Below are positions 1-58,728 of a DNA stretch of 58,728 bases, in pieces. The notes under the pieces are model-generated. The model was not told the origin of the DNA and did no database searches. It saw only the letters and a list, made by a program, of their open reading frames with translations. The position numbers and the translations under genes were made by a program. The stretch spans positions 1 through 58,728 of the forward strand of contig NZ_KB910948.1 of the NCBI RefSeq assembly GCF_000383235.1, read 5' to 3'. The DNA is from Bacillus sp. 123MFChir2. GTDB taxonomy: Bacteria; Bacillota; Bacilli; Bacillales; Bacillaceae_G. Positions within the stretch are counted from its first letter, which is position 1, and each line of letters starts with the position of its first letter.

Positions 1-142
1 GATCCACTAAATATTCTTTTACTTCCTCAAACGTCATTTCCAAGTATTTATAGACCGTAGGTCGTGAGATTTTTAGCTCTTCTGCAATTTGTGCAACTTT
101 AAATTTCTTCTCATGTAATTGACGAATTTTCAAGTATAGCAT
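1..142 (-). mobile_element. IS21-family transposase (IstA-like), N-terminal part, runs off the window
   Basis: The minus strand encodes about 47 residues starting MLYLKIRQLHEKK, followed by a helix-turn-helix (KVAQIAEELKISRPTVYKYL) and an acidic MTFEEVKEYL stretch. This is the typical start of IstA transposases of IS21-type elements, where the HTH binds the element ends. The ATG at 142 has GGAGG 8 nt upstream; an in-frame TTG five codons earlier is an alternative. The catalytic DDE domain and the IstB helper would lie outside the window. The element end is probably near 270, where TG-initiated sequence begins and partial repeats of a CGCTAA motif occur, as expected for the multiple end repeats of IS21. 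The family call rests on the HTH region only. Confidence 0.7.
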
Positions 143-270
143 TAACTTCTCCTCCAAATCCCCAACCTCCAATAAACAGATACTTTCAGTTTACTAGAAA
201 ATTGGTTTTAATGAGCTAAAGTGTAAAAGGTTTCTTAGCGAAAACTGTCAATTTTATTTTAGCGTTTACA
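143..270 (-). mobile_element. Probable terminal region of the IS21-like element
   Basis: Read on the minus strand, the segment from 270 starts TGTAAACGCTAAAA and contains further related motifs (TTTTCGCTAAG, TTTACACTTTAGC) before the transposase start. IS21 elements carry TG...CA ends with several internal repeats. The boundary at 270/271 is inferred from where the reading frame of the interrupted upstream gene stops looking like a protein. The second end is outside the window. Confidence 0.45.
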
Positions 271-399
271 ACTTTGCCCTATAGATTTAATATAATAGCC
301 CTTCTTATATAAATATGGATATACATTTGAATTCTCAGGATAATTCATGGCTATATGTATAAATACATTTAGTTGAAATAAAGGATTAATATTAGACAT
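259..399 (-). pseudogene. 5' fragment of a small third cluster gene, truncated by the IS21-like element
   Basis: An ATG at 399 overlaps the stop codon of the preceding 408-aa gene by 8 nt, a sign of translational coupling. It opens a 46-codon frame beginning MSNINPLFQLNVFIHIAMNY. The last four to five codons appear to come from the IS end, so the native gene is interrupted at about 271. The fragment is rich in aromatic and aliphatic residues, as in the start of a folded protein. I do not recognise the family. The start of a middle component of a multi-gene defence system is one possibility, but nothing in the fragment proves it. Confidence 0.5.
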
Positions 400-1618
400 T
401 AAAATTATCTCTCCCAACAAAAGGATGCATATTTCTATTTATTACATTTTCGTATTTTTCATTTCCAATCCATATCTCAATCGTAGGATCTAAGTACTTT
501 TGAAAATTAGTTGCCAATCTATGTACGGTATTACCACAAGTTCCTTTTGGAATAAATACTGTAAATTCATCTAAACTCAGATCCATCATAACCTCTTGCC
601 ATAAATGTAAATCCACACCATATATATGTACTCTTTCTTCAGAAATCCATTGTGGTTCAGCTAAAATTTTGAACGGTTCTTTACCTTTTGGAAATGTACT
701 CTCAATGAAATTTCTAAATACATTCCTCTTTAATCTTTTACCAAATTTAAAAACAATTGGACTACCTTGAAATGAAAAATTATATTGATTATTTGGGGAC
801 TTAATTAACTCATAATCTAACCAAACATTACTCTCAATGTCCTCAGTAATTTTCTGATACGTATTAACCGTCTCAAATATCTGATGCCTATGGTCCATAA
901 AATTATTAGAACGATTGGTAACTTTCCCGTTGTAATAAAAATGATGTCCACCTTTTCCACCCTTACAAAGAGTCGGAAATCTCATCGAAGTAATAGAATT
1001 AAATTCTGGAAGAATTTTACGAATCAAATCAATATGTTCTGTTATTTCACCAATTTCTTTAGATAAAGATATCTTCGTAGGCTCCTCCATCACATAATCC
1101 TCTTTATATTCTAATTGCCCTTCATTCACATGTAGATTATAAATATTCTGATATTCAAAGTTCATCTTAATATATCTGTTTAAATGGTGCTGATTTTTCA
1201 CTTGATGTAAGAATGAATTAAACATCTTTCCTGAAACCCATAAAGAATCTACCAAAGAAGAATTCTTAACTATATTATTGGCCACCTTATCTGAATAGTC
1301 AGCGTTATCTATAGAATATATAACAAAAAATCTATTATTAATTATTTCTAAAAATCCAAATGGACTCTTTTTATTCCCTAATACAAAGAACTTTTCATCT
1401 ATTTGCTTATATAAAACTTTTTCACGATTCAATATTATATTGAGGTCTAAAGAATTCTCTAACCAACCATTGGAAGAAGTGACCAAATCCTCATTAAATG
1501 TTTCAAAAATATAAGATTTTAATAGTGGATTTTTTGTTTTGTATGTATCCAATTGCCCTTTAATATTATTTATATATTCATCTAAATAGTTGAATACCAC
1601 ATCACGAGAATATTTCAT
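392..1618 (-). CDS. Unrecognised 408-aa protein of an accessory cluster
   Basis: I do not recognise this protein. The chosen start is the ATG at 1618, six bases after AAGGAGG; an upstream in-frame TTG is less likely. It is soluble-looking, with no signal peptide or membrane span, and is rich in aromatic and charged residues. The middle has a Gly/His-rich stretch (CKGGKGGHHFYYNGK, about residues 220-234) followed by a DHRHQ motif. The C-terminal third alternates hydrophobic strands and ends in an IWIGNEKYE segment. It lies downstream of a PemK-like gene, behind its own candidate promoter and a strong hairpin, and overlaps a small third gene truncated by an IS. Position beside ssrA and the AT-rich composition suggest acquired DNA. 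A role in defence or toxin-antitoxin function is inferred from context only. Confidence 0.75.
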   Translation of the reverse strand: MKYSRDVVFNYLDEYINNIKGQLDTYKTKNPLLKSYIFETFNEDLVTSSNGWLENSLDLNIILNREKVLYKQIDEKFFVLGNKKSPFGFLEIINNRFFVIYSIDNADYSDKVANNIVKNSSLVDSLWVSGKMFNSFLHQVKNQHHLNRYIKMNFEYQNIYNLHVNEGQLEYKEDYVMEEPTKISLSKEIGEITEHIDLIRKILPEFNSITSMRFPTLCKGGKGGHHFYYNGKVTNRSNNFMDHRHQIFETVNTYQKITEDIESNVWLDYELIKSPNNQYNFSFQGSPIVFKFGKRLKRNVFRNFIESTFPKGKEPFKILAEPQWISEERVHIYGVDLHLWQEVMMDLSLDEFTVFIPKGTCGNTVHRLATNFQKYLDPTIEIWIGNEKYENVINRNMHPFVGRDNFNV

Positions 1619-1640
1619 AGTCAACCTCCTTATATAGTAA

Positions 1641-1673
1641 AACCCCCCCTACTTACCTACAGTAGGGGGGGTT
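1641..1673 (-). terminator. Strong hairpin plus U-run in the leader of the 408-aa gene (terminator or attenuator)
   Basis: A perfect 13-bp inverted repeat (AACCCCCCCTACT and its complement) with a 7-nt loop is followed on the minus strand by TTTTAC. It ends 23 nt before the start codon of the 408-aa gene and lies downstream of a candidate promoter at 1746-1774, so it would end most transcripts before the gene. Confidence 0.75.
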
Positions 1674-1745
1674 AAGGAAAATTTCCCTTTTGGCCATGCT
1701 GCGCTCAGTTGCGCGGGGGTGTTATAACCCAAAGTATCTACTTTT

Positions 1746-1774
1746 ATTATAATTAGTCATGTTTGTTTTTGCAA
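1746..1774 (-). promoter_or_regulatory. Candidate sigma-A promoter for the leader RNA and 408-aa gene
   Basis: Minus strand TTGCAA at 1774-1769, a 17-bp spacer, then TATAAT at 1751-1746. It sits immediately after the stop of the PemK-like gene. Transcription would begin near 1739 and give a leader of about 115 nt that contains the hairpin at 1641-1673. Confidence 0.6.
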
Positions 1775-1780
1775 TAAACT

Positions 1781-2578
1781 TTATTTAATTTTTTGAAGTT
1801 GTTCCTGTTCTTGAAGTCTTTTATATAAATCCTCCAAATCTTTTTTTGCTTGCTCATAAAGCGCTCGTTGATTCTCTAAATCATTTTTTGTTTTCTCTAA
1901 GTCTGCACTTAAAGTACTATTTTGTTCTAGTTTTTCTTTCAAATTGGCCTTTAATTCTATATGCTCTGCATATACTTTTGGTAAATAATGTTTTAATAAT
2001 ACACTGTCTATTTCATCCAGCTTGTCTTTTCCCACATTACTATTAATATTATCTTTCTCATACACTTTACGAATTCTTCTCTTATCAATAACCCGTATTG
2101 AATCTAATAAAACTGCACACTCATGTTTAAAACCATGAGATTCACCTACATCAATATGTAACTCATCCTGATCTCCATGCTTTGGAGTGGATACCGGTGC
2201 AATTAACATCAAATTCTTGTTGTCATGCAGTATAACAGCAGGATGCTCAAATGTTAATTCTGAACCATAGTGACCAAATAACTCTACAGATACAATATTT
2301 CCACGAATATGATTCGCATATGTTTTAATGAATTTCTTATCTTCAATGTAATTTTCTAATCCTTTCATCCATTTCAAACCATAATCCTGTTTATATGTAA
2401 TAATATTACTAAACAGTTCATCTAATAACTCTTTCACATCAATAACACATTGCGAATCTTCTTTCAATCTTGGAATTGTAAAAGCTGGGTCATCTTCTTT
2501 TTTTGTTTCAATATCCCTAAGTTTTTTAGAAGTACGCTTATGAAACTCTTCTATATCTTTTTTAGATTTTAATGCCAT
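1781..2578 (-). CDS. PemK/MazF-fold protein with C-terminal coiled coil
   Basis: 265 aa from the ATG at 2578, which follows AGGGGGAT. Residues about 92-170 match the PemK/MazF-like fold: RGNIVSVELFGHYGSE, then EHPAVILHDN, then LMLIAPVS, and a closing CAVLLDSIRVIDKRRI. Classical MazF toxins are about 110-aa endoribonucleases. This protein has an extra N-terminal helical part of about 90 residues and a long Lys/Glu/Leu-rich coiled coil (about 203-265). Members of this longer PemK-like group are usually annotated only as hypothetical. No short MazE-type antitoxin gene is visible upstream, where only an AT-rich gap separates it from ssrA. Catalysis is not shown by the sequence; a regulatory or effector role in the cluster is equally possible. 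Confidence 0.75.
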   Translation of the reverse strand: MALKSKKDIEEFHKRTSKKLRDIETKKEDDPAFTIPRLKEDSQCVIDVKELLDELFSNIITYKQDYGLKWMKGLENYIEDKKFIKTYANHIRGNIVSVELFGHYGSELTFEHPAVILHDNKNLMLIAPVSTPKHGDQDELHIDVGESHGFKHECAVLLDSIRVIDKRRIRKVYEKDNINSNVGKDKLDEIDSVLLKHYLPKVYAEHIELKANLKEKLEQNSTLSADLEKTKNDLENQRALYEQAKKDLEDLYKRLQEQEQLQKIK

Positions 2579-2593
2579 TGTATCCCCCTGCAA

Positions 2594-2770
2594 CCCTTTT
2601 TATTTATAGAATACCATTTAATGTATAAATTTTTAATCTAATTATCATATCTCTACAAAATATTTATTCGTTATATAAAAATTATACATTTTTAATTCTT
2701 TTTTATTACTACTATTCAAAATATATTACCAAAGGTTTTACTTTAAGCATAATTTGGCCATATATAAAAT
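2594..2770. other. AT-rich gap between the PemK-like gene and the ssrA terminator
   Basis: Very AT-rich. Several TATAAT-like strings occur on the minus strand but none has a convincing -35 at 17 bp, so no promoter is assigned for the PemK-like gene. No ORF or repeat is seen. Confidence 0.5.
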
Positions 2771-2808
2771 AAAGCATAAACTGTCCAAATCGGACAATTT
2801 ATGCTTTA
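2770..2808 (-). terminator. Terminator downstream of ssrA
   Basis: Inverted repeat with arms AAAGCATAAA and TTTATGCTTT enclosing an inner TGTCC/GGACA stem. On the minus strand it follows the tmRNA 3' end by about 40 nt and continues into a T-rich stretch. Confidence 0.7.
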
Positions 2809-2846
2809 ACTTACAAATAAAAATAAAAAAACCACCAAATATGTAT

Positions 2847-3208
2847 TGGTGGAGACGGTGGGAGTCGAACCCACGTCCAAAAGTATTGGCACTTAAGCTT
2901 CTACGAGTGTAGTCGATATATTGGCATTTCGCAAACTCTTCGGCCTATCGACAGGCTTCCGAATTGCTAGTCTGGTTGTTCTCTTCCTTTGTCCTCAGAC
3001 GGTGAACGCCGGCGTAGCCCACTTAGAGTGAGTCCGCTACCCTACCACATGGGCAATGGAGGGGCGAACCGCTAAAAGCTGTTATTAAGCAGCTAAAGCG
3101 AAGTTGTTTTGTTGTTTGCCAGTTATTGGCTTTGACGTTTTAACGAGGCCGATCCCCTCGACTCGCAACCTAAGCTCAAACTACCCCTGTCGAATCCGTA
3201 ACGTCCCC
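2847..3208 (-). ncRNA. ssrA: tmRNA (transfer-messenger RNA)
   Basis: The 5' end GGGGACG at 3208 pairs with CGTCTCC before an encoded CCA at 2847, forming the alanyl tRNA-like acceptor, and the GGTTCGACTCCC T-arm is intact. The internal reading frame ends GKQQNNFALAA followed by TAA, a normal ALAA degradation tag; the codon just before the Gly is ACT. tmRNA rescues stalled ribosomes and tags the nascent peptide for proteolysis, acting with SmpB encoded next to it. Length of 362 nt is typical. The 3' end faces the accessory region, a position commonly used by integrating elements. Confidence 0.97.
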
Positions 3209-3292
3209 ATATAAGAAATGGAGCATACGAAGTATATTCGTGATAGCTACTATTGAGCTGTTTTTCAATGTTCAACTGGCCTTACATTTGTT

Positions 3293-3320
3293 ATTATAGC
3301 ACACGATCGTCATTTTGCAA
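3293..3320 (-). promoter_or_regulatory. Candidate ssrA promoter
   Basis: Minus strand TTGCAA (3320-3315), 16-bp spacer, TATAAT (3298-3293), about 85 nt upstream of the mature tmRNA 5' end, leaving room for a processed 5' leader. Confidence 0.55.
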
Positions 3321-3335
3321 TTGTAAATTTCTGTA

Positions 3336-3803
3336 TTACATCTTTTGACGATCGCGGAATACACGTGCAATTTCACGTTTTGCTTCTTTTTCTTTTAAAT
3401 CATGGCGCTTATCGTATTGCTTTTTACCTTTACCTAAACCAAGTGCCATTTTCGCAAATCCATTTTTCAAATAAATTTTAAGCGGTACAAGCGTATAGCC
3501 TGTTTCTCTCGTATATCCGATTAGCTTTAAAATTTCTTTTTTATGAAGAAGTAACTTTCTTGTACGAAGCGGCTCATGGTTAAAACGATTTCCTTGTTCA
3601 TACGGACTAATGTGCATATTATGTACCCATACTTCACCATTTTGCACACGTGCAAAGGCATCTTTTAAGTTTACACGGCCAGCGCGAATCGCCTTAATTT
3701 CTGTTCCTTGAAGGACAAGACCTGCTTCATATGTTTCTTCAATAAAGTAATCATGATATGCTTTTTTATTTTGTGCAATGACCTTCCCTTGACCTTTTGG
3801 CAT
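3336..3803 (-). CDS. smpB: SsrA-binding protein SmpB
   Basis: 155 aa with the canonical [15 protein letters not shown] start, the [11 protein letters not shown] and [11 protein letters not shown] beta-barrel motifs, the [10 protein letters not shown] linker and a basic C-terminal helix ([12 protein letters not shown]). SmpB binds the tRNA-like domain of tmRNA and brings it to the empty ribosomal A site, its tail reading the vacant mRNA channel. It lies between rnr and ssrA on the same strand, the usual Bacillus order, which groups trans-translation with the exonuclease that degrades non-stop mRNAs. Confidence 0.98.
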
Positions 3804-3848
3804 CTCTATCTTTGCCTCCCTTCATTTGTACTATTGTAGCAAAATATG

Positions 3849-3878
3849 AAGAAAGAAGCCATATATGGCTTCTTTCTT
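3849..3878 (-). terminator. Hairpin overlapping the rnr stop codon
   Basis: A near-perfect palindrome built on AAGAAAGAAGCC and its complement includes the rnr stop codon and is followed on the minus strand by a T-rich run. It may partly terminate transcription or protect the rnr 3' end before smpB. Confidence 0.5.
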
Positions 3879-6222
3879 ACTTACGTTTTTTCTTTTTCTT
3901 CTTAAAGCTCGGTGCATTTTCAAAGAATGGCTTGTTCTTTTTGCTTCCGCTTTGTTTTCCATTACGGTTTGATTCTTTTCCTTGTCCGCCGCGCTTGTTA
4001 TCACGATCACCGCGTTTTTTTCTATTTCCTTTCGGCTGTTCAATGACAACAGGACGATCTTTTCGTTGTCGTTTCACACTGCCTTTCATGCCGACAATTT
4101 CAAAGTCAATTGCGCGTTCATCTTTGTTTACGTTGATTACGCGAATTGTAATTTCATCACCAATGCGGAAGACGTTCCCTGTTCGTTCACCAATCATCGC
4201 AAAATGCTTCTCATCATAACGATAATAATCATCTGTTAAATAGCTAACATGAACAAGACCTTCAATTGTATTTGGAAGTTCGACGAATAAACCGAAGTTT
4301 GTTACAGAGCTAATAATCCCGTCGTATTCTTCACCAACTTTATCAAGCATATATTCTGCTTTTTTCAATTCATCTGTTTCACGCTCTGCTTCAACAGCGC
4401 GGCGCTCCATATTAGAAGAATGCTCCGCAATATCTGGTAAATTTTCACGCCACTTTGCTTGTGTTTCATTGTCCACTTTTCCGTTAATTAAATACGTGCG
4501 AATTAATCTGTGCACAATTAAATCTGGATAACGACGAATTGGTGATGTGAAATGTGTATAAAACTCTGTCGATAAACCGAAGTGACCTAAACTATCCGCA
4601 TCGTAGCGTGCTTGCTTCATAGAACGAAGCATAACTGTTGAAATAACAACCTCTTCTGGTTGACCTTGTACCATCTCTATAATTTGTTGCAGCGCACGCG
4701 GATGCACTTCATTTCCACGGCCTTTTACTGCATATCCAAAGTTTGTAATAAACTCAAAGAAACGCTCTAATTTATCCTCTTTCGGATCTTCGTGAACGCG
4801 GTACATAAACGGTACGTTCATCCAGTGGAAATGCTCTGCAACTGTTTCGTTTGCTACTAGCATAAATTCTTCAATAAGCTTTTCCGCAACAGAACGCTCA
4901 CGCAATACAACGTCTGTTGGTTTGCCCTCTTCGTCCACTAACACTTTCGCTTCTTTAAAGTCAAAGTCAATGGCTCCGCGGCGCATACGCTTTTCACGTA
5001 AAATAGCAGCTAGTTTACCCATCTCTTGGAACATTGGGACTAACGGCTCATAACGCGTCATTAATTCTTCATCTTCATCATCCAAAATGCGCTTCACATC
5101 AGAATACGTCATACGCTCCGTTGTTTTAATCACACTTTGGAAAATTTCATGCTTCACTACTTCCCCTTGCTCATTAATTTCCATTTCACAAGATAAAGTT
5201 AAGCGGTCTACCTTTGGATTTAATGAACAAATGCCGTTAGATAAACGATGCGGAATCATCGGGATTACGCGGTCTACAAGATAAATACTCGTTCCGCGCT
5301 CAGCTGCTTCGCTGTCAATTGCGGAACCTTCTGTCACGTAATGACTTACATCCGCAATATGTACACCAAGCTTGTAATTGCCATTCTCAAGCTTCGTTAC
5401 TGTAACCGCATCATCTAAGTCTTTCGCATCCGCACCATCGATTGTAACAATTGTTTGATCTCGTAAATCACGGCGCCCTTGTAAATCGTTCTCATCAATC
5501 ATTTCCGGTACACTGTTCGCATGCTCCATTGCATCTGCTGGGAACGCAAGCGGTAAGTTATGCTTATGAATAACAGATAAAATATCAACGCCTGGGTCGT
5601 TTTTATGACCAAGAATTTGAATAACTTCTCCTTCGGCACTTAAACGATCTTGCGGATAGCTTGTAATTTTCACAACAACTTTATGACCTTCTACTGCACC
5701 CATAGAAGCATTTTTTGGAACGAAAATATCGCTTGTCCAGCGTTTGTTATCAGGAAGCACAAAGCCATAGTTTTTCGATTCTGTATATGTACCAACTAAT
5801 TCTTTCGTTCCGCGCTCTATAATACGAACAATTGTCCCTTCCTTACGCGAACCGCTTGACTCTGAACTAATACGCGCTAGTACTGTATCACCGTGCAGTG
5901 CACCTTTTAATTCTGTTGGCGGTATGAAAATATCATCTGTTCCTTTTTCTTCCGGCACGACAAATGCAAAACCGCGGGCATGTCCAATCAGTTTTCCGCG
6001 CACTAAGTTCATTTTCTCTGGAAGACCGTAACGATTACTTCTTGTCCGCACAACAAGTCCTTTTTCCTCCATAATGACAAGCGCCTTCACAAACTCTTTA
6101 AAATCCGCCGCATCTTCAATACCGAACGCTTCCTCTAACTCTTGCACAGTAAGCGGTTTATATGCTTCTTCTTTCATAAACGATAACAACTTATCGATAT
6201 TTTCTTTCATCATTTCCTCCAA
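3877..6222 (-). CDS. rnr: Ribonuclease R
   Basis: About 780 aa. It has an N-terminal winged-helix region (about residues 1-75), cold-shock domains, the RNB catalytic core with the Asp-rich motif [12 protein letters not shown] near residue 270, an S1 domain around 620-700 ([16 protein letters not shown]) and a Lys/Arg-rich tail. RNase R is a processive 3'-to-5' exoribonuclease that degrades structured RNA and works with tmRNA-SmpB on non-stop transcripts. The start is uncertain: a TTG at 6222 has AAGGAGG at 9 nt, while ATGs at 6213 and 6210 lie very close to an internal GGAGG. Genes est and secG lie upstream on the same strand. Confidence 0.97.
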
Positions 6223-6285
6223 GTACAAAAACCTCCTTCTAAATCCTCGTATTTTATATTGTATCCGAAAAGATAACCATATATA

Positions 6286-6627
6286 AATGATGTTGCCTTA
6301 TATACATCCATTTTGATTTTTCACCTATAAATCACTGCTACGAAAGTAAAACAGGCACTAACCGCTTCTACACATGGCCAGTTCCTCTCGTCCTCACTAA
6401 ATGAAAAGCGTTTATGGGTTCGGTTTTTAGCATATAACTTCCTGCCATGTAAACAAAAAGTAATCCTAACTCATTTCATCCATTTGTTTTAACCTCGCAC
6501 GTGGCACAAATGGGCACTAACCGCCTCTACGCATCGCCAGTTCCTCTCGCAAACCCTTAAAAGAAAAGGGGTTTTCTATCGACTTTTCAACTTGTATGTA
6601 TATACGTAAAAAAGAGGCAACTAGATC
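6286..6627. repeat. Interspersed repeat cluster between rnr and est (family R1, two partial copies)
   Basis: Two degenerate copies of a repeat found at about ten places in the window lie at about 6305-6412 and 6478-6570. The shared core reads roughly GCACTAACCGCTTCTAC followed by CATGGCCAGTTCCTCTCG. No ORF of note is present. It separates rnr from est, which are adjacent in other Bacillus. Confidence 0.7.
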
Positions 6628-7368
6628 CTACCAGTCTAGTTGCTCCAAGAAGTTATATACATCTTCATGCAGCTCATCACGCTGCTTATCAAGCGTAATT
6701 ACATGTGTAGAATCTTCGTACCACTTAATTTCTTTCACATTTGATTCTACTCCATTATAAATAATATTTGCGCTATTTGTATTAATCATTTCGTCATGGC
6801 GTGCTTGCACAACAAATGTTGGTGCATAAATCATGTCAATGTTATTGCGCACATCGCGAATTAAATCTTGCAGTGCTCTTAACGTGTCCATCGGTGTTTG
6901 TTTAAACGCAAACATCTCTTCTTCAATCTTCTCTGGTGATTTACGCTCACGCTTTTTATATTCGCGCGCGTACGCTAATATACCTTGGTACATTGTTTCT
7001 TCGCTTTTAATGTACATTGGGGCACACATTGGTACCACTCCGATAATCGGCATTGTATAAGCAAGTTTTAATGAAAAGACACCGCCAAGCGATAAGCCAA
7101 CAGCTGCAATCTTTTCATATCCTTTATCTTTTAAATGTTGATATGCTTCCATTACATCTTTCCACCAGTCTTCTGGACCCGTGTGCACAAGCTGTTCTGG
7201 TGGTACACCATGACCTTTATAAATCGGAGCATGACATGTGTAGCCTTTTGTCTCTAAATAACGTCCAAGCATACGAACATCAGCAGAATTTCCTGTAAAA
7301 CCATGTAATAGTAAAACTGCACGTTCTCCCGCTTCAAATGTAAATGGTTTTGGGGATGCTAGTTTCAT
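6628..7368 (-). CDS. est: Carboxylesterase of the Est30 type (alpha/beta hydrolase)
   Basis: 246 aa. The oxyanion-hole motif LLLHGFTGN (about 19-27), nucleophile elbow GLSLGG with Ser near 93, an Asp in [10 protein letters not shown] and the catalytic His in DSTHVI match the thermostable carboxylesterase family of Bacillus and Geobacillus. No signal peptide is seen, so it is cytosolic. It hydrolyses short-chain esters in vitro; the natural substrate is not known. It sits between rnr and secG as in B. subtilis (yvaK). The AAGGAG 9 nt upstream of the ATG supports the start. Confidence 0.93.
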
Positions 7369-7402
7369 TCCTCTTTCTCCTTCTCTCTCTATAATGTAAT
7401 CC

Positions 7403-7680
7403 TCATATATATGTCCATTTTAATTTTCCGACACATAAGTTGCTGCCGTGCACAATACACACGGCCAGTTCCTCTTGACAAACCTTAAATGAAAAGGCAC
7501 TTTTTTGCCGATTTTCCAACACACAAATCACCGCTATCCAAAACAAAACAAGACCTGCTCTCGCCCGCTCCCTTTGTTTCAAACATCGCACGTGGCAGAA
7601 AAAGGCACTGACCACTTCTACGCATCGCCAGTTCCTCTCGACAAACCTAAAAAAAGGCTTTTATATCATTTTAAAAATTT
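7403..7680. repeat. Interspersed repeats between est and secG (family R1, two partial copies)
   Basis: Two copies in tandem (about 7405-7510 and 7560-7670) share TTCCGACACA-like starts, a GCACGTGGCAGAAAAAGGCA segment and CATCGCCAGTTCCTCTCG. A 70-codon frame across them is not considered a gene because it consists of repeat sequence. Confidence 0.7.
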
Positions 7681-7745
7681 GTAGTCTATCCATAGTTTAA
7701 CATAGTTTCTTTTCCATAATCTAATTAGAAATTTTCTCCGAATAA

Positions 7746-7785
7746 AATAAAAAAAAGATCCCCCAAAAAGGTGAATCTTTTTCAT
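7746..7785 (-). terminator. Terminator downstream of secG
   Basis: AAAGAT and ATCTTT arms with G/C-containing inner bases, followed on the minus strand by eight T residues, directly after the secG stop. Confidence 0.65.
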
Positions 7786-8019
7786 TTAGACTTGTAAATA
7801 CGTAACAGCAAATGTTAACACGAAGAATAGTACAGCAAGAACAACTGTAATGCGGTTTAATACAGCTTCTACTCCGCGTGCTTTTTGCTTGCCGAATAAT
7901 TGCTCAGCGCCGCCAGAAATTGCACCGGATAAACCAGCACTCTTACTAGATTGCATTAATACAAGTACAATTAATAACAGCGATACAATAATAAGTAAAA
8001 CTGATAAAAACGTATGCAC
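7786..8019 (-). CDS. secG: Preprotein translocase subunit SecG
   Basis: 77 aa with two hydrophobic spans (about 3-24 and 53-74) joined by a Gly/Ser-rich loop containing [15 protein letters not shown], the SecG signature. It is the small membrane subunit of the SecYEG channel and helps SecA-driven protein export. Gene order secG-est-rnr-smpB-ssrA matches B. subtilis, although repeats have widened the gaps here. Confidence 0.97.
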
Positions 8020-8064
8020 TTTACATGCCTCCTAAAGTTTCAGTTACTTTAAATGTAACATAAA

Positions 8065-8100
8065 AGGATGGGAAAAGCGAGAGCGTCTCATACGCTCTTA
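8065..8100 (-). terminator. Possible terminator after lrgB
   Basis: Inverted repeat with arms GAGCGT/ACGCTC and a 5-nt loop, followed on the minus strand by CGCTTTTCC. The U-run is short, so the call is moderate. Confidence 0.45.
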
Positions 8101-8121
8101 CCAGCCCGATACTTCACTAGG

Positions 8122-8811
8122 TTAAATAAAAATCGCCGCAAATAATGGGCCAAGCAAACATGTTAAAATTGCTGTTAATGTCATCGTTACCGAACCAATT
8201 ACACCTTCGTGCTCATTATTTTTCATCGCACGCATAACGCCCATAATATGAGAGGCACAGCCAAAGCCAATTCCTCTTCCAACAGAATTTGTCACTCTGC
8301 TCCACTTTAATAAAAGAGGACCAGAAATTGTTCCAGATATCCCGGCAACTACTACGAAAGCAGCCGTTAACGATGGTACACCGCCAACTTCTTCTGACAC
8401 ACTCATAGCTACTGGCATCGTTACAGACTTCGGTAAGGAAGATAAAATTAAACTTTTATCTGTTCCCATAACAGTTGCAATCATTAGATCACTTGCAATG
8501 GCAACAATTGTTCCTACCAGTACACCACCAGCAATTGGGACAACGTACTTCTTCAAAACGCCGCGTTGTTTATAAAGAGGAATCGCAAACGCTACTACAC
8601 CAGGCCCAAGCAATTTCGAAATCCAGCCTCCGCCGCTTTGCATGTATTGTTGATATGGTATATCACATACAATTAACAAGATAATCATTAAAGCTGTTGC
8701 GACAAGCATGGGAATCGTAAACGGCGTTGGAAACCACTTATAAATCTTCTTTGCTAGTTGATACAATAACATCGTTAACATAACCCAACCAATTCCAATT
8801 ACTATGCTCAT
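8122..8811 (-). CDS. LrgB/CidB-family membrane protein
   Basis: 229 aa, almost entirely hydrophobic with about six membrane spans. It carries the family-typical stretch SLPKSVTMPVAMSVSEEVGG (about 125-144) and an ASHIMGVM segment near residue 185. Members work with a small LrgA/CidA partner and have been linked to control of murein hydrolases and to export of overflow metabolites such as pyruvate. The start overlaps the upstream gene in an ATGA. B. cereus-group genomes usually carry more than one such pair, and I cannot tell from the sequence whether this is cid, lrg or a third locus. Confidence 0.9.
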   Translation of the reverse strand: MSIVIGIGWVMLTMLLYQLAKKIYKWFPTPFTIPMLVATALMIILLIVCDIPYQQYMQSGGGWISKLLGPGVVAFAIPLYKQRGVLKKYVVPIAGGVLVGTIVAIASDLMIATVMGTDKSLILSSLPKSVTMPVAMSVSEEVGGVPSLTAAFVVVAGISGTISGPLLLKWSRVTNSVGRGIGFGCASHIMGVMRAMKNNEHEGVIGSVTMTLTAILTCLLGPLFAAIFI

Positions 8812-9176
8812 TGTGTCTCTTTTTCCTTTCTATTCGCCAAATATTGTCCTGTATGCCCTGCTACAATGATAATTAAAAACGTACTCGCGACAACAGTAAT
8901 GAACAATGAAATACCTTTATTCATAAAAAAAGAACCATAATTCATTAAACCAATGGTTGGAGGGATTAGTAAAAATGGCATAAGAGCAACCAATGTTTCT
9001 GCTCCTAATTCAAACCATTTCACAGGAAGGACTTTCAAACCAAGCAATATCAGTAACAAAAACATCCCTACTAAACTCCCTGGAATCGGAAGATGAAGCG
9101 CTCCTTCTATCCACGTTCCAATCATATACAATACGTAAAGTATTGCTACTTGGACAATAATTTTTGTAAAATTCAT
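8808..9176 (-). CDS. LrgA/CidA-family holin-like protein
   Basis: 122 aa from the ATG at 9176, which has AAGGA about 10 nt upstream. A longer frame to 9332 exists but its first 52 codons look non-coding. Four membrane spans and the motif LPIPGSLVGMFLLLILL place it in the LrgA/CidA family. The stop overlaps the lrgB start by 4 nt, so the two are translationally coupled. No LytR- or LysR-type regulator gene adjoins the pair. Confidence 0.9.
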   Translation of the reverse strand: MNFTKIIVQVAILYVLYMIGTWIEGALHLPIPGSLVGMFLLLILLGLKVLPVKWFELGAETLVALMPFLLIPPTIGLMNYGSFFMNKGISLFITVVASTFLIIIVAGHTGQYLANRKEKETQ

Positions 9177-9386
9177 CTGTCTATCATCCTTCATTATGCA
9201 ATTCTTGACATTTTCTACATTTATCATAGTACAAATTGTAAAAACCTGCAATTTATCTGATTGACAAATAAAACACGATGTGGTATGCGCTTTCATTCCT
9301 ATTTTTACTGTATTTGTAAACGTTATTAGCAATCTGTATTTTTCATTTGTATATAAAGTTTATATTTTCAAAATTTTCGAGTGACA

Positions 9387-9424
9387 CAAAAAAACAATTG
9401 CTTCACTTCGCAATTGTTTTTTCG
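9387..9424. terminator. Bidirectional terminator
   Basis: AAAACAATTGC and GCAATTGTTTT arms with a 7-nt loop and A/T runs on both sides, located just after the lipoprotein gene stop on the minus strand. Confidence 0.8.
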
Positions 9425-9436
9425 CAAGAAATTCTA

Positions 9437-10222
9437 TTAGTTTCCTTTTGGTAATTGAATTGGATCGAATTTTTCATTATAAGAAATTTTTGTATCTCCT
9501 ACAATCTGAAGGGCGTCTTTATTCGCTTTCATCTCGGCATTTGTCTTAATAGATTCAATTTTAAATTCTTTTGTAATGATATACTCCACATGCAGTGAAT
9601 CAACAGTTGCCTGTTGTCTTTCAAATGTTTTTTTCGCATTCGCATTAACACTGAATAAATAGTCTTTTGCTTCTTGTCCATTTAACTGAAATGAAAGTTT
9701 ATATTTATCTCCATCTTTCTCAACTTTCATTTTATCTGTCAGTTGTAACGTTTTCTCGAGTTCTTCTATCGTATTTTTAGATGTTTTGAAATCATTCGCG
9801 TTCACTTGATTTAATTGATCTGCTGGAACTGGGACAAACTTTCCTGAATTCGGATCTTTTACTTCCGCAGCAATCTTTCCACCTACGTCAAAGATAATAA
9901 CATTTGTATCATTCATATTCATTTCAGTTCGGGAGTTTCCTTTATTCGGCTCAAACTGCGCTTTTATTTTCGTGTCTACCGACATATTTAAAGCCTTCGT
10001 ATTCAAATCACATGTCATCGTAACATGTTCTTCTTTTTTAAAATTATCAGTAGCCTTCGTAAAAATATCTTTTGCTGTTAGTTCTTTCTCTTTCTCTTTC
10101 TCTTTCACTTTTTCTTTTTGTACCGCTACTGTTTTAGGCTCATCAGTCTTTGTAGTTTTTTCACTGCTGCATCCTGCTCCTATAAGAAGTACAAAACTAG
10201 AAACCGTAATTATTTTTTTCAT
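9437..10222 (-). CDS. Lipoprotein, DUF6612-like
   Basis: About 261 aa from the ATG at 10222 (GGAGGAATATTTT upstream). A lipoprotein signal is clear: MKKIITVSSFVLLIGAGC, with Cys as the lipidated residue. A Lys/Glu/Thr-rich linker follows and includes a (KE) repeat, then a mixed alpha/beta domain beginning LTAKDIFTKATDNFKK. The layout resembles Bacillus lipoproteins annotated DUF6612, which share the LolA/LppX-like concave sheet idea, but no function is established. It has its own terminator and lies between lrgAB and eno. Confidence 0.85.
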   Translation of the reverse strand: MKKIITVSSFVLLIGAGCSSEKTTKTDEPKTVAVQKEKVKEKEKEKELTAKDIFTKATDNFKKEEHVTMTCDLNTKALNMSVDTKIKAQFEPNKGNSRTEMNMNDTNVIIFDVGGKIAAEVKDPNSGKFVPVPADQLNQVNANDFKTSKNTIEELEKTLQLTDKMKVEKDGDKYKLSFQLNGQEAKDYLFSVNANAKKTFERQQATVDSLHVEYIITKEFKIESIKTNAEMKANKDALQIVGDTKISYNEKFDPIQLPKGN

Positions 10223-10317
10223 AAAATATTCCTCCATAACCAATTTTACTCTTAGTTATATCGGAAATCGAAATCGTTGCCAAGTACTTTTTTATTTTTC
10301 AGCGGTTTTTCTGTATA

Positions 10318-10367
10318 CAAAAAACCTCCTATCAATGTGGATATCCACATTGATAGGAGGTGAAAAG
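10318..10367 (-). terminator. eno operon terminator
   Basis: A perfect 38-nt palindrome at 10324-10361 (arms start ACCTCCTATCAATGTGG) is followed on the minus strand by TTTTTTG. It closes the glycolytic operon. Confidence 0.9.
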
Positions 10368-10391
10368 CAACACTATTCTACCTTACAGAAA

Positions 10392-11699
<1,308 letters not shown>

Positions 11700-11711
11700 T
11701 TATATGAGTAA

Positions 11712-14020
<2,309 letters not shown>

Positions 14021-14024
14021 CTAA

Positions 14025-15209
14025 TTATTTGTCGTTAAGACAAACTACACCAGGAAGTTCTTTACCTTCCATAAATTCTAATGATGCACCGCCGCCAGTA
14101 GAAATGTGGCTCATTTTATCAGCCATACCAAATAGTTCAACAGCTGCTGCAGAGTCACCACCGCCGATAACAGAGTATGTACCTTCTGCATCTGCTAATG
14201 CTTGTCCTACCGCTTTCGTACCTTCTGCATATGGAGCCATTTCAAATACGCCCATTGGTCCGTTCCATACAACAAGCTTAGAGCTTTTAATTACATCTGC
14301 ATAAATTGCACTTGTTTTCGGTCCGATATCTAAACTTTGCCAATCAGCAGGAATAGAATCGATATCTACAACTTGTCGGTTTGCAGTTTCAGAAAACTCA
14401 TCTGCAATCACGCAATCAACTGGCATGTAGAAGTTTACACCTTTTTCTTTTGCAAGTTGGATAAACTCTTTTGCTAGTTCAATTTTGTCATCTTCACATA
14501 GAGATTTTCCAATTTCATGACCTAATGCTTTTACAAATGTATAAGCAAGTCCGCCGCCAATGATTAAGTTATCAACTTTATCAAGTAGATGACGTATTAC
14601 ACCGATTTTATCTTTTACTTTCGCACCACCGATGATTGCTGTAAATGGACGATCTGGATTAGAAAGTGCTTTACCTAATACATCTAATTCTTTTTCCATT
14701 AAGAAACCTGATACTGCTGGTAAGTAATCTGCAATACCTGCAGTAGAAGCGTGAGCACGATGAGCTGCACCGAATGCATCATTTACAAAGATATCAGCAA
14801 GAGCTGCAAATTCTTTTGCAAGGTCAGCATCGTTCTTTTCTTCGCCCGCATAGAAACGCACGTTTTCAAGAACTAATACGTCGCCTTCGTTCATTGCTGC
14901 AACCATTTCTTGTACAGCAGGCCCAAATGCTTCGTCCGCTTTTTTCACGTCTTTACCAAGAAGCTCACCTAAACGTACTGCTACTGGAGTTAGACGCATT
15001 TCTTCTACCACTTGTCCTTTTGGACGACCTAAATGGCTTGCTAAAATCACTTTCGCACCTTGCTCTACTAAATATTGAATTGTAGGAAGAGCTGCACGAA
15101 TACGAGTCTCGTCTGTAACTTTGCCTTCTTTCATTGGTACGTTGAAATCAACGCGGCAAAATACTCGTTTACCCTTTAAATCTACGTCACGAATTGATTT
15201 TTTGTTCAT
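14025..15209 (-). CDS. pgk: Phosphoglycerate kinase
   Basis: 394 aa. Has RVDFNVPM near residue 20, the HLGRPKG substrate motif, the hinge region and the nucleotide loop [12 protein letters not shown]. It transfers phosphate from 1,3-bisphosphoglycerate to ADP. The 134-nt gap after gap contains a hairpin that could partly terminate, as expected where gap is expressed more strongly than the downstream genes. Confidence 0.98.
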
Positions 15210-15283
15210 TGGATTTCCCTCCGACTAGTTAGGATTGACAAAACCCATTCAAAAGCTTATCACATTTGCTTATAAAACGAAAG

Positions 15284-15325
15284 GAGAGAGAGGGAACAAA
15301 CCCTCTCCCTCGTTTTGTCATTTAT
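15284..15325 (-). terminator. Hairpin between gap and pgk (partial terminator or processing site)
   Basis: Arms GGGAGAGGG and CCCTCTCTC with a 6-nt loop follow the gap stop. On the minus strand a short T-rich stretch (CTTTCGTTTT) comes next, weaker than a full terminator, so read-through into pgk is likely. Confidence 0.6.
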
Positions 15326-15343
15326 TACGTATAAACTTATGAA

Positions 15344-16375
<1,032 letters not shown>

Positions 16376-16382
16376 TTAAGGG

Positions 16383-17405
16383 TTATTTACCCCTTACTAA
16401 CTCTTTTGCTGCACCTTCGTCTGTAATCAGTAACGAAGTGTGTCCTTGTTTAATTACTGCTTGAATCGCTTTTGCTTTTGATGAACCTCCAGCAACTGAT
16501 ACGACATGAGATACATGTCCTAAATCTTCAAGCTGCATGCCAACCGTCTTTACTTTATGAACAACTTCACCTTGTTCGTTGAAGTAGTATCCAAAAGCTT
16601 CGCCGACTGCTTTGTTCTCTTTAATTTTCATCCAATCTGCTTCTAAAGTACTTCTTCTACGCGCCATTGTTAAGGCATCACCGATTCCGTGAATGACAAT
16701 GTTGGAAGATCGAATCAACTCAAGAATTTCTTTCACAGAAGGCTCTGTCACAATGGATGCGTATGCTTCGCTGCTTACGTGGTCAGGAACATACAATAAG
16801 CGATAATTACTCATCGTATTTTGTGCCATTTTCGCACAAATTGTGTTTGCTTCTAGCTCAACACTCTCTCCTATTCCACCGCGCGCTGGGACAAATAGCA
16901 TATGTAGATCTTTGCAGTCCATTTGCATCATATCAGCTACGGCAGCTATCGTGGTTCCTCCAGTCACAGCAACGATATTATTCGCTGTTAGACGATCTTT
17001 TATACAAGAGGCACAAGCGCGGCCCATCTCCAGCTTGACCCAAGGTGATTCATCACTATCACCAGGGACAACGAAAACTTCATCCAAGTCTAATCTTTCC
17101 TTAAGCTGCTTTTCCAAAACCTTCAAACCAGAAATTTCTTTCATAAAGTCTTCCAAAGCAAGAACAACAGCTGTTCCTTCTTCTGTTAATGTCATTCCAG
17201 AAGAGGCGACGTGAATCAAGTTCTCATCTTTCAAAACCTGCACTTCACTTCGTAATACTCGTTCTGTCATACCAAGACTTGCAGATAAATTTCTCCTACC
17301 AATAGGTTGTGTTAACCGGATGTACTGAAGAATTTGCATTCTCTTTTGCATAACAGGTAGCAGATCAGGTAATAATTTTTTTGTGTACTGAATCCATGAG
17401 CGCAT
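16383..17405 (-). CDS. cggR: Central glycolytic genes regulator CggR
   Basis: 340 aa from the ATG at 17405 (GAGGAGA upstream), the same length as in B. subtilis. N-terminal winged HTH (GRRNLSASLGMTERVLRSEVQVLKDENL split over about 40-70) and a SorC-type sugar-binding domain with VTGGTTIAAVAD and VSVAGGSSKAKAI phosphate loops. In B. subtilis CggR represses gap and the following genes, and fructose-1,6-bisphosphate lifts repression. A matching operator lies 42 nt upstream, between promoter and gene, so it is autoregulated. Confidence 0.97.
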   Translation of the reverse strand: MRSWIQYTKKLLPDLLPVMQKRMQILQYIRLTQPIGRRNLSASLGMTERVLRSEVQVLKDENLIHVASSGMTLTEEGTAVVLALEDFMKEISGLKVLEKQLKERLDLDEVFVVPGDSDESPWVKLEMGRACASCIKDRLTANNIVAVTGGTTIAAVADMMQMDCKDLHMLFVPARGGIGESVELEANTICAKMAQNTMSNYRLLYVPDHVSSEAYASIVTEPSVKEILELIRSSNIVIHGIGDALTMARRRSTLEADWMKIKENKAVGEAFGYYFNEQGEVVHKVKTVGMQLEDLGHVSHVVSVAGGSSKAKAIQAVIKQGHTSLLITDEGAAKELVRGK

Positions 17406-17446
17406 CGTATTATATCTCCTCACTACATTGGTTCATTCTCTATATG

Positions 17447-17482
17447 GTCATTATATGTCCCGTAGTGACATATTGTGTCCCG
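17447..17482 (-). promoter_or_regulatory. CggR operator
   Basis: Minus strand reads CGGGAC-N6-TGTC-N4-CGGGAC-N6-TGAC. The tandem CGGGAC/TGTC arrangement is the known CggR operator of B. subtilis and lies between the candidate promoter and cggR, where bound repressor would block elongation. Confidence 0.92.
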
Positions 17483-17517
17483 CATGGAGTAAAAAAATAA
17501 TCCCTGCTACATTTATT

Positions 17518-17546
17518 ATTGTAACAGGAGATCTAAAGTTATTCAA
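17518..17546 (-). promoter_or_regulatory. Candidate cggR-gap operon promoter
   Basis: TTGAAT (17546-17541), 17-bp spacer, TACAAT (17523-17518) on the minus strand. The -35 box lies in the last codons of the glutaredoxin-like gene and the start would be near 17511, about 30 nt before the CggR operator. Confidence 0.7.
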
Positions 17547-17787
17547 CTCTTATCGCACGAATTATGCTGTTTATTATGACATCTTTGTGAATAACCCCAT
17601 ATTCTACCTCTTCTCCTTCAACTTCAACGACTGGGATCATAAGATGATACCTCTCTAACAGCTTTTCATCCTCATAAATATTTATTTCCCTCAAATCAAA
17701 TACGTATTCATCTTGGAGCTCTTGCAGAAGTTTTTTTGCTTTTTGACAAAGACCACATTCTTCTTTTGTATATAGAATAACCTCCAT
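17539..17787 (-). CDS. Glutaredoxin-like small protein
   Basis: About 82 aa from the ATG at 17787. The N-terminus has a thioredoxin-fold strand and CxxC-type site (VILYTKEECGLCQKAKKLL), and a cis-Pro position appears in LMIPVVEV. These glutaredoxin-like proteins are presumed thiol redox or metal-handling proteins; no substrate is known. The gene begins within 10 nt of the rpoN stop and ends inside the cggR promoter, so it is probably co-transcribed with rpoN. Confidence 0.85.
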   Translation of the reverse strand: MEVILYTKEECGLCQKAKKLLQELQDEYVFDLREINIYEDEKLLERYHLMIPVVEVEGEEVEYGVIHKDVIINSIIRAIRVE

Positions 17788-17796
17788 ATTCATCAC

Positions 17797-19092
17797 CTAT
17801 ACAATCGTTTTTCGCAGCGAAGAAGCTGGGATATTTAACTGCTCGCGATATTTCGCTACCGTTCTGCGCGAAACAACAATTTCGTGTTCTTCTTCTAACA
17901 TTTTTGAAATCTTTTGATCTGAAAGTGGTTTTTTCTTATTTTCTTTCTCTACAAACTCCCCGATGAGCTGCTTCACTCTCTTCGTTGAAATTGCCTCGGC
18001 TTCTGTTGTTGCTACTGCATTGCTAAAGAAAGCCTTCATTTCAAATAAACCATACGGCGTTTGCACATATTTATTGCGCGTTGCTCGGCTAATCGTTGAC
18101 TCATGGACGCTTAATATTTCAGCCACCTCTTTTAACGCAAGCGGCCTTAAATATTGCGGACCATTCATAAAAAAATCGCGCTGCTTTTCAATAATTACTT
18201 CCATTACATTTAAAAGCGTTTGCTTTCTTTGTTTTAAACTACGCATAATCCATTGCACATGCTGATATTTTTCCGAAACATAAGAAGCGACGTCACTCTC
18301 ACTATTATGAAGGAGCTCACTATATTCTGAATGAATTTCAATTCTCGGCATATTACGTTCATTCATCTGAATCACCAAGCGATTCCCTTCTTTTTTCACT
18401 GCCATATCTGGAACGATGTACATCGGCTTCTCCGAAGAAAACGCCAAACCTGGTTTTGGCTGCAGCGATGTAATCACATGAACAGCGTATTGTAATTCTT
18501 CCGTACTACACTTCAATACATTTGCTAATTTGCGCCAATCTTTCTTTACGAAATATGCAAAATATTCATATACAATCATTTCCGCTAAAGTGTTTCTTTT
18601 TTGTAAGCGCTTTAATTGGATGGATAGGCATTCTTGAATATTTCTCGCTCCTACCCCTGCTGGCTCTAATGATTGAACAAGCTCCATACAGCTATTTACT
18701 TTCTCTATACATACCGCTAATAGCGCCGCTAATTCCTCATTTGTTTCTTGTAAGTACCCATTCTCATCCACATTTAAAATAATAAATGAGGCAATTTTTC
18801 TTTGCTCTTCATCTATTTTATAATACTGTAATTGGTTTACTAAATGCTGTTGAATCGTTGTAGAATCGACACTGTAGATTTCCATTTGATTCTCAGTTTG
18901 TTTACTCGTTGTTTTACTCTTTTTCTTTTCCCTGTCAAAGCCATTTAGCTCAATAAGGGGATTTTCCAGCGATTGCTCATACAAAAACTCCGTTAATTCC
19001 TGCACATTGTACTGGAGCATTGTAATCGCTTGTCTTAACTCTTGCGTCATTGCCAAACGTAAACTTTGTTCTTGTAAAAGACCTGCTTTCAC
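17797..19092 (-). CDS. rpoN: RNA polymerase sigma-54 factor (SigL)
   Basis: About 431 aa from a GTG at 19092 preceded by GGGGGAG; the ten extra upstream codons look non-coding. Region I is Gln/Leu-rich (LRLAMTQELRQAITMLQYNVQEL), the core-binding domain follows, and the C-terminus has the HTH (LKEVAEILSVHESTISRATRNKY) and an RpoN-box-type stretch (SRRTVAKYREQLNIP), which binds the -24 element. Sigma-54 promoters require an AAA+ activator. No such activator is encoded nearby. Confidence 0.97.
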   Translation of the reverse strand: MKAGLLQEQSLRLAMTQELRQAITMLQYNVQELTEFLYEQSLENPLIELNGFDREKKKSKTTSKQTENQMEIYSVDSTTIQQHLVNQLQYYKIDEEQRKIASFIILNVDENGYLQETNEELAALLAVCIEKVNSCMELVQSLEPAGVGARNIQECLSIQLKRLQKRNTLAEMIVYEYFAYFVKKDWRKLANVLKCSTEELQYAVHVITSLQPKPGLAFSSEKPMYIVPDMAVKKEGNRLVIQMNERNMPRIEIHSEYSELLHNSESDVASYVSEKYQHVQWIMRSLKQRKQTLLNVMEVIIEKQRDFFMNGPQYLRPLALKEVAEILSVHESTISRATRNKYVQTPYGLFEMKAFFSNAVATTEAEAISTKRVKQLIGEFVEKENKKKPLSDQKISKMLEEEHEIVVSRRTVAKYREQLNIPASSLRKTIV

Positions 19093-19122
19093 CCTAATCT
19101 CCCCCTCACTTCTATTGTACAA

Positions 19123-19338
19123 TAAGTTTATAAAAAGGAGAATCCTGCACAGATACCCATTCCAAAATATTGTTAACTTATATGTATTAATGAAATTTGC
19201 ATCTTACAACCGAAAAATGAATAATATTGAAAGAAAATAACACCAACTTCTTAAAAATATATACTAAATACTAATATCAACTACTAATTTTAGATATAAT
19301 AACATAAATTTCACTTACATACTATCACTACAAAATAA
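19123..19338. other. Non-coding AT-rich gap upstream of rpoN
   Basis: No ORF, repeat or RNA gene recognised. It should contain the rpoN promoter, but no clear pair of boxes is seen. Confidence 0.4.
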
Positions 19339-19374
19339 AAAGCCCTAACCTACAAATGTAAGTTAGGACTTTTC
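19338..19374 (-). terminator. Terminator after tRNA-Arg
   Basis: Arms AAGTCCTAAC and GTTAGGGCTT followed by a T-rich run on the minus strand, starting 3 nt after the tRNA 3' end. Confidence 0.75.
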
Positions 19375-19376
19375 GA

Positions 19377-19452
19377 CGCGCCCAGAGGGATTCGAACCCC
19401 CGGCAGACGTGGTACCGGAAACCACCGCTCTATCCGACTGAGCTATGGGCGC
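19377..19452 (-). tRNA. tRNA-Arg (anticodon CCG)
   Basis: Cloverleaf on the minus strand: acceptor GCGCCCA/TGGGCGC, D-arm AGCTCAGTCGGATAGAGC, anticodon stem GTGGT/ACCAC with loop TTCCGGT (anticodon CCG, reading CGG), T-arm with GGTTCGAATCC. The 3' CCA is not encoded. It is a single isolated tRNA gene with its own terminator. Confidence 0.96.
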
Positions 19453-19563
19453 ATGATCATTCTACTGCAAAAGGATTTCTTTTTATCCTATCGCGCACTG
19501 TTTATTATACGATATCTTCGTTTTGGAAGCAATTACTTCTTATGTCGCAATGACTGATATACA

Positions 19564-19602
19564 ATATACGGCCTACATCGTTACGTGATGTAGGCCGTAT
19601 AT
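19564..19602 (-). terminator. Terminator after the KimA-like permease gene
   Basis: 16-nt arms beginning ATATACGGCC with a 7-nt loop. Stem is perfect; the run after it is T/A-mixed. Confidence 0.7.
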
Positions 19603-19614
19603 AATGAAACGATA

Positions 19615-21528
19615 TTATTTATGCAAATGATACGGGACTGTTGTAATGACAATATCTTTATTGCGCATAAACCACATGCGCAGAAGAAGTGCACTTTGGT
19701 TATGCAATGCATTGTGCCACCATTTGTGCGGAATGAACTGCGGAATAATAATATGGATATGTCCCCCATCTTTTTGTTTCGCCTCTATTGTTTTAATAAA
19801 ACGATTCAGCGGTTCAAGAATAGAACGATATTTACTGCGTAGAACGACTAGTCTACAAGGAGTTCCCCAGTCTTTCCACTTTTTCTCCATTTTATTTATA
19901 GATTCCTTATCGAAACCAACGTATACAGCAATCGGATCAACATCTACACTCTTCGCAAAAGATATCGTGTTGTTCACAACACGGTGGACACCTGACACTA
20001 AAACAAGCGTGACTACATCACTTGCTTCTGGACGTACCGTTTGCATATCGATGCGCAATTCTTTTGCAACATCTTCATAATGTTTGTGAATGGACATTGA
20101 AATGAAAATAATAATAGGTAAGACAACTAATACAACCCAGGCGCCGCCTGTAAACTTCGTAACAGCAAAAATAACGGCAACGATTGATGTAATTACAGCA
20201 CCAACTGTATTAATTGTAAACTTAATTTTCCAATGCGATCCTTTTACTCGTTTCCAGCGGCGCATTAAACCAATTTGCGCTACTGTAAACGAAAGGAACA
20301 CACCGATTGCGTATAGCGGAATTAACGCATTCGTATGCGCATGAAACGCTATGATCAAAATACATGCCAACGACGCTAGCGCAATAATTCCATTCGAATA
20401 CCCTAAACGATCTCCGCGATTTGTTAAACTTCGAGGCAAATATCCGTCTGCCGCTACAATCGCAGCAAGCTGAGAAAATCCCGTAAATGTGGAGTTTGCC
20501 GCTAAAATTAACACAATAAACGTAAACCATATAATCACTTGATATAAAATTCCGTGTCCAAAATACATACCCGTCAACTGTGACAACATCGTGTTGTGCG
20601 GATCTGGGGTAACACCCTTCACATACAAGTGGTACGAAAATCCTAAAAGTGTCACAGCTGTGATAACACCTAAAGCAATATATGTTCTAATTGCGTTTTT
20701 TTGCTGCGGTTCTCTAAAAATAGGAACTGCATTTGAAATTGTCTCAATTCCTGTAAGTGCTGAACAAGCCGAACTGAACGCTTTCAAAATTAATAAAGTT
20801 GTTAAGCCTTCTGGAACTGTCCCAAAGCTCGGTGTACTCGGTTGAACAACCCCGTGACGAAATTCATCAAAAAATCCTGTGAAAATTAAAATTAACATAC
20901 AAATCATAAAACCGAATGTCGGCCAAGCAAATACGCGAGCTGACTCTGCTACCCCGCGCAAGTTTATAAGTACTAAGATAACGACGCATAAAATCGCCAA
21001 AATCGTTTCATATGGAACAACTACAGGATACGCAGAAGAAACTGCTTCTATCGCTGCAGATACAGATACCGCTACAGTCAATACATAATCAACAAGCAAA
21101 GAACTAGAGGCGACAAGAGAAACCCAGCGCTGCTTGAAGTTATCTTTCGCAATCGCATACGCTCCCCCGCCGTTTGGATATGCCAAAATCCCCATAATAT
21201 ACGACACAATTAAAATTGCTAAAAGAACGATAGTCGAAATGGTAATCGGCATAATCAACCATTTCGCATCAGGACCAAGTCCTTCCAGCTCTGTCATTCC
21301 GGATTCAGGCCCATACGCAACAGATGAATACAAATCTGCCGAAAGGATAGGTAGCGCAATTAACCAAAATAATTTGTTATGGTGCGCATGAAGCTCTGAC
21401 GTTCGCATCGGACGACCAATTAAAAAACGCTTCACACTACTGAAATTACTTGCAGAAAACCAAATTGCAAGTAATGCAACTATAATTAACACCGCTTCCA
21501 ACCATCTAACTAAAGTGTGATGATCCAT
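19615..21528 (-). CDS. KimA-like APC-superfamily potassium/amino-acid permease
   Basis: 637 aa with about 12 membrane spans and a C-terminal cytosolic domain of about 150 residues. SADLYSSVAYGPE, YPNGGGAYAIAKDN and FSSACSALTGIETISNAVP agree with the KimA (YdaO) potassium importer of B. subtilis, and the end motif HNQSALLLR...PYHLHK is shared as well. B. subtilis kimA is preceded by a c-di-AMP riboswitch, but none is recognisable in the 187 nt upstream here. AAAGGAG precedes the ATG. Substrate is inferred from homology; an amino-acid substrate is the alternative. Confidence 0.85.
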   Translation of the reverse strand: MDHHTLVRWLEAVLIIVALLAIWFSASNFSSVKRFLIGRPMRTSELHAHHNKLFWLIALPILSADLYSSVAYGPESGMTELEGLGPDAKWLIMPITISTIVLLAILIVSYIMGILAYPNGGGAYAIAKDNFKQRWVSLVASSSLLVDYVLTVAVSVSAAIEAVSSAYPVVVPYETILAILCVVILVLINLRGVAESARVFAWPTFGFMICMLILIFTGFFDEFRHGVVQPSTPSFGTVPEGLTTLLILKAFSSACSALTGIETISNAVPIFREPQQKNAIRTYIALGVITAVTLLGFSYHLYVKGVTPDPHNTMLSQLTGMYFGHGILYQVIIWFTFIVLILAANSTFTGFSQLAAIVAADGYLPRSLTNRGDRLGYSNGIIALASLACILIIAFHAHTNALIPLYAIGVFLSFTVAQIGLMRRWKRVKGSHWKIKFTINTVGAVITSIVAVIFAVTKFTGGAWVVLVVLPIIIFISMSIHKHYEDVAKELRIDMQTVRPEASDVVTLVLVSGVHRVVNNTISFAKSVDVDPIAVYVGFDKESINKMEKKWKDWGTPCRLVVLRSKYRSILEPLNRFIKTIEAKQKDGGHIHIIIPQFIPHKWWHNALHNQSALLLRMWFMRNKDIVITTVPYHLHK

Positions 21529-21715
21529 AACTCTTTCTCCTTTTAATCACTATTTGCTCATTTTATTCTCCTGATTTGAATTGATACATAATATTTTGAA
21601 CAACGAAATATAAAATATGTACTTTTAAAAACCCTAAAATTGGTAATTATATTTCAACACACATTCACAAATTCTAATGATTGAAATTCAATTCAACTAG
21701 AGGAGGAATTACGTT

Positions 21716-21922
21716 ATGACTGTAATTACGAAACTTAAACAAACTGTTTCAGGATTAAAAAGTGCACAAGCGAGCTTAGAAGGGTTCGCTCTTGATACTG
21801 ATAACCAACAAGCGAAGCAATTATTCCAAAGCGCAGCACAACAAACGCAATCCATTATTGATTCTTTATCTCCGCGCGTTCAAGAGGTTCAACAAGAAGA
21901 ACCTCAATACACACAGCAGTAA
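21716..21922 (+). CDS. DUF1657 protein, first gene of a spoVA2-type operon
   Basis: 68 aa, a helical-hairpin protein (TVITKLKQTVSGLKSAQASLE ... NQQAKQLFQSAAQQTQSIIDSL) of the DUF1657 family. AGAGGAGG precedes the ATG. These proteins occur almost only in spore formers beside extra spoVA genes and may sit in the spore inner membrane complex, but their role is unknown. A hairpin terminator at 21969-21999 separates it from the next gene, so this small protein may be made in excess over the rest of the operon. It resembles the second DUF1657 gene at 24422, which suggests an old duplication. Confidence 0.9.
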   Translation: MTVITKLKQTVSGLKSAQASLEGFALDTDNQQAKQLFQSAAQQTQSIIDSLSPRVQEVQQEEPQYTQQ

Positions 21923-21968
21923 AGGGCGTTTTTATTAAACGGAATAATACCCGCTTTATGCTGAACCG

Positions 21969-21999
21969 AAAAAAGGGTGATACAATATCATCCTTTTTT
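21969..21999 (+). terminator. Internal terminator after the first DUF1657 gene
   Basis: AAAGGGTGAT and ATCATCCTTT arms with a 5-nt loop and six T residues, 46 nt after the stop. It should lower transcription into the YhcN-type gene. Confidence 0.65.
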
Positions 22000-22039
22000 C
22001 ACCTCAAATTACATAGAGCTATAGAAATGGAATGATACA

Positions 22040-22534
22040 ATGAGAAAATTTAGAATTATTACTTTGTTATTCCTTCTCTTCTTCAGTTTCCTAAGCGGCT
22101 GTAACAGTCCACTAGATAAAAAAGTAAAAAAAGAAGCAAACGAAAAAGAAGAGCACCAAACAAATAAAAAAGATACACCATTAAAAAATGTCAGTATGGA
22201 GAATATTGATCAATCCATCGCAAATCAAGCGAAAGATCAGATTTTTAATATGGAGGAAGTCATTGATGTTAAATCGGTTAACTTCAATAACGAACTATAC
22301 GTAGCCGCGAAACCAGAGCACCACGAACGCTTTCAACTAAAGAAATTAAAAAAGGAAATGAAACAGACATTAAAAAAGACGTATCCTAATTTAAAAGTTT
22401 ACGTCAGTATGGATAAAAAAGTTTTCATGTTGCTAGATAAATTAGAAACGAAGATTAAAAACAAAGAAGCAGATAAGAAAGAAATAAAAAAACAACTAAA
22501 AGTAGTTAAAGAAGAAATGCATTCCGATATTTAA
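22040..22534 (+). CDS. YhcN/YlaJ-type sporulation lipoprotein
   Basis: 164 aa. Lipoprotein signal LLFFSFLSGC with Cys near residue 21, then a Lys/Glu-rich linker and a compact domain (NQAKDQIFNMEEVIDVKSVNFNNELYVAAKP split over about 65-95) typical of the YhcN/YlaJ family of spore lipoproteins. A coiled, highly basic C-terminus follows. Family members are found in the spore inner membrane. Its place ahead of spoVAC matches spoVA2-type operons. Confidence 0.85.
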   Translation: MRKFRIITLLFLLFFSFLSGCNSPLDKKVKKEANEKEEHQTNKKDTPLKNVSMENIDQSIANQAKDQIFNMEEVIDVKSVNFNNELYVAAKPEHHERFQLKKLKKEMKQTLKKTYPNLKVYVSMDKKVFMLLDKLETKIKNKEADKKEIKKQLKVVKEEMHSDI

Positions 22535-22568
22535 TAATACTTTTCAACATAGAAAAGGATGGATTCAT

Positions 22569-23045
22569 ATGTCGAGCCAAAACAAAGACTTATCGCCAGT
22601 GCAACAAGAATATAAAAAATTTGAACAGCAGCGTGAACCAAAGCGTCCTGTTCTCAAAAATTGTATAAAAGCTTTTTTTGTAGGTGGATTCATTTGTTTA
22701 ATCGGTCAACTAATCTCCACATTTTATATTACTTATTTCGATTTTACGGAACGATCTGCGGGGAATCCAACTGTAGCGACAATGATCTTTATTTCCATGC
22801 TCTTAACAGGTTTCGGTGTATACGATCGATTAGCTCAGTTTGGCGGGGCAGGTACAGCCGTTCCTGTTACCGGATTTGGAAACTCCGTCATATCAGCTTG
22901 TATTGAGCATCGTACGGAAGGTTTTGTACTTGGAGTGGGCGGGAATATGTTTAAACTAGCCGGATCTGTTATTTTATTCGGTGTATTTTCTGCATTTGTA
23001 ATTGCACTAATTCGAACAATTCTAGTTCAATGGGGAGGGTTTTAA
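22569..23045 (+). CDS. spoVAC: Stage V sporulation protein AC
   Basis: 158 aa with four to five membrane spans. An N-terminal cytosolic stretch (LSPVQQEYKKFEQQREPKRP) precedes CFVGGFICLIGQ-like membrane segments, and the loop GAGTAVPVTGFGNSV is the SpoVAC/AE signature. SpoVAC is a mechanosensitive-type channel part of the machinery that moves Ca-dipicolinic acid into the forespore and out during germination. The stop codon abuts the spoVAD start. Confidence 0.95.
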   Translation: MSSQNKDLSPVQQEYKKFEQQREPKRPVLKNCIKAFFVGGFICLIGQLISTFYITYFDFTERSAGNPTVATMIFISMLLTGFGVYDRLAQFGGAGTAVPVTGFGNSVISACIEHRTEGFVLGVGGNMFKLAGSVILFGVFSAFVIALIRTILVQWGGF

Positions 23046-24056
23046 ATGTTACAAGGCCACCGAACATGGGTATTTGACAACAAGCCTGTCATTATATCAA
23101 CTGGTGTCATTGGCGGACCATTTGAAGCGAACGGCAACATCCCCGATGATTTCGATACATTGCATGATAATTTATGGTTAGGACAAGACTCCTACGAAAA
23201 AGCACATCGAGTTTTATTCGAAGAAGCTTGCAGCAGGGCCACAGAAAAGGCACAACTTCGGAAAGAAGATATTCAATTTATCCTAGCAGGAGATTTAATT
23301 AATCAAATTACGCCTTCTAGCTTTGCTTGCCGGACACTCGGTACTCCTTATCTTGGATTATTCGGCGCTTGTTCTACCTCGATGGAAGGACTCGCTTTAG
23401 GTGCCAGCATCATAAATGCAAAAGGAGCAAAATATTTATTAACAGGAGCATCTAGCCATAATACTGCTGTAGAAAAACAGTTCAGATATCCAACTGAATA
23501 TGGAGGTCAAAAACCCCCTACTGCGCAGTGGACAGTAACAGGAGCGGGCGCTGCCTTATTAAGCGACCAAGGAGATGGCCCTTGCGTAACATCAGCAACA
23601 ATCGGCAGAGTGATCGATATGGGATTAACCGACCCGCTAAATATGGGAGGGGCTATGGCTCCTGCTGCTGTCGACACGATAGAAGCACATTTAAGAGAAC
23701 GACAAATCGATGCATCCTACTATGACTTAATTGTAACGGGTGATCTCGGACATGTAGGACGCGAAATTGCCTTTGACTTACTACGTAAGCAGGGAACATC
23801 TATACGAAGCGAACAATTTCAAGATTGCGGATTACTTATTTACAGAGACAACCAGCCTATTTTAGCAGGAGCAAGCGGGCCAGGCTGCTCAGCAACTGTT
23901 GTGTATGGGCATTTATTAAACCGAATGAAAAAAGGAGAGTTTCGCAAAATACTTGTAGTTGCTACTGGGGCTTTACTTTCCCCATTAACTTTCCAGCAAC
24001 AAGAAACGATTCCTTGTATCGCTCATGCAGTATCCATTGAAGTTGGAGGTATATAA
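23046..24056 (+). CDS. spoVAD: Stage V sporulation protein AD
   Basis: 336 aa with a thiolase-like fold: SSFACRTLGTPYLGLFGACSTSMEGLALG around the position of the thiolase nucleophile, and GGAMAPAAVDTIEAHL further on. SpoVAD binds dipicolinic acid directly at the outer face of the spore inner membrane. It is coupled to spoVAC (TAA followed at once by ATG) and carries the spoVAEb ribosome-binding site in its 3' end. Confidence 0.95.
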   Translation: MLQGHRTWVFDNKPVIISTGVIGGPFEANGNIPDDFDTLHDNLWLGQDSYEKAHRVLFEEACSRATEKAQLRKEDIQFILAGDLINQITPSSFACRTLGTPYLGLFGACSTSMEGLALGASIINAKGAKYLLTGASSHNTAVEKQFRYPTEYGGQKPPTAQWTVTGAGAALLSDQGDGPCVTSATIGRVIDMGLTDPLNMGGAMAPAAVDTIEAHLRERQIDASYYDLIVTGDLGHVGREIAFDLLRKQGTSIRSEQFQDCGLLIYRDNQPILAGASGPGCSATVVYGHLLNRMKKGEFRKILVVATGALLSPLTFQQQETIPCIAHAVSIEVGGI

Positions 24057-24059
24057 TAC

Positions 24060-24410
24060 ATGATCTTTTTTTGGGCTTTTGTAATTGGCGGCCTCATTTG
24101 TGTCATTGGGCAAGTTATGTTCGACGTCTTCAAACTCACCCCTGCTCATACAATGTCGACACTTGTTGTCATTGGGGCTATATTAGATGGATTTAATTTG
24201 TATGAACCATTAATTGATTTTGCCGGAGCAGGCGCAACGGTTCCTATTACAAGCTTTGGGAACGCTCTCGTTCACGGTGCAATGGCGGAAGCAGCTGAAC
24301 ATGGCATTATTGGTGTTATAACAGGGATGTTTAAAGTAACAAGTGCCGGTATATCTGCCGCAATTATTTTCGGATTCATTGGAGCTTTATTATTTAAACC
24401 AAAAGGATAA
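24060..24410 (+). CDS. spoVAE: Stage V sporulation protein AE (SpoVAEb)
   Basis: 116 aa, three to four membrane spans, related to SpoVAC, with the loop [18 protein letters not shown]. Together SpoVAC, SpoVAD and SpoVAEb are the minimal set in spoVA2-type operons, lacking SpoVAA, AB, AEa and AF that occur in the main spoVA operon. Confidence 0.94.
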
Positions 24411-24421
24411 GAGGTGTTCTC

Positions 24422-24628
24422 ATGACCGTTGTTGCAAGTGTAAAAACATGCCTCGCTAGTTTAAAAGGCGCACAAGCAAGTTTAAGTGCCCTTTCACAAA
24501 ACTCTGCTGATCAAGAAGCAAAGCGCGTTTTTCATGAATGTATGTTAGAGATGGATAGTATAATTACTGATGTACAAGGGCGAGTTTCAACATTAGAACG
24601 AGAAGAACCACAATATAAAGGATTTTAG
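24422..24628 (+). CDS. DUF1657 protein, second copy
   Basis: 68 aa; TVVASVKTCLASLKGAQASL aligns well with the first DUF1657 protein of the operon, and both end with EREEPQYK or QQEEPQYT. AAGAGGTG precedes the ATG. Function unknown; always beside spoVA2-type genes or DUF421 genes. Confidence 0.9.
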   Translation: MTVVASVKTCLASLKGAQASLSALSQNSADQEAKRVFHECMLEMDSIITDVQGRVSTLEREEPQYKGF

Positions 24629-24648
24629 GAAGACTGGAGGGAATATAC

Positions 24649-25524
24649 ATGCCTGACATTCACATACCAGAATGGCCACTTGTCATTATACGTTCTTTAT
24701 TTGTCTTAATTGTTTTATTCGCCATTACGAAATGGCTTGGCAAAAGACAAATCTCTCAACTTTCCTTTTTTGAATACATAGCGGGTATGACGATTGGTGA
24801 TATTGCGGCAGAAGTATCGACAGGATTGGAACAAAACTTCTTCCACGGTATTTCTAGTATGCTGGTTTTTGCGGTCATACCCTTTTTCGCAGGACTAATT
24901 TCCTTAAAAAATAAAACAGTGCGAGATTTTGTAGAGGGTAAATCCACCATTTTTATAAAAGATGGCAAAGTGCTCGAAGATAATTTAAAAAAGGAAAAAT
25001 ATACAAGCGACGAACTACTAGAGCTTCTGCGAAAAAAAGATGTATTCAACATAACCGATGTTGAATTTGCTATATTAGAGCCTAGCGGTGAATTAAACGT
25101 ATTATTAAAGAAAGACAGACAACCATTAACTGCAAAAGATATCGGATTAAAATTACCAAATGAAAAAGAAACACAAACAGTCATTATGGACGGAAACATA
25201 ATAGATGAACCTCTTGCAGCAAGTGGCCATAACCGTGCTTGGGTTCGCACTGAACTCGAAAAAATAGGAGTTGCAATCGACAACGTATTCATTGGACAAG
25301 TCGACTCCTACGGCCAACTCACTGTCGACATATACAACGATAAAATTCAAATGCCTTCTCCCCAAGATAAACCATTATTACTCGCTTCCTTAAAGAAGTG
25401 TCACGCTGATCTTGAACTCTTTTCTTTAGAAACGAAATCAAGTACCGCCGCGAACATGTATGTAAACAACGCTAAGAAGCTAGAGGAAATTTTAAATAAA
25501 GTAACGTATTTACTGAAAGAGTAG
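24649..25524 (+). CDS. DUF421 membrane protein with a DUF1657-like C-terminus
   Basis: 291 aa. N-terminal three membrane spans (about 10-85) with WLGKRQISQLSFFEYIAGMTIGDIA, the DUF421 (YetF/YdfR) signature, followed by the cytosolic YetF-like domain ending around residue 235. The last 50 residues (LLASLKKCHADLELFSLETK onward) resemble the DUF1657 proteins of the same operon. YetF-like proteins occur in spore inner membranes. In mobile spoVA2mob operons a DUF421 gene with DUF1657 is part of the set linked to very high spore heat resistance. Confidence 0.88.
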   Translation: MPDIHIPEWPLVIIRSLFVLIVLFAITKWLGKRQISQLSFFEYIAGMTIGDIAAEVSTGLEQNFFHGISSMLVFAVIPFFAGLISLKNKTVRDFVEGKSTIFIKDGKVLEDNLKKEKYTSDELLELLRKKDVFNITDVEFAILEPSGELNVLLKKDRQPLTAKDIGLKLPNEKETQTVIMDGNIIDEPLAASGHNRAWVRTELEKIGVAIDNVFIGQVDSYGQLTVDIYNDKIQMPSPQDKPLLLASLKKCHADLELFSLETKSSTAANMYVNNAKKLEEILNKVTYLLKE

Positions 25525-25532
25525 TACGGAAA

Positions 25533-25567
25533 AGAACGCTTATATATGTAACGGCGTTCTTTTTTAT
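25533..25567 (+). terminator. Terminator of the spoVA2-type operon
   Basis: AGAACGC and GCGTTCT arms, 13-nt loop region, six T residues, directly after the DUF421 gene. Confidence 0.75.
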
Positions 25568-25575
25568 GTCTATAT

Positions 25576-25743
25576 AAAGTGAAACTTCCATCAGTGGGGA
25601 GATAAATCACTGCCATGCATCGAACAGAGAATCTACGCTCGCTCTCCCTTTTTGTTTTCACTTCGCGCGTGGCAGAAAAGAACCCTGACCGCTTCTATGC
25701 ATGGTCAGATGCTCTCGACCACCTAAAAAAAGAGGGGGTTTTT
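25576..25743. repeat. Composite of interspersed repeats R2 and R1
   Basis: About 25576-25602 is an end fragment of family R2 (GTGAAACTTCCATCAGTGGG). About 25603-25740 is a copy of family R1 with GCGCGTGGCAGAAAAGAACC and GACCGCTTCTATGCATGG. A longer frame through this stretch is not taken as a gene. Confidence 0.7.
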
Positions 25744-25824
25744 ATGGGTATGTTTAAATTCACTCAATTCGGTTATGATGAGGAAGGTACAGAAGAAGGG
25801 AATTCCTCATTTATAGCGAATTAA
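25744..25824 (+). CDS. Possible 26-aa peptide upstream of clpP
   Basis: Frame MGMFKFTQFGYDEEGTEEGN followed by SSFIAN and TAA, with AGAGGGGG about 5 nt before the ATG. It is acidic at its centre and hydrophobic at its start. It lies directly after an R1 repeat, which supplies its ribosome-binding site. No family recognised; it could be chance. Confidence 0.35.
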   Translation: MGMFKFTQFGYDEEGTEEGNSSFIAN

Positions 25825-25865
25825 CATGATACACGTACATATTTTCTTAAACTGAAGTGGTTTCG

Positions 25866-25895
25866 TTTGACCTTTATTGACCATAATTGTATTAT
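25866..25895 (+). promoter_or_regulatory. clpP promoter with CtsR operator
   Basis: TTTGACCTTTATTGACC at 25866-25882 is the complement of GGTCAATAAAGGTCAAA, a close match to the CtsR heptad direct repeat. It includes the -35 box TTGACC, followed after 17 bp by TATTAT (25890-25895). CtsR should repress clpP until heat or protein stress. Confidence 0.88.
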
Positions 25896-25930
25896 AAAAC
25901 TAACAAATGTGTTAAAGGAGGAAGTTACAC

Positions 25931-26512
25931 ATGAATTTAATTCCTACAGTTATCGAACAAACAAATCGCGGGGAACGTGCTTATGATATTTACTCTCGTT
26001 TATTAAAAGACCGTATCATCATGCTTGGTAGCGCAATTGATGACAACGTAGCAAACTCTATCGTTTCTCAGCTTTTATTCTTAGAATCACAAGACCCAGA
26101 AAAGGATATTCATATATATATCAACAGTCCTGGTGGCTCTATTACAGCTGGTATGGCAATTTACGATACAATGCAATTCATTAAACCAAACGTATCTACA
26201 ATTTGTATCGGTATGGCTGCATCTATGGGTGCTTTCTTACTTGCAGCTGGTGAAAAAGGAAAACGTTTCGCGCTTCCAAACAGTGAAGTTATGATTCACC
26301 AACCACTTGGTGGTGCCCAAGGACAAGCGACGGAAATCGAAATCGCTGCAAAACGTATCCTATTCTTACGCGATAAACTAAACAAAATTCTTGCTGAGCG
26401 TACAGGTCAAGATTTAGAAGTAATTGAGCGCGACACAGAGCGTGACAACTTCATGACAGCAGAAAAAGCATTAGAATACGGCTTAATTGACAAAATCTTT
26501 ACAAACCGCTAA
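25931..26512 (+). CDS. clpP: ATP-dependent Clp protease proteolytic subunit
   Basis: 193 aa. Catalytic triad visible as Ser98 (GMAASMGAF), His123 (VMIHQPLGG) and Asp172 (ERDTERDN). ClpP forms a 14-mer that degrades proteins fed by ClpX, ClpC or ClpE, including misfolded and SsrA-tagged ones. AAAGGAGG precedes the ATG. The stop codon TAA is the first three bases of a 122-bp tandem repeat, so the repeat has inserted or expanded right at the gene end. Confidence 0.98.
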
Positions 26513-26753
26513 GAAAAGCGGAAGCGGCTTGCTCAGAATCGCAGGACGTTGGAGCCACCGACAAAGAGGTGCTTTTTACCTCGTCCGAGGGGGCGAAACG
26601 ACCGGAGATTCTAGCCGTTGGAGCTAGATCATAAGAAAAGCGGAAGCGGCTTGCTCAGAATGAGAGGGGGATGGAGCTTCTGACAAAGAGGTGCTTTTTA
26701 CCTCGGCGGAAGAAGCGAAGCCACCGACCATTCTAGCCGCTGGAGCTAGATCA
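26510..26753. repeat. Two tandem 122-bp repeat units (bcr1-like)
   Basis: Units at 26510-26631 and 26632-26753 both start TAAGAAAAGCGGAAGCGGCT and end GGAGCTAGATCA. Each folds into a long hairpin: GCGGCTTGCTCAGAAT near the start pairs in part with ATTCTAGCCGC near the end, and a small GAGGT/ACCTC hairpin sits inside. The middle parts differ between units. Length and sequence style recall the B. cereus-group bcr1 element; that name is from memory, not a search. Confidence 0.8.
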
Positions 26754-26757
26754 TAAG

Positions 26758-26790
26758 AAAAGAGCTATCATCTACGATAGCTCTTTTTCA
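26758..26790 (+). terminator. clpP terminator
   Basis: AAGAGCTATC and GATAGCTCTT arms with a 6-nt loop and T-run, placed after the tandem repeat. Confidence 0.8.
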
Positions 26791-26814
26791 TTTATCGGCA
26801 ATTCGACACAGGAT

Positions 26815-26938
26815 AAAGTGAAAATTCCATCAGTGACGCTTTTCTCACTGATGGAAATCTCTCACTAATCAGGCCTTTATGAGCAGCTTTCTTCCCCGTG
26901 TTTCCTCAGTCCTTACTGCCCACGAATAGTGGGATAAA
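26815..26938. repeat. Interspersed repeat family R2, near-complete copy
   Basis: Begins AAAGTGAAAATTCCATCAGTG, includes the internal inverted copy CACTGATGGAAA, and ends with TACTGCCCACGAATAGTGGG. The same modules recur at 35394, 41608 and, as fragments, at 25576, 38521, 39484 and 47314. Confidence 0.75.
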
Positions 26939-26984
26939 AACCCTTCAACGACGTTCGACAGACGTATCGGAAACGCAACGCACA

Positions 26985-27018
26985 ATAAAAAGCTATCGCA
27001 CATTCGCGATAGCTTTTT
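26985..27018 (-). terminator. crh operon terminator
   Basis: AAAAAGCTATCGC and GCGATAGCTTTTT arms with a 6-nt loop, touching the crh stop codon on the minus strand. Works in both directions in principle. Confidence 0.85.
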
Positions 27019-27274
27019 ATTGTTCTTTTTGCACATAAGCAACAAGTGCTGCCAATGCTTCTGTCTCATCTGATCCTTCTGTCGTAATCGTAACTTCACA
27101 TCCAGATCCAACAGCTAAGCTCATAATCCCCATAATACTCTTAGCATTGACCGTTTTCCCGTCTTTCTCCATAAAAATATCAGCTTGAAAACGGTTTGCT
27201 TCTTGTACAAACAACGCCGCCGGACGTGCTTGTAATCCAGTCTTCAACAGCACCTCTATCCTTTTTTGAACCAC
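27017..27274 (-). CDS. crh: Catabolite repression HPr-like protein Crh
   Basis: 85 aa, HPr fold. Position 15 is Gln (TGLQARPA) where HPr has the phosphorylatable His, which identifies it as Crh. Ser46 (NAKSIMG) is kept. Crh-Ser46-P, made by HPr kinase (gene at 39517), is a cofactor of CcpA, and Crh also binds methylglyoxal synthase. It is last in yvcI-rapZ-yvcK-whiA-crh, the B. subtilis order. Confidence 0.96.
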   Translation of the reverse strand: MVQKRIEVLLKTGLQARPAALFVQEANRFQADIFMEKDGKTVNAKSIMGIMSLAVGSGCEVTITTEGSDETEALAALVAYVQKEQ

Positions 27275-27295
27275 TGTTCCATTCCCCTTTGCCTT

Positions 27296-28246
27296 TTATT
27301 TTTTTACAACCGCTTCACCAGCGCGTAATTTCTCCGCAATGTCATCAATTTTACGCAACCGATGATTGATACCCGATTTACTAATGTTTCCCCCAGATAC
27401 CATTTCTCCTAATTCTTTCAATGTAACATCTTGATAATTGATACGCAGCTCTGCGATTTCACGTAATTTATCTGGTAAAAAATCCAGTCCAACAGTCTCG
27501 TCAATATAACGAATGTTTTCAATTTGTCTTAAAGCTGCACCAATCGTTTTATTTAAGTTTGCCGTTTCACAGTTCACAAGACGATTTACAGAATTACGCA
27601 TATCACGCACAATTCGAATATCTTCGAACCTTAAAAGAGCGCTATGAGCCCCAATAATATTTAAGAACTCGGTAATTTTTTCCGCTTCCTTTAAATACGT
27701 AATGTACCCTTTTCGCCTTTCTAACGTTTTACTGTTTAACGCAAATTCATTCATCAGTTCACATATCGCATCATTATGTTCGTTGTATAACGAGAAAATT
27801 TCTAAATGATACGAGGATGTTTCTGGATTATTAACGGAACCGCCAGCTAAAAATGCCCCGCGTAAGTACGATCGTTTACAACACTTTTTCTCAATCAATT
27901 CTTGTGAAATATTACGAATAAACGAAAAGTCCTCTCGTACAATGTGCAAATCTAATAAAATCTCACGCGCTTTTTCAACTAAACGAACGATGTACACATT
28001 ATTTTTCTTTAAGCGCATTTTCTTACGGACAAGTAGTTCAACTGTCACGTTATATCCTTTTTTCAATAATGTATAAATTCTTCGAGCAATCGCTGCATTT
28101 TCCGTTTGAATGTCAATGATTACACGACGATTTGAAAAGGAGAGTGAACCGTTCATACGAAGTAATGCTGATAACTCTGCTTTCTCACAGCATTCCTTCA
28201 TTTCGAGCTTTGTTAGCTCCTTCTTTGTTTCTGATGCAAAGGACAA
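27296..28246 (-). CDS. whiA: WhiA-family DNA-binding protein
   Basis: 316 aa from a TTG at 28246, 8 nt after AGGAGG; the GTG three codons earlier lies within that motif. The N-terminal half is the degenerate LAGLIDADG homing-endonuclease fold ([16 protein letters not shown]), and the C-terminus has an HTH ([20 protein letters not shown]). In B. subtilis WhiA affects chromosome segregation and cell division; in actinomycetes it regulates sporulation. Confidence 0.95.
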
Positions 28247-28347
28247 CCGTTTCACCTCCTAACAATAATTACTACCCTAAATGAATTTGTAGCGTTACCT
28301 CAAAGAAGTAACGCCTTATACCATGCAAGCTTTTTCAAGCTGACAAG

Positions 28348-29301
28348 TTATATTAATGAATATAAAATCGAAGCTAGCTTTATCGTATCATGACGCACAA
28401 CTTGATCATCATACTTTGCTAAACAACCTTTAATCAACTTAATATTATGTGCGGCAAAACGCTCTTCATCAATTGCAACCTGCCCCGACATTTCTTCTGC
28501 ATAACGTCCTAATAGTTTAGATGGAATTGGTTCATCATTCACAATTGCTGTATCAATAAATGCTTCCCCAAGGTGATCATGCAATGCTTTCACATGGTCA
28601 AACGCTGTATATCCCATTGTTTCACCAGCTTGGGTCATAACATTACAAACGTATGCTTTCTTTGCTTTTGCCCGAAGTACTGCATCCCCAATTTTTTTCA
28701 CCATTAAATTCGGCAAAATACTTGTATACAAACTTCCTGGTCCAAATAGAAGTAAATCAGCTCTTTGAATTTCCATTAATGTTTCATGAAGCGGTTCTAC
28801 TTCCCCTGGCGTTAGAAAGACACGGTTAATTTTTTTCCCGGAATACGGGATTTTTGATTCCCCGCTTACAATTTGACCATCTTCCAATTCCGCATGCAAA
28901 ACAACACTTTGATTTGCAGCTGGAAGTACACGACCTCTCACATTTAACACTTTACTCGTTTCCGTAATGGCATGAAAGAAATCACCTGTAATAGCTGTCA
29001 TTCCAGCTAACAATAAATTTCCAAGCGCATGTCCTGTTAATCCTTCTCCCGATGTAAAACGATGCTGAAATAACGCCTCTACAAGAGGCTCCACATCCGA
29101 CAACGCAACAAGCACGTTACGAATGTCTCCAGGAGGTGGGATTTCTAATTCATCGCGAAGTCTCCCAGAACTTCCTCCATCATCAGCAACCGTTACAATC
29201 GCTGTAATATCGACAGGATACTTTTTTAAACCGCGTAGCAAAACGGATAGTCCCGTTCCGCCTCCCATAATAACGATTTTCGGTTTCCTCTCTTTTCCCA
29301 T
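28348..29301 (-). CDS. yvcK: YvcK/GlmR-type gluconeogenesis and cell-envelope factor
   Basis: 317 aa. N-terminal GGGTGLSVLLRGLKK nucleotide-sugar binding loop, then VTVADDGGSSGRLRDEL and GDIRNVLVALSD, all typical of the CofD-like YvcK family. It is needed for growth on gluconeogenic carbon and binds UDP-GlcNAc, linking carbon state to wall synthesis. It lies 3 nt after rapZ. The 92-nt gap to whiA contains a hairpin of unknown use (arms GCGTTAC/GTAACGC). Confidence 0.96.
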   Translation of the reverse strand: MGKERKPKIVIMGGGTGLSVLLRGLKKYPVDITAIVTVADDGGSSGRLRDELEIPPPGDIRNVLVALSDVEPLVEALFQHRFTSGEGLTGHALGNLLLAGMTAITGDFFHAITETSKVLNVRGRVLPAANQSVVLHAELEDGQIVSGESKIPYSGKKINRVFLTPGEVEPLHETLMEIQRADLLLFGPGSLYTSILPNLMVKKIGDAVLRAKAKKAYVCNVMTQAGETMGYTAFDHVKALHDHLGEAFIDTAIVNDEPIPSKLLGRYAEEMSGQVAIDEERFAAHNIKLIKGCLAKYDDQVVRHDTIKLASILYSLI

Positions 29302-29304
29302 CTC

Positions 29305-30186
29305 TTAATGTCCCTTTCTCTTCTCCACATCACGATGAGATACATGAGTTGTATATTCTTGCTTCAAATGTTGCGTTAAATATTCTGCAAGTGTAACGGA
29401 TCGATGTTGCCCTCCTGTACATCCGATTGCAATAACAAGCTGACTTTTTCCTTCGCGCTTATAATGCGGAAGCATAAAGGAAATAAGGTCTGTTAACTTC
29501 TCTAAAAATTTGTGCGTTTCGTTAAATTTCAGCACATACGACGATACTTCCTCGTCAAGACCTGTTAATGGCTTCATATGTGGAATATAGTATGGATTTG
29601 GTAAAAAACGAACATCAAATACTAAATCAGCATCAATTGGAATACCATATTTAAATCCAAATGACATCACATTTACACGAAATGCTTGTTCACCCTCAGT
29701 TGAGAATAATTGAATGATCTTTTCTCTTAGCTCTTTCGGCTTTAATTCCGACGTATCAAGTACAATATTCGCACGCGCCTTCATATCTGTTAATAACGAA
29801 CGCTCAGCTTCTATTCCTTTTAACGGAAGGCCCGTTGGAGCAAGTGGATGTGAACGCCTTGTTTCTTTATAACGAGTTACAAGTGTACTATCTTTTGCAT
29901 CCAAGAATAAAATATGCGGAATAATCCATGTGCGTTCTGTTAAATCATCAAGCGCTCCCCATAAATGATCAAAGAACTCTCGGCCACGTAAATCAATACC
30001 GAGCGCTACTTTATTCATTTTCCCTTTCGAGTCTGCCATTAATTCAACAAACTTCGGCAACAACATAGGCGGTAAATTATCCACGCAAAAATATCCTAGA
30101 TCTTCAAAGCTTTGCAGGGCAACCGTTTTTCCTGCTCCGGACATTCCTGTAATAATAACCATTTTAATATCATTATGCGCGTCCAT
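29305..30186 (-). CDS. rapZ: RapZ/YvcJ nucleotide-binding protein
   Basis: 293 aa from the ATG at 30186, which has GAGGAGG upstream; five further in-frame codons overlap that site. P-loop GMSGAGKT near residue 14, family motif HPLAPTG, and the C-terminal [10 protein letters not shown] phosphate-binding loop. In E. coli RapZ controls glmS through small RNAs; in Bacillus YvcJ hydrolyses GTP and affects competence. Confidence 0.95.
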
Positions 30187-30204
30187 TATATCCCTCCTCA
30201 TCGC

Positions 30205-30663
30205 TTAACTCGGATCTAACCGATACGAAAGTAATTCAAAATCTGGTGTATATACAAATGTACCGTAAATAATACCATTTCCTTTAATTAAATAATCAAT
30301 AATATGATAATCTCCCGGTGCCATTGGCAACTCATCAATCTTATCAAATGTATGCCAGCCTATTATCCCTTCTTCGCTTTGCAGTTTATTTTCTCCTGCA
30401 AAATCTGTCGCTAAGAAAGAAAACATCATCCATTCAGAAACAACCTTGTCTCCTTCTTGGATTACGAAAGTGAAGACACCTTTTAATGCTGGATTTTTCA
30501 AATAAATACCCGTTTCTTCGCGATATTCGCGAACAACTGATTCTCTCACCGTTTCCCCGCGCTCCATTTTACCCCCTGGAGCAACCCACCAATTGCGACG
30601 AGGCTTTTGTAATAGAAGAACTTCATTATCCTTAATTAACACACAGTTTGTCACTCTTTGCAA
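30205..30663 (-). CDS. yvcI: Nudix hydrolase YvcI
   Basis: 152 aa with a full Nudix box (GGKMERGETVRESVVREYREETGI spans about 31-54, keeping the G-x5-E-x7-REUxEExGU pattern). The resemblance is to 8-oxo-dGTP diphosphatase-type members. Start is a TTG with GAGGTGAGGAAG upstream; an internal GTG is possible. First gene of the yvcI-crh operon. Confidence 0.93.
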   Translation of the reverse strand: MQRVTNCVLIKDNEVLLLQKPRRNWWVAPGGKMERGETVRESVVREYREETGIYLKNPALKGVFTFVIQEGDKVVSEWMMFSFLATDFAGENKLQSEEGIIGWHTFDKIDELPMAPGDYHIIDYLIKGNGIIYGTFVYTPDFELLSYRLDPS

Positions 30664-30771
30664 ACTTCCTCACCTCAACTACTAACGGAGAAATCCCCAT
30701 TATATACTTCCTTCATTATACTATCAAATACAGTTTGTCACAACGAAGGAACCCCATGTCTAAAGCAAATG

Positions 30772-30812
30772 AAAAAAGGTGACGGAAGACTATTCCCATC
30801 ACCTTATAGTAA
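30772..30812 (-). terminator. lutABC terminator
   Basis: AAGGTGA and TCACCTT outer arms with an inner GGGAA/TTCC pairing, followed by six T residues on the minus strand. Confidence 0.75.
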
Positions 30813-30823
30813 AATCCTCATAA

Positions 30824-31525
30824 TTATTGATCATCCACAATAATATACGCTGTTCTTATTGGCCCATGTACCCCTACGACAAGATTCATTTCAATATCTG
30901 CACTGTTTGACGGACCTGAGATAAAATTCAAACAAGATGGAGGGGCTTCACCCTCAACATTTTGATGATGAATCGTCTTTGTAGCTTGTGTTAACCTCGG
31001 GACAATCGTGCTCTTCGGGACAATGGCAATATACGATTCTGGAAGAAGACTGACATGTCTGCCTTTCATTCCATCATTATATAAAACGACGGTTCCTGAT
31101 TCCGCAAGAGTAATATCACAGAATGTAATTCCAAGATCAGCTGTTTTCGCGAATTCAATACTCTCTTCCTTATGGGCTAAATCCCATTTGTGAAAATGCA
31201 TTGCCCCTTCATTTATAAACGTATTACTAAGATTATATTCATCGAACCGTTCATCATTTGAATAAATAACAGATTTGATATTCCATTCTTTCATAAAGGA
31301 GTGTAATGTTTCTGCCAGATTAGCCTTTTTTGTTCTCAGAACTTCTGTATGTATCGTTTCACAATGTTCCATCAACTTCAATACAAGCTCATCCTTCGTT
31401 AATCCGTCAAAAACGCCCCATTGCGGAGCAACAGACCAGCTCGGTTTTTCTACGGTTTCTGGACGTTTTCTCCCAAGTCTTTCGGATAGCTTAGCTAAAA
31501 ATGTTTCGCGATTTTGAATGGCCAT
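30824..31525 (-). CDS. lutC: Lactate utilization protein C
   Basis: 233 aa, LUD domain protein (DUF162), with ADLGITFCDITLAESGTVVLYNDG and the NLVVGVHGP end. LutABC together oxidise L-lactate to pyruvate and are needed for growth on lactate. Start overlaps the lutB stop by one base. Confidence 0.96.
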   Translation of the reverse strand: MAIQNRETFLAKLSERLGRKRPETVEKPSWSVAPQWGVFDGLTKDELVLKLMEHCETIHTEVLRTKKANLAETLHSFMKEWNIKSVIYSNDERFDEYNLSNTFINEGAMHFHKWDLAHKEESIEFAKTADLGITFCDITLAESGTVVLYNDGMKGRHVSLLPESYIAIVPKSTIVPRLTQATKTIHHQNVEGEAPPSCLNFISGPSNSADIEMNLVVGVHGPIRTAYIIVDDQ

Positions 31526-32940
31526 TATCGATCCTCCCTTGACCGCTTTTCAAACCAATCTCTAAACAGTTGTTTTTTCGGAGCTGGAAAGTCTCTTGCT
31601 TTTGTCCAAGCTTTTAACGGTCCTACCCCGCGCTCAATTTTGTCTCCTTTTGTAAAAGGCTTTAATGCATACGGAGCTGTCCTTGCCGCTAACGAGAATG
31701 ACCTCGAACTCTTCACCATTTTTTCAAAGCCTTTCATCGCCATATCCCAAGCTACAGGAGACTTTTTCGCTTCCTCTACAATCTGCCTACGATGCTGAAG
31801 TAATAATTCATGTAAAGGTATTCGCACCGGGCACGCTTCCGTACAAGCGCCGCAAAGGCTAGATGCATAAGGTAAATCCTTGTATTCATCATATCCGCCT
31901 AAAAGCGGTGTTAATACAGCGCCAATTGGCCCGGGATAGATTGAGCCGTATGCATGTCCTCCGATATGACGATATACTGGACACACATTAATACATGCCG
32001 CACAGCGAATACACTGCAACACACTTTGAAACTCTGTCCCTAAAATATTAGAACGGCCGTTATCAACAATTACTAAATGAAACTCCTCTGGTCCATCTGT
32101 CCCCCCAGGTTCCGTTAAACCAGTAATATAACTTGTTAACTTTTGCCCGACAGAACTTCGGCACAGAAGTGTCACTAACACATCAAGCTCTTCCCATGTT
32201 GGAACAATCCGCTCCATTCCCATCACGGTAATTAACGTTTTCGGAATCGTCGTAACTAATCTGGCATTCCCTTCATTCGCTACAATTGAAATAGACCCAG
32301 ACTCCGCAACGGCAAAATTACATCCTGTCACGCCTACATCCGCTGTTAAAAAATCATTACGCAAATAGTTTCGGACAAACCTCGCCATTTTTTCAGGATC
32401 AGCTGTTCCGGTATAGCCTATTTTCTCCTTAAACAACTCACAAATGCTTTCTTTATCTTTATGAAGACACGGAACAACGATATGTGATGGTGGATCATGA
32501 TCATTAATTTGTAAAATAAATTCCGCTAGGTCCGTTTCTAATACTTCCCCTCCAACTTCTTCAATTGCTTCATTTAGACTAATTTCTTCCGTTACCATAG
32601 ATTTTGACTTTACAATTTTTTTCGCATTTTTCTTTTTTATAATTCCTTTTACATATTCCCTTGCATCTTCAGCAGTATCTGCGAAATACACAGAACCACC
32701 ATTTTCCTCAATCTTTTCCGTGAGTTGATATAAATAATAATCAAGATTTTCTAACGTATGCTTTCGGATCTCTTCTCCTAAAGAACGCCATTCTTCCCAA
32801 TTCCCAAGGCTCTCAGTCGCTTTTAATTTCTTACTTCTAAGACCATCTTGCGCTTTCTTAACTGCATTTCTCATGAATTGATCCCCGATACCTGTTTCAG
32901 CACGTTTATGAAAAGGATCGTTCCCAATTTTCATCCCCAT
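31525..32940 (-). CDS. lutB: Lactate utilization protein B, iron-sulfur
   Basis: 471 aa. N-terminal LUD domain ([17 protein letters not shown]) and two [4Fe-4S] binding sets, [15 protein letters not shown] and [13 protein letters not shown], in the C-terminal half. Probable electron-transfer subunit of the lactate-oxidising complex. Start lies 2 nt after the lutA stop. Confidence 0.97.
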
Positions 32941-32942
32941 AT

Positions 32943-33674
32943 TTAGATCCCCTCTCTATCCTCATTTAATACTTGCGCAATATGCTTCACTTCAATTGGA
33001 TAACCATGACGGGTTAAGCGCCCTTTTATATTCATTAAACAACTGCAATCCATCCCGATTAACACTTCCGCACCCGTCTCCATAATATGTTTTACTTTTT
33101 CCTCAACCATTTCCTCAGAGATTTCCGCCATCTTCACTGCAAATGTACCACCGAATCCACAGCAATCATAATTATGGGACAATGGAACAACTTCCAATCC
33201 TTCTACATGTTTTAATAATGTTTGCGGAGGCTCTTTTATATTCATTAATCGGCTCATATGACACGATGTATGAACAGTTGCTTTTTTATGAAGCTTTGCA
33301 CCTAAAGCTTCTTTGCCCAACACTTCTACAATAAACTGTGTAAATTCATATGTTTTCTTTGCAAGTTCCGTAGCCTTTTCGCGCCACTCTGTTTCACTTT
33401 CAGAAAATAAACTTGAAAACTCGTGAACCATCATAACGCAAGATCCTGATGGTGCCACAACATATTCTGAACCAGCAAATGCTTCAATCATATGCTTTGC
33501 GGCCGTTTTCGTTTCCTTCTGATATCCGCTATTATAAGCAGGCTGACCACAGCAAGTTTGTTTTTTAGGAAAATCGACTTCACAGCCTAAATCTTCAAGA
33601 ATCTCAACAACGTCCTTTCCTACTTCTGGATAAAAGACATCAGCAAGACAAGTAATAAATACCGACACTTTCAT
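32943..33674 (-). CDS. lutA: Lactate utilization protein A
   Basis: 243 aa with two cysteine-rich CCG domains ([14 protein letters not shown] and [12 protein letters not shown]), as in the GlpC and heterodisulfide reductase families. First gene of lutABC. B. subtilis has the repressor gene lutR nearby, but no GntR-type gene is found in this window. Confidence 0.96.
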
Positions 33675-34044
33675 ATAGACACCTCCAAATAGGTCCCCAC
33701 CTATCTTCTCCTCTGTTTTGTGACAAGAGACTTACTGTTTGCGAATGGCGAGGTAAACTAGAAAAATAAAGGCAATAATTCTTTTCATTTTTTTACTTAT
33801 GTGAATCAATTTCATAACAGACAAAGTACATAGCAAAACCGAATAATGAATTGATTTTCTGTTATGGAATTCGCATTCAAACATTTTTTCTCAATTAAAT
33901 TAGATTCATTTTCAGTTTCATTTGTTTTTATTACATCGACAGCTATTTATGGAAATGACTCATGTATAATCGCAAATAGCTTCTTAAAATTTATCTTTTT
34001 TCATATTATTGGTAAAAAATACAAAAAATATTAATAAAAAATAA
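33675..34044. other. Upstream region of lutA with an inverted repeat
   Basis: No ORF. TTCATAACAGA (about 33809) and TCTGTTATGGAA (about 33857) form an 11-bp inverted repeat with one bulge, spaced by about 35 nt. Just inside and outside it, AATCAATTT and GAATTGATT give a second, shifted pairing. It could be a regulator site or an RNA structure. Confidence 0.4.
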
Positions 34045-34205
34045 TAACTAATCTGTTTTCCGACACAGAAGTCTATGCTATGCAGAATACAATATGCCCT
34101 CCACTCGCTTCCTCCCTTTGTTTTAGGAATCGCATGTGGCAAAAAAAGGCCCTGATCGCTGCTCTCATCTCCTCCCTTAAAAAGAATGGGTTTAAGCTTT
34201 TACAA
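34045..34205. repeat. Interspersed repeat family R1 copy
   Basis: Contains TTTTCCGACACAGAAG, GCTATGCAGAATACAATATG, CATGTGGCAAAAAAAGGCCC and TGATCGCTGC, in the same order as other R1 copies. A 61-codon frame across it is ignored. Confidence 0.7.
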
Positions 34206-34256
34206 ATAAAAAAAATAAGTGATCGAGGACTATCCCTCAATCACTTATTTCTTACT
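34206..34256. terminator. Hairpin between repeat and trxB terminator
   Basis: AATAAGTGAT and ATCACTTATT arms with an inner GAGG/CCTC pairing and an A-run on the left that reads as T-run on the minus strand. No gene directly precedes it on that strand apart from trxB, which has its own terminator. Confidence 0.55.
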
Positions 34257-34315
34257 AAAATATGATACAAGCGCAAATCCTATATAAGTCGCCGTACACT
34301 ATCCGCCGACAAATG

Positions 34316-34356
34316 AAAAAGAAGCTACCTCAGTAAAGGCAACTTCTCTTCTCGAG
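34316..34356 (-). terminator. trxB terminator
   Basis: AGAAGTTGCC and GGTAGCTTCT arms pair with G-T wobbles, 8-nt loop, then TTTTTC on the minus strand, a few bases after the trxB stop. Confidence 0.7.
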
Positions 34357-34359
34357 TTA

Positions 34360-35328
<969 letters not shown>

Positions 35329-35393
35329 TTAACGCTCTTGTAATACCCTCATTATACTGCCGGCAATGTTTTTTTCCCAATGATTTGCTTGCT

Positions 35394-35524
35394 CTTACCC
35401 CGCTATTCGTGGGCAGTAAATGCGGGGTAAGCACAGGGAAGAAAACTTCCCGTAAAAGCCCGATTGGACAGGCTTTCCATCAGCGGAGCGATGAACCCAC
35501 CCCACTGATGGAAGTTTCACTTTA
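35394..35524. repeat. Interspersed repeat family R2, complete copy, inverted orientation
   Basis: Runs from the module CGCTATTCGTGGGCAGTAA to CCACTGATGGAAGTTTCACT and contains TAAAAGCCCGATTGGACAGG. It ends within the last codons of yvcD, whose stop lies at 35522-35524. Two internal inverted pairs could form hairpins acting as the yvcD terminator. Confidence 0.75.
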
Positions 35525-37033
35525 CTCATGCACACATCTTACTGCTTGCACATACTTTCGTACAGTTGCTACCGATACATTATATATATTCCCAAGCTCT
35601 GCCTGCGTCAACTTATCGTGACATTCGCCTCTTACAATATATTCAACTGCCGCTGACCAGCCATATACATTTGTAAACGCCGTTCCGCTCGTATATAAGC
35701 GTATAAATGTACAAAACCAAAGATGTAAACACTCTTCAATCAGCTCATCATCTTTGTTTGTATAGTTGTATAAAGCATCAGCAATATGAACACATTGTTC
35801 AAACGGCTGAAGCTCTTGTGGAATACTTTTATGACTATTAATTAAAAAGAAATAGTGCGCGAGCTGTGATACGATTGGAACACGCTTAGGAGATTGCATC
35901 ACATCAAAGAAAAAGCCAACTTTCTCTGGTGTTGTCAGCTCATTCATTAAATATAAAGCTAGCATTTGTTCTTCTAACGTTTCACTTTGCTGAAATGATT
36001 GCTGCAGTTCTCCAAATAAAATATTTTGGCCTTCATCTGCTAAATTAATAGCATTCCAAGGCTCCTTCCCTTTTTTATCAGGATGTAAATCCACAACGTG
36101 CGCCCACATTTTTTCTGCTGTTTGTTCATCTTTTACCATGTAAGCAGAATATGCGAACCAATAATAAAAACTAACATCACCTTCGTAACCTTGACGCTTT
36201 AAAACTTTTAACCATTTATATGCACTTTCAAAACGACCAATTGTCGCAAATGTTGTCCCTAGTTTTACACGATGCTCAAACGACATCGGATACACTGTCT
36301 CCAGTTGTTCTGCTAACTTTTCTACTTGCTTATGTTCCCCAATAGAATATAGAAAAATAAGCGTATTACATAAGGCATGAATATTCCCTGGATTTTTCTC
36401 TAAAATTAACTCTGTCATTTTCAATGCTTGATCAACATTGCCAAGCTGAAAATGAGCAATTGCTAAATTATTATGTGCCGACCAAAATTCCGGATATTCC
36501 GTTATAACGCCTTCAAGCGTAGCAATCGCCTCTTCTAATTGACCGTTCCGAATATAATGATTTGCTTGCTCTTGCATCACAATTAATCCATCTTCATCTT
36601 CAAGTTCCGGTGCATCCATTTCTTCTTCTTCAATAATCTCTAAAAGTTCCATCGTTTCTTCAATAAATTCTTTGTCCGTCGCAACTTCTAAATACCGCTC
36701 TGCATACTTTTTTGCTTGTTGGAATAAACCAAGATACGCATAATTATTTGCCATAAAATAATAGCATTCTTCTATTTGTTCACCCGTACGAACAATTTGT
36801 AAAAAAATTTGATTCGATTCGTGATAATCTCCCGCTTCTGATAATGCCGTTGCTAATTGACATAAAATAAACGGCTCTTTCTGACTTTGTGCCGCTCTTT
36901 TAAAATATTTAATTGCATCGGCTAAATGATGGTTACGATAAGCCTTCATTCCTTTATCATAAAAGAAATCGGCTAATTGATTAAAAGAAATAACTTGTCC
37001 GTTATCTTTATGAATTTCTTGATTTTTCCCCAT
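35522..37033 (-). CDS. yvcD: TPR-repeat protein YvcD
   Basis: 503 aa. The N-terminal 300 residues hold several tetratricopeptide repeats (AYRNHHLADAIKYFKRAAQ, HNNLAIAHFQLGNVDQALK), followed by a helical region and a C-terminal HTH-like end (AELGNIYNVSVATVRKYVQA, about 478-497). It sits next to trxB as in B. subtilis. Function unknown; probably a protein-interaction scaffold with possible DNA binding. Confidence 0.9.
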   Translation of the reverse strand: MGKNQEIHKDNGQVISFNQLADFFYDKGMKAYRNHHLADAIKYFKRAAQSQKEPFILCQLATALSEAGDYHESNQIFLQIVRTGEQIEECYYFMANNYAYLGLFQQAKKYAERYLEVATDKEFIEETMELLEIIEEEEMDAPELEDEDGLIVMQEQANHYIRNGQLEEAIATLEGVITEYPEFWSAHNNLAIAHFQLGNVDQALKMTELILEKNPGNIHALCNTLIFLYSIGEHKQVEKLAEQLETVYPMSFEHRVKLGTTFATIGRFESAYKWLKVLKRQGYEGDVSFYYWFAYSAYMVKDEQTAEKMWAHVVDLHPDKKGKEPWNAINLADEGQNILFGELQQSFQQSETLEEQMLALYLMNELTTPEKVGFFFDVMQSPKRVPIVSQLAHYFFLINSHKSIPQELQPFEQCVHIADALYNYTNKDDELIEECLHLWFCTFIRLYTSGTAFTNVYGWSAAVEYIVRGECHDKLTQAELGNIYNVSVATVRKYVQAVRCVHE

Positions 37034-37155
37034 AGATCCTCCATTATTTCATTCTTCTATCTATAAGTATAAACGATTCTTCTAAAAACAAAACAGTATA
37101 TTATACGCAAATATTTCCTTTTCATTACCGAAAAGAAAAGGAAAATGTTACATTT

Positions 37156-37671
37156 CTAACATTTCCCTTTTCTCGCTGCCATTTCCTCTTTCGTATAAAT
37201 AACACGCATCGGATTTCCACCAACAAAAGCACCGCCCGGTACATCACGATGAACAAGTGTACCAGCTGAAACAATCGCTCCGTCTCCAATGACAACTCCC
37301 GGTAGAATAGTTGAATTTGCTCCTATCATTACTTCGTCTCCAATGATAATTTCACCAAGGCGATATTCTGTAATTAAATATTCATGAGCTAATAATGTTG
37401 TATTATAACCAATAATCGAATTACGCCCCACCGTAATTTTCTCTGGAAACATAATATCCGGCATAACCATAAGGGCAAAAGAAGTTTGCTCTCCAACTTT
37501 CATCCGCAAAAATGTGCGATATAACCAGTTTTTCATCCGTAAAAATGGAGTATAACGCGCAATTTGAATGACAATGAAGTTTCTCATCACTTTCCAAAAT
37601 GAAACAGTCTTATATACGTTCCATAATGAATTTGCTCCTGACATAGGATAGCGTGTTGTCCGTCGCACCAT
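37156..37671 (-). CDS. yvoF: Hexapeptide-repeat acetyltransferase YvoF
   Basis: 171 aa. Left-handed beta-helix repeats (IGYNTTLLAHEYLI, IIGDEVMIGANSTILPGVVIG, IVSAGTLVHRDVPGGAFVGG) as in maltose/galactoside O-acetyltransferases. Its substrate is unknown. It belongs to the hprK-lgt-ppaX-yvoF run of B. subtilis. There the his operon lies next; here yvcD follows directly. Confidence 0.9.
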   Translation of the reverse strand: MVRRTTRYPMSGANSLWNVYKTVSFWKVMRNFIVIQIARYTPFLRMKNWLYRTFLRMKVGEQTSFALMVMPDIMFPEKITVGRNSIIGYNTTLLAHEYLITEYRLGEIIIGDEVMIGANSTILPGVVIGDGAIVSAGTLVHRDVPGGAFVGGNPMRVIYTKEEMAARKGKC

Positions 37672-37699
37672 TCTCTCCCCTTTTGCGCTCCACTTCGTT

Positions 37700-37859
37700 A
37701 CTATAAATCCATTTTCTATACGTCACTGCTATGCAGAAAAAAGGAGTCTGCTACTTTCTCCCTTTGTTTAAACTTCGCGTGTGGCAGAAGAAGACCCTGA
37801 CCGCTTCTATGCATGGCCAGATCCCTCTCTACCACCTAAAAAAGGGGCTTGTTGTCGGT
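37700..37859. repeat. Interspersed repeat family R1 copy
   Basis: Contains CGTCACTGCTATGCAGAA, TTTCTCCCTTTGTTTAAACT, CGCGTGTGGCAGAAGAAGAC and CCGCTTCTATGCATGGCCAG, ending with ACCACCTAAAAAAGGGG, close to the copy at 25603. Confidence 0.75.
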
Positions 37860-38498
37860 TTAGTGAGGCAAAATCGTTAACAAGTCACTCATTTTTTCTA
37901 ATACATAATCCGGTTTATAAGACTCTAAATATTCGCGTCCTTTAATTGTCCATGCAACAGCTGCTGTCTTCACGCCAGCATTTTGTCCGCCGACAATATC
38001 GTGATGATTATCTCCTACCATTAACGCTTCTTCCGGCTTTGCCTCTAATAATTGCAACGCTCTTTGAATCGGCTCTGGATGCGGCTTCACATGCTCTACA
38101 TCATCAATTGTCACCACAACATCAAAAAACTGTTTTAATTTCGATAACTTTAATCCCATTTCGACAGTTTGGCGCGCCTTCGTTGTTACAATCCCAACCT
38201 TATAACCGTTCTTTCGCAATTCCTGAACAGTTTCATACACTGTTTCATACTCTTCTACTAACTCATCATGATGTTCATGATTAAAGTTACGGTAACATTG
38301 AATGAGTTCTTCAACTCGGTTTTCATCAATTTTACTAAATGTATCATGCAATGATGGACCAATAAACGGCAGTACATCCTCGCGCTTATACTGACTTGGA
38401 TAGTACTTTTCTAAAGTATATAAAAATGAAGAGATAATAAGTTCGTTTGTATTAATCAACGTTCCATCCAAATCAAATAACACTGTATTGATGTTCAT
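37860..38498 (-). CDS. ppaX: Pyrophosphatase PpaX
   Basis: 212 aa from the ATG at 38498; the longer frame to 38537 lacks support. HAD hydrolase motifs: [29 protein letters not shown] and MVGDNHHDI. PpaX hydrolyses the pyrophosphate released when HPr kinase/phosphorylase dephosphorylates Ser46-P by phosphorolysis, which explains its linkage to hprK. Confidence 0.94.
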
Positions 38499-38520
38499 CT
38501 TTTCCACGCCCTTAGTTGTT

Positions 38521-38582
38521 ATATGTGAAACTTCCATTCAAAGTTACTTGTAAGAGCCCCCCAATCGGGCTCTTACAAGCAG
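38521..38582. repeat. R2 fragment with a hairpin
   Basis: GTGAAACTTCCATTCAAAG at the start, then the inverted pair CTTGTAAGAGCCC/GGGCTCTTACAAG around CCCAATC. On the minus strand it follows lgt and could end its transcription. Confidence 0.65.
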
Positions 38583-38650
38583 GATATGAAAAGAAGCAGC
38601 GCCGCATGTATGACGCTACTTTTTCCTCATTCACCACTGAATTTCTATCA

Positions 38651-39463
38651 TTATTTTTCTGAATACCGTTTATCCGCATACCCCATTTTGCGTCTCACAA
38701 CAACAAAAATGATAGAGACGAGAATTAAGACAATGGATACGACTTGCGCAATGCGAAGCGGACCAAGCATTAAACTATCTGTACGCAATCCTTCTACAAA
38801 GAAACGACCGATAGAGTACCAAGTTAAATATGTGAAAAATAGCTCTCCGCGGCGTAAATTTGCTTTCCGAAGAAATAGAAGTAAAATAACCCCAGCAAAA
38901 TTCCATAGTGATTCATATAAAAATGTTGGATGGTAATATACACCATCAATATACATTTGATTGACAATAAACTGCGGTAAATGTAAACTTTCAAGAAATT
39001 GACGCGTTACCTCATCGCCATGAGCTTCTTGGTTCATAAAGTTTCCCCAGCGGCCAATCGCTTGTCCAAGTAAAATACTTGGCGCTGCGATATCTGCTAG
39101 CTTCCAAAAAGATAGACCGCGTACTTTTGCAAATACAATTCCGGTAAGAACCGCACCAATTAATCCGCCATGAATCGCTAAACCGCCTTGACGAATGTTA
39201 ATAATTTGACTCGGGTTTTGGGAATAATAGTCCCATTCGAAAATAACATAGTATGCACGTGCACAAATGATTGCAATCGGCACTGCAATTAGGACCAAAT
39301 CAATAAACGTATCTTTTGGAATACCGAGACGCTTTCCTTCGCGGGTTGCAAGCCATAATCCAAGCAACACAGCCGTACCAATAATGACACCATACCAATA
39401 AATCGGAAACGGCCCAAGCTGAATTGCTACGCGATCAAGCTGCGGTACAGACCCTAACAGCAT
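38651..39463 (-). CDS. lgt: Prolipoprotein diacylglyceryl transferase
   Basis: 270 aa, seven membrane spans, signature [13 protein letters not shown] (about 136-148) and HPTFLYES, plus the essential His in [12 protein letters not shown]. It attaches diacylglycerol to the lipobox Cys of lipoproteins, such as those at 9437 and 22040. Lies between ppaX and hprK. Confidence 0.97.
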
Positions 39464-39516
39464 ATTCTCTACACCCTTTCTATTCCACTAATGGAAGTTT
39501 CACTTGGTATTTAATT

Positions 39517-40440
39517 TTAATCCCCTAGTTCAATTGCGCTCATAAGACGCTCTGAAAATTGTTGCGCTGCATTGACGCCCATACGTTTTAAACGGAAGTT
39601 CATCGCTGCTACTTCAATAATGACAGCTAGGTTTCGACCAGGTCGTACTGGTAGAGTAATCTTTGTAATATCTGTATCAATAATTTTCATTTTTTCTTCA
39701 TCTAAGCCAAGGCGATCATAGTTCTTCTTTTGATCCCAAATCTCAAGATTAATCACAAGTGAAATACGTTTATGATTACGCACTGCACCTGCACCAAATA
39801 ACGTCATAACGTTAATAATGCCAAGTCCACGAATTTCAAGTAAATGCTCAATTAACTCCGGTGAACTTCCGACTAGTGTATCGTCATCTTCTTGGCGAAT
39901 TTCTACACTATCATCAGCAACAAGACGATGTCCGCGCTTCACAAGCTCAAGTGCTGTTTCGCTTTTCCCGACACCACTTTGTCCTGTAATCATTACACCA
40001 ACGCCATAAATATCAACTAATACACCGTGGATGGCTGTTGTTGGCGCCAATTTACTTTCTAAATAGTTCGTCAAACGGCTGGATAAACGTGTCGTTTTTA
40101 ACGGTGAACATAATATCGGCACGCCGGTCTGACGAGATGCTTGCATTAGGTCCTCTGGTACATCCTGACCGCGCGTTACGATAATGCACGGTGTTTCTTC
40201 TGTACAAAGCGCTTGCATGCGCTTTTTCTTTTGTTCAACTGTTAAAGTATCAAAAAAAGTAAGCTCGGTTTTCCCAAGAAGCTGCACACGATCGGCTGGA
40301 TAATATGTGAAAAAACCTGCCATTTCAATTCCAGGTCGTGATAAATCACTTGTATCAATGGGACGATGAATTCCTTCCTCACCACTTACTAATTCTAACT
40401 GAAAATGTTCAATTAAATCTTTCGTACGAACTTTTGGCAT
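39517..40440 (-). CDS. hprK: HPr kinase/phosphorylase
   Basis: 307 aa. Walker [20 protein letters not shown] (about 153-171), capping motif [20 protein letters not shown] and the C-terminal K3M-type helix. It phosphorylates HPr and Crh at Ser46 when fructose-1,6-bisphosphate and ATP are high and reverses this with phosphate. It is the main sensor for CcpA-dependent carbon control. lgt and ppaX follow. Confidence 0.98.
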
Positions 40441-40611
40441 ATATAAACCTCCACGTTGCGGAATGTATCTAGGCAGCGTACTACCACTCTACCCGCTATT
40501 GTACCATTTTTTGCTTAAAACAAGAAATACAGTTTCTTTTGAAAAAGAAAAAAACATTCCACGCTTTGCGCAAAATGTTTTACGTTTTGTTGGATACTTT
40601 CTGTCGTCCGA

Positions 40612-40986
40612 TTAGTCTTTCTCATATAACGGTTCAATGATCACTTTCTCAATTAACATATTTAAAATTGAAATAAAGATCGCTGCCATAATTGCTGCGC
40701 CAAATCCAGATAAATTAAACGCATCACCAAGTATCGAATCGGTAATTTCTAGCGTAATTGCATTAATAACGATTAAAAAGAACCCAAATGTTAACACAGT
40801 AATTGGAAGCGTAATTAAAATTAATAACGGTTTAACAAACACATTTAAAAGAGACAAAATAACGCTTGCAATCACTGCTGTTTGTATATTCGCTATTTCA
40901 AACGCACCTGGTGCAAATATTTTAAGAAGACCTGATACAACAATTAGCACAATACTATTTACAATAAGTGATAAAATCAATCTCAT
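40612..40986 (-). CDS. yvlD: YvlD-family membrane protein
   Basis: 124 aa with four membrane spans; ALL of the hydrophobic segments (LILSLIVNSIVLIVVSGLL, SVILSLLNVFVKPLLILI, FGFFLIVINAITLEITDS) fit the phage-holin-4_2 (YvlD) family. Unknown function; linked to cell-envelope stress with yvlABC upstream of hprK in B. subtilis. The PspC-like yvlC and yvlB genes are not present here. Confidence 0.88.
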   Translation of the reverse strand: MRLILSLIVNSIVLIVVSGLLKIFAPGAFEIANIQTAVIASVILSLLNVFVKPLLILITLPITVLTFGFFLIVINAITLEITDSILGDAFNLSGFGAAIMAAIFISILNMLIEKVIIEPLYEKD

Positions 40987-41029
40987 GTTCTTTACACTTC
41001 CTTTTCACTAGGGACAATGAATACTCAAA

Positions 41030-41200
41030 CTACATATATAAATGCAAATTAAAAAAACGACATACAAACTCCTTTTTTTATAGGGGAGGGCCTTTTCCTG
41101 CCACATACCAGGTTTAAATCAAAAGGAGCAGGCATGTTGTATTCTGCATGGCTTCGATTTGTACGTAAAAAATCAAAGTGGATTTATATACTAACAATAA
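41030..41200. repeat. Interspersed repeat family R1 copy, inverted
   Basis: GAGGGCCTTTTCCTGCCACA, then AAATCAAAAGGAGCAGGC and GTTGTATTCTGCATGGCTTC: the complement of the R1 copy at 34045. The neighbouring plus-strand frame is not a gene. Confidence 0.65.
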
Positions 41201-41270
41201 TACGTCAACTCCGCCAAAAATACCAAGAACAAATGAAACCGCATATAAGATTCTCCTTACAAACAATCCT

Positions 41271-41582
41271 TTACTCATTCGCAAGCAACTGTACACCTTT
41301 GACAATATTCCAGATAAAAATAACAAGGTTCACAAATCCAAATAACAACAGTGCAATAAGCACCATCACACCCAATTGTTCTGGTGTGTTCATCATAAAT
41401 CCAAGTAGAAAAACGAGAAATAAACAAAAGAACGGTAATAAATGCGAAATGAGTGCTTTCTTTGCATGAGATTTCACTTCTTCATGAGGAACAACAAAGT
41501 ACACAATGATTGGAAATAACAACGGAGCCACAAAAATACTAAAATAACAACAAGAGGCTAACACTTTTTCGGTAGAATCCAC
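41271..41582 (-). CDS. DUF4870-type membrane protein
   Basis: 103 aa, three membrane spans, with EKVLASCCYFSIFVAPLLFPIIVYF and SHAKKALISHLLPF, the pattern of DUF4870 (Tic20-like) proteins. Function unknown. It stands alone between repeat-filled gaps. Confidence 0.8.
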   Translation of the reverse strand: MDSTEKVLASCCYFSIFVAPLLFPIIVYFVVPHEEVKSHAKKALISHLLPFFCLFLVFLLGFMMNTPEQLGVMVLIALLLFGFVNLVIFIWNIVKGVQLLANE

Positions 41583-41607
41583 ATCTTCATCCCCTTTGGA
41601 TGCATAT

Positions 41608-41757
41608 AAAGTGAAACTTCCATCAGTGGGGAGTTTCCCCCCACTGATGGAAAGCCTGCCCGATCGGGCTTTTACGGACAGTTATCCCCTACCTATCTTC
41701 TTTGTTTCTCTCTCAATCTTGAGGTGGGGGATTACTGCCCACGAATAGCGGGATAAC
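41608..41757. repeat. Interspersed repeat family R2, complete copy
   Basis: Starts AAAGTGAAACTTCCATCAGT, has the inverted copy CCACTGATGGAAAGCCTGCC at once after it, then CGATCGGGCTTTTACGG, and ends TACTGCCCACGAATAGCGGG. It is the fullest example of this family in the window, about 150 bp. Confidence 0.8.
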
Positions 41758-41803
41758 AGAAAACATGTAACAGAGAAGCATCGCCTCTCTGTTACATGTT
41801 CCT

Positions 41804-44674
41804 TTACTGTGTTAATTCTACTTCCTTCACTTTTTCTTTCATACGTGCTGTATCACGTTCTAAAACACCTTTTAAATACTTGCCTGTGTAAGAATGCTCT
41901 TCTTTCACAACTTGCTCCGGCGTACCTGTTGCAACAATTTGCCCACCTTTATCGCCGCCTTCAGGACCGAGGTCAATCAAATAATCTGCCGTTTTAATAA
42001 CATCTAAGTTATGTTCAATAACAAGTACCGTTTCACCATTTTCAACAAGGCGCTCAAGCACCTTTAATAGACGAGCAATATCATGTGCATGAAGCCCTGT
42101 TGTCGGTTCATCTAAAATGTACAACGTGCGGCCTGTTGAACGACGGTGCAGCTCAGATGCTAACTTCACGCGCTGCGCTTCTCCGCCTGATAGCGTCGTT
42201 GCCGGTTGACCGAGCTTCATATAACCAAGCCCTACATCCACAAGCGTTTGGAGCTTACGCTTAATTTTTGGGATATTCACAAAGAACTCTACCCCATCTT
42301 CAATTGTCATCTCTAACACGTCAGAAATGTTTTTATCTTTATATTTTACTTCCAATGTTTCACGATTATAACGTTTTCCATGACAAACTTCACACGGAAC
42401 GTACACATCTGGTAAGAAGTGCATTTCAATTTTAATAATCCCATCACCGCGGCACGCTTCACAGCGGCCACCTTTCACGTTAAAACTAAAACGTCCTTTT
42501 TGATAACCGCGGACCTTCGCTTCATTCGTCTGTGCAAACACATCACGAATATCATCAAACACACCTGTATATGTTGCTGGATTAGAACGCGGTGTACGCC
42601 CAATTGGTGATTGATCAATATCAATTACCTTGTCTAAATGCTCAAGGCCTTTAATTTCCTTATGCATACCAGGCTTACTCTTCGATTTATATAGTTTTTG
42701 AGCCACTGCTTTATATAGCACTTCATTAATTAATGTACTTTTCCCCGAACCAGATACACCCGTCACAGCAACAAAAGTGCCTAGCGGGAATGACATCTTC
42801 GCATTTTTTAAGTTATTTTCCTTCGCTCCAATAACCTCAATCTTACGTCCATCACCTTTGCGGCGCTCCAGCGGAACTGGAATAAACTTTTTACCTGATA
42901 AGTATTGTCCTGTTAACGAATTGTCATCATCCATTACTTCTTGCGGCGTCCCAGCTGAAACGACTTGCCCGCCGTGAATCCCTGCACCAGGACCAATGTC
43001 TAATAAATAATCCGCCGCCATCATTGTATCTTCATCATGCTCAACTACAATAAGCGTGTTTCCTAAATCACGCATATTTTTCAGTGTTTGAATTAAGCGA
43101 TCGTTATCACGCTGATGTAAACCAATGGAAGGTTCATCAAGAATATATAATACGCCCGTTAAGCTCGAACCGATTTGCGTCGCTAAGCGAATACGCTGCG
43201 CCTCTCCGCCCGATAATGTTCCAGCTGCACGGCTAAGCGTTAAATAATCAAGTCCCACGTTAATTAAGAAGCTAAGACGCTCTTTAATTTCACGCAAAAT
43301 AAGTTTCGCAATACTTTGTTGCTTTTCCGTTAATTCAATATTTGTAAAGAACTCGTGCGCATCTTGCACAGAAAACTGCGAGACTTCAGCAATCGTTTTT
43401 CCACCTACAAAAACAGCTAAGGTTTCTGGCTTCAAACGAGCGCCTTTACATTTCGGACAAGCTTGCTCCGCCATATATTTTTCCATTTGCTCACGAATAT
43501 AATCAGAGCTCGTTTCTCGGTAACGGCGCTCAATGTTTGGAATGACACCTTCGAAAACAATGTCGCCTTCCTTCACTTGACCAAAGTCATTCACATAACG
43601 GAAATACACTTTTTCATCTCCGCTTCCGTATAACACCTTTTCAAACAAATACTTCGGAATATCTTTTACCGGCGCATCCATATCAATGCCATAATGGTTA
43701 CAAACAGACTTTAACAACTGCGGATAATATTGCGAACTTGACGGTTCCCAAGGTGCAATTGCATGATCGTTTAATGATAAATCCCAGTTTGGAATGACTA
43801 ACTCAAGATCTACTTCTAACTTTGAACCAAGACCATCACAAGACGGACACGCACCGAACGGACTATTGAAAGAAAACATGCGCGGCTCAAGTTCGCCAAT
43901 AGAAAATCCACAATACGGACAAGCGTGATGCTCACTAAACAGCAACTCTTCTTCTCCAATCACATCAATTAAAACGCGGCCTTCACCAAGTTTCAAAGCC
44001 GTTTCTAATGAATCGGCAAGGCGACCGGCAACTTCTTCTTTCACTACAATCCGGTCAATGACAACTTCAATGGAGTGTTTTTTATTTTTATCTAGCGTAA
44101 TTTCTTCTGATATATCAAGCATTTCTCCATCAACACGAACGCGGACATACCCTTGCTTTTTAATATCTTCTAATAGCTTCACATGCGCACCTTTACGACC
44201 TGATACAATCGGTGCGAGCACTTGCAACTTCGTGCGTTCTGGATATTCTAAAATACGATCTACCATTTGTTCAATTGTTTGCGATGTAATTTCAATGCCA
44301 TGATTTGGACAAATCGGAGTCCCCACACGCGCAAATAATAAGCGTAAGTAATCGGAAATCTCCGTCACTGTTCCAACTGTTGAGCGCGGGTTACGGCTCG
44401 TCGTTTTTTGGTCAATTGAAATGGCCGGCGATAACCCTTCAATTGCATCAATATCTGGTTTATCCATTTGCCCTAAAAATTGCCGCGCATACGCCGATAG
44501 CGATTCTACGTACCGGCGCTGTCCTTCTGCATAAATCGTATCAAACGCTAACGACGATTTCCCTGAACCAGATAGCCCTGTTACAACAACAAGCTGATTT
44601 CTTGGAATGGTGACATCTATATTTTTTAAGTTGTGGGCTCTCGCACCTTTTACAACGATAAAATCTTTACCCAT
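41804..44674 (-). CDS. uvrA: Excinuclease ABC subunit A
   Basis: 956 aa from the ATG at 44674; three more in-frame codons begin with GTG. Two ABC modules: Walker [10 protein letters not shown] (about 35) and GVSGSGKST (about 640), signatures [12 protein letters not shown] and [12 protein letters not shown]. Zinc-binding pairs are in CPYCGFSIG and in CEACRGDG...CEVCHGK. UvrA finds bulky lesions and loads UvrB. It starts 5 nt after uvrB. Confidence 0.98.
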
Positions 44675-44679
44675 TGTCT

Positions 44680-46662
44680 TCACCCTTCTGCTTTTAATTC
44701 TAATAATAGATCCCGAAGCTCAGCTGCCCGCTCAAAATCAAGCGCTTTTGCAGCTTCCTTCATTTCCGCTTCCATTTTTGCAATTACATTTTCTCGTTCT
44801 TTTTTCGTCATTTTCTTAGACGATAGCGGCGCTGCTTCATACGTTTCCGTATCTTCCGCTGTCATCGTTGCACGGATAACATCACGCACCTCTTTTTGAA
44901 TTGTTTTCGGTACAATTCCGTGCTTTTCATTATATGCTTCTTGAATTTGACGACGACGCTTCGTTTCTTCAATTGCGATTCCCATCGATTTTGTAATTCG
45001 GTCAGCATACATTACAACATGACCGTTTGCATTACGAGCTGCACGGCCGATCGTCTGAATAAGCGAGCGCTCCGAACGAAGAAATCCTTCTTTATCCGCA
45101 TCTAAAATAGCTACGAGCGACACTTCTGGAATATCGAGTCCTTCTCGAAGCAAGTTAATACCGACAAGCACATCGAACTTGCCAAGACGCAGATCGCGAA
45201 TAATTTCAATCCGCTCTAACGTTTTAATTTCAGAATGAAGATAGTTTACTTTAATCCCAACATCTTTTAAATAATCTGTTAAATCCTCTGACATTTTCTT
45301 TGTTAATGTCGTAATTAATACACGCTCATTTTTCGCGATTCGCTCTTGGATCTCTCCTAGTAAATCATCAATTTGCCCTTCAATTGGCCTTACATCAATT
45401 TCTGGATCTAATAGCCCTGTTGGACGAATAATTTGTTCCGCGACTTCCGGGGAATGTTCTAGTTCATATGGACCCGGTGTTGCTGATACATACACAACTT
45501 GATTGGTTTTCTCTTCAAACTCTTCAAACATAAGCGGTCTGTTATCAAGTGCTGATGGCAGACGGAATCCATGATCAACAAGCACTTGCTTACGTGCCTG
45601 ATCTCCGTTATACATCGCTCTTACTTGCGGCACTGATACATGCGACTCATCCATTACGATGAGAAAATCTTTCGGAAAATAATCTAATAATGTATATGGT
45701 GTTGAACCAGCAGGGCGGAGCGTCAAATGACGGGAGTAGTTCTCAATTCCAGAACAAAAGCCCATCTCACGCATCATTTCTAAATCGTAACGTGTCCGCT
45801 GCTCAATCCGCTGCGCTTCTAACAATTTACCGTTATCATTTAATTCTTTTAGACGTTCTTCTAATTCTTTTTCAATATTTTCAATGGCAACTTTCATTTT
45901 TTCTTCGCGTGTAACGAAGTGAGATGCCGGAAAGATTGCCACATGTTCACGTTCCGCTAATACTTCACCTGTTAATGCATTTACTTCCCTGATGCGATCA
46001 ATTTCATCCCCGAAAAATTCAATTCGGATACAGTGCTCATCAAGAGATGCTGGGAAGATTTCAACTACATCACCGCGCACGCGAAACGTCCCGCGCTGGA
46101 AGTCAATATCATTACGGCCATACTGCACATCAACAAGTTCACGAAGCAATTGATTGCGATCTTTCTCCATACCAACGCGTAAAGAGACAACAAGCTCACT
46201 ATACTCTTCTGGAGAACCTAAACCGTAAATACAAGACACACTGGCTACAATAATGACATCATCTCTTTCAAATAAAGACGACGTCGCTGAGTGACGCAAT
46301 TTATCAATCTCATCATTAATTTTTGCGTCTTTTTCAATAAATGTATCGGTTTGCGGTACATATGCTTCCGGTTGATAATAATCGTAGTAACTAACAAAAT
46401 ATTCCACCGCATTGTTCGGAAAGAAATCTTTGAGCTCACTGTATAGCTGTCCTGCTAACGTTTTATTATGAGCCATTACAAGTGTTGGCTTTTTCACCTC
46501 TTTAATAACATTTGAAATTGTAAATGTCTTACCCGTCCCTGTCGCTCCAAGCAACACTTGATGTTTCTTACCGTTTTTAATCCCAGCTACAAGCTTCTCT
46601 ATCGCTTTTGGCTGATCACCTTGCGGGGAATATTCTGAGACAATCTCAAATTGATGCTCCAA
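44680..46662 (-). CDS. uvrB: Excinuclease ABC subunit B
   Basis: 660 aa. Helicase motif [11 protein letters not shown] (about 39), the beta-hairpin region [16 protein letters not shown] box, QTIGRAARN motif VI, and a C-terminal UVR domain ([22 protein letters not shown]). The start appears to be a TTG preceded by GGAGGGCGG. UvrB verifies damage and recruits UvrC. A LexA-like box lies upstream. Confidence 0.98.
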
Positions 46663-46734
46663 ATAAATCCGCCCTCCTCGTAAAAAATCTGTATTTTCAT
46701 TTTAACACGAACGCTCATAAAAAAACCAAAAAAA

Positions 46735-46748
46735 CGAACAGATATTCG
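46735..46748 (-). promoter_or_regulatory. LexA (DinR) box upstream of uvrB
   Basis: CGAACAGATATTCG differs at one position from the CGAAC-N4-GTTCG consensus of the Bacillus SOS box. It lies about 75 nt upstream of uvrB, as expected for an SOS-induced uvrBA operon. Confidence 0.75.
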
Positions 46749-46796
46749 ATAAACAATTCGACACCATTTCTACAAATTCAAAATATAACAACAAAA

Positions 46797-46822
46797 AAGA
46801 TGCTTATTTACTCAGCATCTTC
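46797..46822 (-). terminator. Terminator after the DUF4362-type gene
   Basis: AAGATGCT and AGCATCTT arms and a T-run on the minus strand. It lies just after the stop codon of the shifted frame at 46829, not near the in-frame stop at 46927, which supports the longer original gene. Confidence 0.65.
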
Positions 46823-46828
46823 CCATAG

Positions 46829-47286
46829 TTATTCATGAGGTACCTCCAGCAAAAAATAGCTCATATTCTTATGATTTTCTTTACATTCACTTAATTTATA
46901 ACTTACAGATTCATCGCTTTTTTCTTTCATAATCCCTTTACACACATCACTTTTTTCCCTTTTTTACTTCCTCCAAATTTGTCGTTGGAATCATCAAAAA
47001 GATAGTTTATATTGATTCCATCATAATCTAATGTTTGAAAAATCGGATCCCCTTCATCTGTATAATTTACAATACGCACTTTATCAGCTTTACCATTTTT
47101 CACATGAGTTAAAAACCGCTGAAACTTATCTAAATTAGAAGCTCCACCTATTTTTACGATGATATCACTCTTTTTATCGACTTTTGTTTCATCATTTTTC
47201 TGATTTCCCGTTTTTACAGAGGATAAACACCCCGTCAAACCGCCTATGTAGAATAGCAAACACAATAAGACAATTCCTTTTCTCAT
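46829..47286 (-). pseudogene. DUF4362-like lipoprotein gene with a frameshift
   Basis: The first frame runs from the ATG at 47286 (GGAGAGGATTAAG upstream) with a lipoprotein signal ending GGLTGC and the DUF4362-type core FQRFLTHVKNGKADKVRIVN...DGDPIF-like segment, and stops at 46927. Beyond a GTGTGT run near 46943 another frame continues CKGIMKEKSDESVSYKLSEC and ends LLEVPHE at 46829, the usual C-terminal pattern of this family. Removing one GT unit joins both parts. Either a 2-nt expansion has broken the gene or the count of GT units varies among cells. Function of the family is unknown. Confidence 0.75.
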
Positions 47287-47313
47287 CTTAATCCTCTCCA
47301 ACCCATTTTGACT

Positions 47314-47356
47314 TCATCCCACTATTCGCGGGCAGGAAGAAGTTTCGCTTTATACT
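47314..47356. repeat. R2 fragment
   Basis: CCCACTATTCGCGGGCAGGA followed by AAGTTTCGCTTTATA: the two end modules of family R2 joined without the middle, in inverted orientation, between the lipoprotein gene and the permease gene. Confidence 0.55.
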
Positions 47357-47463
47357 ACCATTCAAAATGAAATAACTTAGTGTAGCAACAAAAATACTTA
47401 TACAAATATCGACAAGAAATTTATTATTTTTTTGCATAGGTTAAATTTTCTAAAAATTTTGTA

Positions 47464-47492
47464 TTTACAACACCCTCTTTTCATATTACAAT
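47464..47492 (+). promoter_or_regulatory. Candidate promoter of the amino-acid permease gene
   Basis: TTTACA (47464-47469), 17-bp spacer, TACAAT (47487-47492), about 80 nt before the start codon. Confidence 0.55.
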
Positions 47493-47573
47493 ACGTTTAA
47501 AGATTCGACATTATACGACAAATCGAACTTAAAGTTCAGAATATTTTAACAACAAGAGAGTGAGGGAGCTTAT

Positions 47574-48983
47574 ATGAATCTATTCCGAAAAAAATCGATT
47601 TCGGCACTGCTAGCGCAATCGCAGCAGAAAGGCACTTCTTTAAAAAAGGAGCTAGGTGCATTTGATTTAACAATGTTAGGAGTCGGCGCTATTATTGGAA
47701 CAGGTATTTTCGTTCTTACCGGCGTTGCAGCAGCAAAACATGCAGGACCAGCACTTATTTTATCGTTTATTTTATCCGGTTTAGCCTGCGTGTTTGCGGC
47801 ATTATGTTATTCCGAGTTCGCTTCAACTGTACCAGTATCAGGTAGCGCGTACACTTACAGCTATGCAACATTTGGAGAAATCATTGCTTGGATTTTAGGT
47901 TGGGACTTGATTCTAGAATACGGCCTAGCATCCTCAGCCGTTGCATCTGGTTGGTCAGGATATTTCCAAGGATTATTATCTGGATTTGGCATTCAACTGC
48001 CGCACGCTTTAACAAGCGCTTATAATCCTGCAGCTGGCACATACGTAGATATACCCGCAATTTGTATTATTTTCATCATGACATTTTTATTAACAAGAGG
48101 CGCAAAAAAATCAGCGCGTTTTAATGCGGTTATGGTAGCTATCAAAGTATTTGTTGTTCTTCTATTCATCGGCGTTGGTGCGTTCTATGTAAAACCTGAG
48201 AACTGGACACCATTCATGCCATTTGGTTTCTCTGGCGTAACTACTGGAGCGGCAACTGTATTCTTTGCTTATATCGGATTTGACGCTGTATCAACAGCTG
48301 CTGAAGAAGTAAAAAATCCACAGCGTAACATGCCAATTGGTATTATCGCTTCCTTAGCAATCTGTACAATCTTATATATCGTTGTTTCATTAGTATTGAC
48401 AGGAATCGTTCCCTACAATCAATTAGACGTAAAGAACCCTGTTGCATTTGCACTGCAATATATTCATCAAGATTGGGTTGCTGGACTTATCTCTTTAGGA
48501 GCAATTGCTGGGATTACAACAGTATTACTCGTTATGCTATATGGACAAACTCGTTTATTTTATGCAATGAGCCGTGATGGCTTACTACCAAAAGCATTTT
48601 CTCGCGTAAACAAAAAAACGCAAACACCTGTTATGAACAGCTGGATTACAGCAGCTATGGTTGCTTTCTTTTCTGGATTCGTTCCATTAGACAAGCTAGC
48701 AGAGTTAACAAACATCGGTACATTATTCGCATTCATCGTTGTATCAATCGGCGTTATCATCTTACGCAAAAAACAGCCTGACCTGCCCCGTGCCTTTAAA
48801 GTCCCATTCGTACCATTGCTTCCGATATTAGCGGTTCTATTCTGCGGATACTTAACATTGCAACTTCCAGCAACAACATGGATTGGCTTTGTCGTTTGGT
48901 TAATTATCGGATTAGTTGTATATTTCAGCTACGGTTACAAAAATAGTACGTTGAAAAATGAACAAAAAGAAGACGTTGCATAA
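47574..48983 (+). CDS. APC-family cationic amino-acid permease (YfnA type)
   Basis: 469 aa, 12 membrane spans. Substrate-site loop GVGAIIGTGIFVLTG in span 1 and VFFAYIGFDAVSTAAEEVKNPQRNMP in span 6 match the CAT group (YfnA and GkApcT relatives). It imports amino acids by proton symport; the exact substrate cannot be read from sequence. Own promoter and a shared terminator. Confidence 0.92.
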   Translation: MNLFRKKSISALLAQSQQKGTSLKKELGAFDLTMLGVGAIIGTGIFVLTGVAAAKHAGPALILSFILSGLACVFAALCYSEFASTVPVSGSAYTYSYATFGEIIAWILGWDLILEYGLASSAVASGWSGYFQGLLSGFGIQLPHALTSAYNPAAGTYVDIPAICIIFIMTFLLTRGAKKSARFNAVMVAIKVFVVLLFIGVGAFYVKPENWTPFMPFGFSGVTTGAATVFFAYIGFDAVSTAAEEVKNPQRNMPIGIIASLAICTILYIVVSLVLTGIVPYNQLDVKNPVAFALQYIHQDWVAGLISLGAIAGITTVLLVMLYGQTRLFYAMSRDGLLPKAFSRVNKKTQTPVMNSWITAAMVAFFSGFVPLDKLAELTNIGTLFAFIVVSIGVIILRKKQPDLPRAFKVPFVPLLPILAVLFCGYLTLQLPATTWIGFVVWLIIGLVVYFSYGYKNSTLKNEQKEDVA

Positions 48984-48987
48984 TAAA

Positions 48988-49032
48988 CAAAAAGAGGTGT
49001 TGTCCTTAACGAGACAGCACCTCTTTTTTCTT
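48988..49032. terminator. Bidirectional terminator
   Basis: AAAGAGGTGTTGTC and GACAGCACCTCTTT arms with an 8-nt loop, then T-run. It overlaps the last codons of the convergent membrane protein gene, whose C-terminal Lys-rich codons supply one arm. Confidence 0.85.
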
Positions 49033-49617
49033 TTTCGGAAAAACTACGTAAGAAAACGTAATAAGCGTATCTACACCGAAAACGATTCTCCACACTTTAC
49101 TCACACGATTCGCAGTTTCATTTGAAAACACATCAGCTTCCCAGCTTGATATGTTTTCAAGTGGTACTAGTCCATACAGAAAGAAAAATACAATGTGTAC
49201 ACCCACAAATATAATAAAGTGAGGCACCCAATGGAGCAACTCTTGCTTCGTATGTGCCCAGCCCGTTAATTCTACTGGTTCCTCTATCATTGGCAATACT
49301 TCTCCCCGCCACTTTGCAATTACTCGTTGGATACGTAAATCTAGCTTCCTTAAATCTTTCTTTCCGTAAAAAACAGCATACAATAAGATGATGACGATAA
49401 TAATTTGAAATTGAGAAATCTCCCCTGTTTCATAATAATCAACGACACCTAACGCTAAAATAAATAATTCATTCAGCAATAATACAATCCCTGCTATGAA
49501 ACTTGCTTTACGCAATCGAAAAGCATACCGCAGTAAAAAGAAACTAATTGCGGCACTCCAAAATACAATTTCAGCGCCAATTAAAAATGCCCAGCGATAC
49601 TCGGTTAATATATTCAT
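49006..49617 (-). CDS. Integral membrane protein co-transcribed with a MerR regulator
   Basis: 203 aa with about five membrane spans and a basic C-terminal end (FPKKKKEVLSR). I do not recognise a family with confidence. The start overlaps the MerR gene stop by 4 nt, so it is probably made together with the regulator and may act as its transport or sensing partner. Confidence 0.75.
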   Translation of the reverse strand: MNILTEYRWAFLIGAEIVFWSAAISFFLLRYAFRLRKASFIAGIVLLLNELFILALGVVDYYETGEISQFQIIIVIILLYAVFYGKKDLRKLDLRIQRVIAKWRGEVLPMIEEPVELTGWAHTKQELLHWVPHFIIFVGVHIVFFFLYGLVPLENISSWEADVFSNETANRVSKVWRIVFGVDTLITFSYVVFPKKKKEVLSR

Positions 49618-50369
49618 ACTTTCCCCACTCCCTCTATATACAATTCAAAAGCCTCATCCATATACTGCAAAAGCTCTTCTTCAATTGGATACATATTCAT
49701 CCTTTTCGAATCTTCTTTTGACTTACGCACTTCCCACAATTTATCTAAAAACGATTCATCACCGTTTGCCATCTCCCTGCATTTCTCTGAGATGATTCCA
49801 GTAATTCCTTGCACTTCAGCATCACTTGGCGCTCTCTTCTTTTGCATAAACTGACGCATTCGTTTTAGTAAAAGAATCCACTCTTGTACTTCTTCATTTC
49901 GCTCACTCATGTTTGGCAAATTTTTAAGTAAGTGTTCTTCTTCCTGTGAAAATACTTGTTGCTGAAATTGCTGACGCATTCGCGGGGACTGTTGTGAAAG
50001 CTGCATAAGCTCAAACATAATATCCCAATTCAAGTCCCCTTCCAGCTCAGTAGAATGTAAAACAGCTTGCATCATTTTCTCTATACTCGAAAGCTTCTGC
50101 TGCTCTTCTCGTACGAACAACAATTGCTTTTGCAAAACCTCTTTGAAATTTACACGCTCTGTTTCCAACATATTCGTGATTTCTTTTAATGCGAATCCCA
50201 TTTCTTTAAAAAACAAAATCTGCTGCAATTTCAATACATCAGGCTCACTATATAACCGATGACCACCTTCCGTTTTTCCACTCGGCTCTAACAAACCAAT
50301 TTGATCATAATACCGAAGTGTTCTTACCGTAACGCCCGTTTCCTTCGTTAGTTGCTGTATAGAAATCAT
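49614..50369 (-). CDS. MerR-family transcriptional regulator
   Basis: About 251 aa from the ATG at 50369; an ATG two codons earlier is possible. The N-terminal HTH (SIQQLTKETGVTVRTLRYYDQIGLLEPSG) and wing, then a dimer helix, and a C-terminal helical domain of about 150 residues of the TipAS or antibiotic-sensing type without metal-binding Cys. A typical long-spacer MerR promoter lies upstream, so it is likely an autoregulated activator. Ligand unknown. Confidence 0.9.
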   Translation of the reverse strand: MISIQQLTKETGVTVRTLRYYDQIGLLEPSGKTEGGHRLYSEPDVLKLQQILFFKEMGFALKEITNMLETERVNFKEVLQKQLLFVREEQQKLSSIEKMMQAVLHSTELEGDLNWDIMFELMQLSQQSPRMRQQFQQQVFSQEEEHLLKNLPNMSERNEEVQEWILLLKRMRQFMQKKRAPSDAEVQGITGIISEKCREMANGDESFLDKLWEVRKSKEDSKRMNMYPIEEELLQYMDEAFELYIEGVGKV

Positions 50370-50390
50370 TTCCATCACCCTCTCATTTTC

Positions 50391-50421
50391 ATTATATAAG
50401 GTGACGTAACGTCAGTTTCAA
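50391..50421 (-). promoter_or_regulatory. MerR-type promoter with 19-bp spacer and palindrome
   Basis: Minus strand TTGAAA (50421-50416), 19-bp spacer, TATAAT (50396-50391). The spacer holds the palindrome TGACGTTACGTCA (50402-50414). A 19-bp spacer with a central inverted repeat is the hallmark of MerR-activated promoters. Confidence 0.88.
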
Positions 50422-50434
50422 GAGGATTTATCAA

Positions 50435-50478
50435 AATAAAAAGCTGTTTACATCAAATTTGTTGTAAACAGCTCTTAT
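50435..50478. terminator. Hairpin of unclear owner
   Basis: AGCTGTTTACA and TGTAAACAGCT arms; T-rich on the minus strand side. It would end a minus-strand transcript from the gene remnant at 50492-50572. Confidence 0.6.
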
Positions 50479-50491
50479 CGCAATCATTCTT

Positions 50492-50572
50492 ATTCATCAT
50501 CTTCAAGATTTTTCAGCTTTCGTTTCTCCCAGGCACAAATTGCGAAAAAGATCGCACTGCCAGTCGCTCTCA
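50492..50572 (-). pseudogene. 3' remnant of a small membrane protein gene fused to a repeat
   Basis: A minus-strand frame gives GSAIFFAICAWEKRKLKNLE followed by DDE and TAA, a plausible end of a one-span membrane protein with a charged tail. Upstream the frame enters an R1-type repeat fragment (50548-50632) and has no ATG. A terminator-like hairpin follows. The gene has probably lost its 5' part to the repeat. Confidence 0.4.
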
Positions 50573-50632
50573 CCAACCTAAAAAGAAAGTAGTTTTCTGC
50601 CTTTTTTCATAAAGGGACTGAGTAGCTACGAT
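50548..50632. repeat. Truncated MITE-like repeat, inverted orientation
   Basis: Its right end GGGACTGAGTAGCTAC and the neighbouring TTTCTGCCTTTTTTCATA match the left end of the full copy at 53523-53799 in reverse complement. The other end is missing. Confidence 0.65.
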
Positions 50633-50723
50633 ATAATAATTAATGTTTGAATATGAACTTCTCTCTGCTTAGGCATTACAGTATAATGTAGTTAGTAACT
50701 GAGGACGCGCGGTGGGAGGTTGT

Positions 50724-50758
50724 ACCTTTCTTTCTCTACTTTTAGAGGGAAAGGAGGT
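50724..50758 (+). promoter_or_regulatory. Hairpin covering the ribosome-binding site of the 56-aa peptide gene
   Basis: ACCTTTCTTTCTCT (50724-50737) can pair with AGAGGGAAAGGAGGT (50744-50758), placing the AAAGGAGG site in a stem with a 6-nt loop. This would restrain translation unless the RNA is processed or refolded. Confidence 0.5.
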
Positions 50759-50765
50759 GAACCGA

Positions 50766-50936
50766 ATGGAGTTTTTACAACAATTATTGCAGGATGCTAC
50801 GAAACTATTCGTAGCGGTGTTCGTCACAACTTTTGCGACAGCTTATGCAAATAAGCTAGTAAAAGGCAATAATAAACGTAAAAGAACCACCTCAACGTCA
50901 GCCAAACGTAGAAAAGGTGGTTCAAAGAACAAGTAA
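50766..50936 (+). CDS. 56-aa cationic one-span membrane peptide
   Basis: From the ATG at 50766, 6 nt after AAAGGAGGTGA; the longer frame from 50712 starts inside the leader. A hydrophobic segment (TKLFVAVFVTTFATAYA, about 12-28) is followed by a tail of nearly all Lys, Arg, Ser and Thr. No family recognised. The small size, single span, basic tail and hidden ribosome-binding site resemble type I toxins, but phage or conserved small membrane proteins can look the same. Confidence 0.65.
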   Translation: MEFLQQLLQDATKLFVAVFVTTFATAYANKLVKGNNKRKRTTSTSAKRRKGGSKNK

Positions 50937-50981
50937 TATATGATTTTGCAACCAACCACCTAACAGCGGTAGTTACAAATC

Positions 50982-51013
50982 GGGCAGAATGTTCGCAGCA
51001 TTCTGTCCTTTAT
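50982..51013 (+). terminator. Terminator of the 56-aa peptide gene
   Basis: GGGCAGAATG and CATTCTGTCC arms with a 7-nt loop, then TTTATTATT. Confidence 0.65.
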
Positions 51014-51142
51014 TATTATGCACTGAATTAATCAGTTAAAACCATTAAATAAAGGTATTGCCTTACAGCTACATTATACATCTCATATTATCAGAAAACA
51101 ATATTGTCCCTTTCTTATTTTACGAACTAAACAATCGATCCT

Positions 51143-52165
51143 CTACACAAAATGCAACACATACACAAGCGTATACCCAAGAACAGAAAGTAATACCGAT
51201 CCAATTAGTCCGGCAACAAATGCTTTCGTTCCGAGCTTACGAAATGTCTTAAATTCAACATTTAAACCAAGCCCCGCCATTGCCATCGCCATAAGCATAT
51301 AAGAAATAACAACAATATCACTTGCGATTTTTTCAGGTATAATTCCTAGTGAATGAAACGCACTCACTGCTAGGAAACCAAAAATAAACCACGGAATTGG
51401 AATATCGCGCCAAGATTTTTTCTCTCCCGTTTCTTCTCCGCGCTGAAACCATATGCCAATTAAAATTGCTACAGGTACCAAAAAGGCAACGCGCGTTAAT
51501 TTCATAATGACTGCAATATCAACCGATTGACTGCCGCCAGGTGCTGCCGCTGCAATAACATGCGCAATTTCATGCAATGTTGCCCCGGAAAAAACACCAT
51601 ATCCATACGGAGACAAGTTAAGCACAGGATATAGTAGTGTATATGCTAATGTGAAAATTGTCCCTAAAATCGCAACGATTGCTGCGCTCACCGCAACCTC
51701 TTCATCCTTTGCTTTGACTTGTGGTCCAATTGCCACAACAGCCGCTGCCCCGCAAATCGCTGTTCCGCATGCTGTTAAAATGCCAAGCTTCTTCTCTACT
51801 TTACAAAAACGGGTTAACGCATATACAACAGTAAGCGTAAATGTAATAACAATTGCAGCCATGACCAATACCTTTGGACCCGCCTTTGCAATATCAACTA
51901 AATTTAATCGCATACCGAGTAATATAATTCCGAGACGCAGTAATTTTTTACTCGCAAAATTCGTTCCCGCAATCGCTTGATGCGGCACACCAATTGCCGC
52001 TCTCCATATCATTCCGATTAGAATAGCAATGACCAATTGGCCCATAATACTTAAAAACGGGAGCTGCGCCAAATATTTTGCAGCAATCGCAATGAGTAAC
52101 GTAATCCCAATGCCCTGTGCAAATCCGAAACGCTTCTCCTTTTCTAACGCTATCATTTGATTCAC
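51143..52165 (-). CDS. YeiH-family putative sulfate exporter
   Basis: 340 aa with about ten membrane spans; MRLNLVDIAKAGPK, GTAICGAAAVVAIGP and GATLHEIAHVIAAA are signatures of the YeiH (Cons_hypoth698) family. Starts at a GTG after GGAGTGG. In relatives a LysR regulator is divergently encoded, as here. Substrate uncertain; sulfate or sulfite export was proposed for the family. Confidence 0.9.
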   Translation of the reverse strand: MNQMIALEKEKRFGFAQGIGITLLIAIAAKYLAQLPFLSIMGQLVIAILIGMIWRAAIGVPHQAIAGTNFASKKLLRLGIILLGMRLNLVDIAKAGPKVLVMAAIVITFTLTVVYALTRFCKVEKKLGILTACGTAICGAAAVVAIGPQVKAKDEEVAVSAAIVAILGTIFTLAYTLLYPVLNLSPYGYGVFSGATLHEIAHVIAAAAPGGSQSVDIAVIMKLTRVAFLVPVAILIGIWFQRGEETGEKKSWRDIPIPWFIFGFLAVSAFHSLGIIPEKIASDIVVISYMLMAMAMAGLGLNVEFKTFRKLGTKAFVAGLIGSVLLSVLGYTLVYVLHFV

Positions 52166-52227
52166 TTTTTACCACTCCAATACCTATCTTGTAACATACA
52201 TGTTCGTTCTACTTTCATTATAAAAGC

Positions 52228-52282
52228 ATTTTAATCATAAGTTTAATACCAATATACTATTTCAATCATCAATAAAACTTAT
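52228..52282. promoter_or_regulatory. Inverted repeat between yeiH-like gene and lysR
   Basis: CATAAGTTT and AAACTTATG arms about 28 nt apart in AT-rich DNA next to the yeiH-like gene. It could be the LysR-type operator of the divergent pair. Confidence 0.45.
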
Positions 52283-52290
52283 GATAGAAT

Positions 52291-52580
52291 GTAACTATGA
52301 TAAATATAAATTAAAAAACTGACATAAACCCCTTTTCTTTTTAAATGGGCGAGAGCAGCTGGCCATGCATAGGAGCGGTCAGGGCCTTTTCCTGCCACGC
52401 GCAAAGTTTTAAAACAAAGAAAGACAGCAAAGTGTAAGTCCATTTTTACCCCGCATTAACGAGCAGCAATCTATATGCTGAAAAATGAACATAACTTTCT
52501 CTAGGTAATAAGAGGCATATTTTCACTGGAATCATACCCCTTACCAAATTTCTAAATAAAATGTATAGCTGAGTAGTTAC
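52291..52580. mobile_element. MITE-like repeat, copy A
   Basis: 290 bp ending GCTGAGTAGTTAC and starting GTAACTATGATAAA, so the left terminal repeat is degenerate. Flanks GATAGAAT (52283-52290) and GATAAAAT (52581-52588) are an 8-bp direct repeat with one mismatch. The inside matches copy B, including GGCCATGCATAGGAGCGGTC, GGGCCTTTTCCTGCCACGCG and GGAATCATACCCCTTACCAA. It separates lysR from its divergent partner. Confidence 0.7.
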
Positions 52581-52613
52581 GATAAAATTTTAAAAACGAA
52601 AGGACTGGGTCTC

Positions 52614-53507
52614 ATAAACACAGACATTTTAAAAATTTTTGTAACAGTCGTAGAACAAAAACATTTTTCAAGAGCTGCTGAAATGTTGAACCTTTCCCAG
52701 CCAGGTGTAAGTATGCACATTCGCAATTTAGAAAATGAATTCGGCACAACGCTCATTCAGCGCTCACCAAAACATGTCCAAGTCACAGAGGCGGGAAACA
52801 TTTTATACATACATGCTAAACAAATGCTGACACTGTATGAAGAAGCAAAACAAGAAATTAATGAACTTCATAATATCGTTACAGGGACACTGCGCATCGG
52901 CGCTAGTTTTACAATCGGAGAGTATCTTCTTCCGAAAATATTAGCAAACTACGCACAAGAACATCCACGCGTTGAAGTGCATACCTTTATCTCGAATACT
53001 GATGAGGTATTACAGGGCGTTCGCTCGAATCAGCTAGATATCGGCTTAGTAGAAGGGCAAGTTATCTACACAGATGTAGATGTAGAATCATTTATGGAAG
53101 ATGAAATGAAACTTGTCGTTCCGCCAAATCATCCTCTGACACTGACAAGCCCGATTCAAACAAACATGCTGCAAGACCAAGTTTGGGTGCTCCGCGAAAC
53201 CGGTTCAGGAACGAGAGCTTACAGTGACCGCTTTATTCACGACCACCATTTAAAAATGAAGCGTTACTTCACATTTAGCAGCATTCAAAGTGTAAAAGAA
53301 GCCGTTGCTGCCGGACTTGGCATTGCCATTTTATCAGACTGGACAGTGCGTAAAGAATTGCAAGCTGGTGAAGTATGCCACATACCTGTTCCAAATGAAA
53401 AGCTTACGCGTCCATTCTCCATTGTACGTGGAAAATATTTCATTCCTTCTAAAGCGATTCAAATATTTTTAGATCATGTGCAAAACTTCGCGAATCAACA
53501 GCAGTGA
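52614..53507 (+). CDS. LysR-family regulator with an apparent ATA start codon
   Basis: 298 aa if it begins at ATA 52614. The normal LysR N-terminus is fully encoded: (M)NTDILKIFVTVVEQKHFSRA then AEMLNLSQPGVSMHIRNLEN, the HTH. No ATG, GTG or TTG occurs in this frame before the ATG at 52683, which would cut off half of the HTH. AAAGGA lies 9 nt before the ATA. The effector domain (LRIGASFTIGEYLLPKILAN onward) is complete. Divergent from a yeiH-like gene, so it probably regulates it in response to a sulfur or amino-acid signal. Flanked by two direct copies of a MITE-like repeat. Confidence 0.8.
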   Translation: MNTDILKIFVTVVEQKHFSRAAEMLNLSQPGVSMHIRNLENEFGTTLIQRSPKHVQVTEAGNILYIHAKQMLTLYEEAKQEINELHNIVTGTLRIGASFTIGEYLLPKILANYAQEHPRVEVHTFISNTDEVLQGVRSNQLDIGLVEGQVIYTDVDVESFMEDEMKLVVPPNHPLTLTSPIQTNMLQDQVWVLRETGSGTRAYSDRFIHDHHLKMKRYFTFSSIQSVKEAVAAGLGIAILSDWTVRKELQAGEVCHIPVPNEKLTRPFSIVRGKYFIPSKAIQIFLDHVQNFANQQQ

Positions 53508-53522
53508 CAATCCAAAATTAAC

Positions 53523-53799
53523 GTAACTACTCAGTCACTCTATGAAAAAAGGCAGAAAAGCATCTTTTTAAATGGTCCTGAGGGACTGGCCATGCATAGA
53601 AGCGATCAGGGCCTTTTCCTGCCACGCGCAACGTTTTAAAACAAAGAGAGGTAGCGAGGTGTAGGTCCATTTTTATCTTCATGACAGTAATCTATATGCT
53701 AGAAAATGAAAATAGCTTTCTATAGGTAATGGGGCGCATTTTCGTTGGAATCATACCCCTTACCAAACTTCTAAATGAAATGTACGACTGAGTAGTTAC
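53523..53799. mobile_element. MITE-like repeat, copy B, complete
   Basis: 277 bp with perfect 14-bp terminal inverted repeats (GTAACTACTCAGTC and its complement) and a perfect 8-bp target duplication AAATTAAC at 53515-53522 and 53800-53807. It has no coding capacity. The inside includes the core of the R1 repeat family. Confidence 0.85.
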
Positions 53800-53806
53800 A
53801 AATTAA

Positions 53807-53965
53807 CAGCACTTCCGCTCATTACACAGTTTTGACTTTGTCGGCGCTTCTTTTGAAGGTTATATCATGTATCATGGGTCTGCCAATGCACCAGAAGAGA
53901 TTGTAAATGACAAAGACGCAATCGAAAAGGTCAATCTATATAATCAAATTTTTAAGATAAATTAA
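53807..53965 (+). pseudogene. 3' fragment of a flavodoxin/NADPH-dependent reductase-type gene
   Basis: An open frame without start gives QHFRSLHSFDFVGASFEGYI, then MYHGSANAPEEIVNDKDAIE and a TAA. GSANAPEEI and LYNQIF resemble the C-terminal part of NAD(P)H-dependent flavin oxidoreductases. The upstream part is missing and copy B of the MITE-like repeat adjoins its broken end. Confidence 0.5.
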
Positions 53966-53974
53966 CAGAATGAT

Positions 53975-54004
53975 TTGACAAACGAACATCCAAATGCATA
54001 CAAT
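53975..54004 (+). promoter_or_regulatory. Promoter of the ABC-F leader
   Basis: TTGACA (53975-53980), 18-bp spacer, TACAAT (53999-54004). Transcription would start near 54011, giving a leader of about 234 nt. Confidence 0.75.
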
Positions 54005-54039
54005 AAAGATAAAATTATGAAAGGAAGGTACATCGACCA

Positions 54040-54051
54040 ATGAAGTTCTAA
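54040..54051 (+). promoter_or_regulatory. Three-codon leader ORF (Met-Lys-Phe)
   Basis: ATG AAG TTC TAA with GGAAGG about 11 nt upstream, close to the predicted 5' end. Short leader ORFs of this type in front of ABC-F and erm genes let a drug-stalled ribosome change folding of the RNA behind it. Confidence 0.65.
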
Positions 54052-54099
54052 TTCTCTTTTTATTCATCCATCACAAATAGTGAAACAAAATGATGAAAA

Positions 54100-54237
54100 C
54101 TAGAAGAGGATTAGTCTGCCCTTTTGTCGATAACTTTCTTTTGACAGGAACATGTAAAAATACGTGTACAGCTTTTTTGTGCATCTCTTTTTACATACTA
54201 CGGGTGAAATCTATCCTCTCTAGTGAAACTAGGGAGG
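54100..54237 (+). promoter_or_regulatory. Predicted antiterminator/terminator switch of the ABC-F gene
   Basis: The terminator (54215-54237; CCTCTCTAG, loop TGAAA, CTAGGGAGG) is followed by seven T residues ending at the start codon, and its 3' arm contains the GGAGG ribosome-binding site. CTAGAAGAGGATTAG at 54100-54114 is nearly complementary to CTATCCTCTCTAG (54211-54223), the terminator 5' arm, and could form an antiterminator. Between them ATGTAAAAA and TTTTTACAT form another hairpin. Confidence 0.75.
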
Positions 54238-54244
54238 TTTTTTT

Positions 54245-55882
54245 ATGACCATTTTAACAGCACGAAACATTGAAAAAAGCTTTGGTGACCGCACTTTATT
54301 TACGTTACAAGCACTTGATATCCATGCGCACGATCGCATTGGAATCGTCGGTGTAAACGGCGCCGGGAAATCAACGCTATTACAAATATTAAGTAAAGAA
54401 ATAGCACCTGATGAAGGAACGATTACTCATTACGGTTCGATTGCCATCATTCCACAGTTCCATGAGGAAACACTAGAAGCAGCCTCTTCTCTTGCAAAAG
54501 GACAATGGGGTATTTCTCATATCACAACGAATATGAGCGGCGGCGAACGCGGACGTTTAAAAATTGCTCACGCTCTTGAACAAGAAGCATCTATCTTATT
54601 TGCTGATGAACCAACAAGTCATCTTGATATGCATGGCACAGAACAACTAGAGCAGGCACTACAATCTTATAAGGGAGCGATTATTTTAATTTCTCATGAC
54701 CGCGCCTTATTAGACGCCATTTGTACAAAGATGATCGAAATTGAAGATGGTACTGTTCGTGAATATAAAGGCAATTACACAAGCTACCGGGAACAAAAGC
54801 AGCAGCAAAGGCAGCACGAGCAAGCGGAATATGAAAAATATACGAAAGAAAAACATCGCTTAGAAACAGCAATTGTAAACAGACAACAGCGAGCTTCCGG
54901 TATGACAAAAATCCGATCAAGCTTTAGTTCTTCTGAATCTAAGCTATACAGAATGGGCGCAGCTTATAGCCAAAGCAACGTCCAAAAAGCCGCCAAAGCA
55001 TTAGAAACAAGATTAGGGCAATTGGAAAAGAAAGAAAAACCAAAAGAAATTGCGTATACAAAGTTTGATATACAATACCATGCACCCATTCATAGTAAAA
55101 CGGCTGTGCAATTTAATAAGGTTACGAAAAAAATGGGTAGCCGCACCCTTTTTAACAATATAAACGGAAGTATCGTTCCAGGTGCAAAGCTTGCTATTCT
55201 CGGAAAAAATGGAAGTGGAAAAACAACGCTATTTCATATGATGCAAACAAAAGAACGAGGAATTCAGCTTTCAAAAAGCTGTAAAATTGGTTACTTTGAA
55301 CAAACATTAGCTATTTTACAAAACGACAAAACCATTTTACAAAACGTGATGGAAGAAACGCGTTATGACGAAGCGTTCGTACGGACAATCCTTGCGCGTC
55401 TCCTATTTCGAAGAGAAGATGTTTATAAACGAGTAAACGTCTTAAGCGGAGGCGAACGCGTAAAGGTCGCACTAGCAAAAATCTTCTTAGGCGACTACAA
55501 TGTGCTTCTTCTTGATGAGCCGACAAACTATTTAGACCTCGCTACGCAAGAAGAACTAGAGCACATGCTAAAACATTATCCTGGGACTGTACTATTCATT
55601 AGTCACGACCGCGCCTTCGTTCATAAAATTGCCGACCACATTTTACACCTAGATGAAGACGAACCGCGGATCTTTCAAGGCAATTACGAGCAGTATACGA
55701 AAAGAACTGAACAATCTTCTATTAATCCAGCAGAGCAAGAACTACTGCGTCTGCAAACAAAATTAACAGAAGTAATTGGACGCATTTCGATGCCAGAACG
55801 CCGCGATGATATTAACACTCTTGAAAACGAATATGAGCAATTGCTATGTCAAATTCAACAATGTAAAAAATCTATCCTCTGA
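54245..55882 (+). CDS. ABC-F protein, probable antibiotic-resistance ribosomal protection factor
   Basis: 545 aa, two ABC modules and no membrane span. Walker A GVNGAGKST (about 36) and GKNGSGKTT (about 320), signatures MSGGERGR and LSGGERVK, Walker B ILFADEPTSHLD and VLLLDEPTNYLD. The interdomain linker (about 190-260) is long and charged, as in VmlR and Vga-type proteins that displace lincosamides, pleuromutilins or streptogramin A from the ribosome. The attenuator leader supports drug-induced expression. Drug range cannot be read from sequence. Confidence 0.9.
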   Translation: MTILTARNIEKSFGDRTLFTLQALDIHAHDRIGIVGVNGAGKSTLLQILSKEIAPDEGTITHYGSIAIIPQFHEETLEAASSLAKGQWGISHITTNMSGGERGRLKIAHALEQEASILFADEPTSHLDMHGTEQLEQALQSYKGAIILISHDRALLDAICTKMIEIEDGTVREYKGNYTSYREQKQQQRQHEQAEYEKYTKEKHRLETAIVNRQQRASGMTKIRSSFSSSESKLYRMGAAYSQSNVQKAAKALETRLGQLEKKEKPKEIAYTKFDIQYHAPIHSKTAVQFNKVTKKMGSRTLFNNINGSIVPGAKLAILGKNGSGKTTLFHMMQTKERGIQLSKSCKIGYFEQTLAILQNDKTILQNVMEETRYDEAFVRTILARLLFRREDVYKRVNVLSGGERVKVALAKIFLGDYNVLLLDEPTNYLDLATQEELEHMLKHYPGTVLFISHDRAFVHKIADHILHLDEDEPRIFQGNYEQYTKRTEQSSINPAEQELLRLQTKLTEVIGRISMPERRDDINTLENEYEQLLCQIQQCKKSIL

Positions 55883-55917
55883 TATATCGGCGCTTCGACA
55901 ACATTAGACACGCCAAA

Positions 55918-55960
55918 CACACTATTAGGGACTGACCTAGGTCAGTCCCTAATAGTTTAA
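55918..55960 (+). terminator. Terminator of the ABC-F gene
   Basis: Perfect 36-nt palindrome at 55921-55956 (arm begins ACTATTAGGGACTGACC), then TTTAA. Confidence 0.8.
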
Positions 55961-56010
55961 ACGATTCACCCCCTCCTCCTAGTTGAGAAAGGGTTCATAA
56001 AATCATTCTC

Positions 56011-56325
56011 TTATCGAACTTTAACTGCCGTTCCGCTTACAGCTACCATTAACATGCCTTCGCGAACTACTTCATAATCAACATCAATGCCAACAATTGC
56101 GTTTGCACCCTTTTGCGCTGCAAGACTTTTCATTTCTTCCATTGCAATATCACGTGCTTCTTTTAATTTACTTTCATAAGCACCAGAACGTCCGCCGACA
56201 ATGTCACGAACAGAAGCAAATAAATCACGAACAATATTCGCTCCCATAATTGCTTCGCCGTTTACGATATCAATATACTCTTCAATTTCTTTTCCTTGAA
56301 TAGCAGAAGTTGTTGTAACGATCAT
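56011..56325 (-). CDS. YbjQ-family protein (UPF0145)
   Basis: 104 aa; N-terminal [20 protein letters not shown] and central [15 protein letters not shown] are the YbjQ/heavy-metal-binding-domain signature. Members form pentameric rings; function unresolved. Own ribosome-binding site (AGGAGG). Confidence 0.9.
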
Positions 56326-56359
56326 ATCTACTTCCTCCTATGTATAAAAGTTTATAGCT

Positions 56360-56692
56360 TTAACTTGCGCAATGCTTTCCATTAATATAATACGCTGACT
56401 CTGTGAAAACCGTAAACACAACCTCTACTTCAGGAAGCCCAAAATCCATTAAATATGTAGTAATAGCCTTAGCAAACTGATCACGAACTTCCTGCCCACG
56501 CTCGAACCATTTCACCTCAATAAGAGGAAAGACCTCTATTTCTTCTCCGTTGAATATAGATGTAGAATTCGGTAGTTCAAGCGTAAAATTATCCGTACCA
56601 CACTCACAAATTTCTGCGAGTTCTTCTACTAATGGTTTGCTTATACTCTTTAATTGTTCAGTGGTAACTCCACGAAACACAACATGCGGCAT
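56360..56692 (-). CDS. DUF1904 family protein
   Basis: 110 aa from the ATG at 56692, which follows GGAGGG at 7 nt; the longer frame to 56728 is not supported. PHVVFRGVTTEQLKSISKPL and the tautomerase-like fold pattern match DUF1904. Function unknown. Confidence 0.85.
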   Translation of the reverse strand: MPHVVFRGVTTEQLKSISKPLVEELAEICECGTDNFTLELPNSTSIFNGEEIEVFPLIEVKWFERGQEVRDQFAKAITTYLMDFGLPEVEVVFTVFTESAYYINGKHCAS

Positions 56693-56818
56693 ACGAATCC
56701 CTCCGATAGATAGCTTATATTTGTTCACATCATAGCATAATTCATTTTATTGCACTAGAACAGATAAAGACATTTCAATGACATTTTCAAGAAACATAAT
56801 ATATGATATTTTTATTCT

Positions 56819-57328
56819 CTAATACAATTTTTTCAAATTAAGCAATCCTATTCCATACATAGATAGTCCGAAAAATACTCCTCCACAGCTCCATATAATC
56901 ACATCATATCGAGAAATAGATATTTCCTCTGAACCTAAATAAGGAAAAATATAGCACATTAAAACGAACATTTGAAATCCCCAAAGTAGTCCCGCTTTTA
57001 AACCAGATTTTTTTAACTGTTTTTTTCTTTCCAAATATTCTTCTTCTGTGGCACACTCTGTTTCATTTAATCTCTTCTTTTGTACCTTCCATATTAAATA
57101 GTTTACATAAATCATATTAACTACAAAAACAATTATCGTCCCTATCGATATGGTGTTATGAATCGTATCAACTACCAACATGATAACCATCACTAACATA
57201 TTCAAATACCATAACAGTACTCCTGCCACAGCTAATTCCTTATTTATCTCTTGTTTTTGATATTCGTCTCTCTCACTCATCGCTCCTATGAAATTTAAAT
57301 ATATTTTTTCTTTCCATTCATTTTTCAT
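56819..57328 (-). CDS. DUF3278-type membrane protein
   Basis: 169 aa, four membrane spans in two pairs with a charged linker between them (QKKRLNETECATEEEYLERK). Proteins of this type (DUF3278) are found just downstream of a small Xre-type repressor, as here with a 3-nt gap. Function unknown; together they look like a small regulator/membrane module. Confidence 0.78.
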   Translation of the reverse strand: MKNEWKEKIYLNFIGAMSERDEYQKQEINKELAVAGVLLWYLNMLVMVIMLVVDTIHNTISIGTIIVFVVNMIYVNYLIWKVQKKRLNETECATEEEYLERKKQLKKSGLKAGLLWGFQMFVLMCYIFPYLGSEEISISRYDVIIWSCGGVFFGLSMYGIGLLNLKKLY

Positions 57329-57331
57329 TGT

Positions 57332-57523
57332 TTAACTCTCCTCCCAAAATAAAGTATTTAAATCTGTTTTTAATGCTTTCGCCAATTCAATACATAAAGC
57401 TAAAGAAGGATTATATTTATTGTTCTCAATTAAATTGATTGTTTGTCTAGCAACATTGACTTTTTTAGCTAACTCCAACTGAGAAAGCCCTTCCTGCTTT
57501 CGATATTTTCGAACATTATTCAA
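57332..57523 (-). CDS. Small Xre-family repressor
   Basis: 63 aa from a TTG at 57523, 6 nt after GGGGG; a TTG two codons earlier is too close to the site. It is almost all HTH: GLSQLELAKKVNVARQTINL and IENNKYNPSLALCIELAKAL. Two matching palindromes lie upstream, so it should control its own promoter. Confidence 0.9.
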   Translation of the reverse strand: MNNVRKYRKQEGLSQLELAKKVNVARQTINLIENNKYNPSLALCIELAKALKTDLNTLFWEES

Positions 57524-57545
57524 ATACAAGCCCCCTGTATGTTTT

Positions 57546-57603
57546 TGTCATTTATATATGACATCTTATAGTGAAATAAAGGAAATGTCAATTATATATG
57601 ACA
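57546..57603 (-). promoter_or_regulatory. Promoter with two 18-bp operators for the Xre repressor
   Basis: TGTCATTTATATATGACA (57546-57563) and TGTCAATTATATATGACA (57586-57603) have centres 40 bp apart. The promoter TTGACA (57591-57586), 17-bp spacer, TAAGAT (57568-57563) lies on the minus strand so that one operator covers the -35 box and the other the -10 edge and start site. Confidence 0.85.
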
Positions 57604-57667
57604 TAATAATACTTACAAAAAATAAGCATAAAAATTTTTTATTTCATGCTTACTAAACTTTTAATTC

Positions 57668-58375
57668 TTATAACGATAATATCGCAATAATACTTACAAT
57701 TAAATTCCAGGTAATATGCAAAAGCATACTCGGTAAAATAGATTGCGTCTTTTTATATAAAATAGCAAATACCATTCCCATAATCATCGCTGTAACCGGA
57801 AAACCACCATGTAAAAAGCCAAATACTAATGAAGAAATAATCATACCAACTAAAAAATGATATTTCTTCTCTAGAAATCTACATAAAATACCTCTATACA
57901 AGAGTTCCTCTTTAACTGGTGTAATAAAAGCCACACTTAAAATATATATAACACTTTGCACTACGCTATTTTTAAATGTTTCTACCCCTAATTCACTCCG
58001 TTGTTGCTCCGCACTTTCCACACCTAATAACCCTAACATTACATATTGCGTTACCATTATAACTATAAAACCAAGTACTATATATACGTATGTTTTTCCT
58101 GTTTTTAAAGCTGCTACATTCCAAATATCTGCAATAAAAGAACGTGCTGGTTTATATAAAAACAAAACAAGCATAACAGCGACCGCATCTACTAGTAACA
58201 AGTGATAACCCTGTAAGATATTATTTGCTGCTTTTTCTCCGTAAACCCCTACAGCTAAAGCAAGAAACATTCCTATCACAAATGAAGTACCCAAAATACT
58301 AACAATTATTACCAATAAATCTTTATATTTTAAATTTCTTTCTGTATTACTCATATGAAACGCTGCTTCCTTCAT
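57668..58375 (-). CDS. CPBP-family intramembrane metalloprotease
   Basis: 235 aa from the ATG at 58375 (GGAGGGAACAAC upstream). About seven membrane spans; the ABI/CPBP motifs EELLYRG (motif 1), FGFLHGG (motif 2) and LLHITWN (motif 3) supply the metal-site Glu and His residues. Members cleave membrane peptides, or in other bacteria give bacteriocin immunity. No bacteriocin gene is visible. Confidence 0.9.
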   Translation of the reverse strand: MKEAAFHMSNTERNLKYKDLLVIIVSILGTSFVIGMFLALAVGVYGEKAANNILQGYHLLLVDAVAVMLVLFLYKPARSFIADIWNVAALKTGKTYVYIVLGFIVIMVTQYVMLGLLGVESAEQQRSELGVETFKNSVVQSVIYILSVAFITPVKEELLYRGILCRFLEKKYHFLVGMIISSLVFGFLHGGFPVTAMIMGMVFAILYKKTQSILPSMLLHITWNLIVSIIAILSL

Positions 58376-58490
58376 GTTGTTCCCTCCATACTTCCTTTTT
58401 ATAAATGAATATTTAAATATTATACCGAAATAAAAAAGGGACAAATATGAAATTTTGCATATTATTAGAAAATAATAAAAAACAGCACAA

Positions 58491-58520
58491 AAAAACGCAT
58501 CTAACTTTAGATGCGTTTTT
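58491..58520. terminator. Terminator-like hairpin at the IS boundary
   Basis: Perfect 14-nt arms starting AAAAACGCATC with A and T runs on both sides. Confidence 0.7.
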
Positions 58521-58522
58521 AT

Positions 58523-58554
58523 CAGGCTGTGGAGAAAGCCTTCTCCACAGCCTG
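58523..58554. repeat. Second perfect hairpin, possible end of the IS1182-type element
   Basis: CAGGCTGTGGAGAA, loop AGCC, TTCTCCACAGCCTG. It starts 2 nt after the terminator-like hairpin and precedes the transposase gene by about 65 nt. Confidence 0.5.
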
Positions 58555-58620
58555 TTTTTGTGTCTGAACATCTTTTTATCTGTCAACACTGATAAAAAAG
58601 ATGCAAAGGAGCGATGCCCC

Positions 58621-58728
58621 ATGATGGGAGCGCTGAAAAATCATCGTGATGAGCGCGTAACAATTTCTGTAGAAGAGTTAGTTCCGCAAGACCATTTCCT
58701 TCGTGCCATTGAGGCAACAATCGATTTT
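58621..58728 (+). mobile_element. IS1182-family transposase, N-terminal part, runs off the window
   Basis: 36 residues: MMGALKNHRDERVTISVEEL then VPQDHFLRAIEATIDF. The VPQDHFLR-x-I-x-x-x-IDF pattern starts transposases of the IS1182/IS5-like DDE group. AAAGGAG lies 9 nt before the ATG. The catalytic domain is outside the window, so whether the element is intact is unknown. Confidence 0.8.

Follow-up and report, generated by a model that had tools for sequence, protein, structure and literature searches.

The genes directly past ssrA in Bacillus sp. 123MFChir2 raise the question of which system they belong to and how much of it is left. We analyzed the window (the whole stretch of 58,728 nucleotides), whose minus strand carries, in this order, ssrA, a PemK/MazF-fold gene (K), a structured RNA gene, a gene for a 408-aa protein (A), a fragment of a third gene (C), and the end of an IS21-like element.

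A cassette interrupted by an IS21-like element

The open reading frames of K (1781..2578; 265 aa), A (392..1618), and the C fragment (259..399) lie on the same strand as the tmRNA gene that adjoins the cassette (2847..3208; ARAGORN; Rfam 4e-90), so that the three genes stand past its 3' end. This agrees with the original prediction, as does the 8-nt overlap of A with the third gene: the stop codon of A and the ATG of C share positions 392-399. The content given for the cluster was right for the three genes and incomplete, the structured RNA gene between K and A having been overlooked. Integration at ssrA was not borne out by a repeat search of positions 1-3300, which revealed no att-like pair.

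The IS21-like end interrupting C occupies positions 2..270 (minus strand; its boundary is where homology to C is lost), and the window terminates inside it. An IS21-type helix-turn-helix end at 2-172 matched Pfam HTH_7 (1.6e-9). The IS21 model NF033546 gave a partial match (3.3e-5), which is far below the cut-off because only 57 residues lie inside the window. The C frame consists of 43 native codons, which align with uninterrupted C proteins, followed by three IS-derived codons (270-262) and a stop inside the IS end; the third gene is indeed cut there, as had been claimed.

Relatives of A were found in four plasmid records, in genome contigs (0 of 56 stretches with a single-protein query and 21 of 35 with an alignment query), and in 1 of 58 viral contigs. 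We counted 24 loci with full-length A, leaving out the window and L006, L023, and L025 (the last three split, partial, or cut). C immediately follows A in 22 of the 24 by BLAST clustering and in L003 on the basis of position and motif alone. K lies upstream of A in seven (L001, L005, and L007-L011), all from Bacillota, and genome searches added two further K-A-C cassettes (L093 and L094). The recurrence of K, A, and C in this order at nine other loci, all from Bacillota, shows a linkage beyond chance, and C is uninterrupted in all nine; the two proposals that the cluster is the remnant of a multi-gene system and that relatives have an intact version both hold. Unlinked relatives had been named as evidence against such a system: K, A, and C are linked in these nine loci, and the A-C pair without K occurs elsewhere, in many bacterial phyla and in archaea, K being part of the cassette in Bacillota only.

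Two A-family loci have other arrangements. L015 carries full-length A (5777-7042) without C and followed by a PAS/histidine-kinase gene. L006, from a haloarchaeal plasmid, has only the C-terminal part of A (4899-5399), as a small gene in a row of small genes.

Domain composition of K, A, and C

K starts with the ATG at 2578, with an alternative TTG at 2593 being possible. The protein has a helical N-terminal part, a PemK/MazF fold (PemK domain at residues 92-194; Pfam PF02452, 3.6e-11), and a C-terminal coiled coil, matching the earlier description of such a fold with long helices. A K profile matched solved EndoA/MazF chains (1.9e-5), and the chains matched were type II MazF/EndoA only. The catalytic residues of MazF are an Arg and a Thr. 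In 11 of 11 K relatives, His replaces the catalytic Arg; a Ser/Thr is retained at the position of Thr48 (MazF numbering). K may be an RNase. No constant small antitoxin gene adjoins it: directly upstream of K, no same-strand ORF of at least 60 aa was found in L001, L007, L009, and L011, and none of at least 40 aa in the window; small ORFs are present there in L005, L008, and L010. Applied to 398 genomes, the K profile recovers ordinary MazF in 219 and therefore yields no prevalence of K.

For A and C, there was no Pfam or NCBIfam line at the cut-off and no credible PADLOC match. The profile and structure searches that had been suggested for the 408-aa protein assigned A to the family phrog_22469 (5.6e-19), with Pfam and NCBIfam below the cut-off, and predicted TBP-like folds (structure model pLDDT 85.5; VIA rows). 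Pfam lines of A and the C fragment to Pertussis_S1 (0.22) and Menin (0.019), far under the curated cut-offs, were rejected as chance, as were WH_III-A in PADLOC (0.034) and NCBIfam lines of the relatives (0.015-0.1).

Reading the full third gene in relatives, also suggested earlier, revealed a PD-(D/E)XK-type protein. The uninterrupted C relatives show the predicted fold of this superfamily and its P-D/E and D/E-x-K motif (here P-D/E, E-x-K, Q), and carry a predicted winged-helix tail. From these relatives, C is predicted to be a nuclease of the PD-(D/E)XK superfamily. The fragment in the window is of this type by alignment and stops short of the motif; without an active site, its nuclease arm should be dead, and the window copy has thus probably lost this arm. 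Its K and RNA could still be working.

An RNA gene between K and A

The K-A gap can be aligned across loci. It contains an RNA gene with one or two double-hairpin units of ~31 nt, followed by a terminator-like stem. In the window, this gene spans about 1739-1639 on the minus strand, as estimated from its promoter and terminator. The predicted sigma-A promoter (1746..1774, minus strand; TTGCAA-17-TATAAT) has 10 of 12 consensus bases, and 11 of 300 shuffles were equally good. Such a promoter beat most shuffles in 4 of 11 loci only (window, L005, L092, and L093; at most 11-15 of 300 as good). The unit (1701..1730, minus strand) is composed of a GGGT-TATAAC-ACCC hairpin, a CC linker, and a GCGC-AACTGA-GCGC hairpin; the consensus over loci is a 4-bp hairpin (loop near CNTAGC), a C, and a hairpin GCGY-AAYNGA-GCGC. 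A terminator-like stem, CCCCCCCTACT/AGTAGGGGGGG, read from the sequence and followed by a T run, lies ahead of A (1638..1671, minus strand), and equivalent stems are present in the aligned relatives. Two units were found in 9 of 11 loci (L001, L005, L007-L010, and L092-L094) and a single one in the window and L011. No Rfam 15 family was detected at the RNA in the window, L005, L007, L009, L036, or L057; the RNA of the K-A gap is new to this catalogue.

Among 19 aligned units, bases paired in 152 of 152 cells, and sliding the pairing partners destroyed the pairing (with 13 units also). These counts omit the units with five-base loops (L005 first, L036, and L092 second) and the second unit of L093, which were misaligned or not added. 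One pair is GC in 7, AU in 6, and UA in 6 units; another is CG in 10, UA in 8, and UG in 1. Double changes occurred in only two of the eight pairs, and the counts of double changes and pair types were not above those of shuffles. Helix 2 varied in one pair and on one side only among the aligned units; in the first unit of L005, left out of the alignment, it reads ACGC/GCGT, a double change. In 7 of 15 units (L001, L005, L009, L010, L057, L079, and L094), an outer stem around the last unit was equaled by at most 20 of 500 shuffles; it was not supported by shuffles in the other eight (window, L007, L008, L011, L036, L092, and two of L093). It was kept out of the RNA model.

The RNA accompanies K

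A model built from 13 units (R1) was used for searches. The window unit, itself part of the model, scored 43.5 bits; at loci outside the model, the scores were 53.4 (L093), 50.5 (L094), 48.0 (L057), 43.3 (L036), 42.4 (L092), and 41.8 bits (L079). True-looking second units of L005 (21.6 bits) and L092 (23.3 bits) fell within the chance range, showing that R1 can miss variants. The RNA is present in all 11 loci with close K relatives, always downstream of K. In 10 of them, it is upstream of A, in the order RNA-terminator-A-C (in L005, a transposase-like gene stands between the RNA and A). The 20 A-family loci that have no K (L002-L004, L006, and L012-L027), of which L021 and L025 are without upstream DNA, all stayed at or below 10.4 bits. 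Loci with a distant K (L082, L083, and L096-L098) and L129 gave no R1 match; L082, L083, L096, and L098 represent a wider family of long PemK-like proteins that have an HP motif.

In one order, the RNA was detected in 4 of 397 genomes and the A family in 5 of 387, namely, in the four RNA genomes and in G296, which has a distant A. In a class-wide search, 3 of 398 genomes had RNA matches: G001 (the home of L007), G744, and G417, the last of which (27.4 bits) was set aside. In G744 (locus L092), K is followed by an RNA that has two units plus a terminator-like stem. No A or C was found within 17 kb of this pair, and the genome has no match to the A-family profile, which does detect A in other genomes. 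Thus, the RNA occurs with K in 11 of 11 loci and with A-C in 10 of 11.

Co-occurrence ties the RNA to K, and gene order ties it to A. The order would suit an RNA that is the antitoxin or cofactor of the downstream A (or A-C), as in AbiF and ToxIN, with K as a separate helper. According to a study on Clostridioides difficile, the AbiF RNA likewise precedes the gene of the protein it neutralizes (PMC12373285). We regard this reading as possible but rather doubtful, since the RNA was not detected in the A-family loci without K and is kept with K where A is absent. These two observations agree in favoring a pairing of the RNA with K, although kinship among the loci confounds the comparison. The terminator-like stem directly ahead of A and the similar length of the K-A gap in most loci could also point to a leader that acts in cis to attenuate the expression of A-C, possibly with K as its reader, and has no role in trans. 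This seems quite improbable, because the RNA persists in L092 and occurs alone in phage contigs.

Solo copies of the RNA in phage contigs

A pattern search of viral contigs yielded 31 and 17 stretches, all scored by R1. Four reached at least 41.8 bits: L036, L057, L079, and L043, the last being on the same contig as L005. The remaining matches (L046, 31.0 bits; L028, 27.5 bits; others lower) were taken as chance. Solo RNAs with one unit each, all on the minus strand, are located at 11756-11785 in L036, which has terminase- and portal-like genes by eye; at 1804-1834 in L057; and at 883-913 in L079. The L057 copy adjoins a skipping-rope RNA (1893-1985, minus strand; RF02924, 1e-8) and, by eye, a methyltransferase-like gene. 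No K, A, or C was found in these stretches of 14.0, 3.6, and 2.5 kb, respectively. L057 and L079 resemble each other and could reflect one single event. Compared with phage records, the L057 stretch matched only over query bases 42-88, which do not include the RNA unit, and L036 gave no match.

Phages escape ToxIN by ToxI-like RNA, and RNA anti-CRISPRs are a similar precedent. With these solo copies, the cassette is a candidate for a new, RNA-controlled defence against phages.

Genomic contexts of the cassette

Relatives of the cassette are located at a prophage end, on a plasmid, behind Tn7-like transposition genes, and beside restriction-modification genes. Such places are common homes of defence cassettes. 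In L009 (161-15152), Mu-transposase-type, TniB, and TnsD/TniQ genes lie directly upstream and HsdM/HsdS downstream; in L010, EcoRII and its methylase follow. These restriction-modification neighbors are known, complete-looking systems, and there is no DNA methyltransferase among K, A, and C. By eye, L005 has a repressor-like helix-turn-helix gene on one flank and ImmA/IrrE-like and integrase-like genes on the opposite flank. The A-C pair stands behind N6_Mtase and Methylase_S in L016 (in L018 likewise by BLAST), a DUF6094-helicase in L020, DUF499 and ASCH/DUF7680 in L024, and an OLD-type ATPase in L002; in L019, an upstream N6_N4_Mtase overlaps A by 14 nt. According to PMC12839542, DUF499 systems are BREX-related defence systems. 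In L016, L019, L020, and L024, A-C stands where the restriction component of a modification system would be expected. Unrelated genes beside A in L012-L015 and L017, and a permease and DUF444 near the cassette of L007, count against a defence context.

The gene contexts suggest a role in anti-phage defence. Carriage on a plasmid, a prophage, and a transposon, together with the MazF-fold protein, would also fit an addiction module that maintains such elements, its nuclease acting against the cell or competing elements, with no defence function. We consider this unlikely: the location of A-C immediately after DNA methyltransferase and DUF499/OLD-type genes fits restriction better, and L007, L093, and L094 are chromosomal, as judged by gene content only.

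A tentative model and its relation to known systems

The explanation we favor, at slightly less than even confidence, is a mobile, probably anti-phage K-RNA-A-C cassette that combines an A-C nuclease module with a type III-like K-RNA pair and is degraded in the window. A and C would act together as a nucleic-acid-targeting nuclease module, in which C would supply the PD-(D/E)XK active site and the winged helix and A would recognize the target or activate C. The small RNA from the K-A gap would pair with K, its units binding K and holding it inactive, comparably to type III toxin-antitoxins. Upon infection, the RNA supply would be lost and K freed. A-C would be a first layer and K-RNA a guard or second layer, and the solo phage RNAs may be decoys. 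In a variant to which we give little credence, the RNA is a shared cofactor keeping both K and A-C inactive in a ribonucleoprotein, the single phage copies being decoys that keep the system off.

The cassette resembles the type III systems ToxIN, CptIN, and TenpIN in having a protein of predicted MazF-type fold beside a small RNA gene with ~31-nt units, repeated in 9 of 11 loci, and a terminator-like stem. In contrast to them, its RNA is downstream of the MazF-fold gene (11 of 11 loci), its units are different, an extra A-C pair is present, and the sequence of K is closest to type II MazF chains. From type II MazF/PemK, with which K shares the PemK domain and the Ser/Thr at the Thr48 position, it differs in the His for the catalytic Arg, the long extra helices, and the lack of a constant antitoxin gene. 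The predicted fold and motif of C resemble those of NucS/EndoMS, BsmI, and FokI, but C has no sequence-family match, stands beside A in 23 of 24 loci, and has a winged-helix tail. A-C is found behind methyltransferase genes (L016, L019, and L020), as in restriction-modification, and behind DUF499 (L024), as in the BREX-related and Hma systems; the K-type cassettes, however, have no methyltransferase of their own.

PMC12373285 describes the C. difficile AbiF (Abi_2) RNA, in which two ~33-nt motifs are separated by 19 nt and come with a sigma-A promoter and a terminator, and shows that such an arrangement can be an RNA antitoxin. The cassette RNA is similar in its two motifs and their length, spacing of ~20 nt, predicted promoter, terminator-like stem, and prophage carriage, but K, A, and C have no Abi_2 match in Pfam, and no match to the Rfam abiF model was found at the RNA units. 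A literature search, with preprints and most subscription papers outside its reach, found no published description of the cassette or its RNA.

One mobile cassette thus unites an RNA without an Rfam 15 match, the library-unnamed proteins A and C, and a His-type MazF-fold protein. Together with the solo phage RNAs, it allows an inexpensive and concrete test of whether toxins held by an RNA extend beyond ToxIN and AbiF, and the solo copies themselves are a test case for phage-borne RNA decoys against such toxins.
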